Assembly (NCBI GenBank): GCA_023384575.1
Contig: JAHDVP010000016.1
Location: forward strand, 63,144 to 100,417
Reading direction: 5' to 3'
DNA length: 37,274 bases
Source of the DNA: Acidobacteriota bacterium
GTDB taxonomy: Bacteria; Acidobacteriota; Vicinamibacteria; Vicinamibacterales; JAFNAJ01
A program made the position numbers and the translations under genes. Positions 1-37,274 of this stretch are shown in pieces. Each line of letters begins with the position of its first letter. Within the stretch, counting starts at the first letter, position 1. The notes below the pieces were generated by a model. It did no database searches and was not told the origin of the DNA. It saw only the letters and a program-made list of their open reading frames with translations.

Positions 1-294
1 GCGGGGTTCGGGCCGCGCGCCGGCGAGGCCGTTACGGCCGTCGGGTCCCTGCGTGGCCGAGCGAGCCAGCTCGGTGGCAGCCAGCCAGCGGGCGATCTCG
101 GTCTTGTAGGCGAAGACGATCTCGCCGCCGCCCTCCTTGCCGAGGCGGTGGATGGGCAGGCCGAGCTCGTCTTCCCACCGCTGCGCGGTGCGCACACCCT
201 TGCCGAGGAAGGCCGCGATGTCCTTCCATCCGGTCAGGCGGTCCGACGGGTCGGTGGGCCGGGGGTCGACCGGCGGCGCGACAGGCTTCGACAT
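1..294 (-). CDS. HTH-domain regulator, N-terminal 98 residues (runs off the left edge)
   Basis: The reading frame starts at the ATG at 294-292 and stays open to base 1, so only the N-terminus is present. After a proline-rich start the protein has GWKDIAAFLGKGVRTAQRWE at about residues 22-41, a helix-turn-helix with MerR-like spacing, followed by a short wing (LGLPIHRLG) and an alpha-helical stretch ending in WLAATELAR. In Acidobacteriota this module commonly sits at the N-terminus of longer proteins that continue into a membrane helix plus TPR or beta-propeller repeats, but that part would lie outside the window. No good Shine-Dalgarno is visible before the ATG. The product is probably a DNA-binding sensor or regulator with an unknown signal. 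It lies on the same strand as the PPK2 gene, 111 bp downstream of it. Confidence 0.75.
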   Translation of the reverse strand, partial: MSKPVAPPVDPRPTDPSDRLTGWKDIAAFLGKGVRTAQRWEDELGLPIHRLGKEGGGEIVFAYKTEIARWLAATELARSATQGPDGRNGLAGARPEPR

Positions 295-405
295 AGGGCC
301 GAGGGGGCTGGCCGTGGCCGGAGCGTACTACGGGGCCTTCAAGCTGAGCAAGAGCAGCTGGAGCGTTCCCGGGGTCCCGCAGCCGTTCGACGAGGGGCGC
401 AACGG

Positions 406-1287
406 TCAGTCCTCCCCCATCAGCAACTTCCGCGCTTCGGCGAGGTCGGCGCGGTGCTCGTCTGTGACCTCGGGGTACTTCAAATCCAGGTCCTTCATCG
501 TCCGGTAGATGATCCCGGCCACGGCGAGGCGCATGAACCACTTGTTGTCGGCCGGGATGATGTGCCACGGCGCCCACTTCGTGCTGGTGTGGGTGAAGAC
601 GTCTTCGTAGGCGGCCATGTAGTCGTCCCACCGCGCGCGCTCCCGCGCATCGGTGGCCGAGAACTTCCAGTTCTTCGAGGAGTTGTCGATGCGCTCGAGG
701 AAGCGCTTCTTCTGCTCCTCCCTCGAGACGTTGAGGAAGAACTTGAGCACGACGATGCCGTTGTCGACCAGGTAGCGCTCGAAGTGGTTGATCTGCTCGA
801 AGCGCTGCTTCCAGATGCGCTTCGTCTTGAGATGCGCGGGCAACTGCTGCGCGGCGAGGATCTCGGGACGCACGCGCGCGATGAGCACCTCCTCGTAGTG
901 CGATCGGTTGTGGATGCCGATGCGGCCGCGCTCGGGCAGCGCTTTCACCGTGCGCCAGAGGTAGTCGTGGTCGCGCTCCTCGGCCGACGGGGCCTTGAAG
1001 CTGAAGACCTGACAGCCCTGCGGGTTGATGCCCGACATGACGTGCTTGATGGTGCCGTCCTTGCCGGCCGCGTCCATGGCCTGGAAGATGATGAGCAGCG
1101 CGTAGGTGTTCTGCGCGTAGAGCTTGTCCTGCTCCTTGGCGAGTTCCTCGACGCCCTCGCGGAGGAGGCGCTCGGCCTCCTGCTTGCCCGAGACCTTCGC
1201 GGTGAACGCCGGGTCGAAGCGCGAGAGCTTGATCTTCTTGCCCGGCTTCGCAACGAGGTGCTTCATCAGCTGGTCGATACGGGTCAT
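406..1287 (-). CDS. ppk2: PPK2-family polyphosphate kinase
   Basis: This 293-residue cytoplasmic enzyme uses inorganic polyphosphate to phosphorylate nucleotides (NDP to NTP, or NMP to NDP depending on subclass). The Walker A-like loop AMDAAGKDGTIK is at residues 70-81. It is followed by the PPK2 features GINPQGCQVFSFKAPS (87-102), DYLWR, GRIGIHNRSHYEEVLIARV (121-139) and VVLKFFLNVSREEQ. The length fits a single-domain PPK2. The frame is open further upstream, but the ATG at 1287 is preceded by a strong AGGAGAG at about 7 bases, so I start there. The gene appears monocistronic, and the 226-bp region up to the divergent thioesterase gene holds its promoter. The PPK2 subclass cannot be fixed by eye. 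No unusual base use was seen. Confidence 0.93.
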   Translation of the reverse strand: MTRIDQLMKHLVAKPGKKIKLSRFDPAFTAKVSGKQEAERLLREGVEELAKEQDKLYAQNTYALLIIFQAMDAAGKDGTIKHVMSGINPQGCQVFSFKAPSAEERDHDYLWRTVKALPERGRIGIHNRSHYEEVLIARVRPEILAAQQLPAHLKTKRIWKQRFEQINHFERYLVDNGIVVLKFFLNVSREEQKKRFLERIDNSSKNWKFSATDARERARWDDYMAAYEDVFTHTSTKWAPWHIIPADNKWFMRLAVAGIIYRTMKDLDLKYPEVTDEHRADLAEARKLLMGED

Positions 1288-1513
1288 GGTGTCCTCTCCT
1301 GAACGTCCATCGGGACGAGCCCACATTCTGCTACGGGTCGAGATGGTCGGCGGCGAATACTTTCCTGGAATCGCCACGCCTCACCGCGACCCGGCGCCCC
1401 CGGACGTGGCCGGCACCGAAATTCGTCCGGGTCGACTTTCGCTGGCCGAGTTTCCCAGGCGGAGGTGATACGCTGAATGCCGGCCCCCCGGCGCATCTTC
1501 GCGCACCACGCCC

Positions 1514-2065
1514 ATGCCCACCATCGCCGACGACCGCGTGGGAGTCGCGGTCGATTCTCAGACCACCATTGCCGCTTCCGCCCGTGGAGACGGTGCAGCG
1601 ACCGACCGGCCCGACATCGCGGTCGGCCCGTCACCGGTCACCGGCGCCGCGCTCGCCGACCGCCTCCACGGCCACTGCGTCGTGTGCAGCCGGCGCAACC
1701 CCCGCGGTCTCGGACTCTGTTTCCGCCCGGCGGCTGACGCCGACGGTGTCGTGGCCGAGTTCCCGTGTGACGCCGACTTCCAGGGCTACGACGGCCTGAT
1801 TCATGGAGGCGTCGTCTCGATGCTGCTCGACGGCGCGATGGCGCACTGCCTGTTCCACCTCGGTCGCGTGGGCCACACGGGTGAGCTCGTGGTCCGTTTC
1901 CGCCAGGGTGTGCTCGCTGGTCGTCCGGCCACGGTGTCGGCCCGCCTCGTCCGATCGAAGGGGCGCATGCACGAGCTGTCGGCCGAGCTGCGCCAGGACG
2001 GCGTGGTGAAGGCCGAAGCCACGGCGCGGTTCATGGAGGATCGGGGGCAGGGGGCGCCTCGGTGA
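1514..2065 (+). CDS. Hotdog-fold thioesterase (PaaI / 4HBT type)
   Basis: The 183-residue protein has a low-complexity N-terminal leader of about 45 residues and then a compact hotdog domain. The cysteine-containing CVVCSRRNPRGLGL at about 55-68 is followed by GYDGLIHGGVVSMLLDGAM, the HGG-containing helix that places the active site in PaaI-like acyl-CoA thioesterases. The strand GELVVRFRQGVLAGRPATV completes the fold. It probably hydrolyses an aromatic or medium-chain acyl-CoA; the substrate is unknown. The ATG at 1514 has no clear Shine-Dalgarno. A -10-like GGTGATACGCT lies about 40 bases upstream (1464-1474), giving a short leader, and a later start that trims the leader is possible. A REP-like palindrome begins directly after the stop codon. 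Confidence 0.85.
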   Translation: MPTIADDRVGVAVDSQTTIAASARGDGAATDRPDIAVGPSPVTGAALADRLHGHCVVCSRRNPRGLGLCFRPAADADGVVAEFPCDADFQGYDGLIHGGVVSMLLDGAMAHCLFHLGRVGHTGELVVRFRQGVLAGRPATVSARLVRSKGRMHELSAELRQDGVVKAEATARFMEDRGQGAPR

Positions 2066-2066
2066 C

Positions 2067-2084
2067 GCGAGGGGCTGAAGCCCC
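2067..2084. repeat. REP-like palindrome GCGAGGGGCTGAAGCCCC
   Basis: The hairpin arms GGGGCT and AGCCCC start one base after the thioesterase stop codon. The same core recurs at 2237-2263 and four times at 26886-27037. Its position at a gene 3' end suggests an mRNA-end or terminator-like role, but no T-run follows. Confidence 0.75.
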
Positions 2085-2091
2085 ATCCGAT

Positions 2092-2221
2092 ATTCGGCTT
2101 GCGACTACCGGCCAGCGGCTACCGGCCAGCACGACGACGATTGCCGTCTCCTCCGTGATCGGTCACCTCACGGGGAGTGAAGCGAAGGCCGGGCCGCCAG
2201 TCGCCAGCCGTCAGCCGCCAG
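2092..2221 (+). repeat. Dispersed intergenic repeat, copy A (95-bp core plus heptad tail)
   Basis: The core at 2092-2186 starts ATTCGGCTTGCGACTACC and aligns without gaps to copies at 8467-8561 (minus) and 33312-33406 (minus), with about 80 of 95 bases matching by hand count. Large parts of it fall into a 7-base register (GACTACC, GGCCAGC, GGCTACC, GGCCAGC at 2103-2130). A second heptad tract, CCGCCAG/TCGCCAG/CCGTCAG/CCGCCAG, lies at 2194-2221. It fills the space between two convergent genes and shows no reading frame. Confidence 0.8.
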
Positions 2222-2236
2222 CCGGAATGTCACTTC

Positions 2237-2263
2237 GGGGTTATAAGCCCCTCGCGCTACGGG
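2237..2263. repeat. REP-like palindrome overlapping the DUF547 stop codon
   Basis: An imperfect inverted repeat (GGGGTTATAAGCCCC) is followed by the CTCGCGCTACGGG tail also seen at 26886-26937. Read on the minus strand, the tail TAGCGCGAGGGGCTT contains the TAG stop codon of the DUF547 gene. Confidence 0.7.
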
Positions 2264-3102
2264 ACGGGGCTGCCCGGGTTGACGTCGTTCAGCGACCAGT
2301 CGTAGGCGAGGAACCGCACGCGCGCCCGGCCGCCCGCGGCGAGTTGGCGGGCGGCCTCGGGGCCATAGCGGCCGACCATGCCCAGAATGGCGCGGTCGAT
2401 GCTCGAGCCACGTGCCGGTCCGAGCGGGGCGTAGCCTTCGACGAAGTCCTCCCCGTACCACTTGAAGAGGCTCGACACCCGGAGCGTGGTCCCGTCGACC
2501 ACCAGCCCGACCGGACTCGACAGGTAGCGTCGTGCGGCCGCATCGAGCTGCGTGTCGAGCGTCGCGCCGCGATACGGCTCGAGAGCGAGCGGCGGACAGC
2601 TCACCGACGCGCAGTTGACGGCGAAGTGGATGCGCGCGTCGCCGTAGACCGGCCGCAGGATGGCGTGCTCGATGTCGTCGAGCGTCACGTGGCGGCCGGC
2701 GACCGGCCAGCTGATCTTCGTCCAGACACCGTCGATCTGCCTGATGCTGTTCCGCGGCGCGAGGCTGAAGAGGCGACTCCTGATGGGGTAGTGATCGACG
2801 ATGACCTGCAGCGTCAACGCGTTGTAGGCGTTGATCCAGAACGCCATCTGGTCGGCCCTCGGCCAGCCGGCCAGGTCGGCCTCGCCGACCTCGGCGAAGC
2901 TTTGCACCACCGCGTCGAGCGCGGCGCGGTTCGCCTGGAGCGCACGATAGTCGACGCGGTCGCCTTCGACGTGCGCGGCGAGCACGGCGGCGTACGCTCG
3001 GTAGTCGCGATCGAACGTCGATGCCGGGCTCGACGTCCGCGGACAGGCGAGCAGGGTTACGAGCATGGCTCCGAAGAGCCATGGGGGCGAGACGGGTCTC
3101 AC
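2257..3102 (-). CDS. DUF547 family protein, probable lipoprotein
   Basis: The 281-residue exported protein has a hydrophobic N-terminus ending in a lipobox-like LLAC (Cys20), which suggests a lipid-anchored periplasmic protein. The body carries the DUF547 signatures: WINAYNALTLQVIVDHYP, then an I-x-x-x-IL segment, then HFAVNCASVSCPPLALEPY, in which the conserved His and Cys lie, and SSLFKWYGEDF near the end. DUF547 is predicted in the literature to have a papain/transglutaminase-like fold, but no reaction is established. The GTG start at 3102 is chosen because GAGGAGG lies 7 bases upstream. The stop codon falls inside a REP-like repeat. The SSS symporter gene ends 44 bp upstream on the same strand, so the two may be co-transcribed. 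Confidence 0.88.
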   Translation of the reverse strand: MRPVSPPWLFGAMLVTLLACPRTSSPASTFDRDYRAYAAVLAAHVEGDRVDYRALQANRAALDAVVQSFAEVGEADLAGWPRADQMAFWINAYNALTLQVIVDHYPIRSRLFSLAPRNSIRQIDGVWTKISWPVAGRHVTLDDIEHAILRPVYGDARIHFAVNCASVSCPPLALEPYRGATLDTQLDAAARRYLSSPVGLVVDGTTLRVSSLFKWYGEDFVEGYAPLGPARGSSIDRAILGMVGRYGPEAARQLAAGGRARVRFLAYDWSLNDVNPGSPVP

Positions 3103-3145
3103 CAGTCTGCCTCCTCGAATGGCGATCGCCTCCTGAAGCCGGACG

Positions 3146-4522
3146 TCAGCCCGGCCGCTTCCCGGTCCATACCGACACCACCACGCCCGTGACGAAGATC
3201 AAGGGCACGCCGTAGATGGCCCACGGCCACGTGTAGCCGCCAGCCTCGCCAACGACAACGAAACAGCCCACACCCCAGGCGAAGCCGACCGTCACACTCG
3301 CCCAGGCGCCCGCCGTCGTCGCCCGCGGCCAGTGGAAGCCGGCGAGCAGCGCAAAGGCGAGCGCGAGCACGGGTACGTTGGCGAGGATCAACCGGTTGAG
3401 GATATCGTCGACCAGGAACACGGCGCCGAGCCAGCTCGCCCCGGCGAACCCGCCGAGCACGAGACGCTGCACGCCGATGTGCCGCGCCGCGGTCCACCTG
3501 AAGTCGGCCGCGACCATCGCGGCCATGGCCGTCCAGACGCCGGCCAGCGTTGTGATGGCCGCCGCGAGCAGCGCGGCGAACCCGGCCCCGCGCACGCCGG
3601 CCGGGAGCCACGCCGCGAGCATGGCCGGCACCACCGTCTGCGGGTCGTCGAGTCCCGGGTCGACGACGCGGTAGTGGGCCGCGGCGAGTACCATCAACCC
3701 GTAGAGCACGAACACGAGTACCGCAGACCAGGCCACGGCCGCAAACGCGGTCCGCGCATCGCGGGCCGCGAAGATCTTCTGTCCGTACCACGGCGCGGCA
3801 ATGTAGGTGAAGCAGGTCAGCACGATCAGGGTGAAGACGAAGCGAAACGGCAGTGCCGGGTGTTCCCACTGGGCGAGCGGCGCGAACCTCACCTGGTCGG
3901 CCGGAAACGCAGCCGCCAGGCCGCCGGCCGTGGCGCTCTCCCCCGACCCGACGACGAGCAGCAGCGGGAAGACCGCCAGCGTGACGACGAAGCCGACCAC
4001 ATCGCCCCGGACGACGGAGACGAGGCCGCCCGGCAGCACGAGCAGGAGCACGCCGCCCGCGAGCAGGGCGCTCAGCGGCGTGAACTCGAGGCTCGGCACG
4101 AGCGGCTGCGCGATGAGTGTCAGCGACTTCACGTAGGTCGCGGTGAACCCGGTCATCGCGAGCAGGAGCAGCGCCGAGGCGACGCGGCCGAGCCCGGGCG
4201 AGTAGCGTTCGGCGAAGAGTTCGGCCACCGACAGCCGGTTGAAGCGTTTCCAGGCCTTCGCCACGGTCAGCGTGTAGAATGCGAGTCCGATCAGGAACAC
4301 GAGCGGCAGCGCGATGGCCATCGGACCGGCGCGGTAGCCGGCGGCGCTGAAGGCCAAGAGCGTGCTCGTGTTGAACTCGGTCATCACCAGCGTGGCGACG
4401 AGCGGGAAGAGCCCGACGGTGCGGTCGGCGACGAGGAACTCCTCGTCGCGGCGGGCGCGGCGGCTGGCCGCCCAGCCGAGCAGGCCGAAGACGAGGGCGA
4501 AGCCGAGAACGTCAAGCGTCAT
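3146..4522 (-). CDS. Sodium:solute symporter (SSS family)
   Basis: The 458-residue integral membrane protein has about 13 hydrophobic helices. Family-like features are the early TEFNTSTLLAFSAAGYRAGP segment (helix 2, near the sodium and substrate path), the conserved region around RFNRLSVAELFAERYSPGLG, and a helix containing APWYGQKIFAARDAR. It should import a small solute with Na+; the substrate cannot be read from sequence. The ATG at 4522 (MTLDVLGFALV) is the natural start. The frame is open upstream, but there it only translates a heptanucleotide repeat array, giving a spurious WPLVLGYWPSVIGLWLLV run. There is no clear Shine-Dalgarno before 4522, since the array occupies that position. 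Confidence 0.88.
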   Translation of the reverse strand: MTLDVLGFALVFGLLGWAASRRARRDEEFLVADRTVGLFPLVATLVMTEFNTSTLLAFSAAGYRAGPMAIALPLVFLIGLAFYTLTVAKAWKRFNRLSVAELFAERYSPGLGRVASALLLLAMTGFTATYVKSLTLIAQPLVPSLEFTPLSALLAGGVLLLVLPGGLVSVVRGDVVGFVVTLAVFPLLLVVGSGESATAGGLAAAFPADQVRFAPLAQWEHPALPFRFVFTLIVLTCFTYIAAPWYGQKIFAARDARTAFAAVAWSAVLVFVLYGLMVLAAAHYRVVDPGLDDPQTVVPAMLAAWLPAGVRGAGFAALLAAAITTLAGVWTAMAAMVAADFRWTAARHIGVQRLVLGGFAGASWLGAVFLVDDILNRLILANVPVLALAFALLAGFHWPRATTAGAWASVTVGFAWGVGCFVVVGEAGGYTWPWAIYGVPLIFVTGVVVSVWTGKRPG

Positions 4523-4524
4523 CA

Positions 4525-4587
4525 CCAGCAACCAAAGACCAATAACCGAAGGCCAATAGCCAAGAACCAGTGGCCACAGACCCCAAT
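4525..4587. repeat. Heptanucleotide repeat array (CCANNNN, 9 units)
   Basis: Nine consecutive 7-base units fill the whole divergent gap: CCAGCAA, CCAAAGA, CCAATAA, CCGAAGG, CCAATAG, CCAAGAA, CCAGTGG, CCACAGA, CCCCAAT. The last unit runs into the ATG of the phosphatidyltransferase gene. Any promoter or ribosome site for the two divergent genes must overlap the array or lie within the genes. The base composition is more A-rich than the surroundings. Confidence 0.88.
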
Positions 4588-5188
4588 GTTCGATGAACCC
4601 GTGCGGGCGTGGTTTCCCCGCGTTGCGCGTCCGCTCGTCGCCGCACTGGCTCGTGCCGGTTTGACGCCCAACCAGGTGACGTGGTTCGCTGCGGCTCTCG
4701 GTCTGGCGGCTGCCGGGTGCGTCGCGACAGGGTACACGCTGACGGGACTCGGTGTCTGGGTGGTGAGTCGTGTGGCCGATGGGCTCGACGGGGCCCTGGC
4801 GCGTGCGACCGGTGCGAAGTCCCCGTTTGGCGGCTATCTCGACATCACGCTCGACATGCTGGCCTATGCCGCAATGGTCGTGGGGTTTGCCTTCGCCAAC
4901 CCGCAGCATGGCCTCGCGTGGGCATGCATCCTGGCCGGCTACGTCGTGGCGATCACGACGACGCTGGCGTTGTCGAACGCCGCCGCAGAGACGGGGCAGA
5001 CCGTGAGCGGCACCAATCGCACGTTCCAGTTCACGCGAGGCGTGGCGGAAGCGGGCGAGACGACGGTGATGTACGTGTTGTGGGGCCTGTTCCCGCAGTG
5101 GATGGGGGTGCTCGTGTGGGTCTGGGTGGGGATGCTGGCCGTCACCGGCCTGCAGCGGTCGTACCTGGCGTGGCGGGTGCTGCGTTGA
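4586..5188 (+). CDS. CDP-alcohol phosphatidyltransferase family protein
   Basis: The 200-residue membrane enzyme has about 5-6 helices. It contains a perfect CDP-alcohol phosphotransferase motif between residues 65 and 90: D65-x2-D68-G69-x2-A72-R73-x8-G82-x3-D86-x3-D90. These aspartates bind the divalent metals that activate the CDP-lipid. The TPNQVTWFA segment at 27-35 is also typical. The family includes PgsA, phosphatidylinositol- and phosphatidylcholine-type synthases; which alcohol is used here is not decidable by eye. The ATG at 4586 sits at the edge of a heptad array and has no standard Shine-Dalgarno. The stop codon overlaps the TTG start of the following hydrolase (TTGA), so the two are probably translationally coupled. 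Confidence 0.9.
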   Translation: MFDEPVRAWFPRVARPLVAALARAGLTPNQVTWFAAALGLAAAGCVATGYTLTGLGVWVVSRVADGLDGALARATGAKSPFGGYLDITLDMLAYAAMVVGFAFANPQHGLAWACILAGYVVAITTTLALSNAAAETGQTVSGTNRTFQFTRGVAEAGETTVMYVLWGLFPQWMGVLVWVWVGMLAVTGLQRSYLAWRVLR

Positions 5189-6006
5189 GCACGATCCTCG
5201 GCTGGATTGCCGCCAGCGTGGTGGGTCTGGTGTTGTTGCGGTTCGCGGTGCTGGCGCTCGAGCCGGCGCTGGCGTTTTTTCCGAGCCGCGGTGAGGACCT
5301 GACGCCAGAAGCCGCCGGCGTGGCGTACGTCGCCGAGTCGATCCCCACGAGCGATGGCGAGACGCTGCGCGCCTGGTGGATGCCCCACGAGCAGGCCCAG
5401 GCCGCCGTCGTGTACTTCCACGGCAACGGCGGCAACCTCTCGTTGTGGCTGCCGATCTATCTCGACCTGCACGCGCGCGGGTTCTCGGTGTTCGCGGTCG
5501 ACTATCGCGGGTATGGCCTGAGCACGGGACGGGCCACCGAGCGCGGCCTCTACCTCGACGTCGAGGCGACGGTCGCGCACTACGTGTCGCGGCACCGCCG
5601 CGACGGCGTGCCGACCGTGTACTGGGGGCGGTCGCTCGGCACGCCGATGGCGGCCCGGGCGACGCACGCGCACCGGCCCGACGGCGTCGTGCTCGAGGCC
5701 GGGTTTCCGCACGTGCGCAGCGTGCTCGTCGGGCAGCCGCCGCTGTGGCTGCTGTCGTGGCTCGGCAGTTACCGGTTTCCGACCGCCGAGTGGATGGCCG
5801 GGTTCGACGGACCGGTGCTGGTGCTGCACGGGACCCGCGACGGGATCATCCCGTTCCGTGCGGGCCGCGCGCTCTTCGAGCAGATCGAGAGCCCTGCCAA
5901 GCAGTTCGTGCCGATCGAACGAGGCGACCACAACGATCTCGTGCCGGCGGACCCGGACGCCTACTGGCGCGCCGTCGAGGGGTTCGTCTCCGGGGTCAGG
6001 TCTTGA
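5185..6006 (+). CDS. Alpha/beta hydrolase, membrane-anchored
   Basis: The 273-residue protein has one N-terminal transmembrane helix (residues 4-30) and a soluble alpha/beta-hydrolase domain. Visible catalytic elements are the oxyanion-hole region YFHGNGGN (77-84), the nucleophile elbow GRSLG with Ser150, Asp219 in GTRDGIIP and His249 in GDHND. This arrangement matches the FrsA/BEM46-like esterases. The TTG start at 5185 overlaps the upstream stop codon (TTGA) and preserves the full membrane helix; a GTG at 5218 would remove part of it. The last codons, encoding GVRS, and the stop are supplied by a GGGGTCAGGTCTTGA repeat, so the native C-terminus may have been altered. Substrate unknown; the neighbour suggests lipid metabolism. 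Confidence 0.87.
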   Translation: MSTILGWIAASVVGLVLLRFAVLALEPALAFFPSRGEDLTPEAAGVAYVAESIPTSDGETLRAWWMPHEQAQAAVVYFHGNGGNLSLWLPIYLDLHARGFSVFAVDYRGYGLSTGRATERGLYLDVEATVAHYVSRHRRDGVPTVYWGRSLGTPMAARATHAHRPDGVVLEAGFPHVRSVLVGQPPLWLLSWLGSYRFPTAEWMAGFDGPVLVLHGTRDGIIPFRAGRALFEQIESPAKQFVPIERGDHNDLVPADPDAYWRAVEGFVSGVRS

Positions 6007-6087
6007 ACTGTGGCGTTTTTCACGACCTGACTCCCAGACCTGACCCCACATTTGTGAAAGAACCGCGCAATCAAGACCTGACCCCAC
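5992..6087. repeat. Cluster of GGGGTCAGGTCTTGA elements between convergent genes
   Basis: One forward copy lies at 5992-6006 and inverted copies at 6024-6031 (partial), 6036-6047 and 6071-6087. The first and second form a hairpin (GGTCAGGTC paired with GACCTGACT). The outer two copies provide the TGA stop codons of the hydrolase (6004-6006) and, on the other strand, of the radical SAM gene (6073-6071). Related elements occur at 27629-27640, 28822-28838, 33202-33214 and 33411-33429. Confidence 0.85.
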
Positions 6088-7714
6088 CGACGGAGTACTC
6101 GACGAAGGTTCGCGGTTCGAGTGGACGGCCGGTCGGGAACCGGCGCGCCTCCCGGCGCGAGCTCCACAACAGCGCCGCCCCGGCGAGGGCGTGCACGGCA
6201 CGCGCGGCGGCACCGAGGTCGCGCTGGATCTCGAGGCGCAGCGCCCGAACCCGGTCGCTCACCTCGCGTCGGCCCTCGCGCAGGTACCGTTCCATGGCCC
6301 ACAGCGCCGCGCCATACGTGCCGCGAAGCTGCCGGCCCTCGTGCGCCATCCGCTCGCGCACGCGCGGGTCGGGATCGTCCCGATACCGCTGCCACCCGGC
6401 GTACATCGTCCGCATCAGGCGATAGAGGCTGGGCCCGTTGCGCTCGTAGTCGCGCCGGAACGCCCAGTCGAGGATGCGCTTGGAGTCGCCTCCGTCAATC
6501 GCGGCGTGCCGGAAGTTGAAGCGATGCTGCCCGTGGATGTCGGCGAGATCGACGCCGGGCAGCAGGCGGCCCTCCGCCTCCATCTCGCGGTAGAGCGGCG
6601 TGCCCGGCACCGGCGTGTAGAGCATGAACTGGTGGAAGTCGGTGTCGTGGGCGACGGCGTGCTCGACCTCGGCGTCGATGTTGTCGGGCGTGTGGTGCTC
6701 GAGGCCGATGATCGTCGAGCCGAGGACGCGGATGCCGTGCTGCTGCAGGTCGGCGACGAGCTGTCGCGTATCGGTGCCCTTCAGCTTCGCGTAGCCGTTC
6801 TGCGCCGACTCGAGACCCAGCCAGATCCACGCCACGCCGAGCTCGACGAGCTCGCGCAGGTCGTACTTCGCAATCGCGTTGGCCGACGAGAACACATAGA
6901 GCGTCCACGCCTTGCCGCCAGCCTTCATGCAGTCGAGCAGCTCCAGCGCGCGCTTCCGGTTCAGCAGGAAGTTCTCGTCCATCATGAAGAAGGCCTTCGT
7001 GCCGAGCGCCGCCTCCGTGCGGCACATGATGTCGAAGAGCTCGCGGCCGCGCGTGTAGAAGTCGACGAACTTGCCCTTGCCGCCGAAGAACGCCGATGTC
7101 GTGCAGAAGTTGCAGCCGAGCGGGCAGCCCACCGACGGAACGATCGTCGCCGCGTCGTGCCCGCCGCGGGCGGGCAGGCCCATGATGCGGAAGCCGAACG
7201 ACGAGGGGAGCACCGGGTGCACGATGGGTCGGCCGGGGTCCTCACCGAGGAACTCGCGGAACCACGCGACGCCCTCGCCCTTCACGACGTGATCGGCGTC
7301 GAGCAGGCGCTCGATGCCCGGAATCGCCGTGACGTGTCCCCCGACGACGATCGTGGAACGCGGCGAGTGCTCGCGCACGAGACGGCACATCTCGCGCGCC
7401 TTGCCGACGTTGACGATGATGCTGGAGATGCCGACGACGTCGTAGTGCGTGGTGGTGATCTCGCGGATGAACCGTTCGCGGGTGGGGAAGTCGAGCACCG
7501 TGCACGGCGCCGAGATGTTCTGCTGGATGAACAGGATGCCCCAGGATCGGTGGAACATGCGCAGCGAGAACGGGCCCTGCTCGCGCGTCACCTGGTTCTG
7601 GTAGAGCTCCATCGGGTTGATCGCACGGCTCCCGTACTCGTCGTCCTGCGCGAAGGGGCCGAAGACCGACGTGAGGAGCACACGCGCGCGCGTGCCAAGG
7701 GGATGCATCGCCAT
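6071..7714 (-). CDS. B12-binding-domain radical SAM protein
   Basis: The protein has 547 residues. Residues 11-155 form a Rossmann-like B12-binding domain (DVVGISSIIVNVGKA at 92-106, STIVVGGHVTAIPG at 120-133). The DxHxxG lower-ligand motif is absent, as in many of this class. The radical SAM core follows, with the [4Fe-4S] cysteines in CPLGCNFC (Cys197, Cys201, Cys204), then FMMDENFLL and a TIM-barrel-like run ending near TPVPGTPLYREME. A C-terminal helical region of about 150 residues is typical of methyltransferase- or cyclisation-type members. The substrate is unknown. The ATG at 7714 has a weak AGG nearby; the second ATG two codons later is an alternative. The C-terminal GVRS and stop come from the same repeat that ends the convergent hydrolase. 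Confidence 0.88.
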   Translation of the reverse strand: MAMHPLGTRARVLLTSVFGPFAQDDEYGSRAINPMELYQNQVTREQGPFSLRMFHRSWGILFIQQNISAPCTVLDFPTRERFIREITTTHYDVVGISSIIVNVGKAREMCRLVREHSPRSTIVVGGHVTAIPGIERLLDADHVVKGEGVAWFREFLGEDPGRPIVHPVLPSSFGFRIMGLPARGGHDAATIVPSVGCPLGCNFCTTSAFFGGKGKFVDFYTRGRELFDIMCRTEAALGTKAFFMMDENFLLNRKRALELLDCMKAGGKAWTLYVFSSANAIAKYDLRELVELGVAWIWLGLESAQNGYAKLKGTDTRQLVADLQQHGIRVLGSTIIGLEHHTPDNIDAEVEHAVAHDTDFHQFMLYTPVPGTPLYREMEAEGRLLPGVDLADIHGQHRFNFRHAAIDGGDSKRILDWAFRRDYERNGPSLYRLMRTMYAGWQRYRDDPDPRVRERMAHEGRQLRGTYGAALWAMERYLREGRREVSDRVRALRLEIQRDLGAAARAVHALAGAALLWSSRREARRFPTGRPLEPRTFVEYSVGGVRS

Positions 7715-8076
7715 GGGAGGCCTCGTGCCGGGCGGCACTCGGACGAGGCCCGTGGCAGGCCGCCCATCGGTCGCGACGGCCTCGTTCCTCTGCATGCTAC
7801 GCGCGGACGATCGCGCCGGATCGGCGTCGCACGAGTCGAGACGCGAACGTGACCAACACGCACCGCGATCTGACACAACCCTGACGATTCGACCCTCGAC
7901 CGCCACGAATCTCCCGTGTGGAGCACGCCTGGTCGCGGCTTGCGGCGGTATACGGCTGGCGTCGACCCGGGGCAGCCGCTTGATCCAGAATGGAAGACAT
8001 CCCGAACATCCACCGCCGGCGGGCGCGCTCTTGCGCCGCCCGCTGCTCGTGTGGCATCACCGAAGAGGGACGACTC
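7715..8076. other. Divergent intergenic region, 362 bp, no gene seen
   Basis: This is the space between the divergent radical SAM and small membrane protein genes. All frames give only short, biased translations without family features. A GGTATACGG sequence near 7948 could be a -10 box for the plus-strand gene. No repeat family from the window was recognised here. Confidence 0.5.
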
Positions 8077-8412
8077 ATGACCCACACCAACCTGCTCGAG
8101 CTGAGAGGGCCGGCGCGGAGGCGTCCGGCGGCGTCGACGAGTTCGCTCGACGAGCTTCGCCCGCGTTGGGAGGTCGCAATCGCGGCATCGTTCGTGGCCG
8201 CGCTCTGCGCGGGCCGCCGGGGCCTGCTGGCCAGGACGTGCGCCGCGCTCGCCGGCGTGGTGGCGGCCAGAGCACTCGCCGGCCACGACGACATCGGTCG
8301 CCTGTTCCGATCGAGGCCGCTCGGCCCCACTCGGGACGTCGTCGAGCTGGCGTCCGAGGATTCGATGATCGCGAGCGACCCCCCGTCGTGGGTGGCGGGG
8401 CGCGCCGTCTGA
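8077..8412 (+). CDS. Small membrane-associated protein with an ASEDSxxASDPPSW tail
   Basis: The 111-residue protein has a polar N-terminus, one or two short hydrophobic helices (VAIAASFVAALCA and CAALAGVVAARALAG, about 48-84), and a C-terminal acidic tail VELASEDSMIASDPPSW. The tail resembles a short motif, (A/S)-E-x-S-F-P-A-S-D-P-P-(S/A)-W, that I recall from many small uncharacterised proteobacterial proteins; here FP is replaced by MI. The ATG at 8077 follows GAAGAGGGA with a 6-base gap, so translation is well supported. An in-frame upstream ATG at 7990 has no ribosome site. The function is unknown. It stands alone, divergent from the radical SAM gene, and is followed by repeat copy B. Confidence 0.65.
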   Translation: MTHTNLLELRGPARRRPAASTSSLDELRPRWEVAIAASFVAALCAGRRGLLARTCAALAGVVAARALAGHDDIGRLFRSRPLGPTRDVVELASEDSMIASDPPSWVAGRAV

Positions 8413-8466
8413 GGTGGGTCGACCGCTGAGGGTGCCGGCCCGGACCAGCGAGTGGAACGACTGGCC

Positions 8467-8561
8467 CTCGCTTCACTCGCAGTAAGGTCGCCGCTCCGGG
8501 AGAAGACGGCGATCGTCCTCGTGCCGGCCGGTCGCCGCTGGCCGGCAGTCGCAAGCCGAAT
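8467..8561 (-). repeat. Dispersed intergenic repeat, copy B
   Basis: This is the reverse-oriented 95-bp core. Read on the minus strand it starts ATTCGGCTTGCGACTGCC and ends AGTGAAGCGAG, with no gap against copies A and C. It lies directly upstream of fumC, ending 18 bases before its ATG, so the fumC leader and perhaps its promoter lie in the repeat. Confidence 0.8.
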
Positions 8562-8579
8562 GTCGCATGAGGGCCAACC

Positions 8580-9977
8580 ATGACCGACGCGGTTCGCATC
8601 GAGCACGACAGTCTCGGGCCCGTCGATGTGCCGGCCGTGCGTCTGTGGGGCGCGCAGACCGAGCGGGCGCGGCGGCATTTCCCAGCCGACGCCGAGCGGA
8701 TGCCGATGGCCGTGGTGCGGGCCATGGCGCGCGTGAAGCGCGCCGCCGTCCACACGCTCGCGCACCTCGGGCACCTGGATCCGGCCGTGGCCCGCGCGAT
8801 CGTCGAGGCCGCCGACGAGATCCTGGCCGGTCGCCACGACGAGGAGTTCCCACTGCCGGTGTGGCAGAGCGGCAGCGGCACCCAGTCGCACATGAACGTG
8901 AACGAGGTGCTCGCCAATCGCGCGTCCGAACTGCTCGGCGGACCGCGAGGCGCGGCGCGCCTCGTCCACCCCAACGATCACGTCAACATCGGACAGTCGA
9001 CCAACGACGTCTTCCCAACGGCGATGCACCTTGCCGCGCTCGAGGTGCTGGAGGACCGCGTCGTGCCGTCGGCTTCGGCCCTCCGCGACACCCTTCGCCG
9101 AAAGGCCGAGGTCCACGGCGACACGATCAAGATCGGGCGGACCCACCTGCAGGACGCCGTGCCCATGACGGTCGGCCAGGAGCTCTCGGCGTACGCGGCG
9201 CAGGTCGATCACGCGCTCGAGGCGATCGATGCGGCGCGTCCGGCCCTGTGCCGGCTGGCGATTGGCGGCACCGCCGTGGGCACCGGACTCAACGCGCCCG
9301 CCGGCTTCGCCACCCGCGTCGTCGCTCGCCTGGCCGACGACACCGGCTGGCCGCTCGTGCCGGCGCCGAATCCGTTTGCCGCGCTCGCCGGGCACGAGCC
9401 GCTCGTCGTCGCGCACGCCGCCCTGCGCGTGCTTGCCGTCGCGCTGACGAAAATCGCCACCGACCTGCGATGGCTGGCGTCGGGGCCGCGATGTGGGCTC
9501 GGCGAGATCCGCCTGCCGGAGAACGAACCTGGCAGCTCGATCATGCCGGGCAAGGTCAACCCGACGCAGCTCGAGTCGTTGACGATGGCGGCGGCGCAGG
9601 TCATGGGGAACGACGTGACGATGGGCGTGGCGGCGGCCGGCGGCGAGCTGCAGCTGAACGTCTTCAAGCCGCTGCTCATCCACGTGTTCCTGCAGAGCGC
9701 GCGCCTGCTCGCCGACGGGTGCGCGCATTCCACGCGCTTTGCCATCGAGGGCCTCGAGCCGGAGACGGACCGGCTGGCGGCCTTCGTCGAACGTTCGCTG
9801 ATGCTGGCGACCGCGCTCGCGCCGCACATCGGCTACGACCAGGCTGCGGCACTGGCCCGTGCGGCGCTCGCGACGGGGCGAACGCTCCGGGAGGAAGCGG
9901 TCGCGTCGGGGCTCGTGTCGGAGGACGACTTCGATCGGTGGACCGACGTGCGGCGGATGGTCGATCCGCACGCCTGA
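8580..9977 (+). CDS. fumC: Class II fumarate hydratase
   Basis: This 465-residue homotetrameric TCA-cycle enzyme interconverts fumarate and L-malate without an iron-sulfur cluster. Signatures in order are [11 protein letters not shown] (substrate-binding N-domain, residues 21-31), [48 protein letters not shown] with the catalytic His, and the fumarase/aspartase loop [10 protein letters not shown] at 318-327 carrying the catalytic Ser. The length and motif spacing match FumC rather than aspartase or adenylosuccinate lyase. The ATG at 8580 is preceded by GAGGG. The gene is monocistronic and convergent with the dienoyl-CoA isomerase gene. Nothing unusual was seen in the coding region. Confidence 0.95.
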
Positions 9978-9997
9978 TCGTCACCATTCGTCCCACG

Positions 9998-10039
9998 GCG
10001 ACAGGCTGGAGGCGACCGGCTCACGGCTCACGGCCCGAC
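9998..10039. repeat. Heptanucleotide repeat array (6 units)
   Basis: Six units with exact 7-base period follow fumC: GCGACAG, GCTGGAG, GCGACCG, GCTCACG, GCTCACG, GCCCGAC. The array lies between two convergent genes. Confidence 0.7.
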
Positions 10040-10089
10040 GCGCGCGGCCGCGGGCAGATGGGTGGCGCCGGCCGGGCTCACGGTGTCTC

Positions 10090-10105
10090 GACGGGCCGGC
10101 CCGTC
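10090..10105. terminator. Perfect 16-bp palindrome at the 3' end of the isomerase gene
   Basis: GACGGGCCGGCCCGTC is self-complementary over its whole length and overlaps the isomerase stop codon (10104-10106, minus strand). It may form a hairpin at the mRNA end. No U-tract follows, so intrinsic termination is unproven. Confidence 0.35.
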
Positions 10106-10925
10106 AATCGCGGAAGCGGGGCGGGCGTTTCTCGAACGCGGCGCCCATCGCTTCGGCGATGTCGGCCGAGACCAGCATGGCCGCGTTCCACGTGGCCACG
10201 CGGTCGAGGCCGTCCACCACCGAGTGGTCGCGCGCGTACAGCAGCATCTCCTTGGTCCCGCGGATGGCGAGCGGCGACTTCGCCGCAATCGTTGCCGCGA
10301 TAGCCGTCACGCCTGCGTGCAGTGCCTCCGTCGAATCGAAGACACGGTTGACGAGGCCCATCTCGCGCGCCTCGTTGGCCGGGACCTGGCGGCCGGTGTA
10401 GGCGAGCTCGCGCGCCATGCCGTCGGCGACGAGCTTCGGGAGGCGCTGCAAAGTACCCACGTCGGCCGTCATCCCGAGGTCGATCTCCTTCACCTGGAAC
10501 ACCGCGTCGGCCGACGCGTACCGCATGTCGGCGCAGCAGACGAGGTCGACGCCGCCTCCGACGCACGCGCCGTGGATCGCGGCGAGCACCGGCTTGCGGC
10601 ACCGTTCGAGGCTCGTGAGCGAAGCCTGGAAGTCGAGGATGAGGCGCCGGAGCTTCTCGCGGCTGCGCCCTTCGCAGTCGTCGGCGATCTCCGCGCGCAC
10701 GCCTGCGAGCAGCGACAGGTCGATGCCCGACGTGAAGTGGGTGCCGCGCCCGGCGAGGACCGCAACGCGCGCCTCGGGTGTGCGGTCGACCCACGCGAAC
10801 GCCGCGCTAATCTCATCCCACATGGCGCGGCTCATCGCGTTGGCCTTCTGCGGCCGGTTCAGCCAGACCTGCGCCACGCCGTCGGCGAGCGCGATCTCGA
10901 TGGTCTCGAAGGTCGGCGGCGTCAT
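10104..10925 (-). CDS. Delta3,5-delta2,4-dienoyl-CoA isomerase-like crotonase
   Basis: The 273-residue crotonase-fold enzyme has the oxyanion residues in TSGIDL (65-70) and HGACVGGGVDL (118-128). Three acidic residues, Asp127, Glu147 (KEIDLG) and Asp155 (TADVGTLQRLPK), have the same spacing (20 and 8) as Asp176, Glu196 and Asp204 of rat dienoyl-CoA isomerase (ECH1), and the FQVKEIDLG and DVGTLQRLPK strings closely resemble that enzyme. It should therefore shift 3,5-dienoyl-CoA to 2,4-dienoyl-CoA during oxidation of unsaturated fatty acids, rather than hydrate enoyl-CoA. Its ATG overlaps the stop of the upstream reductase gene by 4 bases (ATGA), so the two form one translational unit. Confidence 0.87.
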   Translation of the reverse strand: MTPPTFETIEIALADGVAQVWLNRPQKANAMSRAMWDEISAAFAWVDRTPEARVAVLAGRGTHFTSGIDLSLLAGVRAEIADDCEGRSREKLRRLILDFQASLTSLERCRKPVLAAIHGACVGGGVDLVCCADMRYASADAVFQVKEIDLGMTADVGTLQRLPKLVADGMARELAYTGRQVPANEAREMGLVNRVFDSTEALHAGVTAIAATIAAKSPLAIRGTKEMLLYARDHSVVDGLDRVATWNAAMLVSADIAEAMGAAFEKRPPRFRD

Positions 10926-11752
10926 GGCTTCACCGACGCCTTCAGCAGCTGCGCCGCGCCCATGTTGAACAGCGCGGAGCCCGGCAGGTTCTGGCCGCCG
11001 TCCGCGACGACGAGCGTGCCCGTGATGTAGGTGGCGAGCGGCGAGGCAAGGAACACGGCGAGCTGGCCGATGTCGTCGACCGTACCGAGCCGGCCAAGGG
11101 GCACGGCCTGCCGGATCTGCTCGAGAGCGGCGGGACTGGCCAGTCGCCGCATGCCCTCAGTGCCCTCGATCGGGCCAGGGGCGATGCTGTTGACGCGGAT
11201 GCCGTAGCGGCCCCACTCGAGCGCGAGGTTACGCATCATCATGTCGATGCCCGCCTTCGCGGCCGCGACGTGCACCTGGAAGGCGTACGGCATGAAGGCC
11301 TGGCCGGCAGAGATGAAGAGGACGCTGCCGCGGGTCGCCTTCAGCTGCTCGAACGCCGCGCGAGCCGCGTTGAACGATCCGAGCAGGTCGATGTCCACAA
11401 CGGTCTTGAAGCCGTTCGGCGAGAGCTGTTCGGCGGGCACGAGGAAGTTGCCCGCCGCCCCTGCGACGAGCACGTCGACGGGGCCCAGCTCGTCCCGCGT
11501 CCGCGCCAGCACGGCCTCGATCGCCGCCATGTCGCGCACGTCGGCCACCTGGGCCACGACCCCGGCGCCGAGCGCGCGCAGCTCGTCAGCGGCGCCGTCG
11601 AGCTTCTCCTGCGTTCGACCGCAGATCGCCAGGTTCGCGCCGACGGCCGCGAAGTTCCTGGCGATGCCGAGGTTGATGCCGCTGCCGCCACCCGTCACGA
11701 ACACGGTGCGGCCCTTCATGAGGTCGGGCGAGAAGTACGTCGAGATCTGCAT
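10922..11752 (-). CDS. 2,4-dienoyl-CoA reductase-like SDR
   Basis: The 276-residue short-chain dehydrogenase/reductase has a nucleotide-binding loop TGGGSGINLGI at 20-30, where the usual third glycine is Asn. It lacks the standard catalytic Tyr four residues before Lys166 (HVAAAKAG has Val there). This, together with AGNFLVPAEQLSPNGFKTVV, APGPIEGTEG and the YAFQVH segment, matches the pattern of peroxisomal-type 2,4-dienoyl-CoA reductase (DECR2), which also departs from YxxxK. It would reduce 2,4-dienoyl-CoA with NADPH, the step following the isomerase encoded by the overlapping downstream gene. The start at 11752 has a GGAG about 10 bases upstream. Heptad repeat tracts lie just upstream. Confidence 0.85.
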   Translation of the reverse strand: MQISTYFSPDLMKGRTVFVTGGGSGINLGIARNFAAVGANLAICGRTQEKLDGAADELRALGAGVVAQVADVRDMAAIEAVLARTRDELGPVDVLVAGAAGNFLVPAEQLSPNGFKTVVDIDLLGSFNAARAAFEQLKATRGSVLFISAGQAFMPYAFQVHVAAAKAGIDMMMRNLALEWGRYGIRVNSIAPGPIEGTEGMRRLASPAALEQIRQAVPLGRLGTVDDIGQLAVFLASPLATYITGTLVVADGGQNLPGSALFNMGAAQLLKASVKP

Positions 11753-11771
11753 GCGGGCTCCAAGGAGGGGG

Positions 11772-11840
11772 CAGGCTGCAGGCTACAGGCTACAGGCTGG
11801 ACCGTCGAACAGCCAACAACCAACAACCAACAACCAACAA
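11772..11840. repeat. Two adjacent heptanucleotide arrays: CAGGCTR x4 and CCAACAA x4
   Basis: CAGGCTG, CAGGCTA, CAGGCTA, CAGGCTG lie at 11772-11799 and four perfect CCAACAA units at 11813-11840, continuing loosely as CCACCAC. Both have period 7 but unrelated sequence. They occupy the leader region of the minus-strand reductase gene, behind the amidohydrolase stop codon. Confidence 0.88.
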
Positions 11841-11896
11841 CCACCACAGACCACTGACCCCGCCGATCGCCCCTCCGCTACTGCCATCGGCGCCGC

Positions 11897-13111
11897 TCAC
11901 CGCACGACGACTCCCCCGGCGACGACCAGCCACGACCGTGCGAGGTGACCCACGTCGTCGAGCGGGTTGCCGTCGACGATGACGATGTCTGCCGCCGCCC
12001 CAGGGCCGAGGTGCCCCAGCGTCGAGCTCTCGCCGAGCGCCCGTGCGGCCACCGTCGTCGCCGCGGCGAGGGCGCCCGAGTGGCCGAGGCCGCACGAGGC
12101 GAGCCGCGTCAGCTCCTCGTGCAGGTCTGCTGGTCCCTCGGTGTCGGTGCCGGCACCGATGGTGACGCCCAGGGCGTGTGCCGCGCCGACCATTCGGCAG
12201 GCGGCCTCGAACCCGGCGAGGGCCTCGCGGCGCTCGACCGGCGTCCAGCCTCCTGTCCACTCCGAGTGGCCGCTGGCGATGCGGTGGCCGAGCGTGAGCG
12301 TCGGGGTCCAGACCATGCCCGACGCGGCGAGACGAGCGAACAGACGCCGGGCCGCCGGGGCGTCCGGGTCGAGATGTGCAGCCCACCGGCGGTGAATCGA
12401 GAGGAACGCCTCACCGGTCGACACGGGGTCGGGCTCGATATACGGCGGCAGCAGCTCGCGGAAGACGTACAGGTGCTCGACGCCGTCGACGCCGGCGTCG
12501 ATCGCATCGGAGAGCGGCAGGCTCAGGTGCCACGTCACCCGCAGACCGTGCCGGTGCGCTTCGTCAATCGCCGCGCGCGCGTGGTCAATCGGGATGCGCG
12601 AGTAGAGCTTCACGACTCCGCTGCCGGAGGCCGCCTCGCGTCGCACGGTCTCGCGAACGCTGTCGGCCGTCTGGCCCGGCTCGAGATCGATCGTGGGCCC
12701 CGTGACGACACGGAGCGTTGGCCCGGCGGCGGCGCTGCCCGGGTCGCCCCCCCGACGTTCGACGACACCGCCCGGGTCCCGGATGGTCGTGATGCCGCGC
12801 TCGAGCCAAAGTCGGGCCGGCAGGACGACCCCGGCGGCGTGCTGATGCAGGTCGATGAGTCCGGGGACCGCGTAGCGCCCGTCGACGTCGATCGCCTCTC
12901 GCGACCGGATCGTCGTGCCCGCTGGCACGTGCGCGGCGATGCGACCGTCGCGGATGACGAGCGTGATGGGTTCGGAGATGCCGTCGGGAGACACGACGCG
13001 GACGTGGCGAATCGCCAGATCGGCGGGAGGCGGCGGATGACACGCGACGGCCAGGGTCACGAAGCCGGCGAGCGCACCACGAGGCCCGATCATCCGCCGG
13101 AACCGCCTCAC
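11897..13111 (-). CDS. Amidohydrolase-family metal-dependent hydrolase, probable lipoprotein
   Basis: The 404-residue protein has a short basic N-terminus, a hydrophobic stretch and a lipobox-like AVAC at 21-24, so it is probably exported and lipid-anchored. The body is an imidazolonepropionase/prolidase-like amidohydrolase. A small beta-domain (IRHVRVVSPDG) precedes GLIDLHQH with metal ligands His89 and His91, KLYSR (carbamylated Lys candidate), WHLSLP and VEHLY (His ligands) and GAGTDTEGP with the catalytic Asp. The C-terminal LGHLGPGAAADIVIVDGNPLDD closes the beta-sandwich as in this family. The substrate could be a dipeptide or cyclic amide and is unknown. A GTG start at 13111 has GGAGGG immediately adjacent; an ATG 6 codons later is an alternative. 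Confidence 0.85.
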   Translation of the reverse strand: MRRFRRMIGPRGALAGFVTLAVACHPPPPADLAIRHVRVVSPDGISEPITLVIRDGRIAAHVPAGTTIRSREAIDVDGRYAVPGLIDLHQHAAGVVLPARLWLERGITTIRDPGGVVERRGGDPGSAAAGPTLRVVTGPTIDLEPGQTADSVRETVRREAASGSGVVKLYSRIPIDHARAAIDEAHRHGLRVTWHLSLPLSDAIDAGVDGVEHLYVFRELLPPYIEPDPVSTGEAFLSIHRRWAAHLDPDAPAARRLFARLAASGMVWTPTLTLGHRIASGHSEWTGGWTPVERREALAGFEAACRMVGAAHALGVTIGAGTDTEGPADLHEELTRLASCGLGHSGALAAATTVAARALGESSTLGHLGPGAAADIVIVDGNPLDDVGHLARSWLVVAGGVVVR

Positions 13112-13724
13112 CCCTCCATTGTGCCCGTCCTGGCGCCCCTTGGCTCGCGCGGCGTGGCGTTCAGGTCACTGCTGCTGAGCGGAGGCACGCTGCTGGTCTG
13201 TCGTGCCACGCGTGGTCACGACGGCGAGCTGCAGCCGAATGAAGGTGCCGTTGGCGCAGAGTATCGGCTGGTCAGGACCAGACGGGCGGGCTGTTGAAGA
13301 AGTGAACGGTTGCGTAACCACAACGTCCGCCTGAGCTTGGCCGACCGAATGGGCCCCGCGCGCCCGGCGGGGATCTTGCTTCTTGTGGTCGGCAGTCGGC
13401 CCTGTGCCGCGCCCCCGACCCGGACGACGTGCGAGACAAGTTCCGTCGAGCCGTCCGTCGATGTCGACGCGTGCTCCTCCGAGGAGTCCGTGTCTCCAGG
13501 TCGCGTGGGCCGGCGTTCCGCCCCCCGCCCGAACACCCCACACGACACCAGGCCGCCCGAGCCGGCGGTCGCCAGTCGTTCGTGGCGCACCCCTGCGCAG
13601 GCCGGAGCCTCAGGCCATCGGTTGCGGCCGGCGTTGCACCACGGGCGTCCAGCGCTCGTATCGCGGGACACCGCGCGCGACGGCGCCCGCGTCACGTCCT
13701 CGCGCAGCAAGGAGGAGTCGTGCG
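13112..13724. other. Intergenic region of 613 bp, no convincing gene
   Basis: This region separates divergent genes. Several frames are open by GC bias alone, but they lack family features, plausible ribosome sites and normal residue composition. Visible structure is a near-palindrome GGTTGCGTAACC at about 13307-13318, in a slightly AT-richer stretch that could be a promoter or operator. A strong AAGGAGGAG at 13709-13717 belongs to the PEP-CTERM gene. A decayed gene cannot be excluded. Confidence 0.5.
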
Positions 13725-14420
13725 ATGAGAACGCTCTGCAGGGTGGCGCTGGCCGTGGTGTTCACCGGCACGCTGGCCACCAGCACTCACGCGGCGATCA
13801 TCTCGCCCTTCGAGATCGCCTTCAACGTGAACGGCACCGTTCAGAGCACCCTTGACGGGCCCTTGCCGGGGACGCTCCCTGGCTCATGGGATTTCACGGC
13901 CTTCGATTTGACGACGGGCCTCGGCGTCATTTCCGTCACGCTGACCGACGCGGGTGACTACTCGCTGCGCGGCTTCTTCGACTACGAGATCGACGAAGCG
14001 GAGAACACCTTCTTCAACGAGTTCGCCGAGGCGATGGGCGTTGCGCCGGGCGGGCTGTCGTGGGAGATCGACGAGCCGGGCTACGTCTTCGGCGACATCT
14101 TCACGAACTTCGCCGCGGGCGCTCTCGACAACACGAACGCCGTGCCGGCGGCGTCGCCCGAGGACGTCGCGGTGGCCCTCGGCTGGCTGTTCGCGCTCGC
14201 GCCGGGAGAGAGCGCGCTCATCCAGTTCACGATCTCGCAAGTCGCGCCTGGCGGCGGCTTCTACCTCGTGCACACCGACCCTGATTCGCTGGTGGGACCG
14301 GCCAGCGTCTACTACTCGACGAGCCTGACCGTCCGCAGCGAAGGGGTGGCCGAGCCGTCGTCGATCCTGCTGCTCGGCCTCGGCCTGCTGCTGGCCGGCC
14401 GGCGCTTCCGCCGCGTCTGA
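13725..14420 (+). CDS. PEP-CTERM sorting-domain protein
   Basis: The 231-residue secreted protein has a signal peptide at residues 1-24 (ending STHAA) and a beta-rich body. The C-terminus is a textbook PEP-CTERM anchor: VAEPSSILLLGLGLLLAGRR followed by FRRV, that is the Pro-Glu-Pro variant AEP, a hydrophobic helix and an Arg-rich end. Such proteins are cleaved by exosortase and released or attached at the surface, often with exopolysaccharide production. No exosortase gene lies in this window. The body is rich in Phe, Asp and Gly (for example YEIDEAENTFFNEFAEAMG) and matches no family I recognise. The ATG at 13725 has AAGGAGGAG upstream, so the start is secure. Confidence 0.88.
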   Translation: MRTLCRVALAVVFTGTLATSTHAAIISPFEIAFNVNGTVQSTLDGPLPGTLPGSWDFTAFDLTTGLGVISVTLTDAGDYSLRGFFDYEIDEAENTFFNEFAEAMGVAPGGLSWEIDEPGYVFGDIFTNFAAGALDNTNAVPAASPEDVAVALGWLFALAPGESALIQFTISQVAPGGGFYLVHTDPDSLVGPASVYYSTSLTVRSEGVAEPSSILLLGLGLLLAGRRFRRV

Positions 14421-14487
14421 GCCGCCTGCGGCTCCGACGCCCGTCCCGACGCGAGCCCGGCTCGCTCACGTCGAGGTTTGCACCCGC

Positions 14488-14501
14488 GGGGCGCGCGCCC
14501 C
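14488..14501. terminator. Perfect GC palindrome downstream of the PEP-CTERM gene
   Basis: GGGGCGCGCGCCCC lies in the 150-bp gap between the PEP-CTERM and PKD genes, among several smaller inverted repeats. It may end or stabilise the PEP-CTERM mRNA. There is no U-tract, so confidence is low. Confidence 0.3.
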
Positions 14502-14570
14502 GTGCGGCTGGTGTGCCGGCGACCCGCCCCCGCCGGCGACACGATCGTCATCGGACAGGAGATGAACAAG

Positions 14571-17063
14571 ATGCGCAGGCACGCTGGTTGGATCGGCGGG
14601 CTGGCGTCGCTGGTGCTGGCAGGCACGCTCGTGCTGCCGACGCCCGCGCTGGCCCAGGCCCCGGTAGTCAAGACCGTGCCGTGGGTCGCGACGAATCCTC
14701 TCATTCCACACGACATTCTGAGTGGGCGGCAGACCCGGCTGAAGGGCACCTCGAGCCTCCAGGGTGCGGCGATCACCTACGTGTGGGATTTCGGCGACGG
14801 CTCGCCCGTCGCGAGCGGCACCGTGAGCAACGGGTACGTCGTCGAGACGACGCACGTCTACACCGGCCTCCCCGGGACCATCTTCACGGCCCGCCTCACC
14901 GTGTGGAACGGCGCCGATTCGGCGACGAGCAACTACTACGTGCAGCTTCGCGAGCCGTCGCTCGACGTCGAGGTCAACATCGCCATCGACGAAGGGCTGT
15001 GGTACCTGCACAAGAGTCTGTATCGGTATGCCTCGGGCACCGTTCCGGTCGGCTACTGGAACGCGAGCCCGGTCGGGTCGAGCTGGGTCACGATGACCGC
15101 GGCCAACGTCAACGCGTTCCTCGTCAACGGGCACCTCGAGACGGGCGACGCGTCGAACCCCTACGTGGAGACCGTCCAGCGGGCCATGGGGCACGTGTTC
15201 GCCAACCTGGCGGCGACGACGATTCCCGCATCCCAGACGAACCCGGAGGGTACCTTCAGCCCCGACGGGAACGGCAACGGCTACGGCGTGTACGTCCCAC
15301 AGAGCAGCAGCTACGTCATCTACCAGGGCGGGCCCGTCATCGACGCCATCGTGGCGACCGGTACGCCGAATCGCCTCACGGTGACCGGTCCGGCACCTTC
15401 CGGCACGAACCCCGGGATCCTCGGCCGGACCTATCAGTCGATCGTACAGGACATGATCGACTACTTCGGCTATTGCCAGTACGACTCGGGCTCGGGGGCA
15501 GGCGGCTGGCGGTACACGTGTAATTCGTTTCCGGACAACTCCGCCGCCCAATGGGCGGCGATCGGCGCGCTCGCGGCGCACAAGGGGTTCGGCATCGATC
15601 TGCCCCTGCTCGTGAAGCTGTCCAACCTGAACCAGTGGCTCACCTACAGCCAGAACGCGACAACGGGCGTCTTCGGGTACACGAACACGAGTCCCATCTG
15701 GGGTCCCTACGCGACGACTCCCTCCGGCATGGTGCAGCTCGCCATGGACGGCGTGGGCCGGGGCCATGCCAAGTGGGACAGGGCCGAGACGTTCATGCGG
15801 AACAACTTCTGCAACACGGGCGGGGCGACGTTGGCCGTGCGCGACTACTACTACGGCCTGTTCGCGCTCGTGAAGGCGATGCTCCTGCACGACTCGGACG
15901 GCGATGGCCTCGCCGAGCCGCTCACGGAGCTTGGCACGATCGACCCCATCGACTGGTACCACGCGGAGGTCTCGCACGGCGATCCGTGTGACGGCGTCGC
16001 GCGCACGCTCGTCGGCGACCAGAACGCCGCGGGCTACTGGTACGGCCACAACTACGACGGCACGCAGTACCTGCTCGAGACGGGCTGGGCGATCATGATG
16101 CTCAGCCGCACGATCTTCGAGTCGGGCTCGCCCGTGGCGGTCGCCTCCGCCACGCCCAACCCCGCGGTGGTGGGCCAGACGGTGACTTTCTCGGGTACCA
16201 CGTCGTTCCACCAGGATGCCTCGAAGGTCGTCGATTCGTGGGCGTGGCAGATCTGCAAGACCCCCGGCGCGACCATCGCCACCTGCGCTGACCTCGAGAC
16301 GCAGTCCGGCCCCGAGGTCTCGAGCGCCTTCGGCGCGCTCGGCACCTACCAGGCCCGGCTCACGGTGACCGACGACAGCGTGCCCGAGAAGAGCGCGTCG
16401 ACCGTCGTCACCGTGCTCGTGTCGATTCCGCCCCTTGCGCCGACGGCCGATGCCGGCGGCCCGTACTCGTTCTGCCCGTCGGCGACGCCGTGGTTCCTGA
16501 ATGGAACGGGCTCGGTGAACCCGGACGATGGCGTGTCGGAGCCCGGGCAGCCACCCGACTTCATCACGCAGTACGCGTGGGATCTCGACGGAGACGGCGC
16601 CTTCGACGACGCCTTCGGGCCGCAGCCCGACGTGACCTCGTTCTTCGGCAGCCTCGGCGCTGGCAGCCATCTCATCCAGCTGCGCGTGACCGACAACACC
16701 GCCACGTCGTTCCCGAGCAGCCAGCAGCCGGATCTGACCGACACCGACAGCGCCCAGGTGTTCGTCCGGGCGGCCTCGGATCCGGCGTGCACGTGCATTC
16801 AGAACCTCTCGGCCCGACCGAAGCCCGGCAAGGCCGACCTGACGTGGGCCGCCTTTTCCGGTGCGGCGTTCTACCACGTCTACCGGTCGACCGTGAGCGG
16901 GGGGCCGTACCTCTACCTGGGCCGGGTCTCGGGCACCGTGTTCGCCGACATGGGCCCGCTGACCAACGGCACGACCTACTACTGGGTGATCCGTCCGACG
17001 CTCGCCAATCTGACCGAGCTCTGTCAGTCGAATCAGGCGTCGGCGACGCCGAGGACCCGCTGA
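14571..17063 (+). CDS. Large secreted PKD / toroid / fibronectin III protein
   Basis: The protein has 830 residues with a signal peptide ending LPTPALA at residues 19-25. Domains in order are a PKD domain (TYVWDFGDG, about 65-115), an alpha/alpha-toroid-like region (about 120-500), a second PKD-like domain (from VAVASATPNPAVVG), a third with AWDLDGDGAFDDAF, and a C-terminal fibronectin III domain (ADLTWAAFSGAAFYHVYRS). The toroid region has QWAAIGALAA, NQWLTYSQNATTGVFGY and GYWYGH, recalling squalene-cyclase or prenyltransferase repeats. It is probably an extracellular binding or degradative protein. Two ATGs compete. The one at 14562 touches AGGAG directly, whereas the one at 14571 is 9 bases away, so I prefer 14571. 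No C-terminal anchor is seen. Confidence 0.85.
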   Translation: MRRHAGWIGGLASLVLAGTLVLPTPALAQAPVVKTVPWVATNPLIPHDILSGRQTRLKGTSSLQGAAITYVWDFGDGSPVASGTVSNGYVVETTHVYTGLPGTIFTARLTVWNGADSATSNYYVQLREPSLDVEVNIAIDEGLWYLHKSLYRYASGTVPVGYWNASPVGSSWVTMTAANVNAFLVNGHLETGDASNPYVETVQRAMGHVFANLAATTIPASQTNPEGTFSPDGNGNGYGVYVPQSSSYVIYQGGPVIDAIVATGTPNRLTVTGPAPSGTNPGILGRTYQSIVQDMIDYFGYCQYDSGSGAGGWRYTCNSFPDNSAAQWAAIGALAAHKGFGIDLPLLVKLSNLNQWLTYSQNATTGVFGYTNTSPIWGPYATTPSGMVQLAMDGVGRGHAKWDRAETFMRNNFCNTGGATLAVRDYYYGLFALVKAMLLHDSDGDGLAEPLTELGTIDPIDWYHAEVSHGDPCDGVARTLVGDQNAAGYWYGHNYDGTQYLLETGWAIMMLSRTIFESGSPVAVASATPNPAVVGQTVTFSGTTSFHQDASKVVDSWAWQICKTPGATIATCADLETQSGPEVSSAFGALGTYQARLTVTDDSVPEKSASTVVTVLVSIPPLAPTADAGGPYSFCPSATPWFLNGTGSVNPDDGVSEPGQPPDFITQYAWDLDGDGAFDDAFGPQPDVTSFFGSLGAGSHLIQLRVTDNTATSFPSSQQPDLTDTDSAQVFVRAASDPACTCIQNLSARPKPGKADLTWAAFSGAAFYHVYRSTVSGGPYLYLGRVSGTVFADMGPLTNGTTYYWVIRPTLANLTELCQSNQASATPRTR

Positions 17064-17127
17064 CGGCCGGGGCGGACCACCGTCCGCCGGCCGCACGTAT
17101 CGGCCGGGCGCACTGATGCGCCCGGCC
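17064..17127. terminator. Two tandem GC-rich hairpins after the PKD gene
   Basis: The first hairpin at about 17064-17093 pairs CGGCCGGGGCGGAC with GTCCGCCGGCCG, with a 2-base bulge. The second has perfect 11-bp arms, GGCCGGGCGCA (17102-17112) and TGCGCCCGGCC (17117-17127), around a CTGA loop. They start right after the stop codon. They are good candidates for a transcript end or an attenuating barrier before the next gene, although no clear U-run follows. Confidence 0.6.
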
Positions 17128-17182
17128 CCGTGGTTTCGCCCGGGGGCCCCCGCCTGGCATGCGTCGATTCCTGGAGGGCCTC

Positions 17183-17809
17183 ATGCAGCACCATCCGCCC
17201 CTGGTGCTCGTGACTGCACCGTTCGTTCTGCTCCTCGTCCTTCCCCTGGCCTCGTCGACCCCACCGGCCGCAATCCACGGCCGGTGGGTTGGCGAGATGC
17301 GCCTGCCCAACTCGCACGCCCCGCTGCCCCTGCTCCTCAAGCTCAACGAGACCGACGGCCGCGTCGACGGCACCGGAGGGCCCAACGACGACACGCAATA
17401 CCCGCTCGAGGACGTGGCGTGCGCCGACGGCCACCTGCACGCCGTAATCCGAGCGCCAGGCGCGGACGAAGACACGTTCGTGCTCGATCTCGACGTTGAC
17501 GGCGACACGCTGGTCGGCCGCGTGACGCTGCAGAACCGACACGGCATGTGGCGCGGACGGGCGGAGCTCGCGCGCCGCGCGGTCGGCACCCGAACCGACC
17601 CGGCCGGCTGGTACGGCCACGCTCACTCCTGCGGGCACGCAAGCGGCTGTGGTCACGCGAGCTGGTGCGGCCAGGCGGACGGGTGCGGCCATGCGAGCTG
17701 GTCTGGCCAGGCGGACTGGTGTGGACACGCCGGCCATTGCGGCCACGCGGACGGCCCGCGGAGAGCGGGCCGACACCACGCGCACGGCGAAGGGCACGGC
17801 CGGCGATGA
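17183..17809 (+). CDS. Secreted protein with C-terminal CGHA hexapeptide repeats
   Basis: The protein has 208 residues. Residues 1-29 form a signal peptide (LVTAPFVLLLVLPLASSTPP). Residues 31-133 look like the small beta-barrel domain that precedes secreted alpha/beta hydrolases in Acidobacteriota (IHGRWVGEMRLP, DVDGDTLVGRVTL), here without any hydrolase. Residues 142-189 are eight tandem hexapeptides with consensus xxCG(H/Q)A, holding six Cys and seven His, and the tail is again His-rich (GRHHAHGEGHGRR). Such Cys/His density suggests metal binding; this is inference. The ATG at 17183 is chosen over 17159 because TGGAGGG lies 5 bases before it. The stop overlaps the ATG of a TonB-dependent receptor (ATGA), so the two are made together. 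I know no named family for the repeat part. Confidence 0.8.
   Translation: MQHHPPLVLVTAPFVLLLVLPLASSTPPAAIHGRWVGEMRLPNSHAPLPLLLKLNETDGRVDGTGGPNDDTQYPLEDVACADGHLHAVIRAPGADEDTFVLDLDVDGDTLVGRVTLQNRHGMWRGRAELARRAVGTRTDPAGWYGHAHSCGHASGCGHASWCGQADGCGHASWSGQADWCGHAGHCGHADGPRRAGRHHAHGEGHGRR
17606..17749 (+). repeat. In-gene 18-bp tandem repeat, 8 units
   Basis: The repeat encodes GWYGHA, HSCGHA, SGCGHA, SWCGQA, DGCGHA, SWSGQA, DWCGHA and GHCGHA. Units differ mostly at third codon positions within the conserved Cys, Gly, His and Ala codons (TGC/TGT; GGA/GGC/GGG/GGT; CAC/CAT; GCA/GCC/GCG), so the peptide is kept while the DNA has drifted. A 36-bp higher-order period (SWxGQA-DxCGHA) is also visible. 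Confidence 0.88.
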
Positions 17810-20800
17810 GACGGCGCGCGTGGGTGGTCATCGGGCTGGTCGCCCTGGGCGCCGTCCCCTGCCACGCGCAGGTGGGCGGCACCCTGCTCGGCGTCGTGCA
17901 CGACCCGCTCGCCCAGGCGGTCGCAGGCGTCGAAGTGGTCGCCGAGTGCGCCGAGCGCGGCGTGGTCCGCCGCACGGTCACCGACGAACTCGGACGCTAC
18001 CGGCTCGTCGGCCTGCCGCCGCTCGTGTACGTCGTCCGCGCGTCGACTCCCGGTTTTGCCGTGGCCCGTCGGACCGGGGCGGTCGTCGCCGTCGACTCGA
18101 CCCGCCGCATCGATTTCGTGCTCGAGATCGAGGGCATCACCCAGTCGATTGACGTCGAGGCCCCCGTGCACCTCGTTCAAGCCGACACCGCAGACCTCGG
18201 TCTCGTCGTCGGTCGGCGCCGAATCGAGACCCTCCCGCTGAATCGTCGCGACTTCCTGCACCTGGCGTTGCTCGCCCCGGGCGTGGCCTCACCGGTCGAG
18301 GGCTCGGAGCTCTCGAGCCGCGGCGCGTTTGCGATGCACGCCAACGGCGGCCGCGAGGAATTCAACAACTACCAGCTCGACGGCGTCGACAACAACGACC
18401 CGTACGTCAACCGCTACGTCGTGCAGCCGGCGGTGGACGCGATCGAGGAGTTCAAGGTCGCCACCAATGCCTATGGCGCCGAGTACGGCCGCAGCGCGGC
18501 CGGGCAGGTGAGCGTGGTCACCCGCGGTGGGGCGAGTCGCTTCGAGGGCTTCGCGTACGAGTACTTCCGCGACGAGGCATTCGATGCCCGCAATGCGTTC
18601 GACGACGGGCAGCCCGCGCCATTTCGTCGCAACCAGTTCGGCGTCGGCGCCGGCGGGCCGCTCGTTGCCGGGCGCGCGTTCGTCTTCGGGAGCGTCGACG
18701 TGCTCGGCGAGCGCCAGGCCCAGATCCGGTTGGCGCAGGTTCCGACGGCGGCCGAGCGGGCGGGCGATCTTTCGGCCCTCGGGCGCGTCATCGTCGACCC
18801 GCTCACGGGTCAGCCCTTTGCGGGCAACGTGATTCCCGCCGACCGCCTTTCGCCGATCGCGCAGCAGATCCTGCGGGCGTTTCCGCTCCCCAACCAACCC
18901 GGGCCGATCAACTACCTTGGCCGGCCGCTCGGCCGCGAGGGCCAGCGGCAGGGACACGTGCGGGTCGACGTGACCGCGGGTCCGCGCGATCGGCTCATGG
19001 CGCGCTACAGCCAGGGCCACGTGTCGGCCTACGAGCCGTATGCCGAGGACTCGGGCACGGTACCGGGGTTCGGCGACGAGGTCGCCGATCGTTCACTCAA
19101 CGGCGCGGCGGAACGCCAGCACGTGATGGGCAACTGGGGGGTGATGACGACCCGCCTCGGCTACTCCCGCCTGCGCCGAGACCTCCGCCCCGAGAACCAC
19201 GCGGCCGACGTCGGGGCGGCGTGGGGCGTCGACTGGCTCGACGTGCCCGCGCGCGCCAGGGGGTACCCCGCGATTGCCATCGCGGGCCTCTCGCGCATCG
19301 GCGACACCATCAGCCTGCCCATCCTGCGGCGGGCCCGGACGTGGCACTTCGTGCAGACGCTGGCCATCGACCGCGGGCCGCACCTCGTGAAACTGGGCGG
19401 CGAGTGGCGTCACGCGCGCCTCGACGGGACGCTCGACATGCTGACGCGAGGCTCGCTGTCGTTCTCGGGCGCGCTCTCGGGGACCGGGCTGAGCGACCTG
19501 CTCCTCGGCCTGCCATCGTTTGCCCTGCAGGCCAGAGCCGACAACCCGATCCACCTGCGGTCGACCGCCTTCGGCGTCTTCGTGCAGGACGACTGGCGGC
19601 TCACGAGCGCGCTGACCGTGAACGCCGGGCTCCGATACGAGCTCGCCTCGCCGCCGGCCGACCCGTCGAACGCGATGGCGACCTTCGACCTCGTCTCTGG
19701 CCGACTGGTGCCGGTCGGAACGGCTGGCGTCACGGCGTCAGGCGTACGCGCCGACTGGAACAACGTGGCGCCGCGGCTCGGCGTCGCCTGGAGCCTCCGG
19801 CCCGACACCGTCGTGCGCGCCGCGTACGGCCTGTTCTTCGACAGCGGCTCGTTCATCGTCAACTCGGCGCAGTACTTCAACCCGCCCTACTTCACGCTGC
19901 GGGCGTTCTTCCCGGTGCCGGGGCGGCTGCTCACGCTCGACGATCCGTTCCCGGCGACCGGCGGACTGTCGCCGCCCGCGACGCTCAGCGTGCTCAACCC
20001 CGACCTCGTGGCCGCGTCGATGCACCACTGGAACGTGGCCGTGGAACGGGCGGTTGACGGGTGGGGCACAGCGCGCGTGGCCTACGCCGGTTCGCGCGGC
20101 CTGCACTTGACCCAGGCTCGCGACCTCAATCAGCCGGAGCCCGGCGAGGGGGCCGTGCAGGCGCGGCGGCCTCATCCAGCCTACGGGAGCATCTTCTTCA
20201 TCGACAGCCGGGGTACGTCGACCTACCACGCCCTGCACGCGAGCTTCGACCGTCCGCTGGCGCGCGGCTGGTCCATCGTCGCGGCCTACACGCTGTCGCG
20301 TTCGATGGACGAGAACTCGGCGCTGCTCGACACGACGTCCGATCCCAACATGCCGCAGGACTCGCGAAACCTGCACGCCGAGTGGGGGCCCTCGAGCTTC
20401 GACGTCCGCCATCGCGCGACCATCGCGCTCGGCGTGGAGTTGCCGCAGCAGTGGGGGCTCACGCGCAACACGAGCGTCAATGCGATCGGCACGTTCGAGT
20501 CGGGGCGCCCGCTCACGCCGGTCCTGCGGTTCGACAACAGCAACACGGGGAACACGGGATCGACCTCGGGATCCGATCGACCGAACCTGGTCGGCTCTCC
20601 GGCGCTCGACCACCCGACCGCCGCGCGCTGGTTCGACACGACGGCCTTCGCCGTCGCGCCGCGCTACACCTTTGGCAACGCGGGGCGCAATGTCGTGCGG
20701 GGGCCCGGCTTCGTGTCGGTCGACGTGTCGGTTGCGCGGCACGTCGCGCTGTCGTCGGGCCTGCGTCTCGTGTTCGAGGCGCAGGCGTTCAACGTGCTCA

Positions 20801-20916
20801 ACCGCGTGAACTACCGCCTGCCCGAGAAGTACGTCGACGAGGTCGCGAGCTTCGGTCGCATCTTCTCGGCCAGGGCGCCGCGGCAGGTGCAGCTGGTCGT
20901 ACGCCTTCAGTTCTGA
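17806..20916 (+). CDS. TonB-dependent receptor, Oar-like, with carboxypeptidase-regulatory-like domain
   Basis: The 1036-residue outer-membrane protein has a signal peptide ending PCHAQ. Residues 25-110 form a carboxypeptidase-regulatory-like beta-sandwich (GVVHDPLAQAVAGVEVV, TDELGRYRLVGLPP). A plug domain follows, with RRRIETLPLNRRDFLHLALL and the highly typical NYQLDGVDNND and EYGRSAAGQVSVVTRGG, and then a large beta-barrel. The end, RQVQLVVRLQF, has the terminal aromatic residue expected for BAM-dependent insertion. Such proteins import large or complexed substrates with energy from TonB; the ligand is unknown. The start ATG overlaps the stop of the CGHA-repeat gene by 4 bases, so co-translation with that secreted protein is likely and may point to its ligand. 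Confidence 0.92.
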   Translation: MRRRAWVVIGLVALGAVPCHAQVGGTLLGVVHDPLAQAVAGVEVVAECAERGVVRRTVTDELGRYRLVGLPPLVYVVRASTPGFAVARRTGAVVAVDSTRRIDFVLEIEGITQSIDVEAPVHLVQADTADLGLVVGRRRIETLPLNRRDFLHLALLAPGVASPVEGSELSSRGAFAMHANGGREEFNNYQLDGVDNNDPYVNRYVVQPAVDAIEEFKVATNAYGAEYGRSAAGQVSVVTRGGASRFEGFAYEYFRDEAFDARNAFDDGQPAPFRRNQFGVGAGGPLVAGRAFVFGSVDVLGERQAQIRLAQVPTAAERAGDLSALGRVIVDPLTGQPFAGNVIPADRLSPIAQQILRAFPLPNQPGPINYLGRPLGREGQRQGHVRVDVTAGPRDRLMARYSQGHVSAYEPYAEDSGTVPGFGDEVADRSLNGAAERQHVMGNWGVMTTRLGYSRLRRDLRPENHAADVGAAWGVDWLDVPARARGYPAIAIAGLSRIGDTISLPILRRARTWHFVQTLAIDRGPHLVKLGGEWRHARLDGTLDMLTRGSLSFSGALSGTGLSDLLLGLPSFALQARADNPIHLRSTAFGVFVQDDWRLTSALTVNAGLRYELASPPADPSNAMATFDLVSGRLVPVGTAGVTASGVRADWNNVAPRLGVAWSLRPDTVVRAAYGLFFDSGSFIVNSAQYFNPPYFTLRAFFPVPGRLLTLDDPFPATGGLSPPATLSVLNPDLVAASMHHWNVAVERAVDGWGTARVAYAGSRGLHLTQARDLNQPEPGEGAVQARRPHPAYGSIFFIDSRGTSTYHALHASFDRPLARGWSIVAAYTLSRSMDENSALLDTTSDPNMPQDSRNLHAEWGPSSFDVRHRATIALGVELPQQWGLTRNTSVNAIGTFESGRPLTPVLRFDNSNTGNTGSTSGSDRPNLVGSPALDHPTAARWFDTTAFAVAPRYTFGNAGRNVVRGPGFVSVDVSVARHVALSSGLRLVFEAQAFNVLNRVNYRLPEKYVDEVASFGRIFSARAPRQVQLVVRLQF

Positions 20917-20960
20917 GCGTGAAACAGCAGGGGAGACTCTGTCGCTCTGGACGGTGAGCC

Positions 20961-22673
20961 ATGAGCGAGGTGAAATGGAAACGATCCGGGCGGTGGCGAT
21001 GCTGGATCGCCGGCGTCCTGGCCCTCGGGTGGTGGCCGATCGGGTCCGCAGCCGCGACGGATCGACCCGTGTTCGTCCAGCTCGTGCTGAACGTCGACGA
21101 TCACGTGAACCACGAACTGAACGAAGAGCGCCTGCGCCGCACGCTCGACCTCGTCGAGCGCCTGCGCCGTGAACCGGCGGGCCGTGACCTCTCGTGCCTG
21201 TACTTGTTCACGGGCGCGAGCGCCGCCACGCTCGTCGAACGCCGATCGAACGGGCTCCACGACGCCCTGCGCGAAGCGGTGCGCGCGGGCCACGCCGAGA
21301 TCGGCTACGACGGCAGCGAGGAGCCGACGCCGGCCTCGCGGCCGCGTCCCAACTTCCGATCCGCGCGAAGCCCCGCCGACCGCTGGCGCGCCCGCATCGA
21401 GGTGCTCGAGTGGTTCCTCTCGGAGGGCCGGCACTTCGTGACCGGCGAGCCCGATCCGACGACACGAGGAGGGTTGGCGAGCTTCGTCGAGGTGTTCGGC
21501 CCGCCCGCTGCGTTGTGGGGAGCGAACCTCGATGTCGGTGTCGACCCGGAGCTCTCGCACCTGCTCGATCGTCTGGGGCTCGACCCGCTGCTGCCTGGCC
21601 TGCCACCGCGCGACGTGCCGCCGGCGCGTCACCTCCATGGCTACCGCGGCAACGCCACGATGTTCGCGACGCTCATCGCTCCGGCCCAGGACACGGCGCC
21701 CGAGCTCTTCTGGCTGAATCACCGGCTGCATCTGTCCGACTACACCGGCGAAGGCACCGGGGTGGTCGTGGCCCACCGCGGCGTGCCCGCGTTCGAGGAG
21801 CTCGTCGCGCGGCTCGACCGGACGCGCCCCCACGTCGTCCGCGTGCGCCTCGGCGCACCGGGCCTCGACACGCGCGTCGGCTTCGGCCGGCGCAACTACG
21901 TCACGCCGCTCGAATTCGCCTACGACAACCCGAGGGACATCCGGCTGCCCGACGACGCGCTGCTGGATCGCGCGACCGTCGAGGAGGGCTACGCGAGGCA
22001 GGACGCCCTGGTGCGCTGGGTGCTCACGACCTTCGTGCCGGCCAACCCGGGCAGCGGCTTCGTGAGCGTCGCACGCCTGCGCGAGATGGCCGGGCCGGGG
22101 AACCCTCGTGTCGTTCGGCGCGAGGCCCTGCTCGCCTCCGTGCGGGACCTTCTCGACACGTGGCAGGCGCAGGGAACGTCTCCGCCCGACGGACTGCGTG
22201 TGGGCGACGAGGACCTGTCGCTGGCCGATCTGGTGGCCATCCTGACGACGGCCGTGGCCGGGCGCCGCGAGGAGACACGAACCGCTGGCGCGATCGTGGT
22301 GCCTCGGGTGTTCGGCCCGTTCGTACTCGGCGATGAGGGGGCTGTGGAGCCGTCTACCGTGACGGTCGGGGCGGTCGTCGCGGCGGCAGACGCTCTCAGC
22401 TCCCGCTTCGCCGAGACCGGCTGGCAGCCCGTGCCCGTGGCGATGGTGCCGGCGGCGGTGCGAGTGGGCGACGTCGAGGTCGATGCCGCGCAGTTCCTGC
22501 ATCTGGTTTGCGAGGCCGCGCTGGCCTCCGGCGACGACACGCGTCTGACGGTGCGCTCGCTCTCGATGCGCACGGCGCTCGGCGAGGCGCTGCCATCGAG
22601 CCGCGGCCGCGTCGAGACGGGCGCCGTGTGGACGTTGAAGCCTGCCCGGTTGCACTGGCAACCGGGCTCGTGA
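20961..22673 (+). CDS. Exported deacetylase-like protein with pseudomurein-binding-like repeats
   Basis: The 570-residue protein has an N-terminal signal or anchor helix (WIAGVLALGWWPIGSAAA). A domain beginning VFVQLVLNVDDHVNHELNEE (38-57) and containing FLSEGRHFVTGEPD resembles the NodB/polysaccharide-deacetylase barrel, although the metal ligands are not certain. From about residue 405 two segments resemble pseudomurein-binding repeats (PMBR): PDGLRVGDEDLSLADLVAIL and, at 496-521, VPAAVRVGDVEVDAAQFLHL followed by VCEAAL. It probably binds or modifies a surface polysaccharide. The gene is sandwiched between two TonB-dependent receptors, 44 bp and 15 bp away, all on the same strand. The ribosome site is weak. 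Function is inferred with limited confidence. Confidence 0.6.
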   Translation: MSEVKWKRSGRWRCWIAGVLALGWWPIGSAAATDRPVFVQLVLNVDDHVNHELNEERLRRTLDLVERLRREPAGRDLSCLYLFTGASAATLVERRSNGLHDALREAVRAGHAEIGYDGSEEPTPASRPRPNFRSARSPADRWRARIEVLEWFLSEGRHFVTGEPDPTTRGGLASFVEVFGPPAALWGANLDVGVDPELSHLLDRLGLDPLLPGLPPRDVPPARHLHGYRGNATMFATLIAPAQDTAPELFWLNHRLHLSDYTGEGTGVVVAHRGVPAFEELVARLDRTRPHVVRVRLGAPGLDTRVGFGRRNYVTPLEFAYDNPRDIRLPDDALLDRATVEEGYARQDALVRWVLTTFVPANPGSGFVSVARLREMAGPGNPRVVRREALLASVRDLLDTWQAQGTSPPDGLRVGDEDLSLADLVAILTTAVAGRREETRTAGAIVVPRVFGPFVLGDEGAVEPSTVTVGAVVAAADALSSRFAETGWQPVPVAMVPAAVRVGDVEVDAAQFLHLVCEAALASGDDTRLTVRSLSMRTALGEALPSSRGRVETGAVWTLKPARLHWQPGS

Positions 22674-22688
22674 GGGGCGGAGGGGGCG

Positions 22689-25484
22689 ATGCGGCGACAG
22701 GCGACGAGCAGGGCCCTTCCTCCTCGACCGCGCCTGCGTCGACCGGTTCTGGTCCGTGTCGCGCTGGCCTGTGCCGTCGCGACGCTCGCCGGGCCGACGC
22801 CCTGCGGGGCGGGTCAGGTCGCGGGACTCGCGGCTGAGGCTTCGACCGCCATCGTAGCGGCGTGCGTCGAGGGGCGTGCCGTGTACGGGCGCGTCACCGA
22901 CCAGTCGGGCGCCGCGCTGCCCGGCGCGCGCGTGGCGGTGACCGCGGCAAGCGGCGTCCTGCTCGACGAAGGTTCGACGGCGGCCGACGGGGCTTTCCAT
23001 CTGTGTGCGCCGGCCATCGACGTCGTCGTCACCGTCCGCGTCGACGGCTTCCGCGTGTGGCAGCGCGTCGTCGCCGGCGGCTGGCGGCAAAACGCCGGGC
23101 TCGCCGTGGTCCTCGCGATGCCGGGTTTCGGCGAGTCGATTACCGTGACGCCCGTGCGCGGCGAGGTGCGCTCCACGCGGTGGACGCCGGAGTTCGTGAC
23201 GAGCATCGGGCGCGACGCGCTCGACGCACGGGCAGGCGAGTTGCTCGCCCTGCGCCTGCGCGTGGACGCCGGCCTGCACGTCCAGCAGACGTCGACGAGC
23301 CAGACGTCGCCGTACGTCCGCGGGCTCACGGGGCAGCAGGTGGTGACGCTCGTCGACGGCGTCCGGTTCAACACGGCCGTGCTGCGTCCAGGCGCGAATC
23401 AGTACACGGCGCTGCTCGACGCCGTCGTCGCCGAGCGCGTCGAAGTGGTCCACGGGCCGAACGCCACGCAGTACGGCACCGATTCGCTCGGCGGCACGAT
23501 CAACCTCATCACGCCCGCCGCCGACGGGTGGCGTGCGCGCCGTGCGGGCGGGCAGGTCGGCCTGACGGCCACCTCCGCCGACCGCGGTGCGGGTGGATCG
23601 GTGACCGGCGGCTGGTCGACGTCGCGGGTGACGGCCTTCGGACACGTCAGCGCGCGCAGCGCCGACGATCTGCGGGCCGGCGGCGCGCGCGATTCCCATT
23701 CGGTCGTCACGCGGCTCTTCGGCCTGCCCTCGTCGCTGCTCGGCGACCGGCTCGCGGCCACCGGCTATCGCCAGGCCGGCGCGAGCGCGAAGGCCATCGT
23801 CCGCGCGGGCGGCCACCACGTCATGACGGCGAGCTACCTCGGGGGGCACCAGGCCGGGGCCAGCCGCTACGACATGCTCGACGGCGGTGCGGGCCATCTG
23901 CGTCACTTCTTCGACCCGCAGGATCTCGTCCTCGGCTGGGTGCGATACGACGGCGTCGACCTCGGGGCCGTGTCGACCCTCTCGGTCACGGCGTCGTACA
24001 ACGCGCAGCGCGACGACCGCGAGTATCAGAACGTCAACAACAGTCGAAGCGGGCTCGCGTCCGACGTCACGCGCGAGTGGAACCGCGTCGCCGCCGCCGG
24101 CACGCAGGTCGTCGCAGGCCTGAACCCGCATCCCCGGCACAGCCTGCGCGGCGGTGCCGACGTCTACCTCGAGCGCGTCGACGCGCGGCGCGAGGACCGC
24201 GCTCCGGTTGACGGCGCACCGGCCCGGATTGCCCGCGCGCGTCTGCCCGATGGGGCGCGCTACACGAGCGTCGGGGCCTTCCTGCAGGACGTCATCGACG
24301 TGCAGCCCGACCGCGTGCAGGCCCAGGTGGCCTTGCGGTACAGCCGGTTCGCGTATCGGCAGCGCGCGGCCGACAACCCGCAGGGACCTTCGGGGCCGCT
24401 CGTGCCCGATTTCTCGACGACGTTCGACGACCTCACGGGCAACGTCGGCGTGGTCGTCGCCCTCGGGCGGGGCCTGCACCTCACCGGCAGCATCGCGCGG
24501 GGCTTCCGGGCGCCCAACATGAACGACTTCGGGACCATCGGGCTGTCGGGCGGAGGCTTCGAGATCTCGCCAGACGAGGCGCAGGCCGTCCGGGCGAACG
24601 TCGAACTGCCGGGTTCGGGCGGGACGACGCGCGTGCCGGTCGGCCCGCTCGGGCCCGAGACGCTCCGCAGCTACGATCTCGGGCTCCGGCTCCAGACCTC
24701 GCATCTGTCGGCCGGCGTCGCCGTGTATCAGGCCGACGTTCGGGGCACCATCGAGCGACGGACCGCGCTGTTGCCGCCCGGGGCCGCAGGGATGCTCGTG
24801 GGTGGACAGCTCGTGCTGCGCCAGGACGCGAGCGGCGCCATCTACACGCCCGCGTCGTCGTCGGCGGTCTTCGTGCGGGTCAATGGCGCCGACATGCGGC
24901 TGCGCGGCATCGAGGCCTCGCTCGCGGGACACGCGGGCTCGCAGGTCAGCTGGAGCTGTCAGGTGTCGTCGCTGAGAGGCGAGAGCCTCGTCGACGGGTC
25001 GCCGCCGCCGGTGGAGAACGGCCTGCCGCCTGCGCACGGCAGCGCCTCGGTGCGCTGGACCACGCCGGCCGGCCGCCTGTGGATCGACGGCAGTCTCGTG
25101 TGGGCGGCGACGCAGACGCGGCTCTCGAGCAACGACCTGCGCCAGGCGCGCATTGGCGGCCTGCGGACCCGCGAAGAGATCCGCGACTTCTTCCAGAACG
25201 GCGCCGTCGCGCGCGGCCTCGTCGCAAACGGCCGGCTCGTCGCCACCGGCGAGACGCTCTCGGAGGTGATCGACCGCGTGCTCGACGACGCCGCGTCGGC
25301 GCCGCTCTACACCGAGCAGGCGGGCTTCGTCGTGTGGACGGCGGGCTTCGGGTGGCGGCTCTCGTCGCGTCTCCGAATGACGGTGCTCGTGGAGAACCTG
25401 CTCGACGCCAACTATCGCACGATGGGGTCGGGCATCGACGGCCCCGGGCGCGGCATTGTCGTGCGCCAGCACCTCGCGTTCTGA
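22689..25484 (+). CDS. TonB-dependent receptor with N-terminal carboxypeptidase-regulatory-like domain
   Basis: The 931-residue outer-membrane receptor has an Arg-rich start and signal helix (VLVRVALACAVATLAGP), a short beta-sandwich (VYGRVTDQSGAALPGARVAV), and a plug domain with LLALRLRVDAGLHVQQ, SPYVRGLTGQQVVTLVDG, VERVEVVHGPNATQYGTDSL and GGTINLIT. The barrel ends with the standard ENLLDANYRTMGSGIDGPGR and a terminal Phe. This architecture is nearer to classical siderophore, heme or vitamin receptors than the Oar-like protein at 17806. The ligand is not identifiable. The gene starts 15 bp after the deacetylase-like gene, so one operon from 17183 to 25484 is likely. It is followed directly by heptanucleotide repeats. 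Confidence 0.92.
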   Translation: MRRQATSRALPPRPRLRRPVLVRVALACAVATLAGPTPCGAGQVAGLAAEASTAIVAACVEGRAVYGRVTDQSGAALPGARVAVTAASGVLLDEGSTAADGAFHLCAPAIDVVVTVRVDGFRVWQRVVAGGWRQNAGLAVVLAMPGFGESITVTPVRGEVRSTRWTPEFVTSIGRDALDARAGELLALRLRVDAGLHVQQTSTSQTSPYVRGLTGQQVVTLVDGVRFNTAVLRPGANQYTALLDAVVAERVEVVHGPNATQYGTDSLGGTINLITPAADGWRARRAGGQVGLTATSADRGAGGSVTGGWSTSRVTAFGHVSARSADDLRAGGARDSHSVVTRLFGLPSSLLGDRLAATGYRQAGASAKAIVRAGGHHVMTASYLGGHQAGASRYDMLDGGAGHLRHFFDPQDLVLGWVRYDGVDLGAVSTLSVTASYNAQRDDREYQNVNNSRSGLASDVTREWNRVAAAGTQVVAGLNPHPRHSLRGGADVYLERVDARREDRAPVDGAPARIARARLPDGARYTSVGAFLQDVIDVQPDRVQAQVALRYSRFAYRQRAADNPQGPSGPLVPDFSTTFDDLTGNVGVVVALGRGLHLTGSIARGFRAPNMNDFGTIGLSGGGFEISPDEAQAVRANVELPGSGGTTRVPVGPLGPETLRSYDLGLRLQTSHLSAGVAVYQADVRGTIERRTALLPPGAAGMLVGGQLVLRQDASGAIYTPASSSAVFVRVNGADMRLRGIEASLAGHAGSQVSWSCQVSSLRGESLVDGSPPPVENGLPPAHGSASVRWTTPAGRLWIDGSLVWAATQTRLSSNDLRQARIGGLRTREEIRDFFQNGAVARGLVANGRLVATGETLSEVIDRVLDDAASAPLYTEQAGFVVWTAGFGWRLSSRLRMTVLVENLLDANYRTMGSGIDGPGRGIVVRQHLAF

Positions 25485-25498
25485 TGGCGCCGCGCCCT

Positions 25499-25600
25499 GA
25501 GCTCTGAGTCTTGAGCTTTGAGCATTGAGCTGTGAGCTCGGGGCTTTGAGCTGTCGTGTGTGCGGGCGCCTCTCGCTCATCGCTCACGGCTCAGACCTCA
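25499..25600. repeat. Heptanucleotide repeat arrays (GAGCTNT x8 and NNNCTCA x4)
   Basis: Eight units lie at 25499-25554: GAGCTCT, GAGTCTT, GAGCTTT, GAGCATT, GAGCTGT, GAGCTCG, GGGCTTT, GAGCTGT. After an 18-base spacer come TCGCTCA, TCGCTCA, CGGCTCA, GACCTCA at 25573-25600. All units are exactly 7 bases. The array starts 15 bases after the receptor stop codon. Confidence 0.9.
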
Positions 25601-25686
25601 GCGCGACGGCCCACCGATTCCGCCACGGTCTCTGAGGCGTGGTCCTTCGTGCGTCCCTGTGACAGGATACGGGCCGGAGGAATCGC

Positions 25687-26856
25687 ATGGCAGGTCTCAG
25701 GGCTCGTTTCGGGCGGCCTTTGCGTCTCGGTGTGGTGGGCGGGGGGCCCGACTCGTGGATCGGCCGCCTGCACTGCACCGCCGCTGAGCTCGACGGGTGG
25801 TGGCGCGTCGTCGCGGGCGTGTTCTCGGGCGACCCGGCGCGGTCGCGCGAGTCGGGGATGACCCTTGGCTTCGATGCGTCGCGGTGCTACGGCGATGTCC
25901 GCGACATGATCGACCGCGAGCGCTGCCGCGAGGACGGCATCGACGCGGTGGCGATCATGTCGCCAAACGACAGCCACTACCCGGCGGCCGTCGTGGCCCT
26001 CGATGCCGGCCTCGACATCATCGGCGACAAGCCCGTGTCTCGCACGCTGGCCGAGGCGCGTGACCTGGCGGCACGCACGCGGACCAACGGGCGACTCTTC
26101 GCCGTGGCTCATGGATACGCGGCGTACCCGATGACACGGTACGCCCGCTGGCTCGTGCAGGACGGGGCGATCGGCGAGTTGCGCTTGGTCCAGGTCGAGT
26201 ACATCCAGAGCAGCATGGCCGCGCGCGTCGAGGACGAGCCGCAGAGCGGCCGTCTGAGGTGGCTGCTCGATCCGGCGCGCAGCGGTCTGGCCCTGGTGAT
26301 GAGCGCCATCGGCTGTCACGCGCATCACCTCGCGTGCTTCGTCAGCGGGCACGACGTCGCACGCGTGGCGGCCGACGTCGGCGCGCTCGTGTCGGGCCGG
26401 ACCGTGGTCGATCACGTGTCGGCGCTGCTCGAGTTCGCTGGCGGCGCCCGGGGCACGTTCACCGCCACGCAGGCGGTGGCCGGCGCCGACAACGACATTC
26501 GCCTCCGCGTCTGCGGCGAGAAGGGCTACGTCGAGTGGTCGCACCGCGAGGCGAGCTATCTGCGCCTTGCCCAGCAAGGGCTGCCACCACGCATCATTGG
26601 ACGTGGGGATACGTACCTCCCACCAGAGGTCGTCGCCGCCGGCCGCATGCCCCGCGGCCACCCCGAGGGCATGCGCGAGGCCTTTGCGAACATCTATGGG
26701 GAACTGGCACAGGAACGCATGGCGCGCGCGCTCGGCGACGAGCCGCCGTCGTTCGTCTACCCCCGCATCGACGAGGCCGTGCACACGATGGCGTTCATCG
26801 AGGCGTGCCTGGCGTCGCAGGAGCGAGGCGGGTGGGTGGAGGTCGCGCCGGCGTGA
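25687..26856 (+). CDS. Gfo/Idh/MocA-family oxidoreductase
   Basis: The 389-residue protein has an N-terminal Rossmann fold (LRLGVVGGGPDSWIGRLH at about 12-29), GIDAVAIMSPNDSHYPAA, and the DKPVSRTLAEA segment, the counterpart of the EKP motif whose Lys is catalytic in inositol- and glucose-fructose-type oxidoreductases. The C-terminal alpha/beta domain includes the expected SAIGCHAHHLACFVSG stretch, with the His that acts in catalysis. It probably oxidises or epimerises a sugar or cyclitol with NAD(P); the substrate is unknown. The ATG at 25687 has GGAGGAA 6 bases upstream and a -10-like GGATACGG further up. The GC-rich repeat block at 26886 follows the gene. Confidence 0.9.
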   Translation: MAGLRARFGRPLRLGVVGGGPDSWIGRLHCTAAELDGWWRVVAGVFSGDPARSRESGMTLGFDASRCYGDVRDMIDRERCREDGIDAVAIMSPNDSHYPAAVVALDAGLDIIGDKPVSRTLAEARDLAARTRTNGRLFAVAHGYAAYPMTRYARWLVQDGAIGELRLVQVEYIQSSMAARVEDEPQSGRLRWLLDPARSGLALVMSAIGCHAHHLACFVSGHDVARVAADVGALVSGRTVVDHVSALLEFAGGARGTFTATQAVAGADNDIRLRVCGEKGYVEWSHREASYLRLAQQGLPPRIIGRGDTYLPPEVVAAGRMPRGHPEGMREAFANIYGELAQERMARALGDEPPSFVYPRIDEAVHTMAFIEACLASQERGGWVEVAPA

Positions 26857-26885
26857 TTCGCGGCTCGAGTCGCCCGGAGGCGATC

Positions 26886-27037
26886 GCGAGGGGCTGAAGC
26901 CCCTCGCGCTACGGAGGGACGGAAGCCCCTCGCGCTACCGGCTACCGAGGGACCGCCTCGCTGGGCCTCGTGCCGTAGCGCCGGGGCTTCAGCCCCGGCG
27001 GAGGCGGAGGGGCGATTGCGAGGATCTGAAGCCCCTC
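26886..27037. repeat. Cluster of four GGGGCTTCAGCCCC-type palindromes
   Basis: Perfect hairpins are GCGAGGGGCT/AGCCCCTCGC at 26886-26907 and GCCGGGGCT/AGCCCCGGC at 26980-26999. Half or degenerate copies lie at 26922-26937 and 27016-27037. Several carry the shared CTCGCGCTACCG or CGTAGCG tail. The block separates convergent genes (Gfo/Idh and CoA-binding) and begins 29 bases after the first stop codon. Confidence 0.85.
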
Positions 27038-27041
27038 TTAC

Positions 27042-27509
27042 TTACCGCGGCACGCTGCCGCCCCACTTGAGCACCCAGCGCATGCACTTGTGCGCGATGT
27101 CGACCGGCTCGCAGTACATCAGCGGGCACCCGCCGACGATGGGCTCGATGCCGAGTTCGCCGCAGAGGCGCACGGCTTCGTCCGACACGCTGCCCTGGCC
27201 GAACGACCGGTGGAACCAGACGCATTTCACGCCGCGTTCGGCGCACTGCCTGACGATGTCGGGCGCGACGGAAGGAGCGGCCGCGATGACGACACCGTCG
27301 ACGTTGCCGGGCACGTCGCGGAGGTTGGCGTAGCAGGGCACGCCTTCCGCTTCGGTGGCGTTCGGGTTGAGGGGGACCGCGTCGAATCCCGACGCCCGCA
27401 GCTTGCGAAACACGTGATTCGCGGCGTCGGCGCCGCTGCGCGAGACGCCGGCGACCGCGAAGCGGCGGCCCTGCAGGAAGCGGGCGACGGGCTCTGGTGT
27501 GCGGGTCAT
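27042..27509 (-). CDS. CoA-binding domain protein
   Basis: The 155-residue single-domain Rossmann protein has FAVAGVSRSG at 17-26, YANLRDVPGNVDGVVIAAA at 60-78 and FHRSFGQGSVSDEAV, and ends in HKCMRWVLKWGG. This matches the stand-alone CoA-binding family related to the N-terminal domain of succinyl-CoA synthetase alpha subunits. Its cellular role is not established; members are thought to bind CoA or related nucleotides. The ATG at 27509 has AAAGGAACG upstream. The stop codon (TAA, 27044-27042) sits directly before the REP-like palindrome cluster. Confidence 0.9.
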   Translation of the reverse strand: MTRTPEPVARFLQGRRFAVAGVSRSGADAANHVFRKLRASGFDAVPLNPNATEAEGVPCYANLRDVPGNVDGVVIAAAPSVAPDIVRQCAERGVKCVWFHRSFGQGSVSDEAVRLCGELGIEPIVGGCPLMYCEPVDIAHKCMRWVLKWGGSVPR

Positions 27510-27703
27510 GAGTCGTTCCTTTCTCCCAGGAGTCTACCGCCAACTGTCCACCCCCAGGCGCACACGACGATCGAGACGCGTCCGCCCGACCGAGCCGGGT
27601 CCTGCGACACGAACGCAGAGAATCTGCGGGGTCAGCCCCCACCGACCGCGGTCGCCCCGCTCACGGGCCCGGGCAGCATGGTGAGGACGATCGTCGGCTG
27701 AGT

Positions 27704-27898
27704 CTATGCATCTCGCGCCTGCGCTCCGGCGGACGCTGCCGTCCCGGGGTGCTCGACCTCCTGGAAGACGCCGTGCGTCCAGGGCGGGTCGCTGTCGTTG
27801 GTCGTCTGCGCGAGGTCGAACCAGAGATCCCACGCTGCGGCCAGTTCCTCCTCCGACAGCGTGGCCAGGTCGAGATCGTCGTCACTGAGCGTCGCCAT
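27704..27898 (-). CDS. Small acidic protein overlapping an upstream gene
   Basis: The 64-residue protein starts MATLSDDDLDLATLSEEELA and continues WDLWFDLAQTTNDSDPPW. It is strongly acidic with an amphipathic helix around residues 13-28. Its ATG lies 17 bases inside the end of the upstream 267-residue gene, and a GGAG about 7 bases before it supports translation. I recognise no family. The tight overlap suggests the two products act together, as in toxin-antitoxin or subunit pairs, but nothing in the sequence proves that. The low-complexity end (PGTAASAGAQARDA) may be dispensable. Confidence 0.6.
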   Translation of the reverse strand: MATLSDDDLDLATLSEEELAAAWDLWFDLAQTTNDSDPPWTHGVFQEVEHPGTAASAGAQARDA

Positions 27899-28685
27899 CG
27901 CACATCTCCGTGCCGGGCACCCGGGTGGGCAGCCAGGACTCGGCAAGCGTGCGGACGCGGGCGTGCGCCCGTGGCAGCAGGCGCGCGTCGTCCGGAAGCG
28001 CAGCGAACGCCTCGACGAACGGGCGCGCGGCCGCCGAATACGCGCTGACCCGAGCTCGATCCCGCCGCATCAGGTGGTCGGTTTCGCGCGCGAGCGCGAC
28101 GAGGGTGGCATCGCGGTCCCCGCTGCGTGCGGCGACGGCTGCGCCCCGTGTCGACGCTGCGCCATGGCCCTGCCGCGCGAGGAACAGGAGGCGATCCACG
28201 TCGGTCGTCACCTCCATTTCGCGGTCCGGCGGGAGTCCGGATGCCAACTCGGCGATCACTGCGTAGTCCTTCGCCCGCTGCGTCTGCTTCATGAGGACCA
28301 ACGACTCCGGATCGACGACGAGCAGGGGGTCGCGCATGGTCTCGAAGAGCCGGGCGACGCGGTCGGCCGAGACGCGGGGTGGTCGGCTGAAGAAGTCGCA
28401 CCGGATCCTGCGGCCGCGTTCGTCGCGGTACTCGAAGTGGCTCGACCAGCCGCCCGCCAGCCACCTCGGGTCGAGCGGCGCCCCGGGACGGTACCACGCG
28501 CCGCGCTCGGCCAGGACGTCGAGCACGCGGCGGCAGGCCTCGTCGGTCTCGCGAACCACCCAGTCACCGTCCTTGCTCATGATCGCGACCCGGTAGTAGA
28601 CCACGGCCTGTCCCGATGACAGGGCGGCGACCGGCCCATGAGCGTTGAACGCCCGCGTGAGGTCGAAGTAGACGTTCGAGACCAC
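27882..28685 (-). CDS. Uncharacterised protein, possibly nucleotidyltransferase-like
   Basis: The protein is 267 residues. The N-terminal half (FDLTRAFNAHGPVAALSSGQ, then VVYYRVAIMSKDGDW) and the later LVLMKQTQRAKDYAVIAELA segment are arranged as in AbiEii-type or DUF6036-type minimal nucleotidyltransferases, where a Gly-Ser core is followed by a Lys-x-x-Asp segment. The usual paired metal-binding aspartates are not clearly present. The middle carries HFEYRDERGRRIRCDFFSRP. A C-terminal helical region of about 100 residues follows. A GTG start at 28685 is used; no strong Shine-Dalgarno is seen. The gene overlaps the small acidic gene by 17 bases. It could be one half of a two-gene defence or toxin-antitoxin module, but this is a guess. 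Confidence 0.55.
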   Translation of the reverse strand: MVSNVYFDLTRAFNAHGPVAALSSGQAVVYYRVAIMSKDGDWVVRETDEACRRVLDVLAERGAWYRPGAPLDPRWLAGGWSSHFEYRDERGRRIRCDFFSRPPRVSADRVARLFETMRDPLLVVDPESLVLMKQTQRAKDYAVIAELASGLPPDREMEVTTDVDRLLFLARQGHGAASTRGAAVAARSGDRDATLVALARETDHLMRRDRARVSAYSAAARPFVEAFAALPDDARLLPRAHARVRTLAESWLPTRVPGTEMCDGDAQ

Positions 28686-28821
28686 CGCGCCAATTGTAGC
28701 GCCACGCCACTCGGACGACCCTCTCAGGTCGGGCGAGGCCGGCCGCGTCACCCTGCTGAGCCGCCGGGGGCGGCAGGCGCGATGCCGCCGCTGGGTGCCA
28801 GACCGCGGAAGACGCCAGAGT

Positions 28822-28838
28822 TCAAGACCTGACCCCAC
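28822..28838 (-). repeat. GGGGTCAGGTCTTGA element
   Basis: TCAAGACCTGACCCCAC is identical to the 17-mer at 6071-6087 and is the inverse of the element at 5992-6006. It lies about 24 bases upstream of the lipoprotein start codon at 28863, followed by GGGAGGTGGTACGATCGGGA, which could include a -10 box and the ribosome site. Confidence 0.8.
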
Positions 28839-28862
28839 GGGAGGTGGTACGATCGGGAGTCG

Positions 28863-30311
28863 ATGACGTTGCACACCCCGTTCACCGCAATTCAGGCGCG
28901 TGGCCTCGCCGCCATGCTTCTCGCCGTCCTCGTGCTCGCGTCGTGCTCGTCCGGGGCGACGCCGGCCATCGAGGGCCCCACCGCCGAGCTCCGCGAGCTG
29001 ACCGGCGCCCGCACGCGGGTGGTCTGGGTGCAGGGCGACGGCACCGATGCCTTCGCGATGGGCACCAACTTCATCCTCATGGGCCTCGATACGGACGATG
29101 GGCGCGGGGAGCGGCCGCTCGTTGAACAGCGGGGCAGCTTTGCCAAGCCGCTCTTCCTGCCAGGCGGCGAGCGCCTCGTCTACTCGACGTCGCCGGCGGC
29201 CGGCGGACCCGAGGTGTTCATCCTGAACTGGGATGGCAGCGGCCTGCGGCGGCTCGCGACGGGCTTCGCGCTCTCGGTGTGGCGCGACCCCGCCGACGGG
29301 CGCGAGTGGCTCTACGTCGGCACCGACCACGACGAGGAGCTCGACTTCGCCAACGTGTGGCGGTTCCCGGTCGACGACCCGGTCAGACGCGAGCTGGTCT
29401 GGAACCAGTCGAAGGTAGGGCGCGATACCTTCCAGGTCTCGGCCGACGGCCGCGTGGGGGGCGGGGTCTTCCCGTGGCCCCACGTGGGCGTTGGCGACCT
29501 GCCGAACGGGGCGTTTCGCAGAGTGGCCGACGGGTGCTGGACGGCGCTCGCGAACCCGGGTCCGCCGGTGTTGTGGTACATGGACGGCGCGCACCGCAAC
29601 CTGACGCTGGTCGACCTCGAGACCGACCGGCGATGGTCGCTCCCGATCAACCAGGCGCCGGGCTTCCGCAATCCCGAGGTGTACCATCCACGATGGACGA
29701 ACCATCCGCGGTTTCTCGCCATCACCGGTCCGTACGACCAGGGGGGCGCGAACCAGGTGCGTACTGGGGGAACGCAGACCGAGGTCCACGTCGGGCGGTT
29801 CAGCACCGACTACACGCGCGTCGAGGCCTGGGCGCGCGCGACGCACAACGACGGCGGCGACCTCTACCCCGACGTCTGGATCGACGCCCTGGCCTCGCCG
29901 CATCCGCTGCGAGTCGACGGCGCGGTGGGGCCGGCGACCGACGTGGCGGCGTCGGGTGTCGTCCCGGCCCCAGGGCCACACTCGGCCGGACGACTCGTCG
30001 TCGAGGCCCGGCTCCTCGTGCCGGGGACGATCCCGCCGCCGCAGGACATCCTGCCGTACCGCCACGCCCTCGTCGTCAACGACTACGAGGTCGTGCGCGT
30101 GGTCGAGGGCGAGTACGACGCGCGATCGATCCAGGTGGCGCAGTGGGCCATCCGCGACACGAGGGTGCTCGCCGGCGCGCGCAAGACGGCCGGCAGCGTG
30201 CACCGGCTGACGGTGGAACTCTTCAGCGCGCATCCGGAGCTCGAGGGCGAGCGGCTCATCGCGGGCCCCGAGGCGTCGTCGTTGCCGCTCTACTACGAGG
30301 TCGAGTCGTAG
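28863..30311 (+). CDS. Exported lipoprotein with beta-propeller-like repeats
   Basis: The 482-residue protein has a lipoprotein signal peptide with a perfect lipobox LASC (Cys28). The rest contains TolB/WD40-like strands (RLVYSTSPAAGGPEVFILNW, DGSGLRRLATGFALSVW, WYMDGAHRNLTLVDLETDRR) consistent with a beta-propeller. It also carries HPRFLAITGPYDQGG and a C-terminal segment of the type YRHALVVNDYEVVRVVEGEY. The protein is probably anchored at the periplasmic side or outer membrane. The gene is 10 bp upstream of the MBOAT gene on the same strand, so it belongs to the O-acyltransferase set, perhaps as a substrate- or partner-binding component. No enzymatic motif is recognised. Confidence 0.75.
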   Translation: MTLHTPFTAIQARGLAAMLLAVLVLASCSSGATPAIEGPTAELRELTGARTRVVWVQGDGTDAFAMGTNFILMGLDTDDGRGERPLVEQRGSFAKPLFLPGGERLVYSTSPAAGGPEVFILNWDGSGLRRLATGFALSVWRDPADGREWLYVGTDHDEELDFANVWRFPVDDPVRRELVWNQSKVGRDTFQVSADGRVGGGVFPWPHVGVGDLPNGAFRRVADGCWTALANPGPPVLWYMDGAHRNLTLVDLETDRRWSLPINQAPGFRNPEVYHPRWTNHPRFLAITGPYDQGGANQVRTGGTQTEVHVGRFSTDYTRVEAWARATHNDGGDLYPDVWIDALASPHPLRVDGAVGPATDVAASGVVPAPGPHSAGRLVVEARLLVPGTIPPPQDILPYRHALVVNDYEVVRVVEGEYDARSIQVAQWAIRDTRVLAGARKTAGSVHRLTVELFSAHPELEGERLIAGPEASSLPLYYEVES

Positions 30312-30321
30312 CCGCGCCCCG

Positions 30322-31806
30322 ATGGTCTTCAGCTCGACGCTCTTCCTCTTCTACTTCCTGCCCGTCGCGCTGCTGCTGTACTACGCCGCGCCGCGGCGGA
30401 TGAAGCACCTGACGCTCACCGCGCTCAGCTACTTCTTCTACGGGTGGGCCAACCCGCTCTTCGTCGTCCTGCTCTTCGCCTCGACGGTCGTCGACTACAT
30501 CTGCGGGCTGGTGATCGCGGGCCAGCACGCGCGGACGGGTCCCGCCGCGTTCGCGCGGGGCGGGACCCCTTCGGGCGAGGCGGCGGAGGAGGAGGGCCCC
30601 GGGCCGAGTCGGACCGCGCGGCTCGCGCTGGCGGCGTCCATCTGCAGCAACCTGAGCCTGCTCGGCTTCTTCAAGTACTTCAACTTCGCCGTCGAGAACT
30701 ACGATGCGCTCATCGCGTGGGTCGGGCTCTCGGGGCTGCAGCTCGACGTCGCGTTCAAGGTGACGCTGCCGCTCGGCATCAGCTTCTACACGTTCCAGTC
30801 GATGAGCTACACCTGGGACGTGTATCGGCGCCGCGCGCCGGCGATCTGGAACTTCATCGACTTCGCCTGTTACGTGTCGATGTTCCCGCAGCTCGTGGCG
30901 GGGCCCATCATCCGCTTCTCGGAGGTCGCCGATCAGCTCCGGTCGCGGACGCACACGCTCACGAAGTTCGCGCGCGGTGTGGCGTTCTTCAGCGTCGGCC
31001 TCGCCAAGAAGGTGCTGCTCGCCAACCCGTGCGGCAAGATCGCCGACCTCGCGTTCGACGCGGGGTCGCTGCACGTGCTGGAGGCGTGGTACGGCGTCAC
31101 GGCGTACGCCTTCCAGATCTACTTCGACTTCAGCGGCTACTCCGACATGGCCATTGGTCTCGGGCTCATGCTGGGCTTCGTCTTCCCGAAGAACTTCGAC
31201 TCGCCGTACCTCTCGAAGTCGATTACCGAGTTCTGGCGACGCTGGCACATCTCCCTGTCGACGTGGCTGCGCGACTACCTCTACCTGCCGCTCGGCGGGA
31301 ACCGCAAGGGGCCGGCGCGCACCTACGTGAACCTCGCGGTCGTCATGCTGCTCGGGGGGCTCTGGCATGGTGCGGCGTGGAATTTCGTGGTCTGGGGCGC
31401 GATGCACGGCGCCATGCTGGCCATCGAACGCGCGCGAGGGAAGGCCGCGATGTACGATCGGCTGCCCTCGTCGCTGCGCATGGCGGCGACGTTCGTCTTC
31501 GTCCTCTTCACGTGGGTGTTCTTCCGCGCCGCCGACCTCACGTCGGCCGTGCGCTACCTCGGGTTCATGTTCGGCATCGGCGCGCCGGCGGAGGGCGCGG
31601 CGCTCCTCTCGGGCCTCGTCTACGAGCCGTATTACCTCGGCACGTTCCTCGTGTCGGCCGCGATCGTGTGGACGTGTCCGCAGACGTGGGACTGGACGCG
31701 GCGGCTCACGATGACGAGGGGCGTCGTGACGCTGCTGCTCTTCGCGTTCACCGTCGCGGTCCTGACGACGCAGGCGTTCAATCCGTTCATCTACTTCATC
31801 TTCTGA
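30322..31806 (+). CDS. MBOAT-family O-acyltransferase (AlgI-like)
   Basis: The 494-residue membrane protein has about 11-12 helices and starts MVFSSTLFLFYFLPVAL like AlgI. Conserved elements are SYFFYGWANP, the long LPLGISFYTFQSMSYTWDVY, YFDFSGYSDMAIGLGLMLGF, SITEFWRRWHISLSTWLRDY, YLPLGGNRKG and GGLWHGAAWNFVVWGAMHG with the catalytic His349. In alginate and other exopolysaccharide systems this protein passes acetyl groups across the inner membrane to a periplasmic AlgX/AlgJ-like partner, here encoded 6 bp downstream. A stretch at about 70-95, rich in Gly, Ser and Glu, is a soluble loop. The target polymer is not known. Confidence 0.93.
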   Translation: MVFSSTLFLFYFLPVALLLYYAAPRRMKHLTLTALSYFFYGWANPLFVVLLFASTVVDYICGLVIAGQHARTGPAAFARGGTPSGEAAEEEGPGPSRTARLALAASICSNLSLLGFFKYFNFAVENYDALIAWVGLSGLQLDVAFKVTLPLGISFYTFQSMSYTWDVYRRRAPAIWNFIDFACYVSMFPQLVAGPIIRFSEVADQLRSRTHTLTKFARGVAFFSVGLAKKVLLANPCGKIADLAFDAGSLHVLEAWYGVTAYAFQIYFDFSGYSDMAIGLGLMLGFVFPKNFDSPYLSKSITEFWRRWHISLSTWLRDYLYLPLGGNRKGPARTYVNLAVVMLLGGLWHGAAWNFVVWGAMHGAMLAIERARGKAAMYDRLPSSLRMAATFVFVLFTWVFFRAADLTSAVRYLGFMFGIGAPAEGAALLSGLVYEPYYLGTFLVSAAIVWTCPQTWDWTRRLTMTRGVVTLLLFAFTVAVLTTQAFNPFIYFIF

Positions 31807-31811
31807 GGCTC

Positions 31812-33224
31812 ATGAACCGAGAGACTCCCTCGACCTACCGTGGCGGCGCGCGCGAGGAGCAGGCCTGGCGTGAAGTGGGGCACACCGACGTGCGACCGGC
31901 CACGAGCTGGCTGCTGGTCGCGGTATTCGTCGGAGCCGTCTTCCTTGCTCCGGTGCTGAGCCAGATGACGGGCGCACCGCCCGGCGTGGAGGGCGTCGAG
32001 AGCGCGTGGGCGCAGCTGGCCGGTATTCCGGCTGACGTCGGCGTGCGGCTGCGCGGCGTGGAGCCTGGCGTGGTCGGCGCCGGTCCGTGGGTCCGCACGG
32101 TCGAGGCCAACCGCTCCGTGCTCGCGCGTCTCGAGGCCTTCGAGGACACGCTCGATCGCGAGTCGCGGCCTGGCCGCGACTTGCGCCCGCCGGCGCAACG
32201 CGTGCTGAGCGGCTGGTTCGGGGCAGGCAACGAGCGCGTCTACATCGGACGCGACGGCTGGACGTTCTACCGGCCCGACGTCGAATCGCTCACCGGGCCC
32301 CCGTTGCTCGATCCGCGGCAGCTCGACAGGCGCGTGCGTGCCGCGAGCGAGTGGGAGACGCCGCCGCAGCCCGATCCGCGACCTGCGATCGTCGAGTTCC
32401 ACCGGGCGCTCGCCGAACGCGGCATCACGCTCGTCGTCGTGCCGACGCCCGTGAAGCCGACCGTGCACCCGGATCGCCTCGCGCGGGCGTACGGTGCCTC
32501 GACCGTGCCGGTGCAGAACCCGTCGTACAGGGAGCTGTTCGACGACGTGCGCCGCGAGGGCGTGGTCGTCTTCGACCCGGCCGAGATGCTGGTCGCGGAG
32601 CGCGTGCGCACCGGCCGCCCGCAGTACTTCGCCACCGACACGCATTGGCGGCCCGAGGCGATGGAGGCCGTCGCGCGCGAGCTCGCGGCGATGGTGAAGG
32701 CGCAGGTCGCACTGGCGGACCGCCGCGACCCTGGCTACCGCACGCAGAGCCGCGAGGTGCGACAGCTCGGCGACACGGCGGCGATGCTCGACCTGCCGGT
32801 CGGGCAGTCGCTCTACGCGCCCGAGACCGCCTGGATTCGCCGCATCGTCGGCCGCGACGGCCGGCCGTGGCGGCCGGACCGCGAGGCCGACGTGCTGTTG
32901 CTCGGCGACAGCTTCACGAATATCTTCTCGCTGGGGACCATGGGGTGGGGCGAGTCGGCGGGGCTGGCCGAGCAGCTCAGTTACGAGTTGAGGCGTCCGG
33001 TCGATCGGATCGTGCAGAACGACGCGGGGGCCCACGCGACGAGGGAGCGCCTGGCGCAGGCGCTTCGCGAGGAGCCCGATCGGCTGAACCCGGTGCGCGT
33101 CGTGATCTGGCAGTTCGCGGCGCGCGAGCTGGCCTTCGGCGACTGGCGCCTGTTGGGTTCAGGCCTTGGGGCGGTGGTGTCTTCACAAATCGTCACGAAC
33201 AGGGGTCAGACCCCAGCGCCGTGA
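31812..33224 (+). CDS. AlgX/AlgJ-like SGNH-hydrolase-type O-acetyltransferase
   Basis: The 470-residue protein has an N-terminal membrane anchor (WLLVAVFVGAVFLAPVL, about 33-49) and a periplasmic SGNH-like domain. Catalytic elements are the TDTHW motif (Asp276, His278) and the nucleophile in LLGDSFTNIF (Ser367, Asp366). The segments VYIGRDGWTFY and ITLVVVPTPVKPTVHPDR are typical of AlgX and AlgJ. It should transfer acetyl groups delivered by the MBOAT protein to a polysaccharide. The ATG at 31812 lies 6 bp after the MBOAT stop. The last codons (NRGQTPAP) are encoded by a GGGGTCAGACCCC palindrome, so this C-terminus too has been modified by a repeat. Confidence 0.85.
   Translation: MNRETPSTYRGGAREEQAWREVGHTDVRPATSWLLVAVFVGAVFLAPVLSQMTGAPPGVEGVESAWAQLAGIPADVGVRLRGVEPGVVGAGPWVRTVEANRSVLARLEAFEDTLDRESRPGRDLRPPAQRVLSGWFGAGNERVYIGRDGWTFYRPDVESLTGPPLLDPRQLDRRVRAASEWETPPQPDPRPAIVEFHRALAERGITLVVVPTPVKPTVHPDRLARAYGASTVPVQNPSYRELFDDVRREGVVVFDPAEMLVAERVRTGRPQYFATDTHWRPEAMEAVARELAAMVKAQVALADRRDPGYRTQSREVRQLGDTAAMLDLPVGQSLYAPETAWIRRIVGRDGRPWRPDREADVLLLGDSFTNIFSLGTMGWGESAGLAEQLSYELRRPVDRIVQNDAGAHATRERLAQALREEPDRLNPVRVVIWQFAARELAFGDWRLLGSGLGAVVSSQIVTNRGQTPAP
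33202..33214. repeat. GGGGTCAGACCCC palindrome
   Basis: Its GGGGTC/GACCCC arms lie inside the final codons of the AlgX-like gene, just before the stop codon at 33222-33224. A related CGGGGTCAAGACCCG lies at about 33413-33427. Both could form a transcript-end hairpin. Confidence 0.7.
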
Positions 33225-33241
33225 CTTCACCCCACAGTGAC

Positions 33242-33406
33242 AGCCTGGCTGGCGGCTGACGGCTGGCGACTCTCGGCCTGGTTGGAGCATGCGACGATCG
33301 GACGACTGACCTTGGCGTCACTCCCAGTGGGGTCACCGATCACGGAAAGGACGGCGATCGCCATCGTGCAGGCCGGTCGCCGCCGGTCGGTAGTCGCAAG
33401 CCGAAT
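33242..33406 (-). repeat. Dispersed intergenic repeat, copy C (95-bp core plus heptad tail)
   Basis: The core at 33312-33406 is the reverse complement of copy A (about 80 of 95 bases match, no gaps). The tail at 33242-33267 contains GGCTGGC, GGCTGAC, GGCTGGC, the same period-7 tract that follows copy A at 2194-2221. It fills the gap before the sigma-54 activator gene. Confidence 0.8.
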
Positions 33407-33449
33407 GTCGGACCGGGGTCAAGACCCGAGCCCGGCGGAGAATCACGGG

Positions 33450-34889
33450 ATGGCGCAGGACCGGAAGCGGAAGACCACGACCACCGCACCCGCGCCGGCG
33501 GGAAGCGCCGGCGCTCCTGGGACCCCTGCAGAAGTCGGCTGGCTGGCCGTCAGCGCGGCGTTTGCCGCACTCGGCCGTGTCTTCGTCTGCTCGGATCGCA
33601 GCTTCCGCATCATCCACGCGTCGTACGTGCTCGATCGGCTCTTCGGCGCGGGTGCGGCGGCTGCCGTGGAAGGGCAGCGCCTCGAGGACGTGTTCGGCGC
33701 CGAATTGTTCGGACCCGCCGGCGCGCTCCGCGCGGCGCTCGCGCAGGGCGAGCGCCGGGAAGGGTGGCGCGCCCACCTGCGGCTCGGGCGCGGCGAGCCC
33801 CACCTCGTGTCGCTGAGCGCGGCGCCGCTGCCGCACGATCTCGTCGGCGCGTGCGATCCCCGCGTCGCCTACGTGCTCGTGCTCCGTCCGGCGGAGCAGG
33901 ACCGCGGCGACACGCTCGGCGCACCGACCGCCATGGGCGGGCTCATCGCCCGCTCGCCCGCCCTGCTCAGGATCTTCGCGCTCATCGAGAACCTCCGCCA
34001 CACCGAGGCGACCGTGCTGCTGACCGGCGAGAGCGGCACGGGCAAAGAGCTCGTCGCCCGCGCCATCCACGACCACTCGCCGCGACGCGACGGGCCGTTT
34101 GTCGCCGTCAACTGCGGCGCGCTGCCGCCCGACCTGCTCGAGAGCGAGATGTTCGGCCATGCGCGCGGGGCGTTCACCGGCGCCATCCGCGACCGGGTCG
34201 GCCGTTTCGAGCTCGCGTCGCACGGCACGCTCTTTCTCGACGAGGTGGGCGATCTTCCGCTCGCCCTCCAGGTGAAGCTGCTGCGCGTCCTGCAGGACGG
34301 CACGTTCGAACGCGTCGGAGAGAGCCGCTCGCGCACGAGCCGCGCCCGGGTCGTCGCGGCCACCAACGTCGACCTGCTGCGGGCGGTGAGCGAAGGCCGC
34401 TTCCGCGACGACCTCTACTTCCGGCTGCGCGTCGTGCCGATCGAGATCCCGCCGCTGCGCGACCGGCCGGAAGACATCGAACCGCTCGCCCGGGCCCTGC
34501 TCGCCCGCGTCGGCGCCCGGCACGGCCGCGCCCTCCAGTTCTCGCCCGACACGCTGCGCGTCCTGCTCCAGCACACGTGGCCGGGCAACGTGCGCGAGCT
34601 CGAGAACGTCATCGAGTTCGGTGTCGCGGTGTGCGCGGGGCAGACGCTCCTGCCGGAACACCTGCCGGAGCTCTCCGCGCTGCACACGTGGGGCCGGTCG
34701 CCGACCGCCGAGCCCAATCGGGTGCCGGTCCCTCGTGGCGACGGGCGGACGAGCGCCGGCCCGACCGATCGCGACGCCCTGCGGCGCGCACTCGAGGCCC
34801 ACCACTGGCGCCGCGACCAGACCGCCAGGGCGCTCGGCATGAGCCGCGTGACCCTCTGGCGGCGCATGCGGGAGGCCGGGTTGGCGTGA
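33450..34889 (+). CDS. Sigma-54-dependent transcriptional activator (PAS, AAA+, Fis-type HTH)
   Basis: The 479-residue protein has an N-terminal PAS-like sensor domain (about 25-150), then the sigma-54 AAA+ core, with Walker A GESGTGKE at 193-200, GAFTGA at 240-245 (the loop that contacts sigma-54), Walker B GTLFLDEVG, and WPGNVRELENVIEF. The C-terminus is a Fis-type helix-turn-helix (DQTARALGMSRVTLWRRM). It needs ATP to open sigma-54 promoters; its signal is not known. A GGAGAA stands 8 bases before the ATG at 33450. The gene is followed by a likely activator site and a -24/-12 promoter ahead of the FadL-like gene, so it probably controls that operon. Confidence 0.93.
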   Translation: MAQDRKRKTTTTAPAPAGSAGAPGTPAEVGWLAVSAAFAALGRVFVCSDRSFRIIHASYVLDRLFGAGAAAAVEGQRLEDVFGAELFGPAGALRAALAQGERREGWRAHLRLGRGEPHLVSLSAAPLPHDLVGACDPRVAYVLVLRPAEQDRGDTLGAPTAMGGLIARSPALLRIFALIENLRHTEATVLLTGESGTGKELVARAIHDHSPRRDGPFVAVNCGALPPDLLESEMFGHARGAFTGAIRDRVGRFELASHGTLFLDEVGDLPLALQVKLLRVLQDGTFERVGESRSRTSRARVVAATNVDLLRAVSEGRFRDDLYFRLRVVPIEIPPLRDRPEDIEPLARALLARVGARHGRALQFSPDTLRVLLQHTWPGNVRELENVIEFGVAVCAGQTLLPEHLPELSALHTWGRSPTAEPNRVPVPRGDGRTSAGPTDRDALRRALEAHHWRRDQTARALGMSRVTLWRRMREAGLA

Positions 34890-34897
34890 ATCGTGAT

Positions 34898-34939
34898 GTT
34901 TCGATAACGAAACGTTAGAATCATAACGTTTCATTATCG
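34898..34939. promoter_or_regulatory. Candidate upstream activator sequence of the sigma-54 activator
   Basis: An AT-rich block in GC-rich DNA carries nested inverted repeats. GTTTCG-ATAA-CGAAAC lies at 34898-34913, and CGATAACGAAACGTTA (34902-34917) pairs with TAACGTTTCATTATCG (34924-34939) with one mismatch across a 6-base spacer. It is about 56-99 bases upstream of the -24 element, a normal distance for an activator site. No T-run follows, so it is not a good terminator. Confidence 0.65.
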
Positions 34940-34994
34940 CCTACCTCTTTCACGCACCGGCCCGCTTTTCCGCCCATTTCCTGGCCTTCGTCCC

Positions 34995-35010
34995 TGGCAT
35001 CGCTCGTGCG
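34995..35010 (+). promoter_or_regulatory. Candidate sigma-54 (-24/-12) promoter
   Basis: TGGCATCGCTCGTGCG has GG and GC separated by exactly 10 bases (34996-34997 and 35008-35009), close to the consensus TGGCACG-N4-TTGCW. It is about 78 bp before the FadL-like ATG. A GC-rich hairpin (CCCGCG/CGCGGG near 35041-35058) lies in the presumed leader. Confidence 0.6.
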
Positions 35011-35086
35011 TCAGATTCCGTCGGGGTGCGGGGTGCCATGCCCGCGTCCCGGCGCGGGCGTCCCCCTGGGCCCGCAGGAGTCGGCC

Positions 35087-36346
35087 ATGCACATGCGCGT
35101 CTTCGTCATGGGTCTCGTGTTCGTCGCGCTCACCTTCCACCCCCTGCCCGCCCGTGCGACCAACGGGTACTTCTCGCACGGCTTCGGCACCGCCTCGAAG
35201 GGCATGGCCGGCGCCGGCGTGGCGCTGCCACTCGATTCGATGGCCCCAGCCACGAACCCGGCCGCCATCGTCTTCGTGGATCCCGGCTGGGATGTCGGCG
35301 TCGGGCTGTTCAGCCCCGACCGCGAGTACAACGTGGCCGGCCAGCCGTCCGGCTTCCCCGGCACGTTCGGCCTCGCGCCGGGCACCGTGCGCAGCGGCAG
35401 CCGGCTGTTCCCCATCCCGCACGGCGGGGTCGTCTGGAAGTCTGGAGCCAAGGGCGCGTTCGGCCTGGCCCTGTACGGGAACGGTGGCATGAACACCAGC
35501 TACGACGCACCGACCTTCGGCGTCGCGCCCGCTGGCGTCGACCTCTCGCAGATGTTCCTCGCTCCGACCTACGCCATCCAGTTCGGCGAGCGGCACGCCG
35601 TCGGCGTCACCGGCCTCATCGGCTACCAGCGCTTCGAGGCCCGCGGCCTCCAGGCGTTTGGCGCGTTCTCGATGAACTCCAGTGCCCTGACCGACCGCGA
35701 TCACAGCCAGTCGTTCGGCGTCGGCGTGCGGCTCGGCTACATCGGACGTCTGACGAAGCACCTGTCGGTTGGCGCGTCCTACCAGAGCAAGGTGTGGATG
35801 AGCGAGTTCAGCAAGTACGAGGGACTGTTCGCCGGGCAGGGCGACTTCGACGTGCCGTCGAACTGGGTCGTCGGCGTGGCTCTCATGCCGACCGAGGCGG
35901 TCGACATCGTTGTCGACGTGCAGCAGGTGCGCTACAGCGAGGTCGACGCGGTGGGCAACCGCATGCTGCCGAACATGATGCAGGCGCCGCTCGGGGCCGC
36001 CACCGGCGCCGGGTTCGGTTGGGACGACATGACGACCGTCAAGCTCGGCTTGCAGATCCGTGGCCACGGCGGCGTCACGTGGCGGGGCGGCTACTCGTAC
36101 GGCAACCAGCCCATTCCCGAGAGCGAGGTCCTCTTCAACATCCTGGCCCCGGGCGTGATGGAACAGCACGCGACGTTCGGGCTGTCGAAGGAGCTCGTCC
36201 CCGGCAAGTCGATCGGCTTCTCCGTGATGCACGCGTTGCGCTCGCGCGTCGAGGGTCCGAACCCGCTCGAGGTCCCCGGGCTCCAGCGAATCGAGCTGCA
36301 GATGAAGCAGTGGGAGTTCGAGGTCGGCTACTCGGTCAAGTTCTGA
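35087..36346 (+). CDS. FadL/OmpP1-type outer-membrane transporter
   Basis: The 419-residue protein has a signal peptide ending PLPARAT and the FadL family N-terminus NGYFSHGFGTASKGMAGAGV (residues 26-45), followed by APATNPAAI. The rest is a beta-barrel with typical alternating strands (for example SKVWMSEFSKYEGLF, GVTWRGGYSYGNQPIPE) ending in FEVGYSVKF, a C-terminal Phe for BAM recognition. FadL-type porins carry hydrophobic substrates such as fatty acids, alkanes or aromatics across the outer membrane by lateral diffusion. The ATG at 35087 has CAGGAG 6 bases upstream. It is probably the first gene of a sigma-54-driven operon together with the molybdopterin oxidoreductase that starts 50 bp downstream. 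Confidence 0.9.
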   Translation: MHMRVFVMGLVFVALTFHPLPARATNGYFSHGFGTASKGMAGAGVALPLDSMAPATNPAAIVFVDPGWDVGVGLFSPDREYNVAGQPSGFPGTFGLAPGTVRSGSRLFPIPHGGVVWKSGAKGAFGLALYGNGGMNTSYDAPTFGVAPAGVDLSQMFLAPTYAIQFGERHAVGVTGLIGYQRFEARGLQAFGAFSMNSSALTDRDHSQSFGVGVRLGYIGRLTKHLSVGASYQSKVWMSEFSKYEGLFAGQGDFDVPSNWVVGVALMPTEAVDIVVDVQQVRYSEVDAVGNRMLPNMMQAPLGAATGAGFGWDDMTTVKLGLQIRGHGGVTWRGGYSYGNQPIPESEVLFNILAPGVMEQHATFGLSKELVPGKSIGFSVMHALRSRVEGPNPLEVPGLQRIELQMKQWEFEVGYSVKF

Positions 36347-36396
36347 AGATTGACAGGGACGGATTTCGGCTCCGGCCACCCGGGTCTGGGACGCAC

Positions 36397-37274
36397 ATGG
36401 ACGCACTCTCTCGCCGACGCTTCCTGAAGATTTCGAGCGCCACGCTGGGGCTGGCGGCGTCGGGCGCGGCGATCGCCACGGCCGGTCGGGCGCTCGGAGC
36501 GTCGTCTGGCACCCAGGCGGCGGCCGGCGTGCGGACCGTCCCGACCTTCTGCGACCTCTGCTTCTGGAAGTGCGGCGCCATCGCGCACGTGCGCGACGGC
36601 CGGCTCTGGAAGATCACCGGCAATCCCGACGACCCGCTCAGCCGCGGCCGACTGTGTCCGCGCGGCACCGGCGGCATCGGCGCGCACTTCGACGCCGATC
36701 GCCTGCGCTCGCCGCTCATCCGCCGGCGGGCACGCGGCGAGGACGAGTGGGCCGCGGTGACGTGGGATGAGGCGCTTGCGTACGTCGCCGAGAAGATGCG
36801 GGCCATCGAGGCGCGGCACGGCCCCGAGGCCGTTGCGCTCTTCTCGCACGGCATCGGCGGCAACTTCCTCAAGCACACGCTGCGCGCCTTCGGCACGCCC
36901 AACATCAGCGCGCCGTCGTTTGCGCAGTGCCGCGGGCCGCGCGACGTCGGCTTCCAGCTCACCTTCGGCGAGGACGTCGGCTCGCCCGAGCGCACCGACA
37001 TCCGCGACACGCGCTGCCTGGTGCTCCTCGGCTCGCACCTCGGCGAGAACATGCACAACACCCAGGTGCAGGAGTTCGCCGAGGCCGTCGGCCGCGGCGC
37101 CACCGTCATCGTCGTCGATCCCCGCTTCTCGATCGCGGCGGGCAAAGCGAAGCACTACCTCCCGATTCGTCCGGGCACCGACCTCGCCCTCCTGCTCGCG
37201 TGGATGCAGGTGCTGGTCGCCGAGCGGCTCTACGACCGCGAGTACGTCGAACGCTTCGGCTTCGGCTTCGAGGC
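36397..37274 (+). CDS. Molybdopterin oxidoreductase (PsrA/PhsA-like), N-terminal part
   Basis: The frame is open to the right edge (292 codons seen of perhaps 700 or more). It starts with a Tat signal SRRRFLK (5-11). The [4Fe-4S] motif CDLCFWKCG at 52-60 with Cys87 (RLCPRG) and the GNPDDPLSRGRLCPRG segment is the pattern of complex iron-sulfur molybdoenzymes such as polysulfide, thiosulfate or arsenate reductase. Cys178 (SFAQCRGPRD) is at the position of the molybdenum ligand in the PsrA group. It should be periplasmic and probably works with iron-sulfur and membrane subunits beyond the window. The ATG at 36397 has GGGA nearby. Co-regulation with the FadL-like gene is suggested by the 50-bp gap. 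The substrate cannot be told. Confidence 0.85.
   Translation, partial: MDALSRRRFLKISSATLGLAASGAAIATAGRALGASSGTQAAAGVRTVPTFCDLCFWKCGAIAHVRDGRLWKITGNPDDPLSRGRLCPRGTGGIGAHFDADRLRSPLIRRRARGEDEWAAVTWDEALAYVAEKMRAIEARHGPEAVALFSHGIGGNFLKHTLRAFGTPNISAPSFAQCRGPRDVGFQLTFGEDVGSPERTDIRDTRCLVLLGSHLGENMHNTQVQEFAEAVGRGATVIVVDPRFSIAAGKAKHYLPIRPGTDLALLLAWMQVLVAERLYDREYVERFGFGFE

What the first reader, a model, noticed from the sequence alone, without database searches (positions are those of the whole stretch)
17183..20916. Secreted Cys-Gly-His hexapeptide repeat protein translationally coupled to a TonB receptor
Seen: a 208-residue exported protein with eight xxCG(H/Q)A hexapeptides (six Cys, seven His) plus a His-rich tail, whose stop overlaps the start of an Oar-like TonB-dependent receptor (ATGA). 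The synonymous differences in the conserved Cys, Gly, His and Ala codons indicate selection on the peptide. Known: Cys/His-dense tandem repeats usually bind Zn, Cu, Ni or Fe, and TonB receptors import metal complexes. Inference: the protein may be a secreted metal scavenger or metal-loaded carrier whose ligand is taken up by the receptor. I do not recognise a named family.
Basis: partly seen in the sequence, partly recalled or inferred. Interest (0 to 1): 0.75.

Follow-up and report, generated by a model that had tools for sequence, protein, structure and literature searches.

The report
Avidin-like exported protein with Cys-Gly-His tail
An exported barrel-shaped protein, made together with an outer-membrane transporter, carries in this one species a tail of repeated Cys-Gly-His units that selection has kept and that probably binds metal; its nearest relatives keep the barrel and the transporter but lack the tail.

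Summary
The 208-aa ORF (17183-17809) has a good Shine-Dalgarno, a signal-peptide-like start and an ATGA overlap with an Oar-like TonB-dependent receptor (17806-20916). It ends in eight 18-bp units encoding (x)(x)(C/S/Y)G(H/Q)A. In the G, H/Q and A codons all nine departures from consensus fall at codon position 3, so the peptide is under purifying selection.

Two results change the picture. Residues 27-136 fold (AlphaFold, single sequence) as an eight-stranded avidin-like/calycin barrel with a G-x-W start. The strong homologs, three among 162 genomes of the order, keep the barrel, the adjacent receptor and other cluster genes, but all stop right after the barrel. The Cys/His tail was found only in this genome. 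The receptor therefore cannot depend on the tail, and it shows no Cys/His enrichment suggesting coevolution.

Most likely this is an exported ligand-binding barrel of an Oar-type transporter cluster that gained a metal-binding repeat tail in this lineage. Metal binding is inference. A protein metallophore feeding the receptor is possible but unsupported; a methanobactin/bufferin-type RiPP is unlikely, because no MNIO enzyme is in the genome.

The parts
13383..14420 (+). ORF holding a PEP-CTERM-type exported protein (the true start lies inside the ORF); first gene of the conserved cluster
   Evidence: Sub-threshold PEP-CTERM matches; homologs at the matching place in G003 (49% identity), G023 (31%) and G019 (34%)
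14562..17063 (+). Secreted protein with PKD domains; part of the conserved cluster (start assigned by eye)
   Evidence: Pfam PKD; homologs at 46-77% identity in G003, G059, G023 and G019
17173..17177 (+). Shine-Dalgarno-like GGAGG, 5 nt before ATG 17183
   Evidence: sequence
17183..17809 (+). 208-aa exported protein (P0001)
   Evidence: homologs
17183..17260 (+). Signal-peptide-like N-terminus (hydrophobic core LVLVTAPFVLLLVLPLA, small residues after it)
   Evidence: read from the sequence; no signal predictor was available
17261..17590 (+). Eight-stranded avidin-like/calycin beta-barrel domain with G-x-W (G33, W35); the conserved part
   Evidence: AlphaFold2 on this stretch alone: pLDDT 76.5, pTM 0.72, eight strands; VIA-align Z 11-12, rmsd mostly 2.3-2.6 over 94-103 residues to designed barrels and avidins; alignment of orthologs
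17615..17758 (+). Eight 18-bp units coding the G-[HQ]-A-x-x-[C/S/P] hexapeptides
17752..17772 (+). Perfect 8-bp inverted repeat CGGCCCGC-GGAGA-GCGGGCCG inside the coding end, 33 nt before the receptor ATG
   Evidence: read from the sequence; it forms in the fold of the region; function unknown
17759..17806 (+). Basic His-rich end RRAGRHHAHGEGHGRR
17806..20916 (+). Oar-like TonB-dependent receptor (CarboxypepD_reg, Plug-like, PF25183 barrel); start overlaps the stop of P0001 (ATGA)
   Evidence: orthologs at 55-63% identity in G003, G023, G059 and G019
20961..22673 (+). 570-aa exported protein of unknown family, part of the conserved cluster
   Evidence: no Pfam, NCBIfam or PDB hit; orthologs in only 5 of 193 genomes of the class, the same ones that hold the receptor ortholog in the cluster
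22689..25484 (+). Second TonB-dependent receptor; best but sub-threshold similarity is to heme/hemoglobin receptors
   Evidence: Pfam; TIGR01785 149 bits against a cut-off of 317; homologs in G003 and G019

Best explanation
P0001 is an exported, small avidin-like (calycin-type) barrel that works beside an Oar-like TonB-dependent receptor, in a cluster that also encodes a PEP-CTERM protein, a PKD protein, a 570-aa protein and usually a second receptor. The barrel probably binds the substrate, or part of it, that this transporter handles. In this lineage only, the gene gained a C-terminal extension of 18-bp repeats before its stop codon. The extension was then kept by purifying selection as a flexible Cys/His-rich tail that most likely binds soft or borderline transition metals (Cu, Zn, Ni) or a metal complex. 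Shown: anatomy, conservation of barrel and neighbours, tail restricted to this genome, selection on the G, H/Q and A codons. Predicted: the barrel fold. Inferred: ligand binding by the barrel, metal binding by the tail, and physical work with the receptor.
For: The only strong homologs keep the order PKD protein, small protein, receptor, 570-aa protein. A stop-start overlap with the receptor is seen here and in G003. The barrel model and fold matches are clear. The tail is absent in all three orthologs and in the weaker family members checked. No array of this kind was found in 192 genomes of the class, nor at another place in this genome. Selection on the repeat peptide. Six Cys (150-186) and eight His (146-188) within 43 residues is a metal-ligand density, by general knowledge.
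Against: No metal-homeostasis gene is recognised in the window. The receptor has no Cys/His enrichment compared with its orthologs. In the array one Cys is Ser and two His are Gln, so the possible metal ligands are less strictly kept than Gly and Ala. Cys in an exported protein may simply be oxidised to disulfides.
Confidence: 0.5

Rival explanations
1. Protein metallophore (or hemophore): the tail collects metal or heme outside the cell and hands it to the Oar-like receptor.
For: Coupled genes, Cys/His density, and a second receptor in the cluster whose nearest, sub-threshold families are heme receptors. Known analogies: the secreted hemophore HasA with HasR (PMC6981324), and the fungal zincophore Pra1 with the syntenic transporter Zrt1 (PMC3386192).
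Against: Three orthologs have the same receptor and barrel without the tail, so the receptor does not need it. I know of no Oar-like receptor shown to import metal. No dedicated export system beyond the signal-like N-terminus was seen.
Confidence: 0.15
2. The Oar-like receptor exports or displays the small protein: the protein is the cargo rather than the carrier, as Oar is needed for PopC secretion in Myxococcus xanthus.
For: Oar of M. xanthus is required for PopC secretion across the outer membrane and crosslinks to it (PMC6434023). The receptor here has the CarboxypepD_reg plus barrel architecture. The small gene is coupled to it.
Against: PopC lacks a signal peptide, is a protease and shows no relation to this protein. 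In G019 a receptor ortholog stands without the small gene beside it.
Confidence: 0.15
3. The tail is a structural or disulfide-linked extension (oligomerisation, or surface attachment through the basic His-rich end) with no metal role.
For: Even number of regularly spaced Cys (6 or 12 apart) in an exported protein; Gly and Ala are the strictest positions.
Against: His/Gln at a fixed place and Cys beside Gly-His are not needed for a mere linker.
Confidence: 0.25
4. The array is a young DNA minisatellite that is merely tolerated in frame.
For: 18- and 36-bp tandem periodicity, restriction to one genome; CGHA-type DNA repeats occur elsewhere in unrelated, often short frames.
Against: All changes in the G, H/Q and A codons are at position 3, and synonymous sites are near saturation while the first two positions never change.
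Confidence: 0.08
5. The repeats are core peptides of a ribosomal peptide modified to a copper-binding product (methanobactin or bufferin kind).
For: Exported precursor with repeated Cys-Gly units; products of the known kind bind copper (PMC12538549, PMC13097082).
Against: No MNIO (PF05114) gene in this genome, whose completeness is given as 100, while 2 of 14 control genomes ring. No maturation enzyme was recognised beside the gene.
Confidence: 0.03

Closest known systems
Avidin/streptavidin family and other calycin barrels
   Same: Eight-stranded up-and-down barrel of about 110 residues with a G-x-W first strand; VIA-align Z 11-12 to bacterial avidins
   Different: Identity about 7-14%; no Pfam match; the avidin biotin-pocket residues were not checked; extra Cys/His tail
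Oar (Myxococcus xanthus) and Oar-like TonB-dependent transporters
   Same: CarboxypepD_reg domain, plug and large barrel
   Different: Substrate and direction of transport unknown here; the partner protein is a barrel with a signal-like N-terminus, not the protease PopC
HasA/HasR hemophore pair
   Same: Secreted carrier protein paired with a TonB-dependent receptor (PMC6981324)
   Different: No sequence match in the PDB searches; heme binding untested; tail not kept with the receptor
Pra1/Zrt1 zincophore pair of fungi
   Same: Secreted zinc-scavenging protein whose gene is syntenic with an importer gene (PMC3386192)
   Different: Different importer and organism, no sequence relation seen; here the tail is optional across orthologs

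Membership tests
Avidin family (biotin-binding) | Eight-stranded antiparallel avidin-type barrel | tested here: met
   Model pLDDT 76.5; Z 11-12 to avidins, tied with designed barrels. The fold is a common arrangement.
Avidin family (biotin-binding) | Sequence relationship to avidin (Pfam profile) | tested here: not met
   No Pfam-A family at E <= 1 for P0001; for the four-member alignment only one weak hit, to the unrelated DUF2249
Avidin family (biotin-binding) | Biotin binding | not testable with these tools
   needs a binding assay
Oar-like TonB-dependent transporter (the neighbour) | N-terminal CarboxypepD_reg, plug and Oar-type beta-barrel | tested here: met
   PF25183 688 bits and PF13620 57 bits, both above cut-off; PF07715 Plug 16.9 bits, below its cut-off of 23.9
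MNIO-modified copper RiPPs (methanobactin, bufferin) | MNIO enzyme (PF05114) in the genome, normally next to the precursor | tested here: not met
   no PF05114 match in the window's genome; rings in 2 of 14 controls
Metal-binding Cys/His-rich repeat protein | Repeated Cys/His ligands kept by selection | tested here: met
   but Gly and Ala are the strictest positions, with two His-to-Gln changes and one Cys-to-Ser
Metal-binding Cys/His-rich repeat protein | Measured metal binding | not testable with these tools
   needs purified protein
Protein metallophore with dedicated receptor | Metal-binding part conserved together with the receptor | tested here: not met
   three orthologous gene pairs lack the tail

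The most novel reading that the evidence does not exclude
A bacterial protein metallophore built by adding a Cys-Gly-His repeat tail to an avidin-like barrel, exported and returned, metal-loaded, through a translationally coupled Oar-like TonB-dependent receptor: a lineage-specific gain of a metal function by an older transporter cluster.
Probability: 0.12. Interest if true: 0.6.

Novelty: new variant of a known kind. Interest (0 to 1): 0.36.

Why it matters
The barrel domain has no Pfam or NCBIfam entry, and its coupling to an Oar-like receptor gives a candidate substrate-binding partner for a receptor class whose substrates are mostly unknown. The tail is a clean case of a repeat added to an older exported protein and then held by selection, in which natural tail-less orthologs serve as controls for a metal-binding test.

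Tried and rejected
Genome-contig search with P0001: no relative at E <= 1e-3. Genome-contig scan for a CGHAxxCGHA DNA pattern: 91 stretches scattered over unrelated phyla, many in short frames, none recognised as related. Viral-contig search with the alignment, and plasmids with the protein: none. PDB sequence searches with P0001, its alignment, the receptor and the 570-aa protein: nothing credible. The best phylum-wide barrel hits outside the cluster (G410, G453, G032) do not sit next to a receptor ortholog and are probably only the same barrel kind. An RNA-level role for the array was considered: the region folds somewhat better than shuffles (z -2.2), but the codon-position pattern points to the peptide. 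Three literature searches on Cys/His repeat tails or Oar-like receptors in Acidobacteria found nothing.

Full report
Observation. The ORF at 17183-17809 encodes 208 residues and its stop overlaps the start of the receptor at 17806 as ATGA. The start is supported by GGAGG five bases upstream. The tail holds eight 18-bp units from 17615 to 17758; TRF reports periods 18 and 36. Six of the eight G[HQ]A motifs follow Cys, one follows Ser and one Tyr; two have Gln in place of His. In the G, H/Q and A codons all nine departures from the consensus are at codon position 3, and the pooled dN is about one twentieth of dS. The two x codons are free (dN above dS). Composition does not produce the pattern: shuffles of the tail reach a run of at most three.

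What the protein is. P0001 has no Pfam or NCBIfam match. Predicted alone from its single sequence, residues 27-136 give an eight-stranded barrel with pLDDT 76.5 and pTM 0.72. Foldseek's best matches are a lipid-binding protein, lipocalins, the calycin-like Tp0751 and bacterial avidins, none at E <= 0.001. The second look by VIA-align gives Z 11-12, with rmsd mostly 2.3-2.6 over about 94-103 residues, to designed barrels and avidins. G33-x-W35, invariant among the orthologs, fits the G-x-W start of calycin barrels (general knowledge). So the conserved part is a small avidin-like or calycin-like barrel. The model of the whole protein leaves residues 153-208 at pLDDT under 50.

Relatives. In 162 genomes of the order only G003, G059 and G023 have strong homologs (E 1e-60 to 1e-63 with a profile built from them and the window protein). 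All three have the same neighbours: the PKD protein before, the receptor and the 570-aa protein after (in G059 the PKD gene is cut by the contig end). Their small proteins end straight after the barrel, with VTRLEKDVP, LDREKPKQTGKK and LNKEQPKENEKK. In G003 the stop and the receptor start overlap; in G059 and G023 a short gap lies between them. In G019 the receptor, PEP-CTERM, PKD, 570-aa and second-receptor genes are present, but no small-protein homolog was found in the 16 kb taken. The tail array was found in no other genome among 192 of the class, and there is no second array in the own genome. In 392 genomes of the phylum a looser two-unit pattern was found at one other place (G418); on the strand read it lies in no open frame of 60 or more residues that reads CGHAAHCGQA. 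The tail is thus best read as a lineage-specific gain between the barrel and the stop codon; only four genomes of the family are held, so its true spread is not known.

How it may work. The gene order and overlap argue that the barrel and the Oar-like receptor act together in these bacteria. Since three receptor and barrel pairs lack the tail, the tail is an addition to that work, not its basis. The receptor shows no Cys or His enrichment that might mirror the tail (2 Cys here; 1-3 in the orthologous frames). Regular Cys-Gly-His units with further His nearby make metal binding the likeliest role for the tail by general knowledge, but nothing in the window points to one metal. The second receptor's closest NCBIfam models are heme and hemoglobin receptors, well below cut-off; this is a hint at most. 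Oar of Myxococcus is needed for secretion of the protease PopC (PMC6434023), so an export role of the receptor must be kept in mind.

Known kinds. No MNIO enzyme was found in the genome, so a methanobactin- or bufferin-type RiPP is very unlikely. HasA/HasR and Pra1/Zrt1 are analogies of working, not relatives.

Verdict. What remains interesting is an undescribed barrel coupled to an Oar-like receptor, and a repeat tail gained and kept in one lineage.

Noticed in passing
17752-17772: Perfect 8-bp inverted repeat with loop GGAGA inside the coding end of P0001, 33 nt before the receptor start; it could affect translation of the receptor.
   Followed up: partly
20961-22673: 570-aa exported protein with no Pfam, NCBIfam or PDB match, found in only 5 of 193 genomes of the class, always with the Oar-like receptor and PKD protein.
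   Followed up: partly
13383-25484: Conserved cluster of PEP-CTERM protein, PKD protein, (small barrel protein), Oar-like receptor, 570-aa protein and second TonB receptor; in G019 the receptor stands at the front and no small-protein homolog was found.
   Followed up: partly
25498-25552: Heptamer minisatellite TGAGCTT, about eight copies, just after the second TonB receptor.
   Followed up: no
11771-11843: Two adjacent heptamer repeats (GCAGGCT about four copies, AACAACC about five copies).
   Followed up: no
26888-26938: Two near-identical 26-bp copies GAGGGACGGAAGCCCCTCGCGCTACG after the Gfo/Idh/MocA oxidoreductase gene.
   Followed up: no
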